DNA of 64,000 nt from Clostridiales bacterium. GTDB taxonomy: Bacteria > Bacillota > Clostridia > Lachnospirales > Lachnospiraceae. Shown here piece by piece: positions 1-64,000 of this stretch; the first letter of the stretch is position 1, and the number at the start of each line of letters is the position of its first letter. Under the pieces are notes generated by a model that searched no databases, was not told the origin of the DNA, and saw nothing but the letters and a program-made list of their open reading frames with translations. Position numbers and translations under genes: made by a program. Where the stretch lies: positions 1 to 64,000 of the forward strand of contig JAJQAA010000018.1 of NCBI GenBank assembly GCA_021204045.1, in the 5' to 3' direction.

Positions 1-434
1 GTGTAGGTATCGTGTGGACGCCGTTTATGTCGGCAATTGTAGGATTGACGATCAGTCAGGGCGCTTATAACTCTGAAGTGATCAGAGGCGCATTGACGGG
101 AATACCGAAAGGGCAGTATGAAGCGCCGCAGTCGCTTGGTATGACCAGAATTCAAACTATGATTCATGTTATTATTCCTCAGGCGGCGTTGACCGCGGTT
201 CCGGCATTAGGTAATTCATTTATCAGTCTGCTTAAAGATACGTCTCTGACTTCGGTGATGACGATTCAGGAAATTTTTATGAAGGCGAAACAGATCACGG
301 CGATTCAGTACCGGCCATTGGTTTTATATGTGGAAGCGGCGTTTGTGTATCTGATTTTCAGTACGTTTCTGACGTTCCTTCAGCATAAGATAGAGAAACG
401 TCTTGGAAAACATCTCGTGGCAGAAACTGATTAG
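1..434 (+). CDS. amino-acid ABC transporter permease (5' truncated by window edge)
   Basis: Frame is open to position 3; protein contains QGAYNSEVIRGALTGIPKGQYEAPQSLGMTRIQTMIHVIIPQAALTAVPALGNSFISLLKDTSL, the HisM/GlnP-type permease EAA loop. Confidence 0.92.
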   Translation, partial: VGIVWTPFMSAIVGLTISQGAYNSEVIRGALTGIPKGQYEAPQSLGMTRIQTMIHVIIPQAALTAVPALGNSFISLLKDTSLTSVMTIQEIFMKAKQITAIQYRPLVLYVEAAFVYLIFSTFLTFLQHKIEKRLGKHLVAETD

Positions 435-474
435 GGTTAAAACGGCGTGTGATGCCGGTAAATAACAGGATATA

Positions 475-521
475 AAAGGGTATTGCATGTTGATAATGAA
501 CTGTCATGCGATACCCTTTTT
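475..521. terminator. bidirectional intrinsic terminator between convergent genes
   Basis: aaagggtattgcatg ... catgcgatacccttttt inverted repeat with A-rich 5' and T-rich 3' flanks; overlaps the 3' end of the minus-strand TetR gene. Confidence 0.7.
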
Positions 522-1091
522 GGTGTATGGAATTCCTTCCTCTTTGATCTGCGGCAAATACCAGTCCGTAAACAGCTTCTGAATAATCTCCAGAAGGTCT
601 TCGTTCGATAATGTTTTTCTGTCCTGAAGATTGACCGCTACCGCTGAAAAAACGCCGGAAAGAAATATATTTGTTACAACTTTTTTTCTTGGCGTATCAG
701 CAATCTGCATTTCGGAATTTTCTGTTATATTTTCTCTTATCCTTCGAATGAAATGAGCACGATTTTCTTCCGACATCAGGACGGCGATACGATCCGGATT
801 TTTGTGGCAGCAGTTGATATAGGTCTCAAAAAACTGTCTGTTATAGGCAGCATTTTCTCTGAATTGTTCACGCAGCGCATTCTGTGTGTTGCGAAAGAAA
901 TCATCTTCGGCATATTCAATCAGCGCATAGATATCCTCAAAATAGCGGTAAAACGTCGTGCGGTTATATCCGGCCAGATTGGTAATCTCACGAATGGTAA
1001 TCTGGCGGATCCCTTTGATTTTGGCCAGCTGAAAAAAAGCCGTCAGGATGGCCTCTCTTGTAGCATCTGTAATTTCCGGTTGTTTATTCAT
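504..1091 (-). CDS. TetR/AcrR family transcriptional regulator
   Basis: MNKQPEITDATREAILTAFFQLAKIKGIRQITIREITNLAGYNRTTFYRYFEDIYALIEYAE is a classical TetR HTH; start chosen at the MNKQ Met of the longer ORF. Confidence 0.88.
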   Translation of the reverse strand: MNKQPEITDATREAILTAFFQLAKIKGIRQITIREITNLAGYNRTTFYRYFEDIYALIEYAEDDFFRNTQNALREQFRENAAYNRQFFETYINCCHKNPDRIAVLMSEENRAHFIRRIRENITENSEMQIADTPRKKVVTNIFLSGVFSAVAVNLQDRKTLSNEDLLEIIQKLFTDWYLPQIKEEGIPYTKKGIA

Positions 1092-1164
1092 AATACAGGT
1101 TCCCCTTCTGAAATTGTGGAGATAATGATGTCCACTGCAGCTGTATGGGTGGCATAATCGAATT

Positions 1165-1285
1165 GTACAACATATGTCGCGGGATGGCAAGCGCACATTT
1201 CCAATTATGCGACATTTGTCTTATATTGTTGCTTGATAAATGCCATGCAACCACATAAAATAGAGTGGTGCAACAAGTGTTGTAC
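1165..1285. promoter_or_regulatory. three candidate TetR-type dyad operators in the divergent intergenic region
   Basis: GTACAACA-TA-TGTCGCGG (1165-1182), ATGCGACA-TT-TGTCTTAT (1207-1224), GTGCAACA-AG-TGTTGTAC (1268-1285): shared 8-2-8 layout with an ACA-NN-TGT core; the 11-mer ATTGTACAACA (1162-1172) recurs inverted at 1278-1288. Confidence 0.5.
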
Positions 1286-1341
1286 AATAATCAGAAATAC
1301 GAATATAGGCGATCCGCAATATTTTAAGGAGGAATATTCAA

Positions 1342-1866
1342 GTGGAAAATAAGGCATTAGAGAATTTAATGACACGAAGGAGTGTCCGCAGCTTCAGCAG
1401 CCGTCCGGTAGAACAAGAAAAGCTGGACGCAATTCTGAAAGCGTCTACTTATGCGCCAAATGGTATGGGCAAGCAGTCGCCGGTGATTGTACTTGTCAAA
1501 TCTCCGGAAACAGTGAAAAAAATCAGCAGGATGAACGCTGCCGTGATTGGCAGAGAAATCGATCCCTTTTATGGCGCGCCGGTCGTTGCGGTCGTATTCG
1601 GCAACAAAGCGTCTGTCCCGACATGGTTTGAGGATGCCTGCCTGGCCGCAGGAAATCTTCTGAACGCGGCCCATGCGGTTGGTGTGGATTCCTGCTATGT
1701 TTACAGAGCAAAAGAAGTGTTTTCGTCCGCAGAAGGACTCGCGCTTCTGAAGGAATGGGGACTGGGGGATAACTATGTCGGCGTGGCAAACTGTGTTCTG
1801 GGATACCGCGACGGAGAGGCTCCGCAACCGGCGCCGCGTAAGGCTGATTACGTCCGTATCGTGTAA
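1342..1866 (+). CDS. nitroreductase family protein
   Basis: LENLMTRRSVRSFSSRPVEQEKLDAILKASTYAPNGMGKQSPVIVLV and C-terminal GVANCVLGYRDGEAPQPAPRK, typical of FMN nitroreductases; GTG start. Confidence 0.9.
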   Translation: MENKALENLMTRRSVRSFSSRPVEQEKLDAILKASTYAPNGMGKQSPVIVLVKSPETVKKISRMNAAVIGREIDPFYGAPVVAVVFGNKASVPTWFEDACLAAGNLLNAAHAVGVDSCYVYRAKEVFSSAEGLALLKEWGLGDNYVGVANCVLGYRDGEAPQPAPRKADYVRIV

Positions 1867-1916
1867 TCAGTGAATTGGGAAGTTTAAAAACGGAAAAGAA
1901 AAGCAGGAGGTCCCAC

Positions 1917-3044
1917 ATGAAGGGAAAGAAAAAATGGATTGTCGGCCTGGTCGTACTTATCCTGGTCGCGGTGATCGTGTATATCCGGGTATTGAAACCG
2001 GAGGAGACTGTCGAGATTGAGACGCGGCCGACCGTAGCCGTGGCGAATCCCCAGATCGGCGACATTGTTCTGTATACGGATCTGACCGGTACGGTGGAAC
2101 CGCAGTCGAAGGCCACGGTACAGGCGAAGATCGGCGGCGAGGTTCTGGAAATCTTTTTCCAGGCGGGCGATTATGTAGAGGCGGGGCAGGTGCTCTGCCG
2201 TATCGATTCGGATTCGCTGACGACGCTTCAGCTGCAGGTGGACGCGGCGGCGGTACAGCTGCGCAACGCCAGCAGTACGCTGGCACGTACGCGTGCGCTG
2301 TATGCGGATGGCTTTGCGTCCGACCAGTCGCTGGAGCAGGCGGAGGACTCCGCGGAGAGCGCGCAGATATCCTATGACAGCGCGAAGACGCAGTATGATC
2401 TGCAGCTGGAATATACGCAGGTGGCCGCGCCAATCAGCGGTTTGATAGAAGACCGCGGCATTGAGCTGCACGACCATATCAGCACGGATACCGAGATCTG
2501 TGTGATTTCCGGCCAGGAGCAGCTGCAGGTGAATTTCGGCGTCACGGAACGGATCCTGGGAAATCTTTCCGTGGGCGACGCGGTCATAGTTGCGAAAAGT
2601 GGTACGACTTATGAGGGGTATGTCTCTGAGCTGGGAACGAAAGTCAATTCCACGAGCGGCCTTTACGATGTGAAAGCGCTGCTTCCGGGAAGCAGCGGCC
2701 TGACCAATGGTATGCGTGTGACACTGACGGTGCTGCTGGATCGCGCCGAGGCCGCGATGACGATCCCGCTGGACGCGGTCAATTATGACGATGGTACGCC
2801 GTTTGTCTATCTCTATCAGGACGGTACGGCGGTGAAGACCGAGATCGAATCAGGGATCTATGATTCGGAAACCATGGAAGTGCTTTCCGGTCTTGGTATG
2901 GAAGACATGGTAATCACCAGCTGGAGCAATGAGCTGGCGGATGGCCAGGATGTACTGCTCGCGGACACGGCGAACTCAGATACAGAAAATGCTGCTGCCG
3001 ATACGGCTTCCGGCGAGAATGACGGGAAGGGGAATGCAGAATGA
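1917..3044 (+). CDS. efflux RND transporter periplasmic adaptor (membrane fusion) subunit
   Basis: N-terminal TM, lipoyl/barrel-sandwich halves (GTVEPQSKATVQAKIGGEVLEIFFQAGDYVEAGQVLCRID ... YTQVAAPISGLIEDRGIELHDHIS); RBS aggagg before ATG 1917. Confidence 0.9.
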   Translation: MKGKKKWIVGLVVLILVAVIVYIRVLKPEETVEIETRPTVAVANPQIGDIVLYTDLTGTVEPQSKATVQAKIGGEVLEIFFQAGDYVEAGQVLCRIDSDSLTTLQLQVDAAAVQLRNASSTLARTRALYADGFASDQSLEQAEDSAESAQISYDSAKTQYDLQLEYTQVAAPISGLIEDRGIELHDHISTDTEICVISGQEQLQVNFGVTERILGNLSVGDAVIVAKSGTTYEGYVSELGTKVNSTSGLYDVKALLPGSSGLTNGMRVTLTVLLDRAEAAMTIPLDAVNYDDGTPFVYLYQDGTAVKTEIESGIYDSETMEVLSGLGMEDMVITSWSNELADGQDVLLADTANSDTENAAADTASGENDGKGNAE

Positions 3045-6000
3045 TCAATCTGACAAAATTCGCCCTGCACCGCCCGGTCACGGTCATCCTCTGCCTGATT
3101 ACGATTGCCTATTTCGGATTGCAGGGCGTGATGGGAGCGAAAGTTGAGCTGACGCCGGAGATGGAGATGCCCATGCTGATAGCCTACACGGTCTACGCAG
3201 GAGCGAGCCCGGAGGATATCAATGACCTGATTTCCTTAAAGCAGGAGGACGCGGTATCGACGCTGGACAGCGTAGATACCTATTATACCTACGCGCAGGA
3301 AAATATGTGTCTGCTGATGCTGTCCTATGAGTATGGTACGAACCTGGATACGGCATATATTAATCTGAAAAAAGCGCTCGACAGTATTGCCAGCGATATG
3401 CCGGATGACGCGGAAGATCCGGTCATCATGGAGCTGGATATGAACTCGCAGGCGGTCGTCACACTGGCGATCGGCGGAAATGTGGGGACGAACCTTTATA
3501 CCTACGTGGACAATAACATTGTTCCCGAGCTGGAGAAGCTGAGCTCGGTCGGCGAGGTTTCCCTTGCCGGCGGCCAGTCGCAGTATATCCGCATCGAGCT
3601 GATCCCGGAGAAGCTTGCACAGTACAATTTAAGCCTGACGACGGTGGCTTCGCTGATCGGATCGGCAGATTTCACGGTTCCCGCCGGAAGCATTGATGTA
3701 GGCGATCAGGAACTCGATGTTTCGGTCAGCAGCGATTATGAGACGACCGAGAGCCTGAAGGATATCGTGCTGCCGCTGTCCGGGGGAGATGTGATCCGTC
3801 TTTCGGATATTGCCAATGTCTACGATGCGCTGGAGGACGCGGATTCCATCGGCCGTTACAACGGCGAGGACGTGATCTCGGTGAGCATCAAAAAGCAGCA
3901 GGACAGCACGGCGATCGAGGTTTCCGAGCAGGTAATGAAGGAGCTTGATAATATCCTTGCGGAAAACCCGGGACTTACGATCGATGTGGTCGACGACAAC
4001 AGCGAGATGATCACGCAGTCCATACAGAACGTATGGCAGACGATGATCATGGCGGTCATCCTCTCGATGCTGATCCTCTGGCTGTTCTACGGCGATCTGC
4101 GCGCCTCGTTTATCGTCGGCACGTCGATCCCGGTTTCGATCCTGCTCGCGCTGATCTGCATGAGCGGCATGGGATTTACATTGAACATGATCTCGCTGAC
4201 GTCGCTGGTACTTGGCGTCGGCATGATGGTGGATAACTCAATCAACGTCCTCGACGGCTGTTTCCGTGCCAAGGAGAAAGCGAAAGACTATTATACCGCG
4301 GCGGTCGAGGGCACGCAGACGATGATCGGCTCGATCACCGGCGGTACGGCGACGACCTGCGTTGTTTTTATCCCGCTGGCATTGCTTTCCGGTATCACCG
4401 GCCAGCTGTTTAAGCAACTGGGCTACACAATCTGTTTCTGCCTGATCGCGTCATTGTTCTCGGCGGTGATTATCGTGCCGCTGTGCTATCTGATGTGGCA
4501 CCCGCAGGAGCGGGATTCCGCACCGGTGGACCGGATTTTAAAGCGGTTTCAGGCGTGGTATCGGCGCACGATGCCAGGGGTAATCCCGAGGACGGGGCTG
4601 ATTTTCGCGTGTACGATCGGCCTGCTGATCCTCTCGTTTGCGATGGCCTCGCAGCTGTCCGTATCGCTGATGGTGACGCCGGATGAGGGCATCGTTGATA
4701 TGACAATCACGCTTCGGCCGGGACTGTCGGTAGACGCGGTCAACGATACGGTCTCGGAAGTGGAGCAACTGGTCGCTTCCGATCCGGATGTGGAGCATTA
4801 CCTGCTGACCTATGGAGACAGCGGTCTTAGCACCGGCGTCGGCAGCGACGCGACGCTGAGCGCCTATCTCTATGACGACCGCTCGATGTCAACGGACGAC
4901 AAGATGAATGAGTGGAGACATGAGATCGCGAAGATGCAGGATGTGACCGTCTCCATGGAGCAGGGAAGCACGACGCCTGCAAGTATGTCGAGCGGGGACG
5001 AGATTGAGATCGACCTGCAGGGCACGAATTACGACACGCTGAAAGACTGCGTGGATGACCTCGCGGATCAGCTGCGACGGCGTGAGGATGTATACCAGGT
5101 ACATAGTTCCGTCGAGAACGGCGCGCCGCTGGTCAAGGTATCGGTCGATCCGGTAATCGCGGAGGCGGAGGGGCTGACCCCGGCCAGTATCGGTTCTTCA
5201 ATCTACTATAATTTAAGTGGCGTGACGGCAACATCATTGCGTGTGAATGGCGAGGAGGTCGACGTCATTGTGGAGTTCGCCTCGGATAAATACGACACGA
5301 TCGATAAGCTGCAGACGATGATGATCACGACGGGCTCCGGCTCGACGCTGCCGCTGGAAGACCTGGCCGAGATCCATTATGAGGACAACCCGCAGCAGAT
5401 CATCCGCAAGGATAAGCGCTATCAGGTGAGCGTCACGATGCAGCCGCAGTCCGGTTTTGAGAAGACCGCGGAAGACGACGTCAACGATTTTGTCAATAAC
5501 AGCTGGGAGATGCCATCGGGTGTGGAGTTTGCGGAGAACTCCTATAATGAGATGATTTCCGAGGAGATCGGCGACCTGGCAAGCGCCCTGATTACCGGTA
5601 TTTTCCTGGTATTCATCGTCATGGGTATCCAGTTTGAGTCGCCGAAGTATTCGCTGATGGTCATGGCGACGATCCCGTTCAGCCTGATCGGCGCCTTTGG
5701 CCTGCTGTGGCTGGCGGACAGCCCGATCAGCATGGTTTCGATGCTGGGATTTCTGATGCTGATCGGTACAGTTGTGAACAACGGTATCCTCTACGTGGAT
5801 ACGGTCAACCAGATGCTGGCGGAGAACCGGCCGCTGGATGAGGCGCTGGTTGAGGCCGGCGCGATCCGTACGCGGCCGATGCTGATGACAACGCTGACGA
5901 CGATGATTGCAATGATGCCAAACGTCCTGGCTTACGGGCGTTCCGGCGTAATGATGCAGGGCCTGGCGCTGGTTGACGTCGGCGGACTGCTCATGGGCAC

Positions 6001-6088
6001 GGTGTTAACACTGCTGCTGTTGCCGACCTTCTACCGGTTCATCTATCTGCTGGGCAGGAAGCGTGTTGATCAACCGATGCTGGATTAA
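3041..6088 (+). CDS. efflux RND transporter permease (AcrB/hydrophobe efflux-like)
   Basis: 1015 aa; MINLTKFALHRPVTVILCLITIAYFGLQG, RND TM motifs (SLVLGVGMMVDNSINVLDGCFRAKE; GTVVNNGILYVDTVNQMLAENRPLDEALVEAGAIRTRPMLMTTLTTM); overlaps upstream gene. Confidence 0.95.
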   Translation: MINLTKFALHRPVTVILCLITIAYFGLQGVMGAKVELTPEMEMPMLIAYTVYAGASPEDINDLISLKQEDAVSTLDSVDTYYTYAQENMCLLMLSYEYGTNLDTAYINLKKALDSIASDMPDDAEDPVIMELDMNSQAVVTLAIGGNVGTNLYTYVDNNIVPELEKLSSVGEVSLAGGQSQYIRIELIPEKLAQYNLSLTTVASLIGSADFTVPAGSIDVGDQELDVSVSSDYETTESLKDIVLPLSGGDVIRLSDIANVYDALEDADSIGRYNGEDVISVSIKKQQDSTAIEVSEQVMKELDNILAENPGLTIDVVDDNSEMITQSIQNVWQTMIMAVILSMLILWLFYGDLRASFIVGTSIPVSILLALICMSGMGFTLNMISLTSLVLGVGMMVDNSINVLDGCFRAKEKAKDYYTAAVEGTQTMIGSITGGTATTCVVFIPLALLSGITGQLFKQLGYTICFCLIASLFSAVIIVPLCYLMWHPQERDSAPVDRILKRFQAWYRRTMPGVIPRTGLIFACTIGLLILSFAMASQLSVSLMVTPDEGIVDMTITLRPGLSVDAVNDTVSEVEQLVASDPDVEHYLLTYGDSGLSTGVGSDATLSAYLYDDRSMSTDDKMNEWRHEIAKMQDVTVSMEQGSTTPASMSSGDEIEIDLQGTNYDTLKDCVDDLADQLRRREDVYQVHSSVENGAPLVKVSVDPVIAEAEGLTPASIGSSIYYNLSGVTATSLRVNGEEVDVIVEFASDKYDTIDKLQTMMITTGSGSTLPLEDLAEIHYEDNPQQIIRKDKRYQVSVTMQPQSGFEKTAEDDVNDFVNNSWEMPSGVEFAENSYNEMISEEIGDLASALITGIFLVFIVMGIQFESPKYSLMVMATIPFSLIGAFGLLWLADSPISMVSMLGFLMLIGTVVNNGILYVDTVNQMLAENRPLDEALVEAGAIRTRPMLMTTLTTMIAMMPNVLAYGRSGVMMQGLALVDVGGLLMGTVLTLLLLPTFYRFIYLLGRKRVDQPMLD

Positions 6089-6108
6089 AGAAAGGCGGGG
6101 GAAACAAG

Positions 6109-6759
6109 ATGCCTACAGAACGGTTCAAACGGCTGCCCGCCGTGAAACGGGCAAAAATTCGGGCGGCGGCGCTCAGGGAATTTTCCAGAGTCCCTTACGA
6201 TAAAGTGTCGATCAACCAGATTATCTTAAACGCTAAGATTTCCCGCGGGAGTTTTTATACCTATTTTGAGGATAAACGGGACGTGGTGCAGTATCTGGCG
6301 GAGGATATCCGGGCGAAAATCCGGGATTACTGCGATGAGGCGCTGTACATAGAAAAAGGCGATTATTTCAAAATGATGATGGACGTCTTTGATTTTCTGA
6401 TCGGCCAGTCCCGGGAAACGCAGGAAATGATTGGACTGGCATACAATATCTTCTCCTATCAGGATAACATGGAGATCATCGGGTTTCCTGGATTGGAAAA
6501 GCCGTTCTGCGGTACGCAGGATAATGAGGCGTTAACCTGGATGTATGGCAAGCTTGATAAAAGCCGTCTGCGCACGAAAACCATAGAAGAATTTACAATA
6601 TTAGGTGGGATGAGCGCGCTCCTGATGATCGCTTCTATGAAGATGTTTTATGACAATCCGGAAAAGCTGGATGATATCCGGGAAAATTATATCAAAGGTT
6701 TGGAACTGCTCAAATATGGCGCACAGATACCGGAGACCCGAATAAAGCAAGGACTATAA
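6109..6759 (+). CDS. TetR/AcrR family transcriptional regulator
   Basis: AKIRAAALREFSRVPYDKVSINQIILNAKISRGSFYTYFEDKRDVVQYL TetR HTH. Confidence 0.9.
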   Translation: MPTERFKRLPAVKRAKIRAAALREFSRVPYDKVSINQIILNAKISRGSFYTYFEDKRDVVQYLAEDIRAKIRDYCDEALYIEKGDYFKMMMDVFDFLIGQSRETQEMIGLAYNIFSYQDNMEIIGFPGLEKPFCGTQDNEALTWMYGKLDKSRLRTKTIEEFTILGGMSALLMIASMKMFYDNPEKLDDIRENYIKGLELLKYGAQIPETRIKQGL

Positions 6760-6776
6760 TGAATGGAGTGACTAGG

Positions 6777-7946
6777 ATGAGACGAGGAAGACGTCTTTGC
6801 GGCGGCGGTCTGGCCCTGCTTCTGGCGGCGGCTGTGCCGCTTACCGTCATGGCCGCGACGCCGGAATTTGCCCGCACGGAGGAAGAATGGGCCCGGCTGC
6901 GCGACGATGTGATCGAGTATGACGAGCTCGAGGATCTGATTGCGGAATACAATGTTACCGTGCAGACAAATCAGCTTGACATGGCCAAATTCAAGCGGGA
7001 ATATGGCGATACGAAGGATGATATTTCGGATAAATACCGCGAGCTGGCGGATGAGATTTATTCCAGCGTCAGCTACCCGTCGACGGACGATTCGACCTAC
7101 GGCTACACGATCGCTTCCGTGCTGACAGCGGAGGTGCAGGCGAAAAACTTTGAGGAAGCGGCGGATGAGAACCTCGAGGACATCGAGATTATCTATCTGG
7201 ATTACAAGAGCGCGGAAAAGACGCTGGTGACCGTGGCGCAGACCAACATGATCAGTTACGAGAGCGGCCTGCTGCAGATCCGGCAGGCGGAGCTGGCCAA
7301 AAAACAGGCGGAGCTGGCTTATTCCAGCGCGCAGGCCAGCATGGCGACGGGCATGACGACAATGGTCGATGTGCTGTCGGCGCAGGAGACGATGCTGACG
7401 GCACAGCGGACGATCACATCCAGCCAGTCGAGCATCGAGAACATCCGCCAGAAGCTGCAGGTGATGCTGGGCTGGTCGTATGATGCCAGCCCCGAGATCG
7501 GCGCGGTGCCGTCCGCGGATGTAAGCCGCATCGCGGCGATGGATCCAGAAGCGGATAAGGAAGCGGCGCTAGCGAACAATTACACGCTCCAGGTCAACAA
7601 GCGCAAGCTGGAAAACGCGGTCAGCCCGGAGACGGTGGAGACCCTGCAGCGGACGATCGCCGACAATGAGCGCCAGATCGCGTCCTCGCTGGAGACCAGT
7701 TACCAGAGCGTGCTGACGGCGAAACTTTCCTATGACCAGGCGGCGGCCAGCCTGGAGCTGGAGCAGCGCAACCTGCGGCAAATTGCCGCGCAGTACGCGC
7801 AGGGTACGGCCAGCAGCATGGAGTACCAGAACCAGCAGTACACGACGCAGTCGGCCGAGTTGTCTCTGCAGATCGCGGACCTGTCGCTGCTGCAGGCGAT
7901 GGAGACCTACGACTGGGCGGTCAACGGCCTGGCCTCCGCCTCATAA
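6777..7946 (+). CDS. TolC-like family protein
   Basis: Signal peptide (LCGGGLALLLAAAVPLTVMA) and long alpha-helical heptads of OEP/TolC type (QIRQAELAKKQAELAYSSAQASMATGMTTMVDVLSAQETMLTAQ ... SLLQAMETYDWAVNGLA). Confidence 0.75.
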   Translation: MRRGRRLCGGGLALLLAAAVPLTVMAATPEFARTEEEWARLRDDVIEYDELEDLIAEYNVTVQTNQLDMAKFKREYGDTKDDISDKYRELADEIYSSVSYPSTDDSTYGYTIASVLTAEVQAKNFEEAADENLEDIEIIYLDYKSAEKTLVTVAQTNMISYESGLLQIRQAELAKKQAELAYSSAQASMATGMTTMVDVLSAQETMLTAQRTITSSQSSIENIRQKLQVMLGWSYDASPEIGAVPSADVSRIAAMDPEADKEAALANNYTLQVNKRKLENAVSPETVETLQRTIADNERQIASSLETSYQSVLTAKLSYDQAAASLELEQRNLRQIAAQYAQGTASSMEYQNQQYTTQSAELSLQIADLSLLQAMETYDWAVNGLASAS

Positions 7947-7964
7947 ACGATGGGAGGGAGCGGC

Positions 7965-9257
7965 ATGAAACGAAACATGAAAGCGGCTGCCGCCCGGGGA
8001 AGACTGGCAGCGTGGAAAGCAGCGTCAGTAATGGGATGGAAGGTGACGACAGTATGGAAATCAGCAATGACGGCTTTTCTGGCGGCAACACTGGTATTTT
8101 CCGGCGCGTTCCCGGCCTGGGCCTATTCTCCGATGGGCCCCGGGGCGAGCGAGAGCGAGTCGATGACGGCATATGATGCGGAGACGCAGGCGCGCCTGGA
8201 GGACAATACGCTGGAGTATGATGAGCTCCAGATGCGTGTGCACGGGTACAATCTGTCCATTTCTGAGGCTTGGAAGACCTACAACGATACGAAGGCGGAT
8301 TATGAAGCGATCATCACCGAGATGGAGAGCCAGTACCGCCTGATCAAGGAGACCGTGGAGGACTACAAGGACCTGGCAAAGCTGATGGCAGGCACGGCGA
8401 CCGCCGCGACGCTGCGGTCCGCGGGCAATACGCTGGACAGCACCTATGTCAGCACGATGCAGTCGTTCCGCGATTCCGTCGGCGAATGGGACACGAACCG
8501 GGTCAACACCTTTGCGATCCGCAAGGCGGAGCGCCAGGTGACCTCCGGGGCGCAGCAGGCGATGATCGGTTACGATACGATCTGCAGCAACATCGATACG
8601 CTGCAGACACTGGTAGCGCTTTACGAGGAGCAGGCCGCGATGACGGCGAGGCAGGCGGAGCTTGGCATGTCCACCGAGACGGAGGCACTGGACGCAAAAA
8701 ACAGCCTGCTGTCCGCGCAGTCGCAGCTGGCCACGCTGCAGGCACAGCAGGACAGCACGCGGCGCACGCTGCTGACGCTGGCCGGTTACGACCCGAACGG
8801 GGATACGGTGATCAGCCGCATCCCGCGGTTTGATATGAGCCGCCTGGGCGGCATGGATCTGGAGGCGGACACCTGGAAGGCGATCGGAAACAATTACACG
8901 CTGATCGATCAGCGCACCTCGGATGCCGGGGAGAGCACAGCGCAGATCGCCAACCGACTGGACCAGATCAATGAGGGTGATCAGAAGCTGGCGATCGAGA
9001 TGCAAAGCCTCTATGACGCGGTCATGGACCAGAAAGCAGCCTACGAGGCGGCAGCGATCGGGTTTTCGGCCGCGGAGACGACCTGGAAGACGGCGCAGAG
9101 CCAGTATCAGCTGGGGATGCTGTCAAAGCTGGGGTTGCTCAGTTCGGAAATCTCTTATTACCAGTCGCGGGCGTCGCTGGAATCGGCGAATCTGAGCCTG
9201 CTGCAGGCGATGGAAAGCTATGACTGGGGCGTGGCCGGGCTGGCGACGGTAGAGTAA
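7965..9257 (+). CDS. TolC-like family protein (paralogue of the preceding gene)
   Basis: Same repeat architecture and same ending (ANLSLLQAMESYDWGVAGLA vs LSLLQAMETYDWAVNGLA); signal-like N-terminus ending AFPAWA. Confidence 0.72.
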   Translation: MKRNMKAAAARGRLAAWKAASVMGWKVTTVWKSAMTAFLAATLVFSGAFPAWAYSPMGPGASESESMTAYDAETQARLEDNTLEYDELQMRVHGYNLSISEAWKTYNDTKADYEAIITEMESQYRLIKETVEDYKDLAKLMAGTATAATLRSAGNTLDSTYVSTMQSFRDSVGEWDTNRVNTFAIRKAERQVTSGAQQAMIGYDTICSNIDTLQTLVALYEEQAAMTARQAELGMSTETEALDAKNSLLSAQSQLATLQAQQDSTRRTLLTLAGYDPNGDTVISRIPRFDMSRLGGMDLEADTWKAIGNNYTLIDQRTSDAGESTAQIANRLDQINEGDQKLAIEMQSLYDAVMDQKAAYEAAAIGFSAAETTWKTAQSQYQLGMLSKLGLLSSEISYYQSRASLESANLSLLQAMESYDWGVAGLATVE

Positions 9258-9289
9258 ACGGACAGGATAGAAGAAAGGGCACGGTAAAA

Positions 9290-10015
9290 ATGGAAAATAA
9301 ATACAGCCAGTTAAAAGAATATATGGATCAGGCTGATAAAACCGTTGCTGTTACCGGCGCGGGGATTTCGTATCTTTACGGTATGCGCAGGCTGAAGCAG
9401 AGCGTTGGCAGGCTGAATGCCGGCCGGATTTTTTCCGCCTCGTATATCCGCAAAAACCCGGAAGAATTTTACAAAATCATGAAAGATGCCTTTCTGGACG
9501 CAACCTTTATCAAAGGGCCGGGGCCTGTCCATAAACAGCTTGCCATGCTGGAAAAGCAGGGAAAAATCTACGGTATCGTCACCCAGAACCTGGACTGTCT
9601 GCATACCATCGCCGGTTCTGAAAATGTGGTGGAATTTCAGGGAAGTTTTCGTGATAACATCTGTATTGAGTGCGGAAACCGTTATTATGACTACCGGATA
9701 TGGAACCAGGGACATATGCCGCGCTGTGAAAAGTGCGGCGCGCCTTTGATGCCGACAAGCTTTTACATGAACGCCGAAATCCGCGGCAAGGTTGCCGGAG
9801 AAAGCATGAAAAGAGCCGTTGATATGATTTCTGAGGCGGATCTGGTGATTGTCATTGGTACGACCGGCTTTCGCAGTGACGAATATCTGAGCCGGATGAA
9901 GGCGGATACAAAACTGGTGCAAATCAATCCGTCCGTGACGGAATTTGACCGGATTGCCGATTTGAATATACGGGCGGATGCGGCGGAGGTTTTTGATGCG
10001 GTTTTAAACAAATAG
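9290..10015 (+). CDS. SIR2 family (sirtuin-like) protein, catalytic His replaced by Gln
   Basis: VTGAGIS, GIVTQNLDCLHTIAGSENVVEFQG, Zn-ribbon CIECG...CEKCG, VIVIGTTG, VQINP. Canonical ELHG is EFQG. Confidence 0.88.
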   Translation: MENKYSQLKEYMDQADKTVAVTGAGISYLYGMRRLKQSVGRLNAGRIFSASYIRKNPEEFYKIMKDAFLDATFIKGPGPVHKQLAMLEKQGKIYGIVTQNLDCLHTIAGSENVVEFQGSFRDNICIECGNRYYDYRIWNQGHMPRCEKCGAPLMPTSFYMNAEIRGKVAGESMKRAVDMISEADLVIVIGTTGFRSDEYLSRMKADTKLVQINPSVTEFDRIADLNIRADAAEVFDAVLNK

Positions 10016-10027
10016 AGGAGTGTGCGG

Positions 10028-10762
10028 ATGATCCTTTTTAATGGAAGTCATGGCGTAGACCAGATACAGCAGTTATCCGATTATATCGATCATAGCAGCA
10101 GTATCGTCGCGGTTACAGGAGCCGGTATTTCCGTGGCCGGGGGAGGTATGACATACTGGCAAATGGCTCTTTCCAACCGCCGCGCCGGCGTCAGACCCGG
10201 ATCTGGGGGCAGTTACCAGTCATTTCTGCCAACCTATCTGGATAACATGTTTTCTTATCAGCCGAGTTTTGCCCACTATGCCCTGGCCGATCTGGAAAAG
10301 GAAGGCAAACTCATCGGTATTATCACAACAAATGTAGACTGTATGCATACGATAGCCGGTTCGAGGAATGTTGCCGAAATTCAGGGCAGTCTTCAGGTCA
10401 ATTGCTGCTCCGGATGCGGCAGACATTACGACAGCTATGAAATCTGGAAACAGGAAGAACTGCCTCTTTGTAAATCGTGTGGAGGAGAAATCCTGCCCTG
10501 GCCGATTTACAGTCATGTCGGCCTTTGGGAGGAAGACGTCAGAAAATCCCGGAGCTGGATTTCGAAAGCCGACCTGATTCTGGTCATCGGAACACAGGGA
10601 AATTATGGCGGCGTTTACTGGAATTACAGGAGAAAGGATGCCATCATTGTCCAGATCAATCCGGGGCATACCGGCTTTGACCATGCTGCGGCTCTGAATA
10701 TTCGGAGAGAGTCTGATGATGTATTCCAAAGGCTGCAGGAAAGGCGGAGAGAAAATGGCTGA
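10028..10762 (+). CDS. SIR2 family (sirtuin-like) protein, second tandem copy, catalytic His replaced by Gln
   Basis: VTGAGISVAGGGMTYW, GIITTNVDCMHTIAGSRNVAEIQG, CSGCG...CKSCG, ILVIGTQG, VQINPG. Confidence 0.87.
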   Translation: MILFNGSHGVDQIQQLSDYIDHSSSIVAVTGAGISVAGGGMTYWQMALSNRRAGVRPGSGGSYQSFLPTYLDNMFSYQPSFAHYALADLEKEGKLIGIITTNVDCMHTIAGSRNVAEIQGSLQVNCCSGCGRHYDSYEIWKQEELPLCKSCGGEILPWPIYSHVGLWEEDVRKSRSWISKADLILVIGTQGNYGGVYWNYRRKDAIIVQINPGHTGFDHAAALNIRRESDDVFQRLQERRRENG

Positions 10763-11819
10763 ACAGGGAACAAACCGTGAAAACATGGAATTATCGGAAG
10801 AAGAACGGTTAAAGCAGCTGGCCGCGCAGATAAGGGCAGCGCAATACCAGGGCCTTTCCGAAGAAGAAATTCAGGAAAAAGAGCGCCAGCAGGAACTGCG
10901 CAGGAAAGCGAATATCGCGATACTGGAACACTCGCTGAGCATTCTGGACCAGGGCTGCTATGAAAAAACAGGGCGGAATGTAAGACTGAATTTTTCCGGG
11001 AAACAGATGCGGGAAGTACAGGTATTTCTGCCGGATGATATTGATGCGCTGCAAACAGAGGCAGATGGATGCCTTTTCGCAGAGAACAAGGAAGATCAGA
11101 CGCGGAATACATCCTGCACTTTTGGCTGTGAGAATATCGATGCACTTGCATTTGCGCAGAAAAAATATTATTATTTAAAAGAAGAGGGAGCGTCTGCTCC
11201 CCGTATCCTTGTCCTGAACCTTGCAAGCGCCACGCATCCGGGCGGGCACACCCGGGAGGGCGCCAGCGCGCAGGAAGAGGATCTCTGCCGCAGGACGTCT
11301 CTTCTTCTGTCGCTGGAAAGCGAGGACGCGAAGCGATATTACGAATACAATAATGAGCGAAAGTCGCGCATGGGTTCCGATGGCGTTATACTGTCCCCCA
11401 ATGTGGAAGTAATCAAGGACACTTCCGCCGAGACGCTTTCCGAGCCGTTCCCGATCTCGGTTATGAGCTGCGCGGCGCCTATGGTACGCCTGGGACTGGA
11501 GGGCATGTCACAGCAGGAATATGAGACGATGTTGTATAAGCGCATACGGGGGATGCTTCTGGTTGCCGCGTCGCAAAATTTCCGCCATCTGGTTCTGGGA
11601 GCGTTTGGGTGTGGCGTGTACGGTAACGATGCGGCCGTTGTCTCGGATCTGTTTCATTATGTGATACAGGATTTTTCTTACGGTGGAAAAGATAGTTCCC
11701 GGTTATTTGATTCCATCGATTTCGCTGTCCTGTGCGGGGCGGATAACGACTACAATTACAGGCAATTTTGCAGGAATTTTTCCCCGGACGGAGAAAATCT
11801 GGTGAAGAAATTCAGATAA
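10755..11819 (+). CDS. TIGR02452-type / microbial PARG-like macrodomain protein
   Basis: VLNLASATHPGGHTREGASAQEEDLCRRTSLLLSLE (PARG-type QEE loop), SVMSCAAPMVRL, FRHLVLGAFGCGVYGNDAAVVSDLF; 8-bp overlap with upstream sirtuin gene. Confidence 0.85.
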   Translation: MAEQGTNRENMELSEEERLKQLAAQIRAAQYQGLSEEEIQEKERQQELRRKANIAILEHSLSILDQGCYEKTGRNVRLNFSGKQMREVQVFLPDDIDALQTEADGCLFAENKEDQTRNTSCTFGCENIDALAFAQKKYYYLKEEGASAPRILVLNLASATHPGGHTREGASAQEEDLCRRTSLLLSLESEDAKRYYEYNNERKSRMGSDGVILSPNVEVIKDTSAETLSEPFPISVMSCAAPMVRLGLEGMSQQEYETMLYKRIRGMLLVAASQNFRHLVLGAFGCGVYGNDAAVVSDLFHYVIQDFSYGGKDSSRLFDSIDFAVLCGADNDYNYRQFCRNFSPDGENLVKKFR

Positions 11820-11856
11820 ATCGAGAATCTGCAATGTATTCTGGAAGGTGTATGAA

Positions 11857-12156
11857 ATGCTGATCCATATTTTGAAAGCCTGGTTAAAATGGCGCAGGGA
11901 CTGGGATTCCTTGTGCAACCGCTGCGGAAAGTGTTGTTATGCGCGTTCGCTTTGGACAAAAGGGCAGGTAGTGGTTCATTATGACAGCCCGTGTGAAAAT
12001 CTGGATCAAGAAACGCACCTGTGCAGAATTTATAAAGACCGTTTGCGCAAATGCGGAAACTGCGGAAAGGTAAATTTGCTCACAGCACTGTTTCATCCGC
12101 TCCTGCCAAACGACTGCGCTTACCGGCGGACGTTCCGTCTGTGGGATACCAAGTGA
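11857..12156 (+). CDS. YkgJ family cysteine-cluster (CxxCxxCC-type) protein
   Basis: CNRCGKCCYARSL ... CENLDQETHLCRIYKDRLRKCGNCG; Zn/Fe-binding CxxCxxCC pattern. Confidence 0.8.
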   Translation: MLIHILKAWLKWRRDWDSLCNRCGKCCYARSLWTKGQVVVHYDSPCENLDQETHLCRIYKDRLRKCGNCGKVNLLTALFHPLLPNDCAYRRTFRLWDTK

Positions 12157-12196
12157 TATACATAAGAAATAATCTGAAGACTGGAAGAGGATAAAG

Positions 12197-13555
12197 ATGG
12201 AAACAACAAAAAAACTGGATGTCTTTGAAAATACACTGATACCGAAAGCAGTAATGCAGCTGTCGCTGCCTATGGTTATGAGTTCGCTTGTGATGGTACT
12301 GTACAGCCTGACAGACACCTACTTTGTAGGAATGCTCAACAATCCCGTCCAGAATGCCGCGGTTACCCTGGCCGCGCCGGTGCTGCTGGCCTTTATCGCG
12401 GTAAATAACCTGTTCGGCGTCGGCTCCTCCAGCATGATGAGCCGCGCGATGGGGGCAAAGAATTACGATGTTGTATATCACAGCTCGGCATTCGGTTTTT
12501 ACTGTTCATTATTTTGCGGCATACTCTTTTCGCTTGTATGCATTGTTGTACAAAATCCGCTTTTAAACCTGATTGGAGTGGATGATATTACCCGGCAGGC
12601 CACGCTGGAATACATGACATGGACGGTTTTCTGCGGTGCGACGCCGGCTATCCTGAACGTGGTAATGGCGTTTCTTGTGCGCGCGGAAGGCGCGTCTCTC
12701 CACGCAAGCATCGGCACAATGACCGGCTGTATTCTGAACATGATTCTGGATCCGTTTTTCATTCTGCCGCAGTTCCTTAACATGGGCGCCGCAGGCGCCG
12801 GCCTAGCGACATTTTTGTCCAACTGTGTGGCCTGCATCTATTTCTTCGTGCTGCTGTATGTAAAACGGAAAAATACCTTTGTCTGTCTGAATCCAAAGAT
12901 GATTTCATTTGAAAAATCACTCGTGCTGAACATCTGCGGTGTGGGAGTGCCTGCGGCAATACAGAACCTGCTGAACGTGACAAGCATGACGATCCTTAAC
13001 AACTTCACCGCTGGCTATGGCGCGGATGCCGTAGCGGCCATGGGCATAGCGCAGAAGATCAATATGGTGCCGGTACAGGTTTGTATGGGCTTCTCTCAGG
13101 GAGTCATGCCACTGATCAGCTACAATTATACTTCCGGCAACCGCAAACGGATGAAGGACTGCATTTTTTATACCATAAAACTCATTCTTCCTGTATTGAT
13201 TCTGGCCACAGCCGTATTCTGTATTTTTTCCAGCGGCCTGATAACGCTGTTTATGGAGAATGAAGTTATCGTTACCCACGGCACCCGTTTCCTGCGCGGC
13301 TTCAGTCTATCGATCCCGTTTTTGTGCATGGACTTTCTCGCAGTCGGTGTATTTCAGGCCATTGGACGCGGCAGATCGGCACTGGTGTTTGCAATACTGC
13401 GCAAGATTATTTTGCAGGTGCCTGCGCTTTTTCTCCTGGACTATCTGTTCCCGCTCTATGGGCTGGCATATTCGCAGTTTACTGCGGAGCTGGTGCTGGG
13501 CATCTGCGGATCGGTTATGATAGTGCGTATATGCAATGAAAAGCCATCAAAATAA
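12197..13555 (+). CDS. MATE family efflux transporter
   Basis: LPMVMSSLVMVLYSLTDTYFVGML ... MGIAQKINMVPVQVCMGFSQGVMPLISYNYTSGNRKRMK; 12-TM MATE pattern. Confidence 0.93.
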   Translation: METTKKLDVFENTLIPKAVMQLSLPMVMSSLVMVLYSLTDTYFVGMLNNPVQNAAVTLAAPVLLAFIAVNNLFGVGSSSMMSRAMGAKNYDVVYHSSAFGFYCSLFCGILFSLVCIVVQNPLLNLIGVDDITRQATLEYMTWTVFCGATPAILNVVMAFLVRAEGASLHASIGTMTGCILNMILDPFFILPQFLNMGAAGAGLATFLSNCVACIYFFVLLYVKRKNTFVCLNPKMISFEKSLVLNICGVGVPAAIQNLLNVTSMTILNNFTAGYGADAVAAMGIAQKINMVPVQVCMGFSQGVMPLISYNYTSGNRKRMKDCIFYTIKLILPVLILATAVFCIFSSGLITLFMENEVIVTHGTRFLRGFSLSIPFLCMDFLAVGVFQAIGRGRSALVFAILRKIILQVPALFLLDYLFPLYGLAYSQFTAELVLGICGSVMIVRICNEKPSK

Positions 13556-13581
13556 TATTATACTAAAAGAGGATAATTCGT

Positions 13582-14928
13582 GTGAAAGAGAAGGATACGC
13601 GTTCGCGCAATGAGCAGATGTTGAATGACCCGGTGGAGCAGATTATTCCAAGGCTTGCGGGGCCGACGATTATATCCATGCTGATTACTGCCATTTATAA
13701 TATGGCGGATACGTTTTTTGTGAGCCAGCTCGGCACATCCGCTTCCGGTGCGGTTGGGATCGTTTTCTCGGCGATGGCGATGATTCAGGCGTTTTCATTT
13801 ATGATCGGGATGGGAGCGGGCAATAATATTTCCCGTTTGCTCGGGAAAGGCGAGGAAGAAGAGGCGAAGAAATACGCGTCGGTCGCCTGGTTTACCGGGT
13901 TTGGGTTCGGATGCGTGGTATCGCTGGTCGGACTGACTCTGATGGAACCCATCGTTATGCTGCTGGGATCCACGGATACGATCGCCCCTTACGCCGCGGA
14001 TTATGCACGGTATATTTTTCTGGCGGCGCCGTTTATGATATGTTCGCTGGTTATGAATAATCTGCTTCGGTTCCAGGGGCTGACCGTTTACTCTATGGTC
14101 GGGATCACGGCGGGCGGTATTTTAAATATGATCCTGGATCCGATCCTCATTTTCGGCGTTGGGTTGGGAACGATGGGAGCCGGTGTTGCCACCGGATTTT
14201 CCCAGTTCGTCAGTTTCTGCATTCTGCTGTTTATGTGCAACACCCATAAAGACGTGATCCGCATTACGCCGCGCAATTTCCGTCCGTCTTTGAAAATATA
14301 CGGGAGCATCCTGTATACAGGCGCGCCATCCCTGGCCAGGCAGGGAATTGCCAGCGTCGCAACCGTGATGCTCAATTCGATTGCCGGAACATACAGCGAT
14401 GCGGCGGTCGCGGCGATGTCGATCGTCTCCCGCTTTACCATGTTCATCAACTCCGTCATCGTCGGATTCGGGCAGGGCTTCCAGCCGGTCTGCGCGTTTA
14501 ATTTCGGTGCGAAAAAATATGACCGGGTCCGGCAGTCCTTCTGGTTCTGCGTGAAGGTAATGACGGTCACGCTGCTCATACTATGCGGCATTGCCATGCT
14601 CTTCTCCGGCAATATCATCGCGGTCTTCCGCCGGGATGATGCGGAAGTCATCGCGATCGGCACCTTTGCGATGCGCGCCCAGCTCATCACCATGCCGCTC
14701 TGGGGGTACTATATCATGTGCAACATGTTCTCCCAGTCAATCGGATATGGCTTTCGTTCTTCCATTATATCCTGTGCGAGACAGGGACTTTTCCTGATCC
14801 CTGTGCTGGCGATCCTGCCGCATTTCTTTGGACTTCGCGGATTGCAGCTTTCCCAGCCGGTATCGGATGTACTCGCATTTATACTGGCTTATGTACTGGC
14901 AAGCGGGATTTTAAATGAACTGGAATAA
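13582..14928 (+). CDS. MATE family efflux transporter (second tandem copy)
   Basis: LAGPTIISMLITAIYNMADTFFVSQLGTSASGAVG ... GFGQGFQPVCAFNFGAKKYDRV; GTG start after RBS. Confidence 0.93.
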   Translation: MKEKDTRSRNEQMLNDPVEQIIPRLAGPTIISMLITAIYNMADTFFVSQLGTSASGAVGIVFSAMAMIQAFSFMIGMGAGNNISRLLGKGEEEEAKKYASVAWFTGFGFGCVVSLVGLTLMEPIVMLLGSTDTIAPYAADYARYIFLAAPFMICSLVMNNLLRFQGLTVYSMVGITAGGILNMILDPILIFGVGLGTMGAGVATGFSQFVSFCILLFMCNTHKDVIRITPRNFRPSLKIYGSILYTGAPSLARQGIASVATVMLNSIAGTYSDAAVAAMSIVSRFTMFINSVIVGFGQGFQPVCAFNFGAKKYDRVRQSFWFCVKVMTVTLLILCGIAMLFSGNIIAVFRRDDAEVIAIGTFAMRAQLITMPLWGYYIMCNMFSQSIGYGFRSSIISCARQGLFLIPVLAILPHFFGLRGLQLSQPVSDVLAFILAYVLASGILNELE

Positions 14929-14979
14929 AACAGAAAATCAGGATGAAACGGTAAATTAATGGTCGTAGGAGGTATAAAA

Positions 14980-15819
14980 ATGCAGTTAGGACTTCGTTTC
15001 CATGACACCAGGAACCTGCCTTTTGATGAGAGAGTTGCAGAAGTGGCGGCGCAGGGATTTTCCTGCGGACATCTGGCGCTCGCAAAGGTATTTCCCAAAG
15101 AGATCAGCACAGCGGATGAGGCGCTGACCCCCGGCTTTGCCAATTATGTGAGGAAGACATTTGCCAGGCACAATGTGGACTGCGCGGTACTGGGCTGCTA
15201 TTTAAACCTTGCCAATCCGAATCCGGCAACGCTTGCGCAGATCACGCACCGCTACATGGCGAATATCCGCTTCGCGGCGGCGTTGGGTGCTGGCGTTGTG
15301 GGTACCGAGACCGGCGCGCCGAACGAAAGCTATACGTACTGTCCGGAGAGTCATACCGAGGAGGCCTTGCAGATTTTTATCGAAAATCTGCGTCCTGTGG
15401 TGGAATATGCCGAGAAGATGGGCGTGATTATGGCCATTGAGCCGGTGTTTAAGCACATTGTCTGCAACCCGGAGCGCACCCGCAAAGTGCTGGATGCCAT
15501 CGATTCCCCGAATTTGCAGATTATTTTTGATCCGGTCAATCTGCTGGACATTTCCAACATCGGCCGTGCGGACGAACTGTTCGCGGAAGCAATCGATACC
15601 TTCGGGGATGAGGTGGCAGTCATGCATCTGAAAGACTACCGTGTGCAGGATAACAGGCTTGTCGCCTGCGGCGCGGGATCCGGTGAGATGAATTATGACC
15701 GCATTATGAAATTTATGAAGACAAAGAAACCCTATATCTATGCGACGCTGGAGAATACCACGCCGGAAAATGCGGTGCAGTGCAGAGAGTTCCTGGAGAA
15801 GGAGTACGCAAAGGCGTAA
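14980..15819 (+). CDS. sugar phosphate isomerase/epimerase family (xylose isomerase-like TIM barrel)
   Basis: FDERVAEVAAQGFSCGHLAL ... VIMAIEPVFKHIVCNPERTRKVLDAIDSPNLQIIFDPVNLLDISN ... VMHLKDY; start at ATG 14980 after aggaggt. Confidence 0.85.
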   Translation: MQLGLRFHDTRNLPFDERVAEVAAQGFSCGHLALAKVFPKEISTADEALTPGFANYVRKTFARHNVDCAVLGCYLNLANPNPATLAQITHRYMANIRFAAALGAGVVGTETGAPNESYTYCPESHTEEALQIFIENLRPVVEYAEKMGVIMAIEPVFKHIVCNPERTRKVLDAIDSPNLQIIFDPVNLLDISNIGRADELFAEAIDTFGDEVAVMHLKDYRVQDNRLVACGAGSGEMNYDRIMKFMKTKKPYIYATLENTTPENAVQCREFLEKEYAKA

Positions 15820-15825
15820 TCGGAT

Positions 15826-16686
15826 TCAAAGCGTTCTGTGCTTTATCCAGCTCACCCTTCCGGCGACCGCCGGATCCTCATAGAAGCGCGCGGTATGGTC
15901 TCTGTCGGTGTCGTTCCATTTATCAAAGCCCGACGTGGAAATATGCTCCCCGTAGCTGCAGTCCCGGAACTCACTGAGACCGTAGTCCCGCTATGGCCGG
16001 GCCAGGAAGATACTGCCCGGCGTCACACCGCTCTGGGCGGTCATGCGACAATTCTGAAACAGAAATCCGCGATCCTGACTGCGAGCATGAGCCGGTGCGG
16101 CGACATAGCCGATGTCTCTGGCGTCTCTGAGGGAGCGGATTTCACAGTTTTCAAAGAATGCCTCTCCGCAGCCGAAGATGAAATCAACGGTACCCTCGAT
16201 GAGACAATCGTGAAAATGCTGCCGGCAAATCCTGTCCCCGCGCAGGTAATCCGGCAGGAAACCGTCATACCGCTTAATCAGGTCAGTTGGGAGCGGCCCC
16301 AGAAACAGGGTGTCCTGAGTAGAAGTCAGTGTACAGCGTTCCATAAAGAAACGGTCGCCGTAAACCGTGAGAGCAACCTCCTGTCCTTTGTGTTCCGGAC
16401 AGAGGGCGTCGTTGATGATGGACAAATCCGTCATTGTGACGTCGTCCGCGCATACGGCCATGGTCCAGGTGCGGAAAGTATTGTATTCCCGCCCCTGTTC
16501 GTCCGTTTTTTTTGCATAATCATCCCAGATGATTCTGGTTTTTGCCGCTTTGCTTCCCCGCAGCGTGATGCTGGGGGTGCGAAGAAGGATTTTTGCCCGG
16601 AAATCACCCTCCGTCAGTTCTATGACCTGGCCGGGCATTGCGTCGTCTAAAATTTTCTGAAGATTTTCATCCGGTGAAACAGGCAT
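15826..16686 (-). pseudogene. pectinesterase (CE8) interrupted by in-frame TAG at 15991-15993
   Basis: MTDLSIINDA...QEVALTVYGDRFFMERCTLTSTQDTLFLGPLP...DCLIEGTVDFIFGCGEAFFENCEIRS...GSIFLARP[TAG]RDYGLSEFRDCSYGEHISTSGFDKWNDTDRDHTARFYEDPAVAGRVSWIKHRTL then TGA at 15826-15828. The CE8 motif expected here is GRPW, so TAG sits at the Trp codon. Confidence 0.82.
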
Positions 16687-16914
16687 ATCGGAATCCTCCC
16701 TGCATTGATTCTAATTTTATAATCCTGCGGCTGACATTTCTGACAGATTTATTTTACCATGTCCTGCTTATAAAAAAAGAAGAAAATGTGAAAAAGTCTC
16801 TTTTGTGCATAAAGTAAAAGGTTTTTGCTATATACGAATCGTTTTCCGTCATTTATAATAATTTAATGTGGATTTTACTGAGATATCATATCAATTTAGC
16901 CAAAAAGGACAGTT

Positions 16915-17487
16915 ATGAAAAAACGGATTTCATTTCAGGAGTATCGCCGGATCGATCTGCTTTTGTGGGCGGCGATGCTGATGCTTTTTGAGACAATCAT
17001 TATCAAAGCATCCAACAGCTGGTTTGCCGATCAGCCTTTCACCGTGTCTCTGGCGGGCGCGATGACGGCGATCGTGTATATGCGCTGGGGGGCCTGGGGA
17101 GGAATCCATGCGGCGTTGTCCGGTTTTGTTTTCTGTCTGTTTTCCGGAGGTACGGTAAATCAGTATATCATATACACGGCGGGAAACCTTTTTTCCCTTG
17201 CGTCTGTGCCTCTGTTAAAGCGGATCGGCTGTGAGCGGGTGAGAGAGGGGCAGTACCTTTGTCTGCTGTTCCCGGCGCTGGTGCTTTTCCTGATGCAGAC
17301 GGGGAGAGCGGCAGTGGCGGTTGTTCTGGGCGCGGAGCCTGCGGCTGCGCTTGGATTTTACACGACGGACGCGTTATCCATGCTGTTTACACTCGTGATC
17401 ATCTGGATTGTCCATCGCCTGGACGGTGTTTACGAGGAGCAGAGGCATTATCTTCTCCGGATCCAGGAGGAAGAAAAAAACGCATGA
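16915..17487 (+). CDS. small multi-TM membrane protein, possibly ECF S-component-like
   Basis: 190 aa with roughly 5-6 hydrophobic segments (LLLWAAMLMLFETIIIKASNSWF, AGAMTAIVYMRWGAWGGIHAALSGFVFCLFSGG); family not certain. Confidence 0.55.
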   Translation: MKKRISFQEYRRIDLLLWAAMLMLFETIIIKASNSWFADQPFTVSLAGAMTAIVYMRWGAWGGIHAALSGFVFCLFSGGTVNQYIIYTAGNLFSLASVPLLKRIGCERVREGQYLCLLFPALVLFLMQTGRAAVAVVLGAEPAAALGFYTTDALSMLFTLVIIWIVHRLDGVYEEQRHYLLRIQEEEKNA

Positions 17488-17524
17488 AAAACAAAAAAGT
17501 TTTCATAAAAAAGGAGGAAAGCTT

Positions 17525-18580
17525 ATGAAAGAGAAGGCGGCGGATTTTCTCATCTATGATAAGGATACGGGAACTTATCGGGAAAATCCGGAACAAGTCG
17601 TCCGGGATGATGTTGAAAAACATTACTGGCTTCATGTTGGCCGCACAATAGCGAAGGACTGGCGGTTGTATATCATGCTGATTCCCATGCTGCTGGTATT
17701 CCTGTTTTGGCGTTATTTCCCGATGTATGAACTCCTGGGATGTTTTAAGGTGTCGGACAATGTCCTCCCGGTGTCGCAACAGCTGTTTTCCGGATTCTCC
17801 TATTTTAAACGGCTGCTGATCGGCGGCGACAGCTTATCCACAGAGTTCTGGAGGGCTTTGAGAAACACCTTCCTGCTGAGCTTTTACGGCTTATGCTTTG
17901 GTTTCCCGATGCCGATCATTCTCGCACTGTTTTTTAACGAGATCCGTTCCAACATTGCGAGAAGCGTTTTTCAGGTCATGACCTATCTGCCCAAGTTTAT
18001 GTCTACCGTTGTCATGACATCCCTGGTGACCATGCTGGTAAAGCAGGGTTCCCTGACCACCAACATGGGTATTGTCAGCCAGCTGCTGGTGAAGCTGGGG
18101 CTGGTTTCCCAGGAGATCGCGAACGCCGGCCTGCTGAACAATCCCAGCTTTTTCCGTTCCATTTATCAGATCAGCGGTATCTGGGAGAGCGCGGGCTACG
18201 ACAGCATTGTGTTTTTCGCGGCGATTATCGCGATTTCGCCCACCAGTTATGAGGCGGCTCAGATCGACGGCGCGGACAAATGGGCGCAGATGAGATATGT
18301 GGTGCTCCCCAGCATTTTGTCCACCATCGTTATCATGCTGATCACCCGTATCGGTTCTCTGCTGAATATCGGATACGAGAAGGTCCTGCTGCTGTATAAC
18401 CAGAATACCTATGTTACCGCGGACGTGGTTTCCACCTTTGCGAACCGAAACGGTATGGGAACCGGAGCGGGAACCGGAATCGCCGCAGCGGCCGAGATGA
18501 TGAACAACGTCATCGGCATGCTGCTGGTTATCGGAGCCAATACCATCGCACGCAAAGCGTCGAATACATCACTGTATTAA
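17525..18580 (+). CDS. carbohydrate ABC transporter permease (LplB-like)
   Basis: YIMLIPMLLVFLFWRYFPMYELLGCFK ... SPTSYEAAQIDGADKWAQMRYVVLPSILSTIVIMLITRIGSLLNIGYEKVLLLYN; RBS aaggaggaaagctt ATG. Confidence 0.92.
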   Translation: MKEKAADFLIYDKDTGTYRENPEQVVRDDVEKHYWLHVGRTIAKDWRLYIMLIPMLLVFLFWRYFPMYELLGCFKVSDNVLPVSQQLFSGFSYFKRLLIGGDSLSTEFWRALRNTFLLSFYGLCFGFPMPIILALFFNEIRSNIARSVFQVMTYLPKFMSTVVMTSLVTMLVKQGSLTTNMGIVSQLLVKLGLVSQEIANAGLLNNPSFFRSIYQISGIWESAGYDSIVFFAAIIAISPTSYEAAQIDGADKWAQMRYVVLPSILSTIVIMLITRIGSLLNIGYEKVLLLYNQNTYVTADVVSTFANRNGMGTGAGTGIAAAAEMMNNVIGMLLVIGANTIARKASNTSLY

Positions 18581-18593
18581 TTAGGAGGGCGCT

Positions 18594-19484
18594 ATGAAAA
18601 GAAAACTTGAATTTTCCGAGCTGGTATTTAAAATCATCAGCTACACCCTGCTGACAGTATTTGCCCTGTGCTGTCTGTATCCCTTTGTATATGCCATAGC
18701 GGCATCGATCAGCGGAAGAAGCGCGGTGGAATATGGCTCCGTTGTATTATTCCCGAAGGATATCCAGTTCGAGGCCTTTGCGAGGATGTTCCAGGATAAC
18801 ATGTTCTGGAACGCCTACTCCAACACGCTGTTTATCACCCTTTACGGAACCATCTGGGCGCTGGGCGTCGCAATTCTCGGAGCATATGCCCTTTCCAAGA
18901 AACAGCTGCTGTTCCGGAAGTTCTTCAACTTCTTCCTGGTATTTACCATGTGGTTTTCCGCAGGTATTGTACCACAGTATCTGAATTACCTGGATACGAA
19001 GACCATCTTTAACGCGGTGGGCATTGTCGATGACAAATGGCTGGTGGTTATCGCCATGGGTATGGCGGCGATGAATATCATCCTGCTGCGCAACGCCTTT
19101 GAGGGAGTCCCTTCTGAAATTGAGGAGGCCGCAATTGTGGATGGCGCCAGCGAGTTCCAGGTGCTGAGTCAGGTATACATACCCATGTGTAAGTCCACCA
19201 TCGCAACGGTAGCCCTGTTCTTTGCGATTTCCCGCTGGAATGGTTACTTCTGGGCACGGCAAATGATTTCCAACTCCAATGAGCATCCTCTGCAGGTGTT
19301 TATCCGGCTGAGACTGGAGCAGTATACGGATCCGGAGACGATGGCCGGCTGGAATGAGATTTACGCGTCCGATTCGGTGGTTTATGCGTTGATTGTCTGT
19401 TCCATCATTCCGATTTTGATTATTTATCCGTTTATTCAGAAGTATTTCGCCAAGGGTGTGAACGTTGGCGGCGTGAAGGAATAA
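18594..19484 (+). CDS. carbohydrate ABC transporter permease (LplC/MalG-like)
   Basis: EIEEAAIVDGASEFQVLSQVYIPMCKSTIATVALFFAISRWNGYFWARQMI EAA loop. Confidence 0.93.
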   Translation: MKRKLEFSELVFKIISYTLLTVFALCCLYPFVYAIAASISGRSAVEYGSVVLFPKDIQFEAFARMFQDNMFWNAYSNTLFITLYGTIWALGVAILGAYALSKKQLLFRKFFNFFLVFTMWFSAGIVPQYLNYLDTKTIFNAVGIVDDKWLVVIAMGMAAMNIILLRNAFEGVPSEIEEAAIVDGASEFQVLSQVYIPMCKSTIATVALFFAISRWNGYFWARQMISNSNEHPLQVFIRLRLEQYTDPETMAGWNEIYASDSVVYALIVCSIIPILIIYPFIQKYFAKGVNVGGVKE

Positions 19485-19527
19485 TCGTTTCATCGACGAT
19501 ATCAAATGAAATCAGGAGGGAAAAATC

Positions 19528-21732
19528 ATGAAAAAAAGAAATTTACTTGCTCTGTTGCTGACCGGTATCATGGCAGTGGGAAGCCTGTCAGCCTGCCAGC
19601 CTAAGATCGTGACAACGGTAGAGGGCGGCGGCACAACGACCGTCCAGGCAGACGCCGTGGGCGCACAGGCTTCCGATGGAAGCAGTACAGATACGACGGG
19701 TAATCCGCAGGCCGTGGAGGCTACAGGTCTTACCTTTGCGCCCGGTACGGTGCTTCGCATGGCAACCGGATACAACAGCATAAAAACCGGCCTGTTCTTT
19801 GACGCGGAGACCGCGGGAGAGGGCATTACCCTGGCGGACGGCAAGACCTACAATGCCGGAGACCTGAAACCGACCTGGGTAGAAGTGCAGAACAAGCTGG
19901 GCATGACATTTGAGGATAAATACCAGGGCAACAGCGCGTCTGCGGAGTTTGATTACTGGAAAGAGCAGCTCGATCAGGTCGATATGCTCAGCGGTACCGC
20001 CGTCAAGCTCAATGAAAACGGCGTGGCGGGAAGCCTGGTCAATATCGCGGAGTATCTGGATATGATGCCGAATTTCAAGGCATATCTGGAGACCAATCCG
20101 ATCGTCCGTCTTTCGATCACCGGCGATACCGATACGGAAGTGATCTACTACAGCCCTTATTTCGACGGCGTCAACGATATTGAGCGCATGCCTCTGATGC
20201 GCACGGACTGGGTGCAGAAGCTTCTGGACGGCGAGGGCGAGTTTACGGCGGACGCATCGAAAAATCTTGCGACGGCCGTGTACGAGCCGTATATGCCGAC
20301 TTCCGGTTCCGTGACCGTGGACGTTGTCACTGCGGACGGAAGCGCGGTGGAGAGCGTGACCAAGAATTATGATAACGCGGGCAACATCGTGGATCAGATG
20401 AACGCGGCCGGAAGCATTGACGGCGTGACTGCGGTGAATATGCTGCGCACTTATATCGACACTGCTTACGACGGATATTACGGGACTGCCCGTTCCGATC
20501 TGTTTATCGGACAGAATGCCGCGTGGGACGCGGATGAGATGGTAGCGCTGCTGCGCTGCGTCGTTGCCAACCCGCAGACATTAAACGGTACGGATTCCGT
20601 GCAGGGGCTGTTCAGCCGAGAGGATGACAACAACCAGCGCCGTGTGGATATGTTCCGCTTCGCGGGAACTCTCTTCGGTGTGAGAGGTCTGGAATCCCGC
20701 CAGGATTACCTGTATGTGGGCGCGGACGGCAGCATGCATGATGCCCGTCAGGAAGCGGATGCTTATCTGGCGCTGGACCGCATGAACGCCATGGTGAAAG
20801 AGGGCCTGATCTCTGAGGCGTTTGTGAACGCATCCTCCGAGAGCTCCTCCACCTACCTGGAGAATGACCTGGGCTTTATGTCCTATGATTACAACCAGAC
20901 GCAGACGATCCTGAACAATACCAAGCTCCAGACGGAGGATGGCGAGAAATACATGGCGGTGATGGTACCGGTTGCCCTGTGGAACGACGGAAGCAGCGCC
21001 GATGGCACTTACATGCGGTTTACCGAATCCTGGAGGTCGGTAAAGACCGACGGATGGGGCATTTCCAAGGCCGGCGTCGGGGATGATCAAGATAAGCTGT
21101 ACGCGGCTCTGAAGCTGATCGATTTCGCGTATTCTGCGGAGGGCCAGATCCTGATGAGCTATGGCCCGGATGCTTTCATCAAAACAAACGCAGACGGCAG
21201 CTACGTAACGTTCAACTTCAACGGCGTGGAGATGCCGGAAATCGCGGACGCGACCTATGAGGAACTGTGGGATAAAGCAAGCGGAAACTACACCAACTAT
21301 GCACGCTGGTACCTGGGATCCACACTCTCTTTCGCGAAGAGTCAGGCGTTTGAATATCAGTGCACCAGTGAGGTCGGCAAAGAGGGCGCGGCCCATATTT
21401 CCAACGCGATCGCGCTGGGTGTGATCCGCCATCCGGAACTGGCCGTCACCGAAAACGGCTGGTATACCTCCGTGCCTACGGTTCTTCCTACGACAAAGCA
21501 GGAGAACGATACTCTGAGCGGATACACAGACCTGACCAGCAAATTCTCTCAGAATAAGGGTGAGCAGAACATTCTGGTTGACATTATCGCCAGTGGTTAT
21601 ACCGAGGAAGGAATGTCGAATGCCGAGGAGGCAGCGAATGCGGTTGCCGGTACCATGAGCGGCAAGCAGTACCTGACCCTGAAGGAGGATGCGTGGGAGC
21701 GCCTGCTTGACTACTATGAGACTGTAGAATAA
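19528..21732 (+). CDS. ABC transporter extracellular solute-binding lipoprotein (large, 734 aa)
   Basis: Lipobox MKKRNLLALLLTGIMAVGSLSAC; directly downstream of the two permeases; no other domain recognised. Confidence 0.88.
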   Translation: MKKRNLLALLLTGIMAVGSLSACQPKIVTTVEGGGTTTVQADAVGAQASDGSSTDTTGNPQAVEATGLTFAPGTVLRMATGYNSIKTGLFFDAETAGEGITLADGKTYNAGDLKPTWVEVQNKLGMTFEDKYQGNSASAEFDYWKEQLDQVDMLSGTAVKLNENGVAGSLVNIAEYLDMMPNFKAYLETNPIVRLSITGDTDTEVIYYSPYFDGVNDIERMPLMRTDWVQKLLDGEGEFTADASKNLATAVYEPYMPTSGSVTVDVVTADGSAVESVTKNYDNAGNIVDQMNAAGSIDGVTAVNMLRTYIDTAYDGYYGTARSDLFIGQNAAWDADEMVALLRCVVANPQTLNGTDSVQGLFSREDDNNQRRVDMFRFAGTLFGVRGLESRQDYLYVGADGSMHDARQEADAYLALDRMNAMVKEGLISEAFVNASSESSSTYLENDLGFMSYDYNQTQTILNNTKLQTEDGEKYMAVMVPVALWNDGSSADGTYMRFTESWRSVKTDGWGISKAGVGDDQDKLYAALKLIDFAYSAEGQILMSYGPDAFIKTNADGSYVTFNFNGVEMPEIADATYEELWDKASGNYTNYARWYLGSTLSFAKSQAFEYQCTSEVGKEGAAHISNAIALGVIRHPELAVTENGWYTSVPTVLPTTKQENDTLSGYTDLTSKFSQNKGEQNILVDIIASGYTEEGMSNAEEAANAVAGTMSGKQYLTLKEDAWERLLDYYETVE

Positions 21733-21748
21733 GCAAAGGGAGGCCATC

Positions 21749-22339
21749 ATGTATAAAAAGCAGTTGACTGTACAAAAGTTGATTTGCCTGGCGGCTGTGA
21801 TTGTCAGTGTGGCGGTGTTCGTATATTCGCTGGGGATTATGACCGATCTGTATGATGCTTTGTACAGCACTATGAGAAATGCCAATGATCTGACGAAGAC
21901 GGATGTCCCGGGATCGATTGTATATTACAATATGCAGGATTTCAACAACCTGTTTCTTTGTGCGGGCATTGGCCTGATTATCGCGGCTTTGCTTTTGTAT
22001 CTCACCAATACGCATGTCCGCAGAAGATATTATATCGGAAATTATGTCGCAATCGGGATTTACTCGATCGTGAGCCTGGGAATCATTGGCTGGGCCCATG
22101 GTCAGATTGAGATTTATAAAGCGCAGTTTTTACAGGTTGATTTCGCGGCTCTGAAGGAGCACGCGGAAATGTGGAATACCACCTATACGGAGTCCACATT
22201 CTGGTTTGATATTCATTATTTCCTGTTCGCGTTGCTTTTCCTGGTGGTTGTCGCTCTGATCGGCAACGCGGTATGGAAGAAACGGCTGATGCAGGAGGAG
22301 CAGGCATTGCTCAATCGTGGAAAGGAGACAGCGATATGA
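21749..22339 (+). CDS. uncharacterised membrane protein (about 4 TM) in sugar ABC operon
   Basis: ORF with RBS; hydrophobic segments LICLAAVIVSVAVFVYSLGIM, LFLCAGIGLIIAALLLYL, YVAIGIYSIVSLGIIGWA, FLFALLFLVVVALIGNAVW. Confidence 0.75.
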   Translation: MYKKQLTVQKLICLAAVIVSVAVFVYSLGIMTDLYDALYSTMRNANDLTKTDVPGSIVYYNMQDFNNLFLCAGIGLIIAALLLYLTNTHVRRRYYIGNYVAIGIYSIVSLGIIGWAHGQIEIYKAQFLQVDFAALKEHAEMWNTTYTESTFWFDIHYFLFALLFLVVVALIGNAVWKKRLMQEEQALLNRGKETAI

Positions 22340-22827
22340 CAAATGAAGATCGTCAGATTCAGGCGGATCGCATGAGATTCACCAAGAATACTCTTTCCTC
22401 CAACCTTGCTATCCTGGCAATTCTCTTCGATGTATTTTACTTTGTCAGTATTTACCGGTCGGACGTTGGCTCCTATTATTACAACATACTGATCGGTGCA
22501 TCCATCGTATACAATCTGCTCTTCATGCTGGCGGTGTTTTTATCATCCGAAGGTGTGAAGAACTACAAGGAAGGCTATTCCTGGCTGCTGGCTGTCGTCG
22601 GCATCCTTCAGATTGTGAGAATATTCATTATTCCGGCTCGTGCGCACGGCGCGGTTGCCGTCATCGGCGGTGTGGAAACCGAGGTTATGGGCGACGGACA
22701 GTATATCCGGCTGATTGTTTTTCTCCTGGTTTCCGCAGCCTGTCTGCTGGCGTCAGCGGCAATCAATTACAATAAATGCCGGATTCTGAAGGAACATATG
22801 AAGACCCTCGAAGGCAAAATCGTATAG
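22336..22827 (+). CDS. uncharacterised membrane protein (about 4 TM) in sugar ABC operon
   Basis: MTNEDRQIQADRMRFTKNTLSSNLAILAILFDVFYFVSIYRS...; start overlaps the previous stop. Confidence 0.75.
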   Translation: MTNEDRQIQADRMRFTKNTLSSNLAILAILFDVFYFVSIYRSDVGSYYYNILIGASIVYNLLFMLAVFLSSEGVKNYKEGYSWLLAVVGILQIVRIFIIPARAHGAVAVIGGVETEVMGDGQYIRLIVFLLVSAACLLASAAINYNKCRILKEHMKTLEGKIV

Positions 22828-22838
22828 GAGGCAACAAA

Positions 22839-23924
22839 ATGGCACAGCTTAGCTTACAGCATATCGATAAGATATACGATAACAACGTCCAGGCAGTGTT
22901 CGACTGCAACCTGGACGTAAAGGACGGCGAGCTCATCGTTTTGGTGGGACCCTCCGGCTGCGGGAAATCGACGACCCTGCGAATGGTGGCGGGACTTGAG
23001 GATATTTCCGCAGGCAGGCTGTTTCTGGATGGAAAGGATATCACCCAGACTCCGGCGAAGGACCGTGATATGGCTATGGTATTTCAGAGTTATGCCCTGT
23101 ACGGACATATGACCATCTATGAAAATATGGCGTTCTCCCTGACCATGCGTAAGGAGAATCCCAATGTAATCCACAAAAAGGTGCTGGCAGCCGCCGAGAT
23201 TCTGGGGCTGACCAGCCAGCTCAACAAAAAGCCTGCCCAGCTTTCCGGCGGACAGCGGCAGCGTGTCGCGATGGGACGTTCTATTGTCAGAAATCCGAAG
23301 GTATTTCTGTTTGACGAACCGCTTTCCAATCTGGACGCAAAGCTGCGCGGCGCGACCCGCCGTGAGATTCTGCTTCTGCACAAGAAGCTGCAGGCAACCA
23401 TGCTTTACGTAACCCACGATCAGACGGAGGCTCTGACTTTGGCGGACCGGATCGTGTGTATGTCCATGGGGCATGTACAGCAGATCGGAACGCCGCTGGA
23501 GCTTTATGATGCCCCGGACAATGTCTTTGTGGCAAGCTTTATCGGTCTGCCGCCCATGAATTTCTTCGATGTGAAGGTTTCCGGGGCGAAACTGATCGGC
23601 GGTAATTTCCAGGTGTCGCTGACTCCGGAGGAAAAGGATATCCTGCAGGCCTACCAGAATAAAGAGATCATCCTGGGCGTTCGCCCTGAGGATATCCGGG
23701 AGGGAGCCGGCGGCGTACCGATCACGGTATTCTCCAATGAAAATTTGGGTATGAACACGCTGGTGCACGGATACATCGGAGGCCTGAAAACAGCCGAAGC
23801 GAAGATTTCCGCAAAGCTGAAGGGATGGCAGAATTACAAAAACGGAGACAGCGCTTCCCTGATCTTCAATAAGAAGCATTTCTTCGATAAAGATACTACC
23901 AATGCCATAAGGAAGGAGGCGTGA
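22839..23924 (+). CDS. sugar ABC transporter ATP-binding protein (MsmK/UgpC-like)
   Basis: [60 protein letters not shown]-terminal TOBE-like ILGVRPEDI; start ATG 22839 after ggagg. Confidence 0.93.
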
Positions 23925-23926
23925 TC

Positions 23927-24499
23927 ATGGAGAAGAAAAACGCGGGCTTTGCCGCAGGGATAAAGGAAGCGTTCCGGAAATTCCTGGTTGCCTTAAAGCG
24001 CAGGCCCCAGCTCATTCCGTTGGCAGCGCTTGTCATCGCGTTCCTGGAATATTCCATGAATCTGACGGTGATTTCCGATACGACGGCTAAAATCCAGGGA
24101 CCGGGTATGGGCCTCTGCGGATTCTGCACCATGCTGTTTTCCATGCTTTCCATGGTGTGTTTTGGCAACGCATTTCCGCACAGGAAAAAGGTGAACCTTC
24201 CCATGCTGATATTGATGTTTGTCATGTTTGGCATTATACTGTTTTCCGATGTGACCTATCTGAACGCTATATATGCGGCGGTTATGAGGGCGGATAACCC
24301 CATCAAGGTTACTTTGAATACGGTTTATATCGCATACGCGGAGTATTATCTGCAGAGACATATCGAGATTCTGTGCGTTTCCATCGCGCTGATTGTATTG
24401 CTGCCGGTATATTCCAAATGGATTCGCAGGATTAAGACTTCTGTTGAGGTAGAAGGAAACGCTCAGATGGCTGCGATTGATATTTCCGGAGAAAACTGA
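23927..24499 (+). CDS. uncharacterised membrane protein (about 4 TM) in sugar ABC operon
   Basis: MEKKNAGFAAGIKEAFRKFLVALKRRPQLIPLAALVIAFLEYSMNLTVISDT...; operonic spacing. Confidence 0.73.
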   Translation: MEKKNAGFAAGIKEAFRKFLVALKRRPQLIPLAALVIAFLEYSMNLTVISDTTAKIQGPGMGLCGFCTMLFSMLSMVCFGNAFPHRKKVNLPMLILMFVMFGIILFSDVTYLNAIYAAVMRADNPIKVTLNTVYIAYAEYYLQRHIEILCVSIALIVLLPVYSKWIRRIKTSVEVEGNAQMAAIDISGEN

Positions 24500-24523
24500 A
24501 CCTGATTTTGTTGAGGAGCCTTT

Positions 24524-25162
24524 ATGAGTAAAAATAAGCGGAAAGAGACGGAGGGAGAGAAGAAAAGCACGGCGGAATATTACAAGCTTCATACGGAAGC
24601 CGTGGAAGATCTGGTGAACGCGGATGAATCAAATTTACCGGAGGTTTCCCCGGAGGAGCTGAGAAAATATCAGTCCGGTTCGCGTTTCCGGATCCCTGTA
24701 TGGCTGCGCATCCTCTTTATCCGTTTCTGGTTCCCGGCTATGGTATGCTATTTCTTTATCTGGGGTCTGAGCACGTATGTGAGCAACCTGCTGGATATGC
24801 TGGTGATTACCGGTATTGCACTGGGAGTTGTGACGGAGATGCTCACCAACAACGTACTGCGCTTTTTCGCGAAGACCGAGGGAGAGCATGATCGCTGGAT
24901 GATGTTCCCGCAGAAAAGCTACTGGACGTTTCCGCTGAATATTCTTTATGCCTGGGTGGTTCTGTTTCTGGTATTTACGCTGTACAATGTGGTCAATCTG
25001 TTGTACAACAGATTGACCGGCACAGCGGGAACCGTGTTTCTTGGGGTGGAGCCGGTTCTGTTTGGACTGTTTTATCTGGGGTTTGATACGCTTCTGATCG
25101 AAGCAAAGCATCTTTGTGGAAATATCTGGAGAGATGCCTTGAAAAAAACAAATAGAGGATAA
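24524..25162 (+). CDS. uncharacterised membrane protein with charged N-terminal cytoplasmic domain
   Basis: MSKNKRKETEGEKKSTAEYYKLHTEAVEDLVNADES... followed by hydrophobic segments; RBS gaggag. Confidence 0.73.
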   Translation: MSKNKRKETEGEKKSTAEYYKLHTEAVEDLVNADESNLPEVSPEELRKYQSGSRFRIPVWLRILFIRFWFPAMVCYFFIWGLSTYVSNLLDMLVITGIALGVVTEMLTNNVLRFFAKTEGEHDRWMMFPQKSYWTFPLNILYAWVVLFLVFTLYNVVNLLYNRLTGTAGTVFLGVEPVLFGLFYLGFDTLLIEAKHLCGNIWRDALKKTNRG

Positions 25163-25166
25163 TCGT

Positions 25167-26735
25167 ATGAAAATTCTTTATATTGGTTCAACCTCTGCCT
25201 GCCTGGAAATAGAGAATCAAAATCCGTATTATACGCCGGAGACTTATACGGTATATCTGGACAATCAGGAAGTCCTTACCGGCGATACAAATGTTTTTTC
25301 CTTGTTTGATCTGAGACGGGACACGGAATATAGTGTGATCGTCCGCTTTTCCTCCGAAAAGGAGGAAACGGTTCGCTTCCGGACCGCCGCAGAGACCTGT
25401 TGCATCAATGTCCGGGATTTTGGCGCCGTGGGAGACGGCGTAACCGAGGATACGCACGCGATTCAGAGCGCGATCTGCCTGATGCCGGAGGGCGGAAGAC
25501 TGTATTTTCCGGCAGGGACTTACTGGACGCTCCCGTTGACGCTGAAAAGCCATATCACGCTCGAATTGTCGGAAAACGCGGTGATCCTGGGCATGACGGA
25601 ACGTGACCGTTATCCGATTATACCCGGTTTTGTGAAGGATATGGAGACCGGCGAGGATATTCCTTTCGGTGGTTTTGAGGGAAATGAGGTTCCGGCTTAT
25701 CAGGCGCTTTTGTACGCGTCCTACGCAAAGGATATCACGGTTGTCGGAAAAGGAAGGATTGACGGAAACGGCCAGAACGGAGACTGGTGGGGAGACTTCC
25801 AAAGCTTTCCTGCCGCCCGACCCAGAGTTTTTTTCTGCAATCGGACGAAGAATGTGGTTTTCCATGGTATAACTCTGGCAAATAGTCCCTCCTGGCATAT
25901 GCACCCGTTTTTTTCCAAAAACATTTCGTTTCTGGACTGTGCGTTTTCCGCGCCAAAAGACAGCCCGAATACCGATGCGATTGATCCGGAGAGCTGTGAT
26001 GGCGTAAATATTATCGGCTGCCGTTTTTCTGTGGGAGATGACTGTATCGCTGTCAAATCCGGAAAGATCGGGATGGCGAGAAAGTACCGGACGCCCGCGG
26101 ATCATCATACGATCCGCAACTGTCTGATGGAGTTCGGCCATGGTGGTGTGACGCTGGGCAGCGAAGCGGCGGCAGGTATCCGGAACCTCAGTGTTACGCA
26201 ATGTTATTTCCATGCCACGGATCGGGGTCTTCGCATCAAGAGCAGACGCGGCAGAGGAAAGGACAGCTTTATTACGAATGTATTGTTTGACAATATCCGC
26301 ATGGACCGCGTGCTGACTCCGCTGGTGATTAATATGTGGTACAACTGCGTGGATCCGGATCGCTTTACGGAATATGTCTGGTCAAGAGAACCGCTCCCTG
26401 TAGATGACAGGACTCCCAAGCTGGGCGCTTTTACCTTCCGCAATATGGAGTGTACGAATGCCGAGGTCGCCGCCTGCTATATCGACGGATTGCCGGAGAG
26501 CCCGATCGATGAGGTGGTCTTGGAGAATATCCGGATTTCTTTTGCCAAAGACGCGAAACCGGGGATCCCCGCAATGCAGAACTTTGCAAAGGAGCGCTGC
26601 TGCCTGGGACTTTACCTGGATAATGTAAAGCATATACGCATTCAGAACGTAAGCCTTCAGGGCGTTGCGGGAGATAAATTGATTGTCGATCATTGTGAAG
26701 ATATTGTTACAGAGGGATTGGAAGAGGGAGAATGA
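25167..26735 (+). CDS. glycoside hydrolase family 28 (polygalacturonase-like), no obvious signal peptide
   Basis: INVRDFGAVGDGVTEDTHAIQSAI, GKGRIDGNGQNGDWW, SPNTDAIDPESCDGVNIIGCRFSVGDDCIAVKSG, EFGHGGVTLGSE (GH28 NTD/DD/GHG/RIK-type motifs). Confidence 0.92.
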   Translation: MKILYIGSTSACLEIENQNPYYTPETYTVYLDNQEVLTGDTNVFSLFDLRRDTEYSVIVRFSSEKEETVRFRTAAETCCINVRDFGAVGDGVTEDTHAIQSAICLMPEGGRLYFPAGTYWTLPLTLKSHITLELSENAVILGMTERDRYPIIPGFVKDMETGEDIPFGGFEGNEVPAYQALLYASYAKDITVVGKGRIDGNGQNGDWWGDFQSFPAARPRVFFCNRTKNVVFHGITLANSPSWHMHPFFSKNISFLDCAFSAPKDSPNTDAIDPESCDGVNIIGCRFSVGDDCIAVKSGKIGMARKYRTPADHHTIRNCLMEFGHGGVTLGSEAAAGIRNLSVTQCYFHATDRGLRIKSRRGRGKDSFITNVLFDNIRMDRVLTPLVINMWYNCVDPDRFTEYVWSREPLPVDDRTPKLGAFTFRNMECTNAEVAACYIDGLPESPIDEVVLENIRISFAKDAKPGIPAMQNFAKERCCLGLYLDNVKHIRIQNVSLQGVAGDKLIVDHCEDIVTEGLEEGE

Positions 26736-27859
26736 TGGATTATAAAAAGATCGATTCCTATATCCTGCGTCTGATCAGGGAATCCACGTCCGAGCGCACA
26801 GCCTGGAATCTGGAAAAAATCCGGGACGGAAAAAAAGCGGACTGGAATTATATTGACGGTTGTATGATCACCGCGCTTCTGGAAATTGCGCGGATTACGG
26901 ATGATTCGAGATATTTTGATTTTGCGGAGAGCTTTATTGATGCTTTCATCGGAGAGGACGGAAGTATCCGGACTTTCCAGCCGGAAAAATTCAACCTGGA
27001 TGATATCAACGAGGGCCGGGTGCTCTTTGAATTGTATGAGAAAACCGGGAAGGAAAAGTATCGCAAAGCGGCAGATTTTCTGCGGGGACAGCTGGAAAAG
27101 CAGCCCCGTACTAGGGAAGGCAATTTCTGGCACAAGGCGATCTATCCCAACCAGGTCTGGCTGGACGGTATTTACATGGCGCAGCCCTTCTATGCCATGT
27201 ATGAAAAATACTTTGGAAGCGGAGATTATTCCGATACGGTCAGGCAGATCCAGACGGTGAAAGCGCGGATGTGCGATGAGAAGACCGGGCTTTATTTCCA
27301 TGGATATGACGCTTCGAAGACGATTTTCTGGGCAGATCCGGAGACCGGATGCTCCGCAAATTTCTGGCTCCGCTCGATCGGATGGTTTTGCGTCGCCCTG
27401 GCGGATCTTCTGGAGATTGTTCCGGAAGGTGCGCAGCGTGACACTCTGGTATCGATTTTTACGGAGCTTATGCGTTCCCTGTGTGCCTATTGTGATGATG
27501 CTACCGGTATCTACTGGCAGGTTGTCGACCAGGGCGGCAGAGAGGGCAACTATCTGGAGACCAGCGGCAGCTGCATGATTGCCTATGCCATGCTCAAGGG
27601 CGCGAGACTGGGAATCCTGGATAAGGACTATGCCACCTGCGGACAGAAAACCTTTCATGGGATAGCGGAAAAATATCTTTCTTTTACAGGCGACACGTTG
27701 AATCTCGGCGGCATCTGCCTGGTTGCCGGGCTCGGACCGGAAAACAATACAAGACGGGACGGCTCCTACGAATATTATATCTCGGAGCCGGTTGTGGAAA
27801 ATGACGCGAAAGGAGTAGCGCCTTTCATCCTGGCCTATACGGAGATTATGAGAGTATGA
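26732..27859 (+). CDS. glycoside hydrolase family 105/88 (unsaturated rhamnogalacturonyl hydrolase-like)
   Basis: NYIDGCMITALLEIARITDDSRYFDFAESFIDAFI ... WLDGIYMAQPFYAMYEKYFG ... LRSIGWFCVALADLLEIVPE ... YLETSGSCMIAYAMLKGARLGIL. Confidence 0.9.
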   Translation: MMDYKKIDSYILRLIRESTSERTAWNLEKIRDGKKADWNYIDGCMITALLEIARITDDSRYFDFAESFIDAFIGEDGSIRTFQPEKFNLDDINEGRVLFELYEKTGKEKYRKAADFLRGQLEKQPRTREGNFWHKAIYPNQVWLDGIYMAQPFYAMYEKYFGSGDYSDTVRQIQTVKARMCDEKTGLYFHGYDASKTIFWADPETGCSANFWLRSIGWFCVALADLLEIVPEGAQRDTLVSIFTELMRSLCAYCDDATGIYWQVVDQGGREGNYLETSGSCMIAYAMLKGARLGILDKDYATCGQKTFHGIAEKYLSFTGDTLNLGGICLVAGLGPENNTRRDGSYEYYISEPVVENDAKGVAPFILAYTEIMRV

Positions 27860-27870
27860 TCCGGACGGGC

Positions 27871-28650
27871 TTACAGCGGAATCTTCATGCTGTCGGAGCT
27901 GGCCGCGTGACTGGCTGGTCTTTCCGGAATATATGAGCTGGGAGAAACGCCGTACTTCTTTTTGAACAGACGGGAGAAGTACAGTGGTTCCCGGAAACCG
28001 CAAAGACGTGCCACATCCGAGATATTATATCCCTGGGAGGCCGTCAGACAGTCGGCGGCGGCCCGAAGCCTGGTTTCTGTCAGATATTTATGCGGGGTTA
28101 CGCCAAACTCTTTTTTAAAGAGCTTGATCAGGTAATCATAGCTGAAGGGAAGCGAATTCAGGTAATCGCCGAGTGAATAGCCGCAATCCGAGTAGTTCTG
28201 GATAATATCGTGTTCGATCTTCCGCGCGATCTCATTCCTCTCATCGGAGGGATGGAGATGTGAGAGGAACGTAACGATAAGATTTCCATATGCGGGCAGA
28301 AGGGCGGTGCATATGGAAGAAGCGCCGGAAAAGAAAAAGAAGGCGGCGCTGAACGCGTCCAGCAGATATCCGTTTTTATCGCCGGAGATGACGGTGGGCT
28401 CTTTGTTCGTCAGAGTACAGTCTGCCAGGTTGATATGGATATTTGTAAAACCGTCCTCGCTGATGTTTTCATGGGGAACCATGGGCGGGATGATAACGAT
28501 ATCGCCGCCGGAATAATCCAGGGTACGGCTGCCATCAAGAATCATCCGGCCCTGGCCGCTGGTACAGTAGATCAGTTCCCAGCTTTTATGGGCATGTCTG
28601 GAAACGGTTGTGGTAAGGCTGTGTTTCCCGACGTAAATGATATTGTTCAT
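27871..28650 (-). CDS. AraC family transcriptional regulator
   Basis: N-terminal cupin-like region and C-terminal FSYDYLIKLFKKEFGVTPHKYLTETRLRAAADCLTASQGYNISDVARLCGFREPLYFSRLFKKKYGVSPSSY. Confidence 0.92.
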   Translation of the reverse strand: MNNIIYVGKHSLTTTVSRHAHKSWELIYCTSGQGRMILDGSRTLDYSGGDIVIIPPMVPHENISEDGFTNIHINLADCTLTNKEPTVISGDKNGYLLDAFSAAFFFFSGASSICTALLPAYGNLIVTFLSHLHPSDERNEIARKIEHDIIQNYSDCGYSLGDYLNSLPFSYDYLIKLFKKEFGVTPHKYLTETRLRAAADCLTASQGYNISDVARLCGFREPLYFSRLFKKKYGVSPSSYIPERPASHAASSDSMKIPL

Positions 28651-28788
28651 ATATAGTTCCCTTTCCTGTTGTGATTTTATTTGCAGGGTATCACTTTTTT
28701 TACTCTAACAAAATTTTGCGGATTTGTCCATATAATTAACGAACACGAAAAGTTTTTATAACAATTATCCATGTAAGGAGGCACAAAG

Positions 28789-29868
28789 ATGTCGTACCTG
28801 ACGCTGAAAAACATTAATAAGATTTATCCCAACGGTTATCATGCCGTCCACAATTTTAATCTGGAAATCGACAAAGGGGAATTCATCGTGTTTGTCGGCC
28901 CTTCCGGTTGTGGGAAATCGACTACGCTGCGCATGATAGCCGGGCTGGAGGATATCTCCAACGGTGATTTCCTGATCAACGGCAAACGGGCGAATGAACT
29001 GGGACCGCGTGAGCGCGAGGTGGCAATGGTTTTCCAGAGCTATGCGCTTTATCCGCAGATGACCGTATATGACAATATCGCATTTGGTCTGACTCTGCAG
29101 GGCGTTGATGAAGACGTCATCGATGAAAAGGTGAGAAATACGGCAAAAATTCTGGGACTGACGGATTATCTGGAACGTATGCCGAGAGCTCTGTCCGGAG
29201 GTCAGCGCCAGCGTGTGGCGATCGGACGTGCGCTTATCCGCAAGGTTGGTATCTTCCTGATGGATGAACCATTAAGTAACCTGGATGCGAAACAGCGTGT
29301 AACCATGCGTTCTGAGATTGCCCAGATTCATCATGAAACCGGCGCGACTACCATTTACGTCACCCATGACCAGACGGAAGCGATGACTCTGGCGGACCGG
29401 ATCGTGGTTATGAAGGATGGTTATGTACAGCAGATCGGCACCCCGCATGATCTTTACTTTGATCCGGTTAATGTGTTTGTAGCCGGTTTTATCGGAGAGC
29501 CGCCGATGAACTTTATCCGTGGTACCGTAACGAACGGGGCGATCCAGTTCGGCGACCTCACCCTGGATCTGTCGAAGAAGCTGGGAGATCGTGTGAAGGA
29601 ATACGAAGGGAAACCGATCGTATTTGGTTTCCGGCCGGAATCGATTGCCCTGGGTGAACAAAAGGACGCCTACGTGGTTGCCTGTACCGTAGAGCTGACA
29701 GAAATGCTGGGAGATAATACCAATGTCTACATCAAAGAGCAGGAGGAACGGGCAATTCTGAAAGTGGATCCCCATGATACGCCGGAAGTGGACAGCCGGA
29801 TTACCTTCTCGATTCCCTATGAGAGCGTATATCTTTTTGATGGAGAAACGGAATTTATTATCAAATAA
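28789..29868 (+). CDS. sugar ABC transporter ATP-binding protein (UgpC/MsmK-like, second copy)
   Basis: [73 protein letters not shown]-type region, TOBE-like C-terminus. Confidence 0.94.
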   Translation: MSYLTLKNINKIYPNGYHAVHNFNLEIDKGEFIVFVGPSGCGKSTTLRMIAGLEDISNGDFLINGKRANELGPREREVAMVFQSYALYPQMTVYDNIAFGLTLQGVDEDVIDEKVRNTAKILGLTDYLERMPRALSGGQRQRVAIGRALIRKVGIFLMDEPLSNLDAKQRVTMRSEIAQIHHETGATTIYVTHDQTEAMTLADRIVVMKDGYVQQIGTPHDLYFDPVNVFVAGFIGEPPMNFIRGTVTNGAIQFGDLTLDLSKKLGDRVKEYEGKPIVFGFRPESIALGEQKDAYVVACTVELTEMLGDNTNVYIKEQEERAILKVDPHDTPEVDSRITFSIPYESVYLFDGETEFIIK

Positions 29869-29881
29869 TAAATGATAATAT

Positions 29882-29912
29882 ATAAGCCACAGCGATAAGT
29901 GCTGCGGCTTAT
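29882..29912 (+). terminator. hairpin (possible attenuator/terminator) between ATPase gene and GH4
   Basis: ATAAGCCACAGC-gataagt-GCTGCGGCTTAT, 12-bp stem with one G-U pair; no clear T-tract. Confidence 0.4.
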
Positions 29913-29952
29913 GGTATGATTTGTGCTATGAAAAATAAACGGAGATATATGG

Positions 29953-31332
29953 ATGAAAGACTCAATAAAAATTGCTTATATCGGCGGCGGCTCCAGACAA
30001 TGGGCCAGAAATTTCATGCAGGATCTTGCCCTGGCGGAAGGTCTGGAAGGCGAGGTACGATTATATGATATTGATATCCCTGCTGCAGAGAGAAACCAGA
30101 TCATCGGTGAAAAAATGCAGGCGAAGCCCCAGGCGCGCTCCCATTTTCATTATCTTGTCTGCAGGGAGCTTTCCGAGGCTCTGGAGGGAGTGGACTTTGT
30201 CCTGATCTCTATCCTGCCGGGTACCTTTCGGGAAATGCGTTCCGATGTGCACGCGCCGGAGGCTTACGGGATCTGGCAGTCGGTAGGAGATACCGTGGGA
30301 CCGGGCGGTGTTTTGCGCGCGATGCGTACCGTACCGATCTATGAAGACTTTGCCCGCGCTATCTGGGAGCATTGCCCCGACGCCTGGGTTCTGAACCTGA
30401 CCAATCCCATGAGTATCTGCGTCAAAACTTTGTATCGGATATTTCCGCAGATCAAAGCCTTCGGCTGCTGTCACGAGGTGTTTCACACACAGGATTTTCT
30501 GTGCTGCGTGCTGAAGGAGATGACGGGAAAAGAGGCTTCGCGCCGCGACATCTATACGGACGCTTCCGGCATCAATCATTTTACCTGGATCACGGAAGCG
30601 CGTTATCAGGAGACGGATCTGCTCGCCCTGATGCCGGAATTTATGGAGCGCTATTATGAATCCGGCTACTGCGAGCGCGGCCCGGCAGATCTCTGGAAGA
30701 CGGATACCTTTGCCTGCGGAAACCGGGTAAAGATGGATCTGCTGCGCCGTTACGGAGCCCTTGCGGCCGCGGGCGACCGGCATCTGGCGGAATTTGTCAA
30801 TGGCGACTGGTACCTGAAGGATCCGGAAACGGTGGCAAAATGGCACTTTGCCCTTACTACGGTGGATTACAGAGAGGAAAAACAGGACCGGCTCGTTCGG
30901 GAATCCATAGAGATGGCCGAGGGGAGAATGGAAGTGCCTCTGGCTGAATCCGGGGAGGAACTGGTACGCCTTTTGCGTGGTATTCTGGGCGAGAAAGTTG
31001 TGATTTCCAATGTCAATCTGCCCAATCGCGGGCAGATGCCGGGAATTCCTTCCGGCGCGATTGTGGAGACAAACTGCATCTTCACGAACGGCTTTGTTGA
31101 ACCGGTTGTTTCCAAACCGCTGCCGTCCGCAGCACTGGCTCTTGTGCGCGCAAACAGCGACAATATTGATATTCTGTCGGACGCGATTGAGGAACGCGAT
31201 ATGGAAAAGATTTTCAGCGCGTTTCTGCACCAGCCGTCTTGCGCAAAGCTTTCGATCGGACAGGCGAGAGAGCTGTTTCGCATTATGTGTGAAAATACGA
31301 GACCATACCTGGAACCGTATTTTCGGCTGTAG
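29953..31332 (+). CDS. glycoside hydrolase family 4 (LplD-type alpha-galacturonidase-like)
   Basis: IKIAYIGGGSRQWARNFMQDLALAEGLEGEVRLYDID, NLTNPMSICVKTLYRIFPQIKAFGCCHEVFHTQ (GH4 CHEV variant), SGINHFTWI. Confidence 0.87.
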   Translation: MKDSIKIAYIGGGSRQWARNFMQDLALAEGLEGEVRLYDIDIPAAERNQIIGEKMQAKPQARSHFHYLVCRELSEALEGVDFVLISILPGTFREMRSDVHAPEAYGIWQSVGDTVGPGGVLRAMRTVPIYEDFARAIWEHCPDAWVLNLTNPMSICVKTLYRIFPQIKAFGCCHEVFHTQDFLCCVLKEMTGKEASRRDIYTDASGINHFTWITEARYQETDLLALMPEFMERYYESGYCERGPADLWKTDTFACGNRVKMDLLRRYGALAAAGDRHLAEFVNGDWYLKDPETVAKWHFALTTVDYREEKQDRLVRESIEMAEGRMEVPLAESGEELVRLLRGILGEKVVISNVNLPNRGQMPGIPSGAIVETNCIFTNGFVEPVVSKPLPSAALALVRANSDNIDILSDAIEERDMEKIFSAFLHQPSCAKLSIGQARELFRIMCENTRPYLEPYFRL

Positions 31333-31463
31333 AAAAACGATAAACGGAAATGCTTCTGACATGGCTGAGACCTATTCATGATGCCGTGACAGGAGCATTT
31401 TGCGTTGCAATTTTCATTATTACTTCACATTTTCTGTAATCGACTGTATTTTTTCAAAAAGTC

Positions 31464-31494
31464 TTGACTCTATGATTATCACAAAGTTTAAAAT
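31464..31494 (+). promoter_or_regulatory. MerR-type promoter/operator: TTGACT, 19-bp spacer, TAAAAT
   Basis: -35 TTGACT 31464-31469 and -10 TAAAAT 31489-31494 are 19 bp apart; spacer region carries dyad ACTCTATGA-TTA-TCACAAAGT (31467-31487, 7/9 complementary). The operon encodes a MerR protein. Confidence 0.6.
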
Positions 31495-31530
31495 ATAATA
31501 CAAATGACTTTATGGTAGGAGGTTTTTTTG

Positions 31531-32868
31531 ATGAATGCAGCATCAAAACTAAAAAAACTGGGCATAGAACAGACTTTGAACTATGCCTATAAAGATCCGG
31601 ACAAAAATTTACCGGTTTTAATGGACTGGGCAGATAAGTTTTCAAACGGCTTGTTTTCCGGTTCCAGAAAAGCAATCCGCAACGCGATTACCGATCCATC
31701 CGATCCATATTATAGCTTTATCCGTCATATTTTTCAGAACGTCGATCCACATGTCGCAAAAACACTGATCACCAATTTTTTTATCAATTCCGCGCTGGAT
31801 GGAGGTAAGATCCAGGAAGAAAGCAGGAAGAAATACGGATGCAGTATTCCATGGGCAATCCTTCTTGATCCGACATCTGCGTGCAACCTTCACTGTACAG
31901 GCTGCTGGGCGGCGGAATATGGAAACAAGCTGAATTTGAGCTTTGACGAAATTGATCACATTATCAGCCAGGGGAAAGAACTCGGAATTTACATGTATAT
32001 TTACACCGGGGGAGAGCCTCTTGTGCGCAAGACAGATCTAATCCGTCTGTGTGAAAAACATTCGGACTGTGTGTTCCTTTGCTTTACCAATGGTACATTA
32101 ATTGATGATATGTTTGCTGATGAGATGCTGCGTGTGGGGAATTTCGTACCCGCGATTTCTCTGGAGGGATTTGAAAATGCTACGGATGCCCGTCGTGGAG
32201 ATGGTATCTACAAGAAAGTGACCGAGGTCATGCAGCTCCTTCAGAGCAAAAAACTGGTATTTGGCATATCCTGTTGTTATACACGTGCCAATTATGAATC
32301 CATTTCTTCGGAAGAATATTTTGATTCCATGATCGATATGGGCGCGTATTTTGTGTGGTATTTTCATTATATGCCTGTTGGGAACGACGCGGCATTGGAA
32401 CTTCTTCCAACGCCTGCCCAGCGATGCGGCATGTACGAAAAAATACGTCGTTACCGGACAACGAAACCGCTTTTTGCTATGGATTTTCAGAATGATGCTG
32501 AATATGTAGGCGGTTGTATTGCCGGCGGACGGTATTATCTGCATATTAACGCAAACGGAGATGTCGAACCATGTGTGTTCGTTCATTATTCTGATTCAAA
32601 TATCAGGGAAAAATCCTTACTGGATGCGCTGCGTTCACCGTTAATGATGGCATATCATGACGGCCAGCCGTTTAACCATAATATGCTGCGCCCTTGTCCT
32701 ATACTGGAAAATCCCGAAAAACTTCGTCATATAGTAACAGAGACCGGCGCGCATTCTACGGATTTACAATCCCCGGAAAGCGTAGAACACCTCTGTTCGA
32801 AATGTGATCAGTATGCCAGAGACTGGCTTCCGGAGGCAGAAAAGCTCTGGGAAAAAGACAAGCGCTAA
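31531..32868 (+). CDS. radical SAM protein with C-terminal SPASM-like Cys cluster
   Basis: WAILLDPTSACNLHCTGCWAAEYG (CxxxCxxC), IYTGGEPLVRK, ISLEG; C-terminal CVFVHYSD...CPILENPEKL...CSKCDQYARDW. Confidence 0.9.
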   Translation: MNAASKLKKLGIEQTLNYAYKDPDKNLPVLMDWADKFSNGLFSGSRKAIRNAITDPSDPYYSFIRHIFQNVDPHVAKTLITNFFINSALDGGKIQEESRKKYGCSIPWAILLDPTSACNLHCTGCWAAEYGNKLNLSFDEIDHIISQGKELGIYMYIYTGGEPLVRKTDLIRLCEKHSDCVFLCFTNGTLIDDMFADEMLRVGNFVPAISLEGFENATDARRGDGIYKKVTEVMQLLQSKKLVFGISCCYTRANYESISSEEYFDSMIDMGAYFVWYFHYMPVGNDAALELLPTPAQRCGMYEKIRRYRTTKPLFAMDFQNDAEYVGGCIAGGRYYLHINANGDVEPCVFVHYSDSNIREKSLLDALRSPLMMAYHDGQPFNHNMLRPCPILENPEKLRHIVTETGAHSTDLQSPESVEHLCSKCDQYARDWLPEAEKLWEKDKR

Positions 32869-32911
32869 CATTAAAATTTATGGTGAAATGCGAGGAGGAG
32901 GTTCGATCGTT

Positions 32912-34084
32912 ATGGTGGAACAGGCAGAAGAAAAAGCGATGGTGCAATTCCTGAGTAAATTTGACAAGTCTCCTTTTTTGATCCGTTTTCCCGATAATGA
33001 GTATACGATCGGAGAGGGCGATCCTGTATTTACTATCTGTATGAAAAAAGCAATCCCGTTAGCCGATCTGCTGAAAAGCACGTCGATCGCACTGGGAGAG
33101 GCTTACATGGATGGAACTCTGGATATTGAAGGAAATCTTTATGAGGCACTGGATCATTTCCTGGGACAGATGGGTTCATTCTCAACAGATGAAAATGCAC
33201 TGAAAAAGCTGATTTATTCATCTGTCACAAAGAAAAATCAGAAGAAAGAAGTCAGCAGCCATTATGATATCGGGAACGATTTCTATCGCTTATGGCTTGA
33301 TGAAACCATGAGTTATTCCTGCGCGTATTTTAAGCATCCGACAGATTCCCTGTATGAAGCGCAGAAGAACAAAACAGAACGAATCCTCGAAAAATTGTAT
33401 CTGAAAGAAGGAATGACGCTCCTGGATATTGGCTGCGGATGGGGCTATCTGCTGATTGAGGCGGCCAAAAAATACAAGGTTCATGGCATGGGAATTACGT
33501 TAAGTGATGAACAGTATAAAGAATTCCAAAAACGTATTGAAGAAGAAGGACTTCAGGATTTTCTTACGGTGGTACTGATGGATTACCGTGATCTGCCGAA
33601 GACCGGAAAGCAATTTGACAGAATCGTCAGCGTGGGAATGGTGGAGCACGTTGGCAGAGACCATTATTCTCTTTTTCTCGACTGCGTCGACTCTGTACTG
33701 AAAGAAAGCGGCATATTTCTGCTTCATTTTATCAGCGCGCTGAAAGAACATCCGGGTGATGCCTGGATAAAAAAATACATCTTTCCGGGCGGAGTGGTGC
33801 CAAGTCTGCGGGAAATGCTCTCCTGTGCGGCGGAAAATCGCTTTCACACAATGGATGTGGAAAACCTGCGGCTTCATTATCACCGCACGCTGCTTTGCTG
33901 GGAAAAAAATTATATGGAGCATGTAGGAGAAGTGCGTCAGATGTTTGACGAACGGTTTGTGCGGATGTGGGATCTATATCTTTCTTCCTGTGCGGCGACC
34001 TTCCATAACGGAATCATTGATGTTCACCAGATTATATTTACAAAAGGAATCAATAATGATCTGCCTATGACGAGGTGGTATTAA
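32912..34084 (+). CDS. cyclopropane-fatty-acyl-phospholipid synthase family (SAM methyltransferase)
   Basis: VSSHYDIGNDFYRLWLDETMSYSCAYF, LLDIGCGWGYLLIEAAKKY, GMGITLSDEQ, VSVGMVEHVGRDHYSLF, YIFPGGVVPSLREM. Confidence 0.94.
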   Translation: MVEQAEEKAMVQFLSKFDKSPFLIRFPDNEYTIGEGDPVFTICMKKAIPLADLLKSTSIALGEAYMDGTLDIEGNLYEALDHFLGQMGSFSTDENALKKLIYSSVTKKNQKKEVSSHYDIGNDFYRLWLDETMSYSCAYFKHPTDSLYEAQKNKTERILEKLYLKEGMTLLDIGCGWGYLLIEAAKKYKVHGMGITLSDEQYKEFQKRIEEEGLQDFLTVVLMDYRDLPKTGKQFDRIVSVGMVEHVGRDHYSLFLDCVDSVLKESGIFLLHFISALKEHPGDAWIKKYIFPGGVVPSLREMLSCAAENRFHTMDVENLRLHYHRTLLCWEKNYMEHVGEVRQMFDERFVRMWDLYLSSCAATFHNGIIDVHQIIFTKGINNDLPMTRWY

Positions 34085-34103
34085 ATTATCAGGAGATACT
34101 ATT

Positions 34104-34880
34104 TTGGAAAATTATCTGTCAATCGGTGAAGTGGCAAAAATTCGAAACATAGATGCGCAGTCGCTGCGTTATTATGAAAAAATCGGAATTTTGATTCCGG
34201 CCTATGTGAATCCGGAAAACGGGTATCGTTATTATTCTCTCGAACAGCTTCCGATACTCGATACGATTATTTTATGTATTAATCTGGATATTCCGCTTAA
34301 ACGGCTTAAAGAATATTTCGATGATTCCGGGCAGTTCGAATTTGAGCACCTGTTGAACGATGGAAGGAAAATCGCGAAGGAAAAGACTAAGAAGATCAAT
34401 TCCGGCATTCATTCGATTGACAGAGCTTTAAGGCATATAAACGAACAAAAAGCATTTCAGGGAAGGAAGGGGTACTATACACGTTATATTCCGCGGCGTT
34501 TTATTATAAGCATTCCCTGTGATGAAAGTCTGGATGCGAAAACGTACGAAAAAAATTTGTCGCTCCTTTTGAATCTTGCAAAGCAAAAGGATTTCCATGC
34601 TTCTTTTCTTCATGGTACCATTTCCACATACGAGGATGGAAAATATTTGTCTTCAAAAATGTTTTTGGAGGTAGCTCCGGACAAATCCTCCTCAATACAA
34701 TCGCTGCCAGAGGGAAATTATCTCTGCTTTCAGGGATTGCGAAATGCTCATTTGGATCCGTCCGAAATTTTTGCAGAAAAAATAATTGCCAGAAAACAAA
34801 CGGATGTGATTGTTTCCAGTATGTCGTCGGCTACATATAAATTTGATGAAGTTGTTATGGAATTTCAGACATATGATTAG
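34104..34880 (+). CDS. MerR family regulator with C-terminal effector-binding region (BmrR/GyrI-like)
   Basis: LSIGEVAKIRNIDAQSLRYYEKIGILIPAYVNPENGYRYYSLEQLPILDTI; long C-terminal domain; TTG start. Confidence 0.9.
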   Translation: MENYLSIGEVAKIRNIDAQSLRYYEKIGILIPAYVNPENGYRYYSLEQLPILDTIILCINLDIPLKRLKEYFDDSGQFEFEHLLNDGRKIAKEKTKKINSGIHSIDRALRHINEQKAFQGRKGYYTRYIPRRFIISIPCDESLDAKTYEKNLSLLLNLAKQKDFHASFLHGTISTYEDGKYLSSKMFLEVAPDKSSSIQSLPEGNYLCFQGLRNAHLDPSEIFAEKIIARKQTDVIVSSMSSATYKFDEVVMEFQTYD

Positions 34881-34971
34881 AGAGATTCGCCTGTGTTTAT
34901 ACCGGCGTTTGTATTAAATTACTGTAAGATACCGAATAGTGTTAGGGTCGGGCGACATTAACAATAGGTCA

Positions 34972-34998
34972 GGGCAGCGATTTTTGCTGCTCTTTTTT
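34972..34998 (+). terminator. intrinsic terminator of the radical SAM/CFA/MerR operon
   Basis: GGGCAGC-gattttt-GCTGCTC followed by TTTTTT. Confidence 0.75.
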
Positions 34999-35012
34999 GT
35001 CGGAGTATGATC

Positions 35013-35041
35013 TTGCACGAAATCAGAGCAAGTAGTATTAT
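35013..35041 (+). promoter_or_regulatory. sigma-A-like promoter upstream of sufC
   Basis: TTGCAC (35013-35018), 17-bp spacer, TATTAT (35036-35041), located 36 bp upstream of ATG 35077. Confidence 0.5.
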
Positions 35042-35076
35042 ACTGATGAGGAATTATACGCTAGGAGGTACAGGAA

Positions 35077-35802
35077 ATGCTTGAATTACAGGACATATGC
35101 TTTCAGGCGGAAGATGGTCACAAGGAGAAAGGGATTCTAAAGCATATCAATCTGAAAATCGAAGATGGCTTCGTGGCAGTCACAGGACCAAACGGCGGCG
35201 GCAAATCCACGATGGCGAAGGTCATTGCGGGAATCGTAAAACCGACTTCCGGAAGAGTATTGCTTGACGGGGAGGATATCACGGAGCTGTCGATCACCGA
35301 GCGGGCAAAAAAAGGGATCAGTTTCGCGTTCCAGCAGCCGGTTCGTTTTAAGGGACTTACGGTTCTGGATCTCATTAACCTGGCGCATGGAGAGCCGCTC
35401 TCGGTGAATGACGCCTGTAAATATCTTTCCGAGGTAGGGCTCTGTGCGAAGGATTATATCAACCGGGAAGTCAACGCGTCCCTGTCCGGCGGGGAACTGA
35501 AGCGCATCGAGATCGCGATGGTGATCGTGAGAGGCACGAAGCTATCGATTTTCGACGAGCCGGAAGCGGGCATCGACTTATGGAGCTTCAACAACCTGAT
35601 TCGGGTATTCGAAGCACTGCGGACAAACATCAACGGTTCGATCCTGATCATTTCTCATCAGGAACGGATCCTGAACATTGCGGATCGCATTATTGTCCTT
35701 GCGGATGGCGAGGTACAGGCGGAGGGAGCGCGGGAGGAGATTCTCCCGGGACTACTGACCGGCGTGCAGGCTTGCAGCGCTTTGATGGAAAAAGTGGTAT
35801 AG
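35077..35802 (+). CDS. sufC: Fe-S assembly ATPase SufC-like
   Basis: VAVTGPNGGGKSTMAKVIAGIVKPTSGRVLLDGEDITELSITERAKKGISFAFQQPVRFKGLTV, NASLSGGELKRIEIAMVIVRGTKLSIFDEPEAGIDLWSF; paired with SufB-like gene. Confidence 0.87.
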   Translation: MLELQDICFQAEDGHKEKGILKHINLKIEDGFVAVTGPNGGGKSTMAKVIAGIVKPTSGRVLLDGEDITELSITERAKKGISFAFQQPVRFKGLTVLDLINLAHGEPLSVNDACKYLSEVGLCAKDYINREVNASLSGGELKRIEIAMVIVRGTKLSIFDEPEAGIDLWSFNNLIRVFEALRTNINGSILIISHQERILNIADRIIVLADGEVQAEGAREEILPGLLTGVQACSALMEKVV

Positions 35803-35805
35803 GAG

Positions 35806-36732
35806 ATGAAAAAGATGGATCAGCTTCAATTGCATATGTTACAAATGGTGGCCGACTTAGACGGCATTCCCCAGGGAGCCTACAATATTCGCGACAATGG
35901 GTCGCTGGCGGGGAGAAATATGACCGCGAACATCGATATCGTGTCAAAGCAGGATAAGCCGGGCATCGACATTATCATAAAACCGGGCACAAAAAATGAG
36001 AGCGTGCATATCCCGGTCATCGTCAGCCAGAGCGGGCTGAAGGATCTGGTTTATAATGATTTTTACATCGGGGAGGACGCCGATGTGACGATTGTGGCAG
36101 GCTGCGGTATCCATTGCGGTGGCGGGCAGGACACGGAGCACGATGGCATCCACGAGTTCCATATCGGAAAGAACGCGAGGGTGCGCTACATCGAGAAACA
36201 CTATGGCGAAGGGGAAGGCAGCGGTGGGCGCATTCTCAACCCAACCACGATTATTCATATTGATGAAAACGGTTATATGGAGATGGAGACGACCCAGATC
36301 AAGGGCGTCGATTCAACGATCCGCGATACCTCGGCGGATCTGAAGGACGGGGCGACGCTTATTATTAAGGAAAAGATCATGACTCATGAGAATCAGTATG
36401 CGGAGACGAATTTCGAGGTCGATCTGAATGGCGTGGGTTCTCATGCGGACGTGGTATCCCGCTCAGTGGCGAAAGGAAACTCCAGCCAAGTGTTCAACTC
36501 GAAAATCCGCGGCAACAACGCCTGCTACGGGCACACGGAATGTGACGCGATCCTGATGGACAAGGGGCATGTGAACGCGGTCCCGTCGCTGGACGCAAAC
36601 AATCTGGAAGCCAGCCTGATCCATGAGGCGGCCATCGGAAAAATCGCGGGTGAGCAGATTATCAAGCTGATGACGCTCGGGCTGACAGAGGAGGAAGCGG
36701 AGGAGCAGATTGTAAATGGATTCTTAAAATAA
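35806..36732 (+). CDS. sufB: SufB/SufD family Fe-S scaffold-like protein
   Basis: GRNMTANIDIVSKQDKPGIDIIIKPG ... SQVFNSKIRGNNACYGHTECDAILMDKGHVNAVPSLDANNLEASLIHEAAIGKIAGEQIIKLMTLGLTEEEAEEQIVNGFLK (SufBD core). Confidence 0.9.
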   Translation: MKKMDQLQLHMLQMVADLDGIPQGAYNIRDNGSLAGRNMTANIDIVSKQDKPGIDIIIKPGTKNESVHIPVIVSQSGLKDLVYNDFYIGEDADVTIVAGCGIHCGGGQDTEHDGIHEFHIGKNARVRYIEKHYGEGEGSGGRILNPTTIIHIDENGYMEMETTQIKGVDSTIRDTSADLKDGATLIIKEKIMTHENQYAETNFEVDLNGVGSHADVVSRSVAKGNSSQVFNSKIRGNNACYGHTECDAILMDKGHVNAVPSLDANNLEASLIHEAAIGKIAGEQIIKLMTLGLTEEEAEEQIVNGFLK

Positions 36733-36835
36733 ATGAAAATGGATGGACAGCCGCGTTTCCCGGTGTTAAAATATTACTGTTTGACCTGAAAACTAACGCA
36801 TAGAAATACGGCGATCAATTTCCGGAGGCTTCCCA

Positions 36836-38428
36836 ATGATACGGATCAACCAACTAAAACTTCCGGTCGGCCACAGTGAGCGTGAACTGTGGGAGAAAAC
36901 GGCGAAACTTCTCCGGATAAATCCTGAGCAGATCCGGAAATTATATATCCGCAGGCAGTCTCTGGATGCCCGGAAAAAGCCGGAGCTTTTTTACAGTTAT
37001 GTCGTCGATGTGGAGGCGGCTGGAGAGACACGCATTCTGTGCGGAGCGAAGAAACCGCAGATCGTTGCGGCGCCAGTGGAGCATTATCATTTCCCGGTAT
37101 GCGGGGAAACTGCTCTGCCGGGCGGAAACGCGCCGGTTATCATCGGCAGCGGTCCGGCCGGTCTTTTTGCGGCGCTTATGCTGGCGCGCCACGGCTACCG
37201 GCCCAGACTTTTTGAGCGCGGCGAAGACGTAGACACGCGCCGTGGCAGAGTGGACGCGTTCTGGGCGGGCAATTCGCTTGATCTTCGTTCCAATGTCCAG
37301 TTCGGCGAGGGCGGAGCCGGCACCTTTTCCGACGGCAAGCTAAACACGCTGGTTAAAGATCCGGCCGGGCGAAACCGTCTCGTTCTGGAAATTTTTCACG
37401 AGCACGGCGCCGATGAAGAGATTCTCTGGAAGAACAAACCGCATATCGGCACCGATGTGCTGGCCGGTGTGGTGAAACATATTCGCGAGGAGATTATCCG
37501 CCTGGAAGGCGAGATCCAGTTCGGCTGTCAGATTACGGATCTCGTGATCCGGGACGGGAGCGTTGCTGGGGTCGTTACGGAGGATGGCAGGACCGTTGAT
37601 ACGGGAATTGTTGTCCTGGCAATCGGGCATAGTGCACGGGATACCTTTTCTATGCTTCTTAAACGAGGTGTTCCGATGTCGCCGAAGCCATTCGCGGTTG
37701 GTCTGCGCATTCAGCATCCGCAGCGCCTGATCAATGTTTCCCAGTATGGACGTGAGCAGGTGGAAGGGCTGGGTGCGGCGGATTATAAGCTGAGCGTCCA
37801 GACGACTCAGGGACGTGGCGTGTATTCCTTTTGCATGTGTCCAGGCGGCTATATCGTCAATGCCTCATCGGAAGCCGGACGGCTGGCGGTAAATGGTATG
37901 AGCTATCATGACCGGAGCGGTAAGAATGCCAACAGTGCTCTGATTGTGACGGTAACGCCGCAGGATTTTCCGGATAACACAGCGCTTGGTGGTGTGCATT
38001 TCCAACAGCGGCTGGAGGAACGAGCATTTATGGCTGGAGACGGGCAGATTCCGCTTCAGCTTTATGAAGATTTCTGCGCAAACCGGAAATCGTGTCAGTT
38101 GGGTGATGTTGCTCCGCAGATGAAGGGCGGCTGGCGTTTTGCCAATCTGCGCGCGATCATGCCGGAACCATTGAATGCGGCCCTGTTGGAAGCGATGCCT
38201 GCTTTTGGCCGTAAGATTTCCGGTTTTGACCGTGCAGACGCGCTGTTTGCCGGAGTGGAGAGTCGTACATCCTCGCCGGTGCGCATTGAACGCGATGAAA
38301 ATCTGGAAAGCGCGGTTCATGGGCTTTTCCCCTGCGGGGAAGGAGCCGGTTATGCCGGAGGCATTACCTCGGCCGCGATGGACGGCGTGCGCGTGGCGGA
38401 AGCGATCGCGGCCCGCTGGCATCCGTAA
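36836..38428 (+). CDS. NAD(P)/FAD-dependent oxidoreductase
   Basis: APVIIGSGPAGLFAALMLARHGYRPRLFERGEDVDTR, SNVQFGEGGAGTFSDGKLNT, FPCGEGAGYAGGITSAAMDGVRVAEAIA. Confidence 0.92.
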   Translation: MIRINQLKLPVGHSERELWEKTAKLLRINPEQIRKLYIRRQSLDARKKPELFYSYVVDVEAAGETRILCGAKKPQIVAAPVEHYHFPVCGETALPGGNAPVIIGSGPAGLFAALMLARHGYRPRLFERGEDVDTRRGRVDAFWAGNSLDLRSNVQFGEGGAGTFSDGKLNTLVKDPAGRNRLVLEIFHEHGADEEILWKNKPHIGTDVLAGVVKHIREEIIRLEGEIQFGCQITDLVIRDGSVAGVVTEDGRTVDTGIVVLAIGHSARDTFSMLLKRGVPMSPKPFAVGLRIQHPQRLINVSQYGREQVEGLGAADYKLSVQTTQGRGVYSFCMCPGGYIVNASSEAGRLAVNGMSYHDRSGKNANSALIVTVTPQDFPDNTALGGVHFQQRLEERAFMAGDGQIPLQLYEDFCANRKSCQLGDVAPQMKGGWRFANLRAIMPEPLNAALLEAMPAFGRKISGFDRADALFAGVESRTSSPVRIERDENLESAVHGLFPCGEGAGYAGGITSAAMDGVRVAEAIAARWHP

Positions 38429-38477
38429 AATGATGTCAGATACAGACGGGAATTGATATGATGAGAGGCGACATCTT

Positions 38478-39320
38478 ATGGATAAGACAGACCGGAATGA
38501 AAAAAAACGCATTGTAATCAAGATTGGTTCTTCTTCCCTGACGCACCCCGAAACCGGGGAACTGAACCTGCTGAAAATTGAGAAACTGGTTCGCGTCCTC
38601 TGTGATTTGAAGGGCGCGGGTAAGGACGTGGTGCTGGTATCTTCCGGCGCGGTGGCCGCGGGCCGTCAGGCACTGGGACGGATCGGGCGTCCCGGAACGC
38701 TTGCTGAGAAACAGGCCTACGCGGCGGTCGGGCAGGCGCGGCTGATGATGGTTTACCAGCGGATTTTTTCGGAGTATAATCACATTGCGGCGCAGGTTTT
38801 GCTGACGAAGGATACGATGACGAATGAGGTGTCTCGTTACAATGCTCAGAATACCTTTGACGAACTTCTGGCGCTGGGCGTCGTTCCGATCGTAAATGAG
38901 AATGATACCGTATCGACCCATGAGATTCAGTTCGGCGATAATGATCGGCTCTCGGCGATCGTGGCCGCACTGATCAGTGCGGATCTGCTGATCCTGCTCT
39001 CGGATATTGACGGTCTTTATACCGATGATCCCCATGTGAACCCGGAGGCACGCTTTATCGATGTGGTTGAGGAAATCACGCCGGAACTTATGGCGATGGG
39101 CAAGGATACGGCGGGCAGCGATGTCGGTACCGGTGACATGGCGGCAAAGCTGGAGGCAGCGCGGATCGCTACGGACAGCGGCTCGGACATGGTGATCACC
39201 AACGCCGCGGATGTAGAGGTCATCCAGCGTGTCATGGACGGTAACGCGAAAGGAACCCTGTTCAAAGCGCATAAAAACCGCAATTTTGACCTGATGGATT
39301 ATATTAATCACAGGTATTAA
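38478..39320 (+). CDS. proB: glutamate 5-kinase (short form, ends before a PUA domain)
   Basis: RIVIKIGSSSLTHPETGELN, VVLVSSGAVAAGRQALG, VVPIVNENDTVSTHEIQFGDNDRLSAIVAALISADLLILLSDIDGLYTDDP, GTGDMAAKLEAARIATDSG. Confidence 0.95.
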   Translation: MDKTDRNEKKRIVIKIGSSSLTHPETGELNLLKIEKLVRVLCDLKGAGKDVVLVSSGAVAAGRQALGRIGRPGTLAEKQAYAAVGQARLMMVYQRIFSEYNHIAAQVLLTKDTMTNEVSRYNAQNTFDELLALGVVPIVNENDTVSTHEIQFGDNDRLSAIVAALISADLLILLSDIDGLYTDDPHVNPEARFIDVVEEITPELMAMGKDTAGSDVGTGDMAAKLEAARIATDSGSDMVITNAADVEVIQRVMDGNAKGTLFKAHKNRNFDLMDYINHRY

Positions 39321-39375
39321 CAGAAGATACATTGCCAGAAGTTTTATACCGCGCAATGTAACAGGAGGAATTCCC

Positions 39376-39609
39376 ATGAATATGGAACAGATTGACCGCA
39401 TTAACGCGCTCTATCACAAATCGAAGTCGGTGGGCCTGACGGAGGAGGAGCGCAAGGAGCAGGCGCAGCTGCGCCGCGAGTATATTGAGGCGATCCGCCG
39501 CAATATGCGAGCGAACCTGAATAACATTTCCATCAAGGAGGAGGACGGTTCGATCACCGACCTCGGCGAAAAATATGGCGGACTTGGAAAAGAATCATCT
39601 GCGGAATAG
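39376..39609 (+). CDS. DUF896 family protein
   Basis: IDRINALYHKSKSVGLTEEERKEQAQLRREYIEAIRRNMRANLNNISI. Confidence 0.9.
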   Translation: MNMEQIDRINALYHKSKSVGLTEEERKEQAQLRREYIEAIRRNMRANLNNISIKEEDGSITDLGEKYGGLGKESSAE

Positions 39610-40150
39610 CATTCGCGCGATGCGCCGCGGCCTGGATTCGGAGCGCAGGATGGCAATGGACCGGGCGATCTGTGAGAGGGTGCTTGTTTTCCCGCAGATT
39701 GTTTCCGCGGATATCGTTTATCTTTACGCATCTACGTCCAGGGAGGTGGATACGTGGCGCCTGATCAACGCTTTGTGGGAGCGTGGCGTGCGTACGGCAC
39801 TTCCTGTGGTGGAAAACGGCGAGATTATTTTCCGACTGGTTTCCGATAAAGCCTCGCTGCGCGAGGGAAGCTTTGGAATCCTCGAGCCGGCATCCGCAGC
39901 TGCGGCCGTATCGGGTGATGAGGCGCGTATGGCTCCGGTTATCACGCCGGGGCTTGCGTTTACGCGGCGCGGAGACCGTCTCGGGTATGGCGGCGGTTAT
40001 TACGACCGCTTTTTTGCGCGTGAACCGGCGCACCGGCGCATTGCGCTGGCTTACCCGTTCCAGATCGTGGATTCTCTGCCCGGAGAACCCTGGGATCAGC
40101 GGGTCGACTGGATTATCACGCCGGATGATGTGATAGAAACGCAGCGGTGA
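39575..40150 (+). CDS. 5-formyltetrahydrofolate cyclo-ligase
   Basis: VITPGLAFTRRGDRLGYGGGYYDRFFAREPAHRRIALAYPFQIVDSLPGEPWDQRVDWIITPDDVI. Confidence 0.93.
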   Translation: MADLEKNHLRNSIRAMRRGLDSERRMAMDRAICERVLVFPQIVSADIVYLYASTSREVDTWRLINALWERGVRTALPVVENGEIIFRLVSDKASLREGSFGILEPASAAAAVSGDEARMAPVITPGLAFTRRGDRLGYGGGYYDRFFAREPAHRRIALAYPFQIVDSLPGEPWDQRVDWIITPDDVIETQR

Positions 40151-40206
40151 TATTTGATATTCTGAAGATAACATAACAGCATTCTGATATGGTGGGAGGA
40201 TGAATC

Positions 40207-41451
40207 ATGGATCTGAATCAGATTGGCGCTCAGGCAAAAACTGCGGCCGCGGCCATGAACCGGCTTGGCGTAAATGAAAAAAATCGCGGCCTGCGTGCTG
40301 TCATGGAAAGCATTCGGACGGGCACAGAGCAGATATTGGAGGCAAACCGGCTTGATGTTGACCGCGCGAAAACAAACGGGATGAGCCCGGCGATGCTTGA
40401 CCGGCTGACATTGACCCCGGCGCGCGTGGAAGGGATGCTGGATGGTCTGAATCAGATCGTTTCTCTTGATGACCCGGTCGGCGAGGTGATCTCGATGAAG
40501 CAGCGCCCAAACGGCTTGCTGATCGGGAAAAAGCGTGTGCCGCTCGGGGTGATCGGCATCATTTATGAGGCACGGCCAAATGTGACAGCCGATGCCTTTG
40601 GCCTCTGTTTTAAGACCGGAAACGCGGTGATTCTCAAAGGCGGCAGTGACGCGATTGAATCAAACAAGGCGATTGTTGATCAGATCCGGAAGGGACTGAA
40701 GACGGCTGGCCTTCCGGAGGATGCCGTGCAGCTGGTCACGGATACGGACCGGAAAACGACATTGGAGCTTATGAGGCTCAATGCCTATGTCGACGTGCTG
40801 ATTCCGCGCGGCAGCGCCGGGCTGATCCGCACGGTTGTACAGAACAGTACCGTTCCGGTGATCGAGACCGGTTCCGGAAACTGCCATATTTATGTGGATG
40901 AAAGCGCAGATTTCACCATGGCGCTGGATATCATCGACAATGCCAAGACGCAGCGGATCGGAGTTTGTAACGCCTGTGAATCCCTGGTGGTCCATAGCGC
41001 CGTCGCCGCGCGTTTTCTTCCGCTTCTGGAGGAACGTCTCGGACAAAAACATGTGGAGATTCGCGGTGATGAGAGGGCCAGAGCAGTCGTTCCTTCCTTC
41101 GTAGAAGCAACACAGCAGGACTGGGGGACGGAGTATCTGGATTACATTATTTCCGTGAAAACAGTTGACTCTCTGGACGAGGCCATCGCCCATATCAATC
41201 GTTATAATACCGGACATTCCGAAGCAATTATCACAAACAATTATGATCATGCGCAGCGTTTCCTGGCTGAAATCGACGCGGCGGCTGTCTATGTCAACGC
41301 CTCGACCCGCTTTACGGATGGCAACGAGTTTGGTTTTGGCGCGGAGATCGGTATCAGTACGCAGAAACTTCATGCCCGCGGTCCGATGGGCTTGGAAGCG
41401 CTGACGACGACGAAATATATTATTTACGGCAACGGACAGGTCCGACCCTGA
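40207..41451 (+). CDS. proA: glutamate-5-semialdehyde dehydrogenase
   Basis: [136 protein letters not shown]. Confidence 0.97.
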
Positions 41452-41561
41452 TAGCGAAAATGTTACAATTGTTTACGGAAATCTGACGATTTCCTCCGGA
41501 TATTGCTTTTTGCCGTTGTTGTGTTTATAATGAAAAAGTCACAAGGATTGGAGACTATATT

Positions 41562-43010
41562 ATGGACAGCAGTTTTATAATGGAGGAAGCTCCGGGTACA
41601 GAGCCGGAGCGGCAGCTTGCTTTCATCCATGCGATGCGGGAGATTGTCCGTGTCAGGTGTGATGAGCTTGGCCGTCCGCTTACCTGCCGCATCCACACGT
41701 TCGGGTGTCAGATGAATGCACGGGATTCCGAGAAGCTGCTGGGCATCTTGGAGCAGATGGGCTATCAGCCGACGGAGGACGATGACGCAGATTTTGTTCT
41801 TTACAATACCTGCACGGTCCGTGACAATGCCAATCAGAAGGTCTACGGCCATCTGGGCAGTGTAAAGTCCCGCAAACGCAAGCATCCGGATATGATTGTC
41901 GCGCTGTGCGGCTGCATGATGCAGGAGCCGGAAGTGGTGGAGCGGATCCGCAAAAGCTATTCCTTCGTTGATATCGTTTTCGGTACGCACAATATTTACC
42001 GGCTGGCAGAGCTCCTTTACCGCCGCATGACGGGTTCGGAGCAGATGGTCATTGATATCTGGGACAAAGCGAGGGACATTGTCGAGGAACTCCCCGTTGA
42101 ACGTAAATACGCGTTCAAGTCGGGAGTCAATATTATGTTTGGCTGTGATAATTTCTGCAGTTATTGCATCGTCCCGTATGTGCGCGGTCGCGAATGCAGC
42201 CGCCGCCCGGAGGATATCCTGTCGGAGATCCGGCGTCTGGCCGCGGACGGCGTGATCGAGGTGATGCTCCTGGGGCAGAATGTCAACTCCTACGGAAAAA
42301 ATCTTGACATTTCGATTGACTTTGCGACTTTGCTGCGTGAAGTGGATCAGATTGAAGGCATCCGTCGCATCCGCTTTATGACCTCTCATCCCAAGGATCT
42401 TTCCGATGATCTGATCCGGGCGATGCAAGACTGCGCGAAGGTTTGCCGCCATCTCCATCTGCCACTGCAGTCGGGCAGCAGCCAGGTACTGAAGCGGATG
42501 AATCGCCGTTACACAAAAGAGCAGTACCTGGATCTGGTGGAGAAGCTGCGCCGCGAGCTCCCCGGGATTTCCCTCACGACGGATATTATCGTTGGATTTC
42601 CGGGGGAGACCGAGGAGGATTTTCAGGAGACGCTCGACGTCGTGCGAAAGGTGCGTTACGACAGCGCATTCACATTTATTTATTCCAAGCGGACGGGTAC
42701 GCCGGCCGCCGCGATGGAAGATCAGGTGCCGGATGATGTGATACAGGATCGTTTTAACCGGCTGCTTGATGAGATTCGGCAGATCAGCGCCGAAGTCTGC
42801 GGACGGGACGAAGGTACCGTCCAGGAGGTCCTGGTGGAAAACGTCAACGATCATCAGGAAGGATATCTCACCGGCCGACTTTCCAACAACCTGCTTGTGC
42901 ATTTTCCGGGAGACTCTTCTCTCGTGGGAAATATTGTCAGCGTATCCCTTACAAAGTCTATGGGCTTTTATTATATGGGAGAGCTGGCGGGGGCGCCGAT
43001 TGCCCCATAA
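41562..43010 (+). CDS. miaB: tRNA-2-methylthio-N6-dimethylallyladenosine synthase
   Basis: RIHTFGCQMNARDSEKLLGILEQMGY, FGCDNFCSYCIVPYVRGRECSRRPEDIL, LLGQNVNSYG, TRAM-like C-terminus. Confidence 0.96.
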   Translation: MDSSFIMEEAPGTEPERQLAFIHAMREIVRVRCDELGRPLTCRIHTFGCQMNARDSEKLLGILEQMGYQPTEDDDADFVLYNTCTVRDNANQKVYGHLGSVKSRKRKHPDMIVALCGCMMQEPEVVERIRKSYSFVDIVFGTHNIYRLAELLYRRMTGSEQMVIDIWDKARDIVEELPVERKYAFKSGVNIMFGCDNFCSYCIVPYVRGRECSRRPEDILSEIRRLAADGVIEVMLLGQNVNSYGKNLDISIDFATLLREVDQIEGIRRIRFMTSHPKDLSDDLIRAMQDCAKVCRHLHLPLQSGSSQVLKRMNRRYTKEQYLDLVEKLRRELPGISLTTDIIVGFPGETEEDFQETLDVVRKVRYDSAFTFIYSKRTGTPAAAMEDQVPDDVIQDRFNRLLDEIRQISAEVCGRDEGTVQEVLVENVNDHQEGYLTGRLSNNLLVHFPGDSSLVGNIVSVSLTKSMGFYYMGELAGAPIAP

Positions 43011-43063
43011 CTGCTGTCCGGCAAACTATTTGTCACGGACAGAGAAAATGGAGGACGAAACGG

Positions 43064-44407
43064 ATGAATACATATGGAAAGCGAGGATTTGCCCTCGCGC
43101 TGATTCTGGCGATGACGCTGGGACAGAGCGTGACGGCGCTGGCAGATTCCGGTGTGGTAAGCTCCGGTACGATCACAGCCGGTGAAAGCAGGCAAACTTC
43201 TATAGATCCCAATGGCCCGGGCGGATCCGGCGGGACGGTCTCATCTGAACAGACCGCTGACCAGCCAGCCGCGGATACGGCTGCGCAGGAAACGGCGCAG
43301 ACATGGCAGACCGTTACGCTTCAGGAAACGGAACCTGTGGTGATCCGCGCGAGTTACACCAGCGAGGGCGCTATCATGGATATCGCGATGACCTTAAATG
43401 GCGTTTCCGGCGCGATTTCCTACGGAACCTACGTCAACAATGGAGGCTATCTCGCCTGGAGAGGCAACGGTTCCGTATCGGGAGGTACGGAGAGTTCGAC
43501 CCATATTGAGTCGATCCAGATTGCAATTACCGGTGATGTCGCCGAGACTTACGATGTCTATTACAGCGGCACTTCCGCGATGGCCGGGCAGCATGGCTGG
43601 GCGGCGGCGGAGCAGCTGATGGGTACGCAGGACCGGGGAGACTACCTGACCAGTATTTCCGTCGTCCTTGTCCCGAAAGGCAGCGGTGCGCCGGGCAGCA
43701 CAGCCAACCGTTTTCTGTCGTCGCATACGGGCAACCTTATGTTCGCGGGAACGAGTGTATTTTACAATACCGGCCTGACCGGCTGGGTTGATCATGACCA
43801 GGTCCGCTATTATTTCCAGAATGGTGTAGCGGTGACGGGCTGGCAGTACATCGACGGTTACAAATTTTATTTCAATGAAGACGGCTCGCTTGACCAGGAC
43901 GTTGACGACCGGATCGGCAAACAATCAAGCTATCGCATCCGCGTCAACAAAGAACTCAACGTGATGACGATTTACGCTCCGGACGGAGATAACGGTTATA
44001 TCATCCCGGTGAAATCCATGCTGACCAGCGTCGGCGACGATACGCCGGTCGGAACCTTCCAGACCCCGGAGAAATACCGCTGGCGCTTCATGGTCAACGA
44101 TACCTACACCCAGTACGCGACGCGGATTATCGCGAACCAGGGCTTCCTCATTCATTCGATTACCTATGAGAAGCAGGACGCCAACACGCTGATCGCGTAC
44201 GGCTACAATCATCTGGGCGTGACCCGCTCTCTCGGCTGCATTCGTTTAAATTGCGGCAACGCCTGCTGGGTTTACAACAACTGCGCGCTCGGCACTGAGA
44301 TTGAAGTGTACGAGGATAAAAGCAGTCCGGGACCGTTTTTCAAACCCTATCAGGTCTGGATCCCGGAGGATCAGACCTATGACCCGACCGATCCGGCATT
44401 TTCCTGA
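43064..44407 (+). CDS. L,D-transpeptidase (YkuD) with choline-binding-like wall repeats and signal peptide
   Basis: Signal peptide (ALALILAMTLGQSVTALA); GWVDHDQVRYYFQNGVAVTGWQYIDGYKFYFNEDGSL repeats; HSITYEKQDANTLIAYGYNHLGVTRSLGCIRLNCGNACWVY catalytic motif. Confidence 0.88.
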   Translation: MNTYGKRGFALALILAMTLGQSVTALADSGVVSSGTITAGESRQTSIDPNGPGGSGGTVSSEQTADQPAADTAAQETAQTWQTVTLQETEPVVIRASYTSEGAIMDIAMTLNGVSGAISYGTYVNNGGYLAWRGNGSVSGGTESSTHIESIQIAITGDVAETYDVYYSGTSAMAGQHGWAAAEQLMGTQDRGDYLTSISVVLVPKGSGAPGSTANRFLSSHTGNLMFAGTSVFYNTGLTGWVDHDQVRYYFQNGVAVTGWQYIDGYKFYFNEDGSLDQDVDDRIGKQSSYRIRVNKELNVMTIYAPDGDNGYIIPVKSMLTSVGDDTPVGTFQTPEKYRWRFMVNDTYTQYATRIIANQGFLIHSITYEKQDANTLIAYGYNHLGVTRSLGCIRLNCGNACWVYNNCALGTEIEVYEDKSSPGPFFKPYQVWIPEDQTYDPTDPAFS

Positions 44408-44442
44408 CCGATCAGCGAATCTTGCAAAAGGAGAAAAAAGCT

Positions 44443-47103
44443 GTGACCGGATTATCGCCGATGATGACGCAGTACATGGAGACCAAAAAACAATACAGCG
44501 ACTGCATACTCTTTTACCGTCTGGGTGATTTCTATGAGATGTTTTTCGACGACGCGATTACCGTCTCGAAAGAACTGGAACTCACCCTGACGGGGAAGGA
44601 ATGCGGACTTGAGGAACGCGCACCGATGTGTGGCGTTCCTTATCATGCTGTTGAGGGGTATTTAAGCCGCCTGGTCCAGAAAGGCTATAAGGTGGCGATC
44701 GCCGAGCAGATGGAAGATCCGAAGCTGGCGAAAGGCCTGGTAAAACGCGAAGTGATCCGCGTGGTCACACCGGGCACGATCACAAGCGCGCAGGCGCTCG
44801 ATGAAACGAAAAACAACTATCTGATGGCGATTGTCTACGAGTCCGATTGCCTGGGCCTTTCCGTGGCCGACAGCACGACGGGAGATTTCATGGTCACGGA
44901 AGTGACCTCAGAGCGGGCGCTGCTTGATGAGATCAACAAATTTTCGCCGTCGGAGATCATCTGCAACGACGCTTTTTCGATGTCGGGGATCGATCTTGAC
45001 GAGATCGAAAACCGCTACCATTTCAGCAAAAGTACGCTTGACAAACGATTTTTCCAGGAGGACGGCTGCCGGAAGATTCTGCGCGAGCATTTTAAGACGG
45101 CGAGCTTGGAGGGTCTGGGCCTTGCGGACTATACCTGCGGCGTGATCGCCGCGGGCGCGCTGCTGCAGTATCTTTACGAGACACAGAAATGCACGCTCGA
45201 CCATATGACGCAGATCACGCCTTACGTGACCGGCAACTTTATGGTATTGGATTCCTCGACACGCCGCAATCTGGAGCTTCTGGAAACGATGCGTGAGAAG
45301 CAGAAGCGCGGCAGTCTTCTCTGGGTGCTCGACAAGACGCACACAGCCATGGGCGCGCGTCTGCTGCGCACCTGGATTGAGCAGCCGCTGATCGACCGGG
45401 AACAGATTCTTGGCCGTCAGGCGGCGATCGAGGAACTGAATCTCAACTATATCAGCCGCGAAGAGCTGGGGGAATATTTAAATCCGGTCTATGATCTGGA
45501 ACGGCTGATTGGCAGGATCAGCTACAAGACCGCGAATCCCCGCGATCTGCTGGCGTTCAACCAGTCGCTGGCGATGATTCCGCCGATCAAGACGCTGCTT
45601 GGGGAGTTTACCTGCGATAACTTAAAGAAACTGGAGAGTGAGCTGGATACGCTGGAGGATCTGCACGATCTGATTTCGCGCGCGATCGTCGACGAGCCAC
45701 CGCTGACGGTGCGCGAGGGCGGCATCATCCGCGAAGGCTTCAGTGAGGAAGCGGACCGTTTGAGCAGCGCCAAGACCGAAGGCAAGAGCTGGCTCGCGGA
45801 CCTGGAAGCGAAGGAACGCGAAAAGACCGGGATCAAAAACCTGCGCGTCAAATTTAACAAGGTGTTCGGCTATTATTTTGAAGTGACCAATTCGTTCAAA
45901 AATATGGTCCCGGATTATTTTATCCGCAAGCAGACCCTGACCAACGCGGAGCGCTATACGACCGACGAATTGAAAAACCTTGAGGATGTGATCCTCGGGG
46001 CCGAGGACAGGCTGTTTTCTCTCGAATACGAGCTGTTCTGCCAGGTGCGCGACACGGTTGCGGCCGAGGTCGTGCGCATTCAGAAGACGGCGCGTGCGGT
46101 CGCGGCGATCGACGTCTATGTGTCGCTCTCGACCGTAGCGATGCGCAACAATTATGTGAAACCGGCAATCAATGAGAAGGGTCTGATCCAGATACGGGGC
46201 GGCCGTCATCCGGTCGTCGAGAAGATGCTGCGCGACGACCTTTTCGTCGCGAACGATACCCTGCTGGACAATGGCAAAAATCGTGTTTCCATTATCACCG
46301 GTCCCAACATGGCCGGGAAATCGACTTACATGCGGCAGACGGCGCTGATTGTGCTGATGGCGCAGATTGGCAGCTTCGTTCCCGCGGATCAGGCAAATAT
46401 CGGGATCTGCGACCGTATCTTTACCCGTGTCGGCGCGTCGGACGACCTGGCCTCCGGCCAGAGCACCTTTATGGTGGAAATGACCGAGGTAGCCAATATT
46501 CTGCGCAACGCGACGAAGAAGAGCCTGCTGATTCTCGATGAGATCGGCCGGGGCACGAGTACCTTCGACGGTTTGAGCATCGCCTAGGCCGTCGTGGAGC
46601 ATATCAGCAATCCCCGCCTGCTCGGCGCCAAGACGCTGTTCGCGACGCATTATCATGAACTGACGGAGCTGGAAGGCGTGCTGAGCGGCGTTAATAACTA
46701 TTGTATCGCGGTGAAAGAGCAGGGCGACGGCATCGTCTTCCTGCGCAAAATCATCCGCGGCGGCGCGGACAAGAGCTACGGCATTCAGGTGGCGCGGCTT
46801 GCCGGGGTGCCGGATTCGGTGATCCATCGGGCCAATGAGCTGGTCGAAGAGCTGATCAGCTCGGACCTTGCGGCAAAGGCGCGCCAAATCGCCGAGGTGA
46901 GCGCCAATATCACGGCACACAAGCCGGTGCCGAAGCCGGACGAGGTGGAGCTTTCCCAGCTGACGCTGTTTGATACGGTGCGCGAGGACGACATTATCCG
47001 CGAGATCAGCGAGCTGGAGCTTGGCAGCATGACGCCGATCGACGCGTTAAACCTCCTCTATCGTTTGCAGACAAAGCTGAAAAACCGCTGGAAGGGAGAA
47101 TGA
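44443..47103 (+). pseudogene. mutS: DNA mismatch repair protein MutS interrupted by in-frame TAG at 46585-46587
   Basis: LSPMMTQYMETKKQYSDCILFYRLGDFYEMFFDDA ... GPNMAGKSTYMRQTALIVLMAQIGSFVPA ... SLLILDEIGRGTSTFDGLSIA[TAG]AVVEHISNPRLLGAKTLFATHYHELTELEGVLSGV ... TPIDALNLLYRLQTKLKNRW. Expected SIAWAVVEH. Likely GTG start at 44443 after AAAGGAG. Confidence 0.93.
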
Positions 47104-47104
47104 G

Positions 47105-49090
47105 ATGGCCAGAATTCAGGTTCTCGACCAGGGCACGATCAACCAGATCGCGGCCGGCGAGGTGATCGAGCGGCCGGCTTCGGTTGTGAAGGAGCTTCTG
47201 GAGAACGCGATCGACGCGAAGGCGACAGCGGTTACGGTGGAGATTCGCGACGGCGGTATTTCCTTTATCCGGGTCACGGACAACGGCTGCGGTATCCCAA
47301 AGGAGGAGCTGCCGCTGGCATTCCAACGGCATTCCACCAGCAAGATCCGTTCCGTGGAGGATCTGATTCTGGTTTCCTCCCTGGGCTTTCGTGGCGAGGC
47401 GCTTTCCAGTATTGCGGCGGTTGCCCAGGTCGAGGTGATTACGAGAGTGCCGGAGAGCATCACCGGATCCCGCTATCAGATCGAGGGCGGCAAGGAGATA
47501 TCTCTTGAGGAGATCGGCGCTCCGGAGGGTACGACATTTGTCGCGCGCAATCTTTTTTATAATACGCCGGTGCGACGCAAATTTTTAAAGACGGCAGCCA
47601 CGGAGGGCGCGCATGTGGCGGATCTCGTGGAAAAAATCGCGCTCTCACACCCGGAAGTCTCGATCCGTTTTATCCAGAACAACCAGAATAAACTCTATAC
47701 CTCCGGCAATCATAATTTAAAAGACATTGTCTATACGATCTTTGGCCGGGAGATTACGGCGCAGCTTGTGCCTCTCTCCTGTGAACATGAGGTGGTGGCG
47801 GTGAGCGGTTTTATCGGCAAACCGGTGATCGCGCGCGCCAGCCGGAGTTTTGAGCTTTATTTTATCAACGGACGTTATATCAAAAGTCCGGTGATCTTCA
47901 AAGCAATCGAGGAGGCCTACCGGCCGTTTATGATGCAGCACAAGTATCCGTTTACCATGCTGCAGCTGCGCATTGAACCGGAATATCTGGACGTCAACGT
48001 CCATCCCGCCAAAATGGAGCTGCGATTCCGCGATGGCGAGACGGTCTTTCGCGTCGTGCGCGACGCGATCGCCGCGGCGCTGGCGGAGCAGGAGCTGATC
48101 CCGGAGGCAGTTCCCGGGAAAGCAGAACGCAAAGAAGACACTGTGCAGCCAGGGATAGTGGCATCTGTCACGGACCTGGAAAAAGCGGTGTCTGACACCA
48201 CACAATCGAGCAAGTCGTCATCCGAAAAAAAGCCGGAGAAGGTGGTTATCCCGGAACCGTTTGAGGAAAAGCGCAGGGAGCTTTTACATATGGTGTCGGC
48301 AGCTGGGCCGCTAGCCAAACCGTCAGCCAGGCCGGAACCAGGGTGGAACGCAGATCGAAAAACAGACGCTCCGGAACCCAAAACAGACTATGCGGCGGAA
48401 AATACGCCGCGTGCCGGGAAAGAAGCGGTTCTGCATGAGCGGATGGAAGATAAATACGGAAAGAGCGAGCAGTTGAGCCTGTTTTCCGAAAAACTCCTCT
48501 CCCCCGAATCCCGCAGCCGCCACCGTCTGATCGGCCAGCTGTTTGACACCTACTGGCTTGTCGAATTCAACGATCAGCTTTATATTATCGACCAGCATGC
48601 CGCCCATGAGAAAGTACTGTACGAGAAGACGATGGCGGCGTTCAAAACACGGCAGCACACAAGCCAGATGGTGGAGCCGCCGGTGATTCTGTCGTTGAAT
48701 GCCCGCGAGGAGGAGCTGCTGCGGAATAATCTGCGCTATTTTACCGATATCGGGTTTGAGATCGAATATTTCGGCGGCCGTGAGTATGCCCTGCATGGCG
48801 TGCCGGACAATCTGTTCGCGATCGCCAGCCGCGATCTGTTTCTGGAAATGCTCGACGAGCTCGCGGACGATATTCCGGCCGGTAACGCGGAGCTGATCTA
48901 CGAAAAGGTCGCGTCCATGTCCTGCAAAGCCGCGGTCAAAGGAAATCACGCGATGAGCTTTGCCGAGGCCGATCAGCTCATCGATTCCCTGCTCGGACTG
49001 GAAAATCCGTACGCCTGCCCGCATGGCCGGCCGACGATCATCTCGATGAGCAAATACGAATTAGAGAAAAAATTCAAACGAATCGTTTAG
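47105..49090 (+). CDS. mutL: DNA mismatch repair protein MutL
   Basis: IQVLDQGTINQIAAGEVIERPASVVKELLENAIDAKATAVTVEIRDGG, SLGFRGEALSSIAAVAQV, C-terminal DQHAAHEKVLYE and ACPHGRPTIISMSKYELEKKFKR. Confidence 0.97.
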   Translation: MARIQVLDQGTINQIAAGEVIERPASVVKELLENAIDAKATAVTVEIRDGGISFIRVTDNGCGIPKEELPLAFQRHSTSKIRSVEDLILVSSLGFRGEALSSIAAVAQVEVITRVPESITGSRYQIEGGKEISLEEIGAPEGTTFVARNLFYNTPVRRKFLKTAATEGAHVADLVEKIALSHPEVSIRFIQNNQNKLYTSGNHNLKDIVYTIFGREITAQLVPLSCEHEVVAVSGFIGKPVIARASRSFELYFINGRYIKSPVIFKAIEEAYRPFMMQHKYPFTMLQLRIEPEYLDVNVHPAKMELRFRDGETVFRVVRDAIAAALAEQELIPEAVPGKAERKEDTVQPGIVASVTDLEKAVSDTTQSSKSSSEKKPEKVVIPEPFEEKRRELLHMVSAAGPLAKPSARPEPGWNADRKTDAPEPKTDYAAENTPRAGKEAVLHERMEDKYGKSEQLSLFSEKLLSPESRSRHRLIGQLFDTYWLVEFNDQLYIIDQHAAHEKVLYEKTMAAFKTRQHTSQMVEPPVILSLNAREEELLRNNLRYFTDIGFEIEYFGGREYALHGVPDNLFAIASRDLFLEMLDELADDIPAGNAELIYEKVASMSCKAAVKGNHAMSFAEADQLIDSLLGLENPYACPHGRPTIISMSKYELEKKFKRIV

Positions 49091-49100
49091 GAGGCCGCGC

Positions 49101-50066
49101 ATGAAACAGCCGCTTCTGATACTTACCGGCCCGACCGCGGTGGGAAAGACGGCGCTCTCGATCGCCCTGGCAAAAGCGCTGGACGGCGAGATTATCAGCG
49201 CCGATTCGATGCAGGTTTACCGTCATATGGATATCGGTTCCGCCAAGGTGACGACGGAGGAGATGGACGGCGTGCGTCATCATCTGATTGATGTTCTGGA
49301 TCCGCGTGAGCCTTTTAATGTGACGCGCTTCCAGGCCATGGCGCAGGAGGCCCTTAAGGAAATACAGGCCCGCGCTCATCTGCCCATCGTCGTGGGCGGA
49401 ACAGGGTTTTATATCCAGGCGCTGCTTTACGATATTGATTTTACGGAACATAAGGAAGATACGACACTGCGCAGTGAACTGGAAGCGCTTCTGGAATCGC
49501 GCGGCCCGGTTTATCTGCATGATATGCTGCGTGAGATCGACCCGGAATCGGCAGCGCTGATTCATGCCAACAACAGCCGGCGCGTGATCCGCGCAATCGA
49601 ATTTTATCATATGACTGGAATGCCGATCTCTGAGCACAACCGTCACGAGAGAGAAAAACAGTCGCCGTATCGTTTTTATTATTATGTGCTTTCCTGTGAG
49701 CGGGAAACTCTTTATGAGCGGATTGATGCCCGTGTCGACCAGATGCTGGGGGCGGGATTGCTCGACGAGGTGAAGACCTTGCGGGACATGGGTTGTGGCC
49801 GCGGCCTGGTCTCAATGCAGGGGCTCGGCTACAAGGAAATGCTGGATTATCTCGACGGCACGATTTCCTGGGATGAGGCCGTGCGTGTGCTGAAACGAGA
49901 CACGCGCCACTTCGCCAAACGGCAGATCACCTGGTTTAAGCGGGAGAGGAACGTGCGCTGGCTGCAGCTGGAGAAGTTTGGCAACGACCGCGGCCGTATC
50001 CTCGCGCATATTGTTGATGAGTTTCGCCGGGAAGAAGCAGCGGCGATTGCGTCAGATTCCGAGTGA
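49101..50066 (+). CDS. miaA: tRNA dimethylallyltransferase
   Basis: LLILTGPTAVGKTALSIALAKALDGEIISADSMQVYRHMDIGSAK, IVVGGTGFYIQALLYDIDF. Confidence 0.96.
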   Translation: MKQPLLILTGPTAVGKTALSIALAKALDGEIISADSMQVYRHMDIGSAKVTTEEMDGVRHHLIDVLDPREPFNVTRFQAMAQEALKEIQARAHLPIVVGGTGFYIQALLYDIDFTEHKEDTTLRSELEALLESRGPVYLHDMLREIDPESAALIHANNSRRVIRAIEFYHMTGMPISEHNRHEREKQSPYRFYYYVLSCERETLYERIDARVDQMLGAGLLDEVKTLRDMGCGRGLVSMQGLGYKEMLDYLDGTISWDEAVRVLKRDTRHFAKRQITWFKRERNVRWLQLEKFGNDRGRILAHIVDEFRREEAAAIASDSE

Positions 50067-50128
50067 TACAGTATTCCGAATGATATGGGAATGGATATTC
50101 AGAGATATTCAGAAAGGGACGAAAAACG

Positions 50129-51433
50129 ATGGATGTAAATACGGATTTGGATACACTTTACCAGGAACTGGGACTTGACCGTGCGGTCATCGATTATGGA
50201 AAAAAGGTCGAAGAGGGACTGAAAGAGCGCTTCGCCGCGATCGATGAGACTGCGGAATTTAACCAGATGAAAGTCTTAAAAGCCATGCAGGAGGCGCGTG
50301 TCAGCGATATTCATTTTGCAGCGACGACCGGTTACGGTTACAATGATATCGGCCGGGACACGCTGGAAGACGTCTACGCGAAGACCTTTCACGGGGAGAG
50401 CGCACTGGTGCGGCCGCAGTTGATCTCCGGCACGCACGCGCTGCATGTGGCGCTGTCCGGCAATCTGCGGCCGGGCGACGAGCTGCTCTCGCCCGTGGGA
50501 AAACCGTATGACACGCTGGAGGAGGTCATCGGCATCCGCGATTCAGTCGGCTCGCTGAAGGAATATGGCGTGACCTACCGGCAGGTTGATCTGCTTGCGG
50601 ACGGTTCGTTTGACTATGAAAATATTCGCCGGGCGATCAATGAGCGCACAAAACTGGTGACCATCCAGCGCTCCAAAGGATATGCCGAGCGACCGACTCT
50701 GTCCGTATCCCGCATCGGCGAGCTGATTGCTTTTATCAAGAGTATCCGTCCGGATGTTATCTGTATGGTCGACAACTGTTACGGGGAATTTGTGGAGCGG
50801 ATCGAACCGACGGACGTCGGCGCGGATATGATCGTCGGTTCCCTGATCAAAAATCCAGGCGGCGGTCTCGCGCCGATCGGCGGTTATATCGTCGGACGCC
50901 AGGATTGCATCGACCGCGCCTCGTACCGCTTGAGCGCGCCGGGCCTCGGGAAAGAAGTAGGCGCGAGTCTCGGACTGAACCAGTCGTTTTTCCAGGGGCT
51001 GTTCCTTTCGCCGACAGTGGTAGCCGGAGCACTCAAAGGAGCGATTTTTGCCGCGAACATCTATGAGTGCCTGGGATTCGCGGTACGGCCGGACGGAAAA
51101 GAATCACGCCATGATATTATCCAGGCGGTCACCTTTGGAAATCCGGAGGGCGTTATCGCGTTCTGCGAGGGTATTCAGGCGGCCGCTCCGGTGGACAGCT
51201 ATGTAACGCCGGAACCGTGGGATATGCCCGGATATGACGCGCCGGTCATTATGGCGGCCGGAGCTTTTGTGCAGGGCTCCTCGATCGAACTGTCCGCGGA
51301 CGGACCGATCAAACCGCCCTATACGGTCTTTTTCCAGGGAGGCCTGACCTGGTACCACGCGCGTTTTGGCATTCTGAAATCACTGCAGAAGCTGATGGAA
51401 GCGGGCATTGCACAGCTGCCCATTTTGTGTTAA
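50129..51433 (+). CDS. methionine gamma-lyase family protein (YnbB / aluminium-resistance-like, PLP enzyme)
   Basis: HFAATTGYGYNDIGRDTLEDVYAKTFHGESALVRPQLISGTHALHVALSGNLRPGDELLSPVGKPYDTLEEVIG, GSLIKNPGGGLAPIGGYIVG. Confidence 0.93.
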   Translation: MDVNTDLDTLYQELGLDRAVIDYGKKVEEGLKERFAAIDETAEFNQMKVLKAMQEARVSDIHFAATTGYGYNDIGRDTLEDVYAKTFHGESALVRPQLISGTHALHVALSGNLRPGDELLSPVGKPYDTLEEVIGIRDSVGSLKEYGVTYRQVDLLADGSFDYENIRRAINERTKLVTIQRSKGYAERPTLSVSRIGELIAFIKSIRPDVICMVDNCYGEFVERIEPTDVGADMIVGSLIKNPGGGLAPIGGYIVGRQDCIDRASYRLSAPGLGKEVGASLGLNQSFFQGLFLSPTVVAGALKGAIFAANIYECLGFAVRPDGKESRHDIIQAVTFGNPEGVIAFCEGIQAAAPVDSYVTPEPWDMPGYDAPVIMAAGAFVQGSSIELSADGPIKPPYTVFFQGGLTWYHARFGILKSLQKLMEAGIAQLPILC

Positions 51434-51502
51434 ACTACGATTGAGTTTTTCGTTTTCTCATTTTCCCGTACCTGGAGAGTGGCATGGGAAGGAGAGAAAA
51501 CC

Positions 51503-52192
51503 ATGAAAATCAAAGATTTACCAGAGGATGACAGGCCTTATGAGCGCTGCGTGAGAGAGGGGCCAAGACAGCTTAGCGACGCGGAACTGCTTTCCATTAT
51601 CATTCGGACCGGCTCGCGCGAGGCGAATTCCCTGGAACTTGCATCCGGAATCCTGGCCCTAAATTATCCGAACGAGGGTATTTTAGGGCTGTTGCATCTC
51701 ACACTGCCGGAACTGATGTCCGTGAAGGGGATCGGCCGCGTAAAAGCGGTCCAGCTTCTATGCGTCGGCGAGTTGTCACGGCGTATCTGGAACCGTCGCC
51801 GTTTTCATGAGGAAACACAGATTCTGCGGCAGCCGGATCAGATTGCCGCCTATTATCAGGAGGATATGCGTCACTTACAGCAGGAGCAGTTCCGTCTGAT
51901 GCTTTTCGACACCAGACAGGCGCTGATTCGCGAGCTGCTGCTTTCCCAGGGCACGGTCAACGCGTCTTTGGCATCGCCGCGGGAAATATTTATTGAGGCG
52001 CTGCGTTACCGGGCAGTCAGCCTGATTATGGTTCACAACCATCCCAGCGGCGATCCTGCGCCAAGTCCGGAGGATATTCGCCTGACTGCGCGCGTGCGTG
52101 AGGGCGGCGAACTGGTGGGCATCCGCCTGCTGGATCATGTCATCATCGGCGACGGCCGGTATTTCAGTCTGAAAGAACGGGGTTTATTATAG
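51503..52192 (+). CDS. radC: RadC family (MPN/JAB) protein
   Basis: DDRPYERCVREGPRQLSDAELLSIIIRTGS, VHNHPSGDPAPSPEDIRLT, LLDHVIIGDGRYFSLKERGLL. Confidence 0.95.
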   Translation: MKIKDLPEDDRPYERCVREGPRQLSDAELLSIIIRTGSREANSLELASGILALNYPNEGILGLLHLTLPELMSVKGIGRVKAVQLLCVGELSRRIWNRRRFHEETQILRQPDQIAAYYQEDMRHLQQEQFRLMLFDTRQALIRELLLSQGTVNASLASPREIFIEALRYRAVSLIMVHNHPSGDPAPSPEDIRLTARVREGGELVGIRLLDHVIIGDGRYFSLKERGLL

Positions 52193-53050
52193 ATGGAAAC
52201 AAAGCGCGGAAAATATATCCTCATCGGACTTTCCCTATTCTGTGCGCTGCTGATTGGCATCACATCCGTCCGGGACGGATTTCTGACACCATTACGGACC
52301 GGCGTTGGGTATTTTCTGATTCCGATCCAGTCGGGGGTCAACCGTGCCGGAACCGCCATCTACAACGAGATTAATAATTACGGCAGACTACGTGAAGCAA
52401 TGTCCGAAAATGAGGCGCTCCGCGCCCAGGTGGATAATCTGATCGAAGAGAATACGCGTCTGCAGTCCGAACAGTTCGAACTGCAGCGTCTGCGCGAGCT
52501 CTTCGAACTGGATCAGGAGTATCTCCAGTACGAAAAGATCGGCGCCCGGGTGATTGCCAAAGATTCCGGAGACTGGTTTCAGGTTTTCCGCATTGATAAG
52601 GGTTCGCGTGACGGTATCCGCGTCGATGCCAATGTGATTGCGGGCGGCGGACTTGTCGGTATCGTCACGGATGTCGGCGCCAACTATGCGACCGTGCGTT
52701 CCATTGTTGATGATGTCAGCCGGGTTTCCGGCATGGCGCAGCAGTCTGGTGACAGTTGTATCGTTGCCGGAGATCTGACGTTGTTTACCGAAGGCAGGCT
52801 GCGGATTACCAACATTACCCGGGACGGTGATGTGAAGGATGGAGACCGCATTGTGACCTCCAACATCAGTTCCAAATTTCTGCCGGGTATTCTGATCGGT
52901 TATGCGACGGATATTACGACCGACCCGACCCGCCTGACGAAATCCGGCTTTCTTGTTCCGGCCGCGCAGTTTGACAGTTTGCAGGAAGTGCTGGTAATTA
53001 CACAGCTCAAGGCGGATCTGGAAGAAGAAGAAGCCACGGAGGAAGAATAG
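52193..53050 (+). CDS. mreC: rod shape-determining protein MreC
   Basis: Coiled-coil NEALRAQVDNLIEENTRLQSEQFELQRLRELFELDQEYL, ARVIAKDSGDWFQVFRIDKGSRDGIRVDANVIAGGGLVGIVTDVG; between radC and mreD. Confidence 0.95.
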   Translation: METKRGKYILIGLSLFCALLIGITSVRDGFLTPLRTGVGYFLIPIQSGVNRAGTAIYNEINNYGRLREAMSENEALRAQVDNLIEENTRLQSEQFELQRLRELFELDQEYLQYEKIGARVIAKDSGDWFQVFRIDKGSRDGIRVDANVIAGGGLVGIVTDVGANYATVRSIVDDVSRVSGMAQQSGDSCIVAGDLTLFTEGRLRITNITRDGDVKDGDRIVTSNISSKFLPGILIGYATDITTDPTRLTKSGFLVPAAQFDSLQEVLVITQLKADLEEEEATEEE

Positions 53051-53053
53051 CGT

Positions 53054-53560
53054 ATGAAACGGATTCTCATCAACCTCCTGCTGATGATACTGGCCTTCGC
53101 GATTCAAAACGGCATATTTCCCTTACTGCCGTTTTTATCGGCTTCCCCAAATCTGCTGCTGATCTTGACCTTTTCGTTCGGCTTTATTTATGGAAAGCTT
53201 CCGGGAATGCTTTACGGTCTGTTTGCCGGTATCCTGCTGGATCTGTTTTACAGCGGTCCATTTGGTTTTTATACGCTGCTGTTTATCAACATTGGCTATT
53301 TCAACGGCATCTGCACCGATTATTATTATGAAGATTACATCACGCTGCCGCTGTTTTTGAGTATAGCCAATGAACTGGTTTATAACGCTTACATTTATCT
53401 GTTCCGTTTTCTGATCCGCAGCCGGATGGATTTGCTTTATTATACAAAGGAAATCATCATCCCCGAGGTGATCTTTACAATGGTGACGACACTGGTGATT
53501 TACCGGTTTTTTCTGTCCGCGAACCGCAGGCTGGAAGAACTGGAAAACAGGAGAGACTAA
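53054..53560 (+). CDS. mreD: rod shape-determining protein MreD
   Basis: Hydrophobic 168 aa, FGFIYGKLPGMLYGLFAGILLDLFYSGPFGFYTLLFINIGYFNG; mreCD-PBP2 synteny. Confidence 0.9.
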   Translation: MKRILINLLLMILAFAIQNGIFPLLPFLSASPNLLLILTFSFGFIYGKLPGMLYGLFAGILLDLFYSGPFGFYTLLFINIGYFNGICTDYYYEDYITLPLFLSIANELVYNAYIYLFRFLIRSRMDLLYYTKEIIIPEVIFTMVTTLVIYRFFLSANRRLEELENRRD

Positions 53561-53566
53561 ACGCCT

Positions 53567-56446
53567 ATGCTTGGTGATTTGCTGGATATCGCGCGGGAAT
53601 TGCTCCGGCGTATTCTCGCATCGAGGCTGTTTGCGCTCGGGATGGCCTTTTGTGTTATGTTTGCGGTGTTGATCGTAAGATTATTCCATCTGCAGATTGT
53701 GGAGGGGGAAACCTACCTCAATGAATACGTGCAGATGACCGAGCAGACGGTTTCCACCCCGGGTACCCGGGGCAATATTTACGACCGCAACGGTTATCTG
53801 CTGGCTTACAATGAGCCGGCTTATTCCGTGACAATCCGCGATACCGGCGATTATCCGGATAACACCTCGATGAATGAAATGCTGCTGCGCCTGGTGCAGA
53901 TTCTGAATAAGCATGGATTTACGGCACAGGGAAAGCTGGAGATTACCGTTGATGAGGACGGGCAGTTTGCCTATACCTCATCATCAGAAGCGGCGAGAAA
54001 CCGTTTCCTGCGTGATTATTACGGCCTGCGCTCGGTCGATCAGCTGGATGATGACCGGGGCCGATATCCGTCAAACGTGCGAGCCTCCGACCTGATCGCG
54101 CTGCGCCGGGAACGCTATAATCTTAACGCGATCAAGGATGAGCGTGGAAATCCTGTAATTCTCACACCTTCTGAGGAATTGCAGCTGATTGATATCCGTT
54201 ATACGATGTCGCTCAGTTCTTACAAGCGATACGAAGATATTACCATCACTTCCTATGTTGATGACGAGACTGTGGCGGACATCCTGGAGCACGCGGCCGA
54301 GCTGCGCGGGGTTTCGGTCGCGGAGTCGACGATCCGCGTATACAATGACAGCATCTATTTTGCCCCGATCATCGGTTACACCGGCAAAATGCCGGAAGAT
54401 CAGCTGGAAGAACTGCAGAAGGAAAATCCGGAGTACGATATCAACGATATCGTCGGCCGCATCGGCATTGAAGCCTCCATGGAAACCGAACTGCAGGGCG
54501 GCAAAGGCTACCGTAGCCTGGTTGTCAACAATGTCGGCAGTATTATGGAAGTGATTTCCGAGACGGAACCGACAACCGGCAATGATATTTACCTGACGAT
54601 CGACCGTGACCTTCAGGTCGGCATCTATCATCTGATCGAGCAGCAGCTGGCCGGGATCATCGCTTCCAAGCTGGTAAATGAAGATGTTGATACTTCGGAT
54701 TATTCGGATATGAGCAAGATGCCAATCCCTGTTAAGGACGTTTATTATCAGCTGATCAACAATAATGTTCTTTCCTTGTCACACATGGCACAGGAGGAGG
54801 CTTCCGAGATGGAGCAGGAGATCGACCGGATTTTTTCTTCCGCGCGCACGCAGGCTCTTTCGCAGATCCGCAGCGAACTGCTGAGTGAGCATCCGACAGC
54901 AATGAAGGATCTGCCCAGGGATATGAAGGCATATATGCTTTATATCTACAATTATCTGTACCAGCCGGAAATCGGCATTGTCCGGCGCGATCTGATTGAC
55001 ACGGCGGATGATCGGTATCAGCGCTGGCAGAATGAGGAGATCAGCCTGCGCGAATATTTGTACGCCGGTATCTCGGAAAGCTGGGTGGATACGGCACAGC
55101 TGCGCGTGGAGAGCAAATATTCCAGCGCCGATGATATTTACGAATCACTGGTCAATTATATTATTGATGACCTGCAGACGGACAACCGCTTCGCGAAACG
55201 GTTGTTCCGCTACCTGATTGACGATGGCTCGATCAGCGGACGACAGTTGTGTGTCGCGTTGTTTGACCAGGGAATTCTTCCTTATGATGAGGAACAGGTG
55301 CGGCTGCTGCGTACGGGCGGTGAGCTTTACGCTTACACGTTTATGAAAGAAAAGATTTCCAATGTTGAGATTACACCGGCGCAGCTGGCGCTGGATCCCT
55401 GCACCGGCAGCGTGGTGATCACGGATGTCAATACAGGCGAGGTACGAGCGCTGGTTACTTATCCAAGCTATGACAACAACCGCCTCTCCGGTACGGTTGA
55501 CGCGGCTTATTACAGTCAGCTGCGCGAGGATTTGTCGCTTCCTCTTTATAACAACGCGACGCAGGCGCAGAAGGCGCCTGGTTCCACATTCAAGCCGATC
55601 ACCGCAATTGCCGCTCTGGAGGAACATGTGATCGACGAATATGAAACGGTCAATTGCAGCGGTATTTATGAGGCTGTGGCCATGCCGATTCGCTGCTGGA
55701 TCTATCCGGGCAATCACGGTCCGCTGAATGTCCGGGAAGCTCTGCAGAATTCCTGCAACTATTTTTTCAATGAGATGGCGCACCGTCTTTCCATGGATGA
55801 GGACGGCAATTACTCCACGGAGCGCGGCATCGAGGTGATCCGCAAGTATGCCGCCATGTTTGGTCTGGATCGGCTTTCGGGTGTGGAGATCTCTGAGACA
55901 CAGCCGCAGATGACTACCGAGGATCCGGAGCGTTCCGCGATGGGACAGGGTACAAATTCCTATTCCAACGTTCAGCTTTCCCGCTATGTGGCGGCACTGG
56001 CTAACCGCGGTACCGTATTTCAGCTAAGTCTCCTTGATAAGATGACTGATTCCGATGGAAATCTCCTGAAGGATTTCACACCGGAGGTTTCCAGCCACAT
56101 TGACATCGCTTCTACGACCTGGGATGCTGTGCAGGAAGGCATGCGGGCGGTGGTCGCGGAAGGTTCCTCAAAAAGGATCTTCGCGGATCTCGAGGTGCCG
56201 ATCGCCGGTAAAACCGGTACGGCACAGGAGTCAAATTCCCGTCCCAATCACGCATTTTTTATCTCCTTCGGGCCTTATCCGGATCCGGAGATCTGCGTTA
56301 CTGTCAATATCCCATACGGATACGCTTCTTCCAACGCCGCAACGCTGGCAAAAAGTGTTTACCGCTTTTACTACGGATATACCGATCTCGACTATATTCT
56401 GAATACCGGTGCGCTGGACGTATCCAATGTCAAGATCGGCGACTAA
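53567..56446 (+). CDS. mrdA: penicillin-binding protein 2 (elongasome transpeptidase)
   Basis: TPGTRGNIYDRNGYLLAYNEPAYSVTI, APGSTFKPITAIAALEE (SxxK), NSCNYFFNEMAHRL (SxN), IAGKTGTAQESN (KTG). Confidence 0.95.
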   Translation: MLGDLLDIARELLRRILASRLFALGMAFCVMFAVLIVRLFHLQIVEGETYLNEYVQMTEQTVSTPGTRGNIYDRNGYLLAYNEPAYSVTIRDTGDYPDNTSMNEMLLRLVQILNKHGFTAQGKLEITVDEDGQFAYTSSSEAARNRFLRDYYGLRSVDQLDDDRGRYPSNVRASDLIALRRERYNLNAIKDERGNPVILTPSEELQLIDIRYTMSLSSYKRYEDITITSYVDDETVADILEHAAELRGVSVAESTIRVYNDSIYFAPIIGYTGKMPEDQLEELQKENPEYDINDIVGRIGIEASMETELQGGKGYRSLVVNNVGSIMEVISETEPTTGNDIYLTIDRDLQVGIYHLIEQQLAGIIASKLVNEDVDTSDYSDMSKMPIPVKDVYYQLINNNVLSLSHMAQEEASEMEQEIDRIFSSARTQALSQIRSELLSEHPTAMKDLPRDMKAYMLYIYNYLYQPEIGIVRRDLIDTADDRYQRWQNEEISLREYLYAGISESWVDTAQLRVESKYSSADDIYESLVNYIIDDLQTDNRFAKRLFRYLIDDGSISGRQLCVALFDQGILPYDEEQVRLLRTGGELYAYTFMKEKISNVEITPAQLALDPCTGSVVITDVNTGEVRALVTYPSYDNNRLSGTVDAAYYSQLREDLSLPLYNNATQAQKAPGSTFKPITAIAALEEHVIDEYETVNCSGIYEAVAMPIRCWIYPGNHGPLNVREALQNSCNYFFNEMAHRLSMDEDGNYSTERGIEVIRKYAAMFGLDRLSGVEISETQPQMTTEDPERSAMGQGTNSYSNVQLSRYVAALANRGTVFQLSLLDKMTDSDGNLLKDFTPEVSSHIDIASTTWDAVQEGMRAVVAEGSSKRIFADLEVPIAGKTGTAQESNSRPNHAFFISFGPYPDPEICVTVNIPYGYASSNAATLAKSVYRFYYGYTDLDYILNTGALDVSNVKIGD

Positions 56447-56454
56447 ACCGACAT

Positions 56455-56472
56455 GCGCCGCTGTCGCGGCGC
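56455..56472 (+). other. perfect GC hairpin in mrdA-minC intergenic region
   Basis: GCGCCGC-tgtc-GCGGCGC; no T-tract. Confidence 0.35.
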
Positions 56473-56517
56473 TCTACCACGCATGAAAGTTTCGTCCGCG
56501 CAGAAAGAGGGAGTCGT

Positions 56518-57183
56518 ATGAAAAGCAAGGTAGTGATCAAGAGCAGCCGTTTTGGGATGAGTGTTTTCCTAGACCCGAAAAGTCCGTTTGACGAACTGCT
56601 GGAGGCCGTAGCTGTCAAATTCCGTGAGAGCGCCCGCTTCTGGGGCAATGTCCAGATCGCGCTGCTTCTGGAAGGAAGAGAACTTACTTCGGAGCAGGAG
56701 TTTGCGATTGTCAACACGATCACGGATAATTCCGGAATTGAGGTACTCTGCCTGATCGATCAGAATGCAGAACGCATTGAGCGCTGTGAAAAAGCGGTCA
56801 ATCAAAAACTGATGGAACTATCCGCGAATACCGGACAGTTTTACCGGGGGGATCTGCGCCGGGGAGAGACTTTGGAGTCAGAGGCCAGTATCGTCATCAT
56901 CGGCGATGTGCTTCACGGTGCGCGTGTTACGGCAAAAGGGAACGTCATCATCATCGGCGAACTGAAGGGCAGCGTCCACGCCGGGGCCGCGGGAAATCAT
57001 CACGCGGTTGTCGCGGCGCTGGAAATGTCGCCGCTTTCGCTGTGCATCGCTGACTGTGGACAGCATTATGGCGACAAAGGCCGTAAGCTGGGGCGGGGAC
57101 CGATGATCGCGATGGTAGAAGATTGTAATATTTGCACGAAACCGATAAAAAAAAGCATTTTAAATATGTTAAAGTTCAATTAA
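56518..57183 (+). CDS. minC: septum site-determining protein MinC
   Basis: C-terminal beta-helix YRGDLRRGETLESEASIVIIGDVLHGARVTAKGNVIIIGELKGSVHAGAAGNHHAVVAALEM; next to minD. Confidence 0.94.
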   Translation: MKSKVVIKSSRFGMSVFLDPKSPFDELLEAVAVKFRESARFWGNVQIALLLEGRELTSEQEFAIVNTITDNSGIEVLCLIDQNAERIERCEKAVNQKLMELSANTGQFYRGDLRRGETLESEASIVIIGDVLHGARVTAKGNVIIIGELKGSVHAGAAGNHHAVVAALEMSPLSLCIADCGQHYGDKGRKLGRGPMIAMVEDCNICTKPIKKSILNMLKFN

Positions 57184-57247
57184 CACTGGAAAATTTTCCG
57201 ATTATCATGTAAAATAGCGTTGTATATCGTTTTCAGGAGGAGTTATC

Positions 57248-58039
57248 ATGAGTGATGTCATCGTAATTACTTCTGGAAAAGGCGGGGTAGGCAAGACGAC
57301 GACTGTCGCCAATATTGGCACCGGTCTGGCGCTTCTCGGATTTCGCACGGTTCTGATTGATACCGATATCGGACTGCGCAACCTGGATGTGGTCATGGGA
57401 CTGGAGAACCGGATTATCTACAATCTGGTCGATGTGGTCGAAGGCAACTGCCGTATGAAGCAGGCCCTGATAAAAGACAAAAGATATCCGAATCTTTATT
57501 TGCTGCCGTCCGCGCAGACGCGCGACAAGACCGCGGTCAGTCCCGGTCAGATGCGCAAGCTCACGGACGATTTGCGGGAAGATTTTGATTATATTCTTCT
57601 GGACTGTCCGGCAGGAATTGAGCAGGGCTTTCAGAATGCTATTGCCGGGGCGGATCGCGCCCTGGTGGTGACAACGCCGGAAGTCTCCGCGATTCGCGAT
57701 GCCGACCGTATCATCGGACTGCTGGAAGCGGCGCAAATGAGCGGGATTGACCTGATTGTCAACCGCATCCGTATGGACATGGTGCGGCGAGGGGATATGA
57801 TGTCGATCGCCGATGTTGCGGATATTCTCGCGGTCAATATCATCGGCGCGGTACCGGACGATGAGGACATTGTTATTTCCACAAACCAGGGAGAGCCGCT
57901 GGCTGACACCGATTCCCTTGCCGGACAAGCCTTCTTCAATATCAGCAAGCGGGTCGCAGGAGAGAGTGTTCCGCTGCTTGACCTGGAGGAGAGACAGAGT
58001 ATTTTTCTGAGACTGTCCAGCTTTTTGCGCCGGGCATAG
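57248..58039 (+). CDS. minD: septum site-determining ATPase MinD
   Basis: VIVITSGKGGVGKTTTVANIGTGLALLGFRTVLIDTDIGLRNLDVVMGLENRIIYNLVDVVEG. Confidence 0.97.
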   Translation: MSDVIVITSGKGGVGKTTTVANIGTGLALLGFRTVLIDTDIGLRNLDVVMGLENRIIYNLVDVVEGNCRMKQALIKDKRYPNLYLLPSAQTRDKTAVSPGQMRKLTDDLREDFDYILLDCPAGIEQGFQNAIAGADRALVVTTPEVSAIRDADRIIGLLEAAQMSGIDLIVNRIRMDMVRRGDMMSIADVADILAVNIIGAVPDDEDIVISTNQGEPLADTDSLAGQAFFNISKRVAGESVPLLDLEERQSIFLRLSSFLRRA

Positions 58040-58048
58040 CGGGGGCGC

Positions 58049-58339
58049 ATGATGAAGAGTCGATGGCGTTTTCACAAAAGCAATTCCGGGCAGATCGCTC
58101 TCAGGCGTCTGCGGTTTTTGCTCGTCTGTGACGAGACACAGGTAAGTCCGGCGTTGCTGGAGACAATCCGGGATGATATGACGGCGGTTCTTTCCCGCTA
58201 CGCGGATATTGATCCCGCCGGGCTTGAATTTGAGCTGGTCCGGGCGAAGAGCGGAGCCGGGAGGGAGCAACCTCCCCTGTTGTGCACGCGCGTTCCCATC
58301 CGCCCGTCTGTACACATGAGGAAACCGAATGTTTTCTGA
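58049..58339 (+). CDS. minE: cell division topological specificity factor MinE
   Basis: SGQIALRRLRFLLVCDETQVSPALLETIRDDMTAVLSRYADIDPAGLEFELVR; between minD and rodA. Confidence 0.88.
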   Translation: MMKSRWRFHKSNSGQIALRRLRFLLVCDETQVSPALLETIRDDMTAVLSRYADIDPAGLEFELVRAKSGAGREQPPLLCTRVPIRPSVHMRKPNVF

Positions 58340-59450
58340 TTATGAATTAAAAAATTACAACTTACGTTTGCTCCTTTATATATTGTTGCTCAATGTCCTG
58401 GGTGTCCTGGTGATCCGAAGCGCGACAAATCAGGACATGGCCTATGTAGGGAAACAGATTCTGGGAATTGTTGTCGGTTTTGCCGTTGTGATTGTTCTAT
58501 CTTTGATTGATTACCATAGGATTCTTTCCACGGCATGGGCGATTTACGGGATCTGTATCGCGGGACTGATCGCGGTGCTGTTGTTCGGAAGAAATGTCAA
58601 CAACGCTACGCGCTGGCTGGTTCTTCCGGGTGTTGGGCAGATCCAGCCGTCCGAGTTTGTGAAGACCGGCATTATTGTTTTTTTCTCCTGGTATTTCAGT
58701 AAAAATCAGAAGAAACTGAATCAGTTTACAACGCTGCTGATGGCCGGTTCTCTGTATCTGTTACAGTTTGCGCTGATTTTTTCACAGCCGGATTTGTCAA
58801 CAGGCCTGGTGACGGCAGTTATCTTTCTGTGCATGCTGTTCGTAGCCGGGTTAGGCTGGCGCTGGATTGCCGGCGCCCTGGCGGTATTTCTTCCCTGCGG
58901 CGCCCTGTTTCTCTATCTGCTGCAGTACAATATGGTGCCGTTCCTGCGTTCTTACCAGGCGAACCGGATACTTGCCTTTGTCGATCCGGAGCACTACGCG
59001 GAGATCAACCGTCAGCAAAACAACTCTATCATGGCGATTGGTTCCGGTATGCTGACGGGAAAGGGACTGAACAACAACTCCCTTGCTTCCGTAAAACAGG
59101 GCAATTTTCTTTCCGAAGAGCAGACGGATTTTATCTTCGCCGTGATTGGGGAGGAACTGGGATTTATCGGCTGCGCGGCAGTAATTCTGCTGATTGCCCT
59201 GATTGTTTTTGAATGTCTGCTGATGGCGGCACGGTCGGCGGATATGGCGGGCCGGCTGCTTTGTACGGGCATGGCGACGCTGCTGGCATTTCAGAGCTTT
59301 TCCAACATAGCAGTGGCCACCGGCCTGCTTCCGAATACCGGTCTGCCGCTTCCGTTTGTCAGTTATGGGGTCAGCTCCCTGATGAGCGCATACATCGGCA
59401 TCGGGCTTTCGCTCAATGTCGGCCTACAACGAAAACTCAGCAATTATTAA
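58329..59450 (+). CDS. rodA: rod shape-determining glycosyltransferase RodA (SEDS family)
   Basis: LPGVGQIQPSEFVKTGIIVFFSWYFSK, QTDFIFAVIGEELGFIG, LPNTGLPLPFVSYGVSSLMSAYIGIGL. Confidence 0.94.
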   Translation: MFSDYELKNYNLRLLLYILLLNVLGVLVIRSATNQDMAYVGKQILGIVVGFAVVIVLSLIDYHRILSTAWAIYGICIAGLIAVLLFGRNVNNATRWLVLPGVGQIQPSEFVKTGIIVFFSWYFSKNQKKLNQFTTLLMAGSLYLLQFALIFSQPDLSTGLVTAVIFLCMLFVAGLGWRWIAGALAVFLPCGALFLYLLQYNMVPFLRSYQANRILAFVDPEHYAEINRQQNNSIMAIGSGMLTGKGLNNNSLASVKQGNFLSEEQTDFIFAVIGEELGFIGCAAVILLIALIVFECLLMAARSADMAGRLLCTGMATLLAFQSFSNIAVATGLLPNTGLPLPFVSYGVSSLMSAYIGIGLSLNVGLQRKLSNY

Positions 59451-59465
59451 AGGAGGACATTACTT

Positions 59466-59861
59466 ATGAATATTGGTTTGATCGCACACGACTCCAAAAA
59501 AAAGCTGATGCAGAATTTTTGCATTGCGTATCGGGGAATATTGAATAAGCACACCCTGCACGCGACAGGCACGACCGGCAGGCTGGTGGAAGAGGTTACC
59601 AATCTAAGCGTTCATAAATATCTGGCCGGTCACCTGGGCGGTATGCAGCAGATGGCAGCCCAGATTGAGCATAATGAGATGGATCTGGTGATTTTTCTGC
59701 GTGATCCGGTGAAACCGAAATCCCATGAGCCAAATGTAAACGACGTCGTCAAGCTCTGTGATACGTACAATATTCCACTGGCCACGAATCTGGCCACAGC
59801 GGAACTTCTGATCAAGGCGCTTGACCGTGGCGATCTGGAGTGGCGCGAATATTACCGCTAA
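59466..59861 (+). CDS. mgsA: methylglyoxal synthase
   Basis: NIGLIAHDSKKKLMQNFCIAYRGILNKHTLHATGTTGRLV, HLGGMQQMAAQIEHNEMDLVIFLRDP, CDTYNIPLATNLATAELLI. Confidence 0.95.
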   Translation: MNIGLIAHDSKKKLMQNFCIAYRGILNKHTLHATGTTGRLVEEVTNLSVHKYLAGHLGGMQQMAAQIEHNEMDLVIFLRDPVKPKSHEPNVNDVVKLCDTYNIPLATNLATAELLIKALDRGDLEWREYYR

Positions 59862-59982
59862 ATCCCATTTGCGGAGAAATCATTTGAATTAATGATTGCT
59901 TATTCCGGGGATTTATACTATAATTGTTTTAATGAAATTTAGATTTTTATACAAAACCAATAAACTCAAGGAGGAGATTACT

Positions 59983-60402
59983 ATGGTGCAGATCATCGCA
60001 GGCAATAAGGGAAAGGGAAAAACCAAACATCTTCTTGACATGGCAAACGCCGCGGTCAAAACGGCGGAGGGTTCTATCGTTTATCTGGATAAAAGTTCCA
60101 AGCATATGTACGAACTGAATAACCGCATCCGTCTGATCAATGTCAACGAATATCCCATTCCCAGCAGCCAGGGCTTTATTGGCTTTATCTGCGGCATCAT
60201 TTCTCAGGATCGAGATATTGAAACGATGTTTTTTGACAGTTTCCTGCGTCTGGCCGGACTGGAGGGCGAGGATATCACGGAGACGGTCGCCACATTGGAG
60301 CAGCTCAGCGCAAAATATGGTCTGAACTTTGTGCTCAGCGTTTCCCAGGACGCGCACGAGCTTCCGGAACGTGTACAGAAAGATATCGTTATTTCCCTGT
60401 AA
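59983..60402 (+). CDS. small P-loop protein of unknown function
   Basis: MVQIIAGNKGKGKTKHLLDMANAAVK (Walker A GNKGKGKT); start ATG 59983 after aaggagg. Confidence 0.8.
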   Translation: MVQIIAGNKGKGKTKHLLDMANAAVKTAEGSIVYLDKSSKHMYELNNRIRLINVNEYPIPSSQGFIGFICGIISQDRDIETMFFDSFLRLAGLEGEDITETVATLEQLSAKYGLNFVLSVSQDAHELPERVQKDIVISL

Positions 60403-60421
60403 AGAATATACATGCATTACG

Positions 60422-60445
60422 GGGCGTCGTTGCGGCGCCCTTTTT
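60422..60445 (+). terminator. intrinsic terminator
   Basis: GGGCGTCG-ttg-CGGCGCCC followed by TTTTT. Confidence 0.8.
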
Positions 60446-60501
60446 ATTGTTGAACATATAAAAGCAACAATCCTGCGGTTGTTCCGGGAGGAAGCGGCGT
60501 A

Positions 60502-61908
60502 TTGGCAAAGAAAAGCAAAGACCCAAAGATTATTCCTTATCGGCGCTCTCTGAATATCAATGTGGGGATGATTATTTTCGCGATTATCTTTATCTACATG
60601 GCATTCAGTGTTTATACTTATCTGAAAAAAGAAAAGATCCAGTTTTACGAGGTTGTCGAGGGCAGTATCGTAAACGATCATTCGCATACCGGTATTATCC
60701 TGCGGGAAGAATCCGTGCAGTACACGGATCGTGCCGGATACATCAATTATTATGTACAAGAAGGGAAACGAGCTGCTGTCGGCACACGGATTTATTCGAT
60801 CGATGAATCGGGCAGTATCGCCGATTATTTCGCGGACAACCCTGACGCCAATGTGACGCTCACGGACAGCAACCTTTCTGACATCAAGCGGCAGTTGTCT
60901 GCTTTTGCGATGAGCTGGGATCCGTATTCGTTCCGCGAAGTCTATGATCTCCAGTACACACTGGAAGCCGCAGTAATGGAGTATGTCAATCTGAATGCGG
61001 TTGACAGTCTTGACGCGCTGATGGAACAGACCGGCACTCAGTTTATACAGGCGCGCGCTCCGGCTTCCGGTGTCGTCTCTTACGGGATTGACGGCTACGA
61101 AGGATTACAGGCGAATGCGGTTACCAGCGACTCCTTTGATCGCGCGGGTTATTCCAAATCCATCACAAAATCAGGAAAACTGGTTGAAAACGGCGCTGCG
61201 GTTTACAAACTGGTCACCTCCGACGACTGGAGTATCATTTTTCCTCTGACAGAAGGAGAAATCACAGAATACAGCGGACACGATCGATTGCATATTACTT
61301 TTGACCGGGATAATCTGGAACTGGACGGTGGCTTTTCGAGTTTTACCGGTACAGACGGCAACGTCTACGGGCGGCTGGATTTTGGCCAGTACATGGTACA
61401 GTTTGTCTCGGATCGTTATGTGAATTTTGAGGTTTCCGCCCAGAGATCCGTGGGACTGAAGATTCCCGTTACCGCCGTGACATCCAAAAGTTTTTATCTG
61501 GTGCCTCTGGATTATATGACGCAGGGCGGCGACAGCAGTGATACCGGATTTTTAAAAGAGGTTTACTCGGAGACGGGGGAAACTTCCGTACAGTTTACAC
61601 CGGCGACGATCTATTATTCTACGGACGGGTATTATTATATTGATATGCGGGAGGACGCCGCGATACGTGCTGGTGATTATCTTGTCAAACCGGAATCGCA
61701 GGAACGTTTCCAGGTCGGCCAGAGCGCTGTTTTACAGGGCGTATACAACATCAATAAAGGCTATGCCGTTTTTAAACAAATCGAGATTCTCAGTTCAAAC
61801 GATGAATATTATACGGTACGAAAAGGTATGAACTACGGGCTTTCGGTTTATGATCATATCGTACTGGACGCAGAAACGGTAGAAGAAGGACAGCTGATTT
61901 ATCAGTAA
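60502..61908 (+). CDS. HlyD-like / adaptor-type single-pass membrane protein
   Basis: N-terminal TM (VGMIIFAIIFIYMAFSVYTYL), beta-barrel/lipoyl-like half sites (FYEVVEGSIVNDHSHTGIILREE ... QARAPASGVVSYGIDGYEGL); TTG start after gggagg. Confidence 0.75.
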   Translation: MAKKSKDPKIIPYRRSLNINVGMIIFAIIFIYMAFSVYTYLKKEKIQFYEVVEGSIVNDHSHTGIILREESVQYTDRAGYINYYVQEGKRAAVGTRIYSIDESGSIADYFADNPDANVTLTDSNLSDIKRQLSAFAMSWDPYSFREVYDLQYTLEAAVMEYVNLNAVDSLDALMEQTGTQFIQARAPASGVVSYGIDGYEGLQANAVTSDSFDRAGYSKSITKSGKLVENGAAVYKLVTSDDWSIIFPLTEGEITEYSGHDRLHITFDRDNLELDGGFSSFTGTDGNVYGRLDFGQYMVQFVSDRYVNFEVSAQRSVGLKIPVTAVTSKSFYLVPLDYMTQGGDSSDTGFLKEVYSETGETSVQFTPATIYYSTDGYYYIDMREDAAIRAGDYLVKPESQERFQVGQSAVLQGVYNINKGYAVFKQIEILSSNDEYYTVRKGMNYGLSVYDHIVLDAETVEEGQLIYQ

Positions 61909-61949
61909 CATGGCGTTTTACGGAAATCCAACAAAAAGAGGTATCTATT

Positions 61950-62639
61950 ATGAATGATTCGATTCGCATAAATCTGGAACAGGTACGCGGCCGTATTCAG
62001 GCCGCCTGTGCGCGCAGCGGCCGGGATACGGCCGATGTGACGCTGATCGCGGTGAGCAAGACAAAACCGCTGGAGGATCTGCGAGCCGCCTACGACTGCG
62101 GCGCCAGGGATTTTGGGGAAAACAAAGTACAGGAGATTACGGCCAAGCAGCCGTCGATGCCGGCGGATGCCCGTTTCCATATGATCGGCCATTTGCAGCG
62201 CAACAAGGTAAAACAGGTACTTCCTCATGTGAAAATGATTCATTCCGTAGATTCGCTGCGCCTGGCGGAGCAGATTCAGCATGACGCCGAAGCGGCTGGT
62301 CTCACGATCCCGGTACTTCTCGAGGTCAATGTTGCCAGAGAGGAAAGTAAGTACGGTTTTTTCCTCGAAGAAGTGGAGCCGGCAGTCAATCAGATTTGTC
62401 GTCTGTCACGGATTCAGATCCGTGGTCTGATGACAATCGCGCCTTTTGTCGTGGATGCGGAGGAAAACCGGGAAATATTTCGTAAATTATATCAATTATC
62501 GGTTGACATTAAAACCAAAAACATTGATAATGTGAGTATGAGTGTGCTCTCTATGGGAATGACCGGTGACTATGAAGTCGCTATCGAGGAGGGAGCCACC
62601 ATGATCAGAGTCGGGACAGGTATTTTCGGTTCCCGATAA
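61950..62639 (+). CDS. YggS family PLP-binding protein (PLP homeostasis)
   Basis: VTLIAVSKTKPLEDLRAAYDCGARDFGENKVQEITAKQP, HMIGHLQRNKVKQVLPHVKMIHSVDSLRLA, SMGMTGDYEVAIEEGATMIRVGTGIFGSR. Confidence 0.96.
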   Translation: MNDSIRINLEQVRGRIQAACARSGRDTADVTLIAVSKTKPLEDLRAAYDCGARDFGENKVQEITAKQPSMPADARFHMIGHLQRNKVKQVLPHVKMIHSVDSLRLAEQIQHDAEAAGLTIPVLLEVNVAREESKYGFFLEEVEPAVNQICRLSRIQIRGLMTIAPFVVDAEENREIFRKLYQLSVDIKTKNIDNVSMSVLSMGMTGDYEVAIEEGATMIRVGTGIFGSR

Positions 62640-62658
62640 GAAATGGAGAGAATGAGCG

Positions 62659-63156
62659 ATGGGCCTGCTGAACAAGCTAATGGAAACGATGCGTATGACA
62701 GGGGACGACGAAGACGATTACTTCGGCGAGGATGATTACGATTTCGATAAACCCGCGAGGAAGCCTTTGTTCAATTCCAGCCAGGATGATGACGGCGATT
62801 ACGCGGAGGAGACGCGCCCGCGGTTTTTCGGCCGTTCCTCCAAGGTAGTTCCGATGAAGCGTGGTATGGAGGTGGCGTTGATCAAGCCCACTTCACTTGA
62901 GGATGCGCGTGATATCTGTGATAATCTTCTGGCCGGGAAAGCGGTCGTGCTGAACATGGAAGGGATTCACACCGAAGTCGCGCAGCGTATCATTGATTTC
63001 ACCTCGGGCGCGACCTATTCGATGAACGGAAACCTGCAGAAGATATCCAACTACATTTTTATTGCGACACCGGAATCCGTGGAGCTGTCGGGCGATTTTC
63101 AGGATTTGTTAAACAGCGGCTCTCTGGATGTTTCCGGGATGAATATTCACCTTTGA
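62659..63156 (+). CDS. sepF: cell division protein SepF
   Basis: EVALIKPTSLEDARDICDNLLAGKAVVLNMEGIHTEVAQRIIDFTSGATYSMNGNLQKISNYIFIATPESVELSGDF. Confidence 0.95.
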   Translation: MGLLNKLMETMRMTGDDEDDYFGEDDYDFDKPARKPLFNSSQDDDGDYAEETRPRFFGRSSKVVPMKRGMEVALIKPTSLEDARDICDNLLAGKAVVLNMEGIHTEVAQRIIDFTSGATYSMNGNLQKISNYIFIATPESVELSGDFQDLLNSGSLDVSGMNIHL

Positions 63157-63329
63157 TAAAACAAATCCGTACATAATAGTTCAAAAAAGAGCAGACAGTT
63201 TCCCCGTTCTTGTATGGAAGAGATTGTTTGCTTTTATTTGTTGCGATTCTGGAGAACGCCGAAAGCATATAGGTCTGCAAACACATTGACAAGGCCGCGG
63301 ATCGCAATCATAAAAAGGAGATGTTTCAC

Positions 63330-64000
63330 ATGACGGAACGAATAACCGTTCATCAGGAAGATAAGCCGATCTATGAAATTGTAATGGAGTCATCGTTTGA
63401 GCGACTTGGGAACGAATTTTTTTCGCTTGGTACGTCGGGACGACGTATCTGTATTGTCAGTGACAGCAATGTGGCCGCTCTTTACCTGGAAGAAGTACAA
63501 TCCTGCCTGAGACCGGTGTGCGGCCAGGTGGATGCCTGGGTTTTTCCGGCGGGAGAAGAGCAGAAGACACTGGATACCGTACGAAGCCTTTATGAATATC
63601 TGATCCTGCATCATTACGATCGTTCGGATTTTCTGGTAGCATTGGGCGGCGGTGTTGTGGGCGATCTCTGTGGCTTTACAGCCGCTACTTACCTGCGCGG
63701 GATCCGTTTCATCCAGGTCCCGACCTCACTGCTTGCGCAGGTGGATTCGAGCATCGGCGGCAAGACCGGCGTTGATTTTGATGCCTACAAAAATATGGTG
63801 GGAGCATTTCATATGCCGTCCCTGGTCTATGTAAACACGGCGACGCTGCGGACACTGGATGCGGAGCAGTTTTCTTCCGGTATGGGGGAAATCGTGAAAC
63901 ATGGGCTGATTAAGGACAGCGCATATTATGGCTGGCTAAAGGAGCAGATGCCTGCAATCATGGCACGGGAAGCGGGCGTCTGTGCCGAGATGGTGCTCGG
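63330..64000 (+). CDS. aroB: 3-dehydroquinate synthase (3' truncated by window edge)
   Basis: Translated directly from ATG 63330 (RBS aaaaggag): ...VALGGGVVGDLCGFTAATYLRGIRFIQVPTSLLAQVDSSIGGKTGVDFDAYKNMVGAFHMPSLVYVNTATLRTLDAEQFSSGMGEIVKHGLIKD...; not in the ORF track because it runs off the end. Confidence 0.95.
   Translation, partial: MTERITVHQEDKPIYEIVMESSFERLGNEFFSLGTSGRRICIVSDSNVAALYLEEVQSCLRPVCGQVDAWVFPAGEEQKTLDTVRSLYEYLILHHYDRSDFLVALGGGVVGDLCGFTAATYLRGIRFIQVPTSLLAQVDSSIGGKTGVDFDAYKNMVGAFHMPSLVYVNTATLRTLDAEQFSSGMGEIVKHGLIKDSAYYGWLKEQMPAIMAREAGVCAEMVL

Follow-up and report, generated by a model that had tools for sequence, protein, structure and literature searches.

Paired glutamine-type sirtuins and a PARG-like protein form a conserved gene module in gut-type Clostridia that looks like a reversible protein-tagging switch

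Introduction

The catalytic histidine of sirtuins serves the deacylation step of the reaction. In the one characterised class that carries glutamine instead, class M (SirTM), the proteins are ADP-ribosyltransferases with no deacylase activity and the glutamine is essential (PMC4518038, PMC11490716); transferase activity alone has been attributed to SirTMs and apparently to no other sirtuins (PMC11490716). Arg192 of SirTM contacts Gln137 (PMC4518038). Class M sirtuins, of the S. aureus / S. pyogenes type but also encoded in minimal operons, are paired with a Zn-Macro protein as eraser, and extended-type operons include GcvH-L and LplA2.

Here we describe a locus from a Lachnospiraceae genome (assembly GCA_021204045.1) in which two diverged Sir2-family genes, denoted SirA and SirB, are followed by a gene for a PARG-like protein. 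The window, i.e. the whole stretch of DNA analysed, covers 64,000 nucleotides of contig JAJQAA010000018.1. Among the papers searched, none joins TIGR02452 with a sirtuin, and none combines nitroreductase, sirtuin, ADP-ribosyl and operon.

Results and discussion

Sequence features of SirA and SirB

SirA (9290..10015, + strand, 241 codons) and SirB (10028..10762, + strand, 244 aa) both match PF02146 (5e-25 and 3e-19, respectively), with Pfam SIR2 scores of 88.8 and 69.9 bits against a cut-off of 24. The start of SirB is the ATG at 10028, with a GTG at 10022 as a further possible start. In agreement with the preliminary description, which also had the gene coordinates, the reading frames and the 8 bp overlap with the third gene right, both proteins keep GAGIS, the TxNxDCxHTIAG motif and the four cysteines of the Zn ribbon. 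The position of the canonical catalytic histidine is occupied by Gln117 in SirA (VEFQG, codon 9638-9640) and by Gln119 in SirB (AEIQG, codon 10382-10384). This exchange, pointed out from the window alone, extends to all relatives in the alignment: glutamine was found in 79/79 SirA and 91/91 SirB sequences, as compared to histidine in 28/28 canonical sirtuins taken from the same bacterial family as the source. The relatives of both proteins also share GAGIS, N100, D102 and the four Zn cysteines, and over 170 SirA/SirB sequences the Gln, Asn, Asp, Cys and Zn ligands are invariant. The residue following NxD is an invariant Cys in both paralogues, where canonical sirtuins carry Gly and SirTM carries His.

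The PDFR segment had been considered missing; instead it is replaced, by MRRLK in SirA, which aligns without a gap, and by GxTYx in SirB. The exchanged loop could alter or abolish catalysis. The canonical substrate strand (VVxFGE/VVLYEE) is likewise lost and replaced in both proteins, as judged from the alignment. The best PDB folds for the SirA model (pLDDT 89.5) are sirtuins, with Sir2Tm as the top match, and Sir2Tm and Sir2Af are the PDB entries that the pair matches best in sequence and fold. SirA and SirB resemble the canonical deacylases (CobB/Sir2Tm) in overall fold, GAGIS, TxNxD, Zn ribbon and an identity of ~31–33%, but differ from them by the lack of the catalytic His, the PDFR segment and the VVxFGE-type strand, and by the Cys after NxD. 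Retention of the NAD pocket does not in itself prove catalysis. SirB is duplicated in many loci, and in some there is a third copy that has diverged further. In a few loci a third sirtuin type, ~50% identical to SirB, was observed just 3′ of the PARG or SirB gene (L094 10342-11052, reading AEIQG; L072 4168-4878; L074 2714-3424).

Relation to class M sirtuins

The mean identity of SirA and SirB is 31–33% to canonical sirtuins and 19–21% to SirTM. In two trees SirA and SirB appeared as sister clades with joint support of 89/86 and 99/100, and SirTM was placed apart (100/100); a tree with SirA, SirB and SirTM on one side, without the canonical sirtuins, was not rejected (p-AU 0.48), and the branches involved are long. 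The Gln may accordingly have arisen either once or twice. The position of Arg192 holds Arg in 10/10 SirTM sequences of the alignment, Phe in SirA and mostly Leu in SirB. The source genome contains three Pfam SIR2 matches, one of which is a canonical sirtuin. A separate class M locus on contig C21 (L131, ~4454-8227) encodes Rrf2, FMN reductase, Zn-Macro and SirTM, and this SirTM carries TTNVD...TQGD and, unlike SirA and SirB, gives no match to the Pfam SIR2 family PF02146. As this SirTM/Zn-Macro locus is distinct from the module, the source genome carries both Gln-type sirtuin systems. As noted early on, lipoyl genes are absent from the module neighbourhood; in the source genome GcvH is located on contigs C63/C53 and LplA-type genes on C15/C63.

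The likeness to class M comprises the sirtuin fold, the exchange of His for Gln and the absence of a canonical PDFR loop (PMC4518038, PMC11490716), as well as an operonic partner with an ADP-ribose hydrolase fold and a link to flavin oxidoreductases and, in the source genome, Rrf2. In contrast to class M, SirA and SirB form a separate, well-supported clade of two paralogous sirtuins without Arg192, their eraser is of the PARG/TIGR02452 type rather than Zn-Macro, and their operon lacks the GcvH-L and LplA2 of extended-type class M operons. Judged by these features, the SirA/SirB system is not a class M SirTM/Zn-Macro system; it was not filed as such because Arg192 and an operonic Zn-Macro partner were both looked for and neither was found in the module. 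Still, we consider it reasonably probable that the SirA/SirB-PARG system works like SirTM/Zn-Macro.

The PARG-like protein

The third gene (10755..11819, + strand) overlaps that of SirB by 8 bp and encodes a protein of 354 aa, composed of a helical N-terminal extension and a macro/PARG fold. The proposed identity as a TIGR02452/PARG-like protein with a QEE loop holds, as the scores exceed the cut-offs for both TIGR02452 (152 bits versus 50) and PF10021 PARG_cat_microb (92.4 bits versus 23.5) and the QEE motif is found at Q173-E174-E175 (11271-11279). The motif is invariant in 39 aligned PARG-like rows, as is the GCG loop; in the PARG signature, His or Gln stands in place of the third Gly, after PGG. 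In both sequence and fold, the PDB entries closest to it are the PARGs of T. curvata (3sig; TM 0.79–0.80 by target) and D. radiodurans (5zdb). With these bacterial PARGs the protein has PF10021, TIGR02452, QEE, the GCG loop and the fold in common, and it differs from known ones in the ~120-residue helical N-terminal part, in PGG[HQ] for GGG and in its genetic tie to sirtuins. The model has low confidence in the region of the active-site loop (pLDDT <50 at residues 157–186) and was therefore not used to judge the geometry of the active site. A genome search identified this protein as the only TIGR02452 protein in the source genome. The PARG-like protein probably removes ADP-ribose tags.

Conservation of the gene set

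Scanning the GTDB species genomes (~85,000) with a profile returned 203 relatives, of which the best 80 were taken as loci. SirB is located directly 3′ of SirA in 74/78 loci, and a PARG gene follows ≤3 kb downstream in 46/54. The three genes are under purifying selection, with a median dN/dS of 0.086 for SirA, 0.116 for SirB and 0.139 for PARG. Across 56 loci, the distances of SirA are correlated with those of PARG (r = 0.81), in part because of shared descent. Read from sequence, the SirA-SirB-PARG trio is a conserved operon. The preliminary description had made its proposal depend on the trio recurring in other genomes; it is kept, and kept under selection, in dozens of them.

Deviating arrangements were also observed. 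In L034, on the same contig as L112, the gene order is PARG-SirA-SirB, beside groESL. In L036 (4725-7545) a decayed copy comprises, besides a PARG-like gene that is intact, a piece of groEL and a SirA truncated near residue 124, and the tail of the truncated SirA resembles part of the adenylation gene described below. The decayed copy reads as a sign of recombination within the cassette.

Gene neighbourhood

In the window, the trio is part of a run of 12 co-directional genes (1342-14928) with gaps of ≤41 bp. The run opens with a nitroreductase (1342..1866, + strand; PF00881, 3e-16), which has a promoter-like site (1233-1261) on its 5′ side, and continues on the + strand with HlyD (1875-3044), an RND pump (3041-6088), a TetR gene (6109-6759) and two OEP/TolC-like genes (6759-7946 and 7950-9257). 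The genes from HlyD to the OEP pair (1875..9257) are all ≤33 bp from one another and from SirA. SirA, SirB and the PARG-like gene are followed by a CxxCxxCC / YcgN-like cysteine protein of 99 aa (11857..12156, + strand), which scores 19.3 bits for PF03692, below the cut-off of 23, and then directly by two MATE efflux pumps (12197..14928, + strand; PF01554) after gaps of 41 and 27 bp. As the genes are co-directional with such short gaps, and a terminator scan lists no site in the gaps of the 1342-14928 run, the run is likely one transcript; a further promoter-like site (13536-13564) lies 5′ of the second MATE gene. A scan of the first 20 kb of the window for structured RNA gave no hit. Divergent to the run, a TetR regulator (504..1196, − strand; PF00440) resembles the TetR genes beside the module copies L116 and L034.

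The presence of the RND pump, HlyD and two OEP genes directly 5′ of SirA is unusual for an apparent Lachnospiraceae genome, a lineage generally thought to be without an outer membrane.

Several of these neighbours recur, and they extend the module beyond the preliminary description to nitroreductase, flavodoxin, Rrf2/TetR regulators, the CxxCxxCC protein and efflux pumps. Among the 52 loci with enough flank, nitroreductases (PF00881, PF14512) and/or flavodoxin (PF12682) are found upstream of SirA in 37 and a divergent Rrf2 regulator (PF02082) in 24; the window copy has TetR instead of Rrf2 and is without flavodoxin. The CxxCxxCC protein, nearby in 18/47 loci, is a recurrent partner of the module and a candidate for its target or for a redox partner. 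ABC exporters, groESL and Lon adjoin some module copies, and SDR genes also occur in this setting. Individual cases are a Lon-type protease gene beside SirA or between SirA and SirB (L049 8481-10805, L050 9293-11563) and groEL or groESL near L034, L099 and L102. A stand-alone AMP-binding (adenylation) enzyme was also observed ≤5 kb 3′ of SirA in 21/54 loci with enough flank, often accompanied by GNAT and Pfam Esterase (e.g. L046 10503-12438, L068 11290-13982).

Distribution

The best 80 of the 203 relatives all belong to MAG series of gut-type Clostridia. A koala origin is documented only for two loci, L086 and L098, which are named for the koala Zagget; the koala is a eucalypt feeder (PMC5697889). 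The remaining genome series resemble those from the koala gut. The motif DC[LM]HTIAG was detected in 1/399 genomes of the phylum, namely the source genome itself, and in 9/395 genomes of the order, spread over three families, and it is absent from a near-complete genome of the same genus. Carriers have up to 9 copies of the motif per genome. The patchiness, together with the varied flanks, suggests transfer or loss, and the several copies per genome in a series that includes koala gut genomes suggest a link to a toxin-rich diet. Carriage by phages and plasmids was considered and rejected: the IMG/VR scan contained no relative and phage matches to the PARG-like protein are remote, and plasmid matches are <60% identical and, among the matches listed, annotated as deacylases or unannotated.

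Proposed function and alternative readings

The reading we favour, and hold to be rather probable, is that a partner in the module or a cell target receives ADP-ribose from SirA and SirB, that the PARG-like protein reverses this, and that redox-active or toxic chemicals induce the system. SirA and SirB would cleave NAD and pass ADP-ribose to the target. They probably complement each other in this, as nearly every SirA is followed by one or two SirB paralogues. The mark would then be taken off by the PARG-like enzyme, and induction by redox-active or toxic plant chemicals would proceed via the Rrf2 or TetR regulator. By analogy to GcvH-L as the target of SirTM, the substrate is most likely a protein partner within the module, i.e. 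the CxxCxxCC protein, flavodoxin or nitroreductase.

This reading is supported by the kept NAD pocket and nicotinamide-release residues (GAGIS, N, D) next to the loss of the acyl-lysine strand, by the invariant Gln, by the PARG/macro fold with its intact QEE, by conserved linkage and purifying selection, and by the similar layout of the SirTM locus in the source genome (Rrf2 / FMN reductase / Zn-Macro / SirTM). Conversely, the absence of Arg192, the changed third Gly of the PARG signature, the occurrence of the CxxCxxCC protein in only 18/47 loci, and a window copy with TetR rather than Rrf2 and without flavodoxin count against it. The preliminary description had suggested a rewired writer/writer/eraser unit, with SirA and SirB as possibly two writers of different specificity or a heterodimer. 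A sirtuin-based reversible ADP-ribosylation unit apart from the lipoyl operon is strengthened by the conserved trio, the lost deacylase features and the kept NAD residues; that it is a rewired SirTM is not shown, given the clade of its own, the higher identity to canonical sirtuins, the absence of Arg192 and the coexisting SirTM locus.

The genomic setting of nitroreductases, RND, ABC and MATE pumps, SDR genes and TetR/Rrf2 regulators would also suit Gln-type sirtuins whose substrate for ADP-ribosylation, or for another use of NAD, is a xenobiotic or a signalling nucleotide, with the PARG-like protein recycling or degrading the product of this detoxification or messenger pathway. Arr, which acts on rifamycin, offers a parallel of the detoxification type. 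The several copies per genome and the two loci from the koala, a eucalypt feeder (PMC5697889), point the same way. However, SirTM, the nearest Gln-type precedent, modifies a protein, and a hydrolase partner would undo detoxification. To our knowledge there is no small-molecule ADP-ribosylating sirtuin, and we regard this reading as rather unlikely.

It is quite improbable that SirA and SirB are still NAD-dependent deacylases that use another residue as base: the catalytic His, PDFR and the VVLYEE strand are invariantly lost, and an intact canonical sirtuin is encoded elsewhere in the source genome. What speaks for retained deacylation is the overall identity to canonical deacylases of 31–33%, the best PDB sequence and fold matches to Sir2Tm and Sir2Af, and the known activity of macrodomains in hydrolysing O-acyl-ADP-ribose, which the PARG-like protein would clear in this case.

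One or both sirtuins could also lack catalysis and serve as sensors of NAD or ADP-ribose, or as regulatory subunits controlling the other sirtuin or the PARG-like enzyme, in line with a paralogous pair with diverged loops, the extra SirB copies and the absence of Arg192. Sensors usually relax active-site residues of this kind, whereas the nicotinamide-release Asn and Asp and the Gln are invariant in every copy of both paralogues, and we give this option little credence. A toxin–antitoxin or anti-phage unit acting via NAD depletion or ADP-ribosylation, as the patchy distribution and several copies per genome might suggest, is highly improbable, as the four proteins compared with PADLOC-DB have no match there, no relative was present in the IMG/VR scan, and the neighbours are stress and efflux genes rather than defence islands.

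Returning to the reversible transfer of ADP-ribose to a protein, a bolder version may be put forward, albeit as an unlikely one. The module would represent another class of ADP-ribosylating sirtuins, the second after SirTM and assembled independently, in which SirA and SirB form an obligate pair. Its ADP-ribose product, which could be short polymers or marks linked to cysteines of the CxxCxxCC protein, would be erased by a PARG-type enzyme, and the system would have spread as a xenobiotic-stress switch through the gut Clostridia of a host that feeds on eucalypts.

Conclusions

The gene content gives the module the appearance of a new switch for reversible protein tagging under chemical stress. 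If this is true, a Gln-type clade besides class M, in which the sirtuins are paired, the eraser is of another family and there is no lipoyl target, would demonstrate that the conversion of sirtuins to transferases recurs, and that the coupling of a sirtuin with an ADP-ribosylhydrolase recurs as well. It would also provide a tractable system for the role of ADP-ribosylation in anaerobic gut bacteria under chemical stress.
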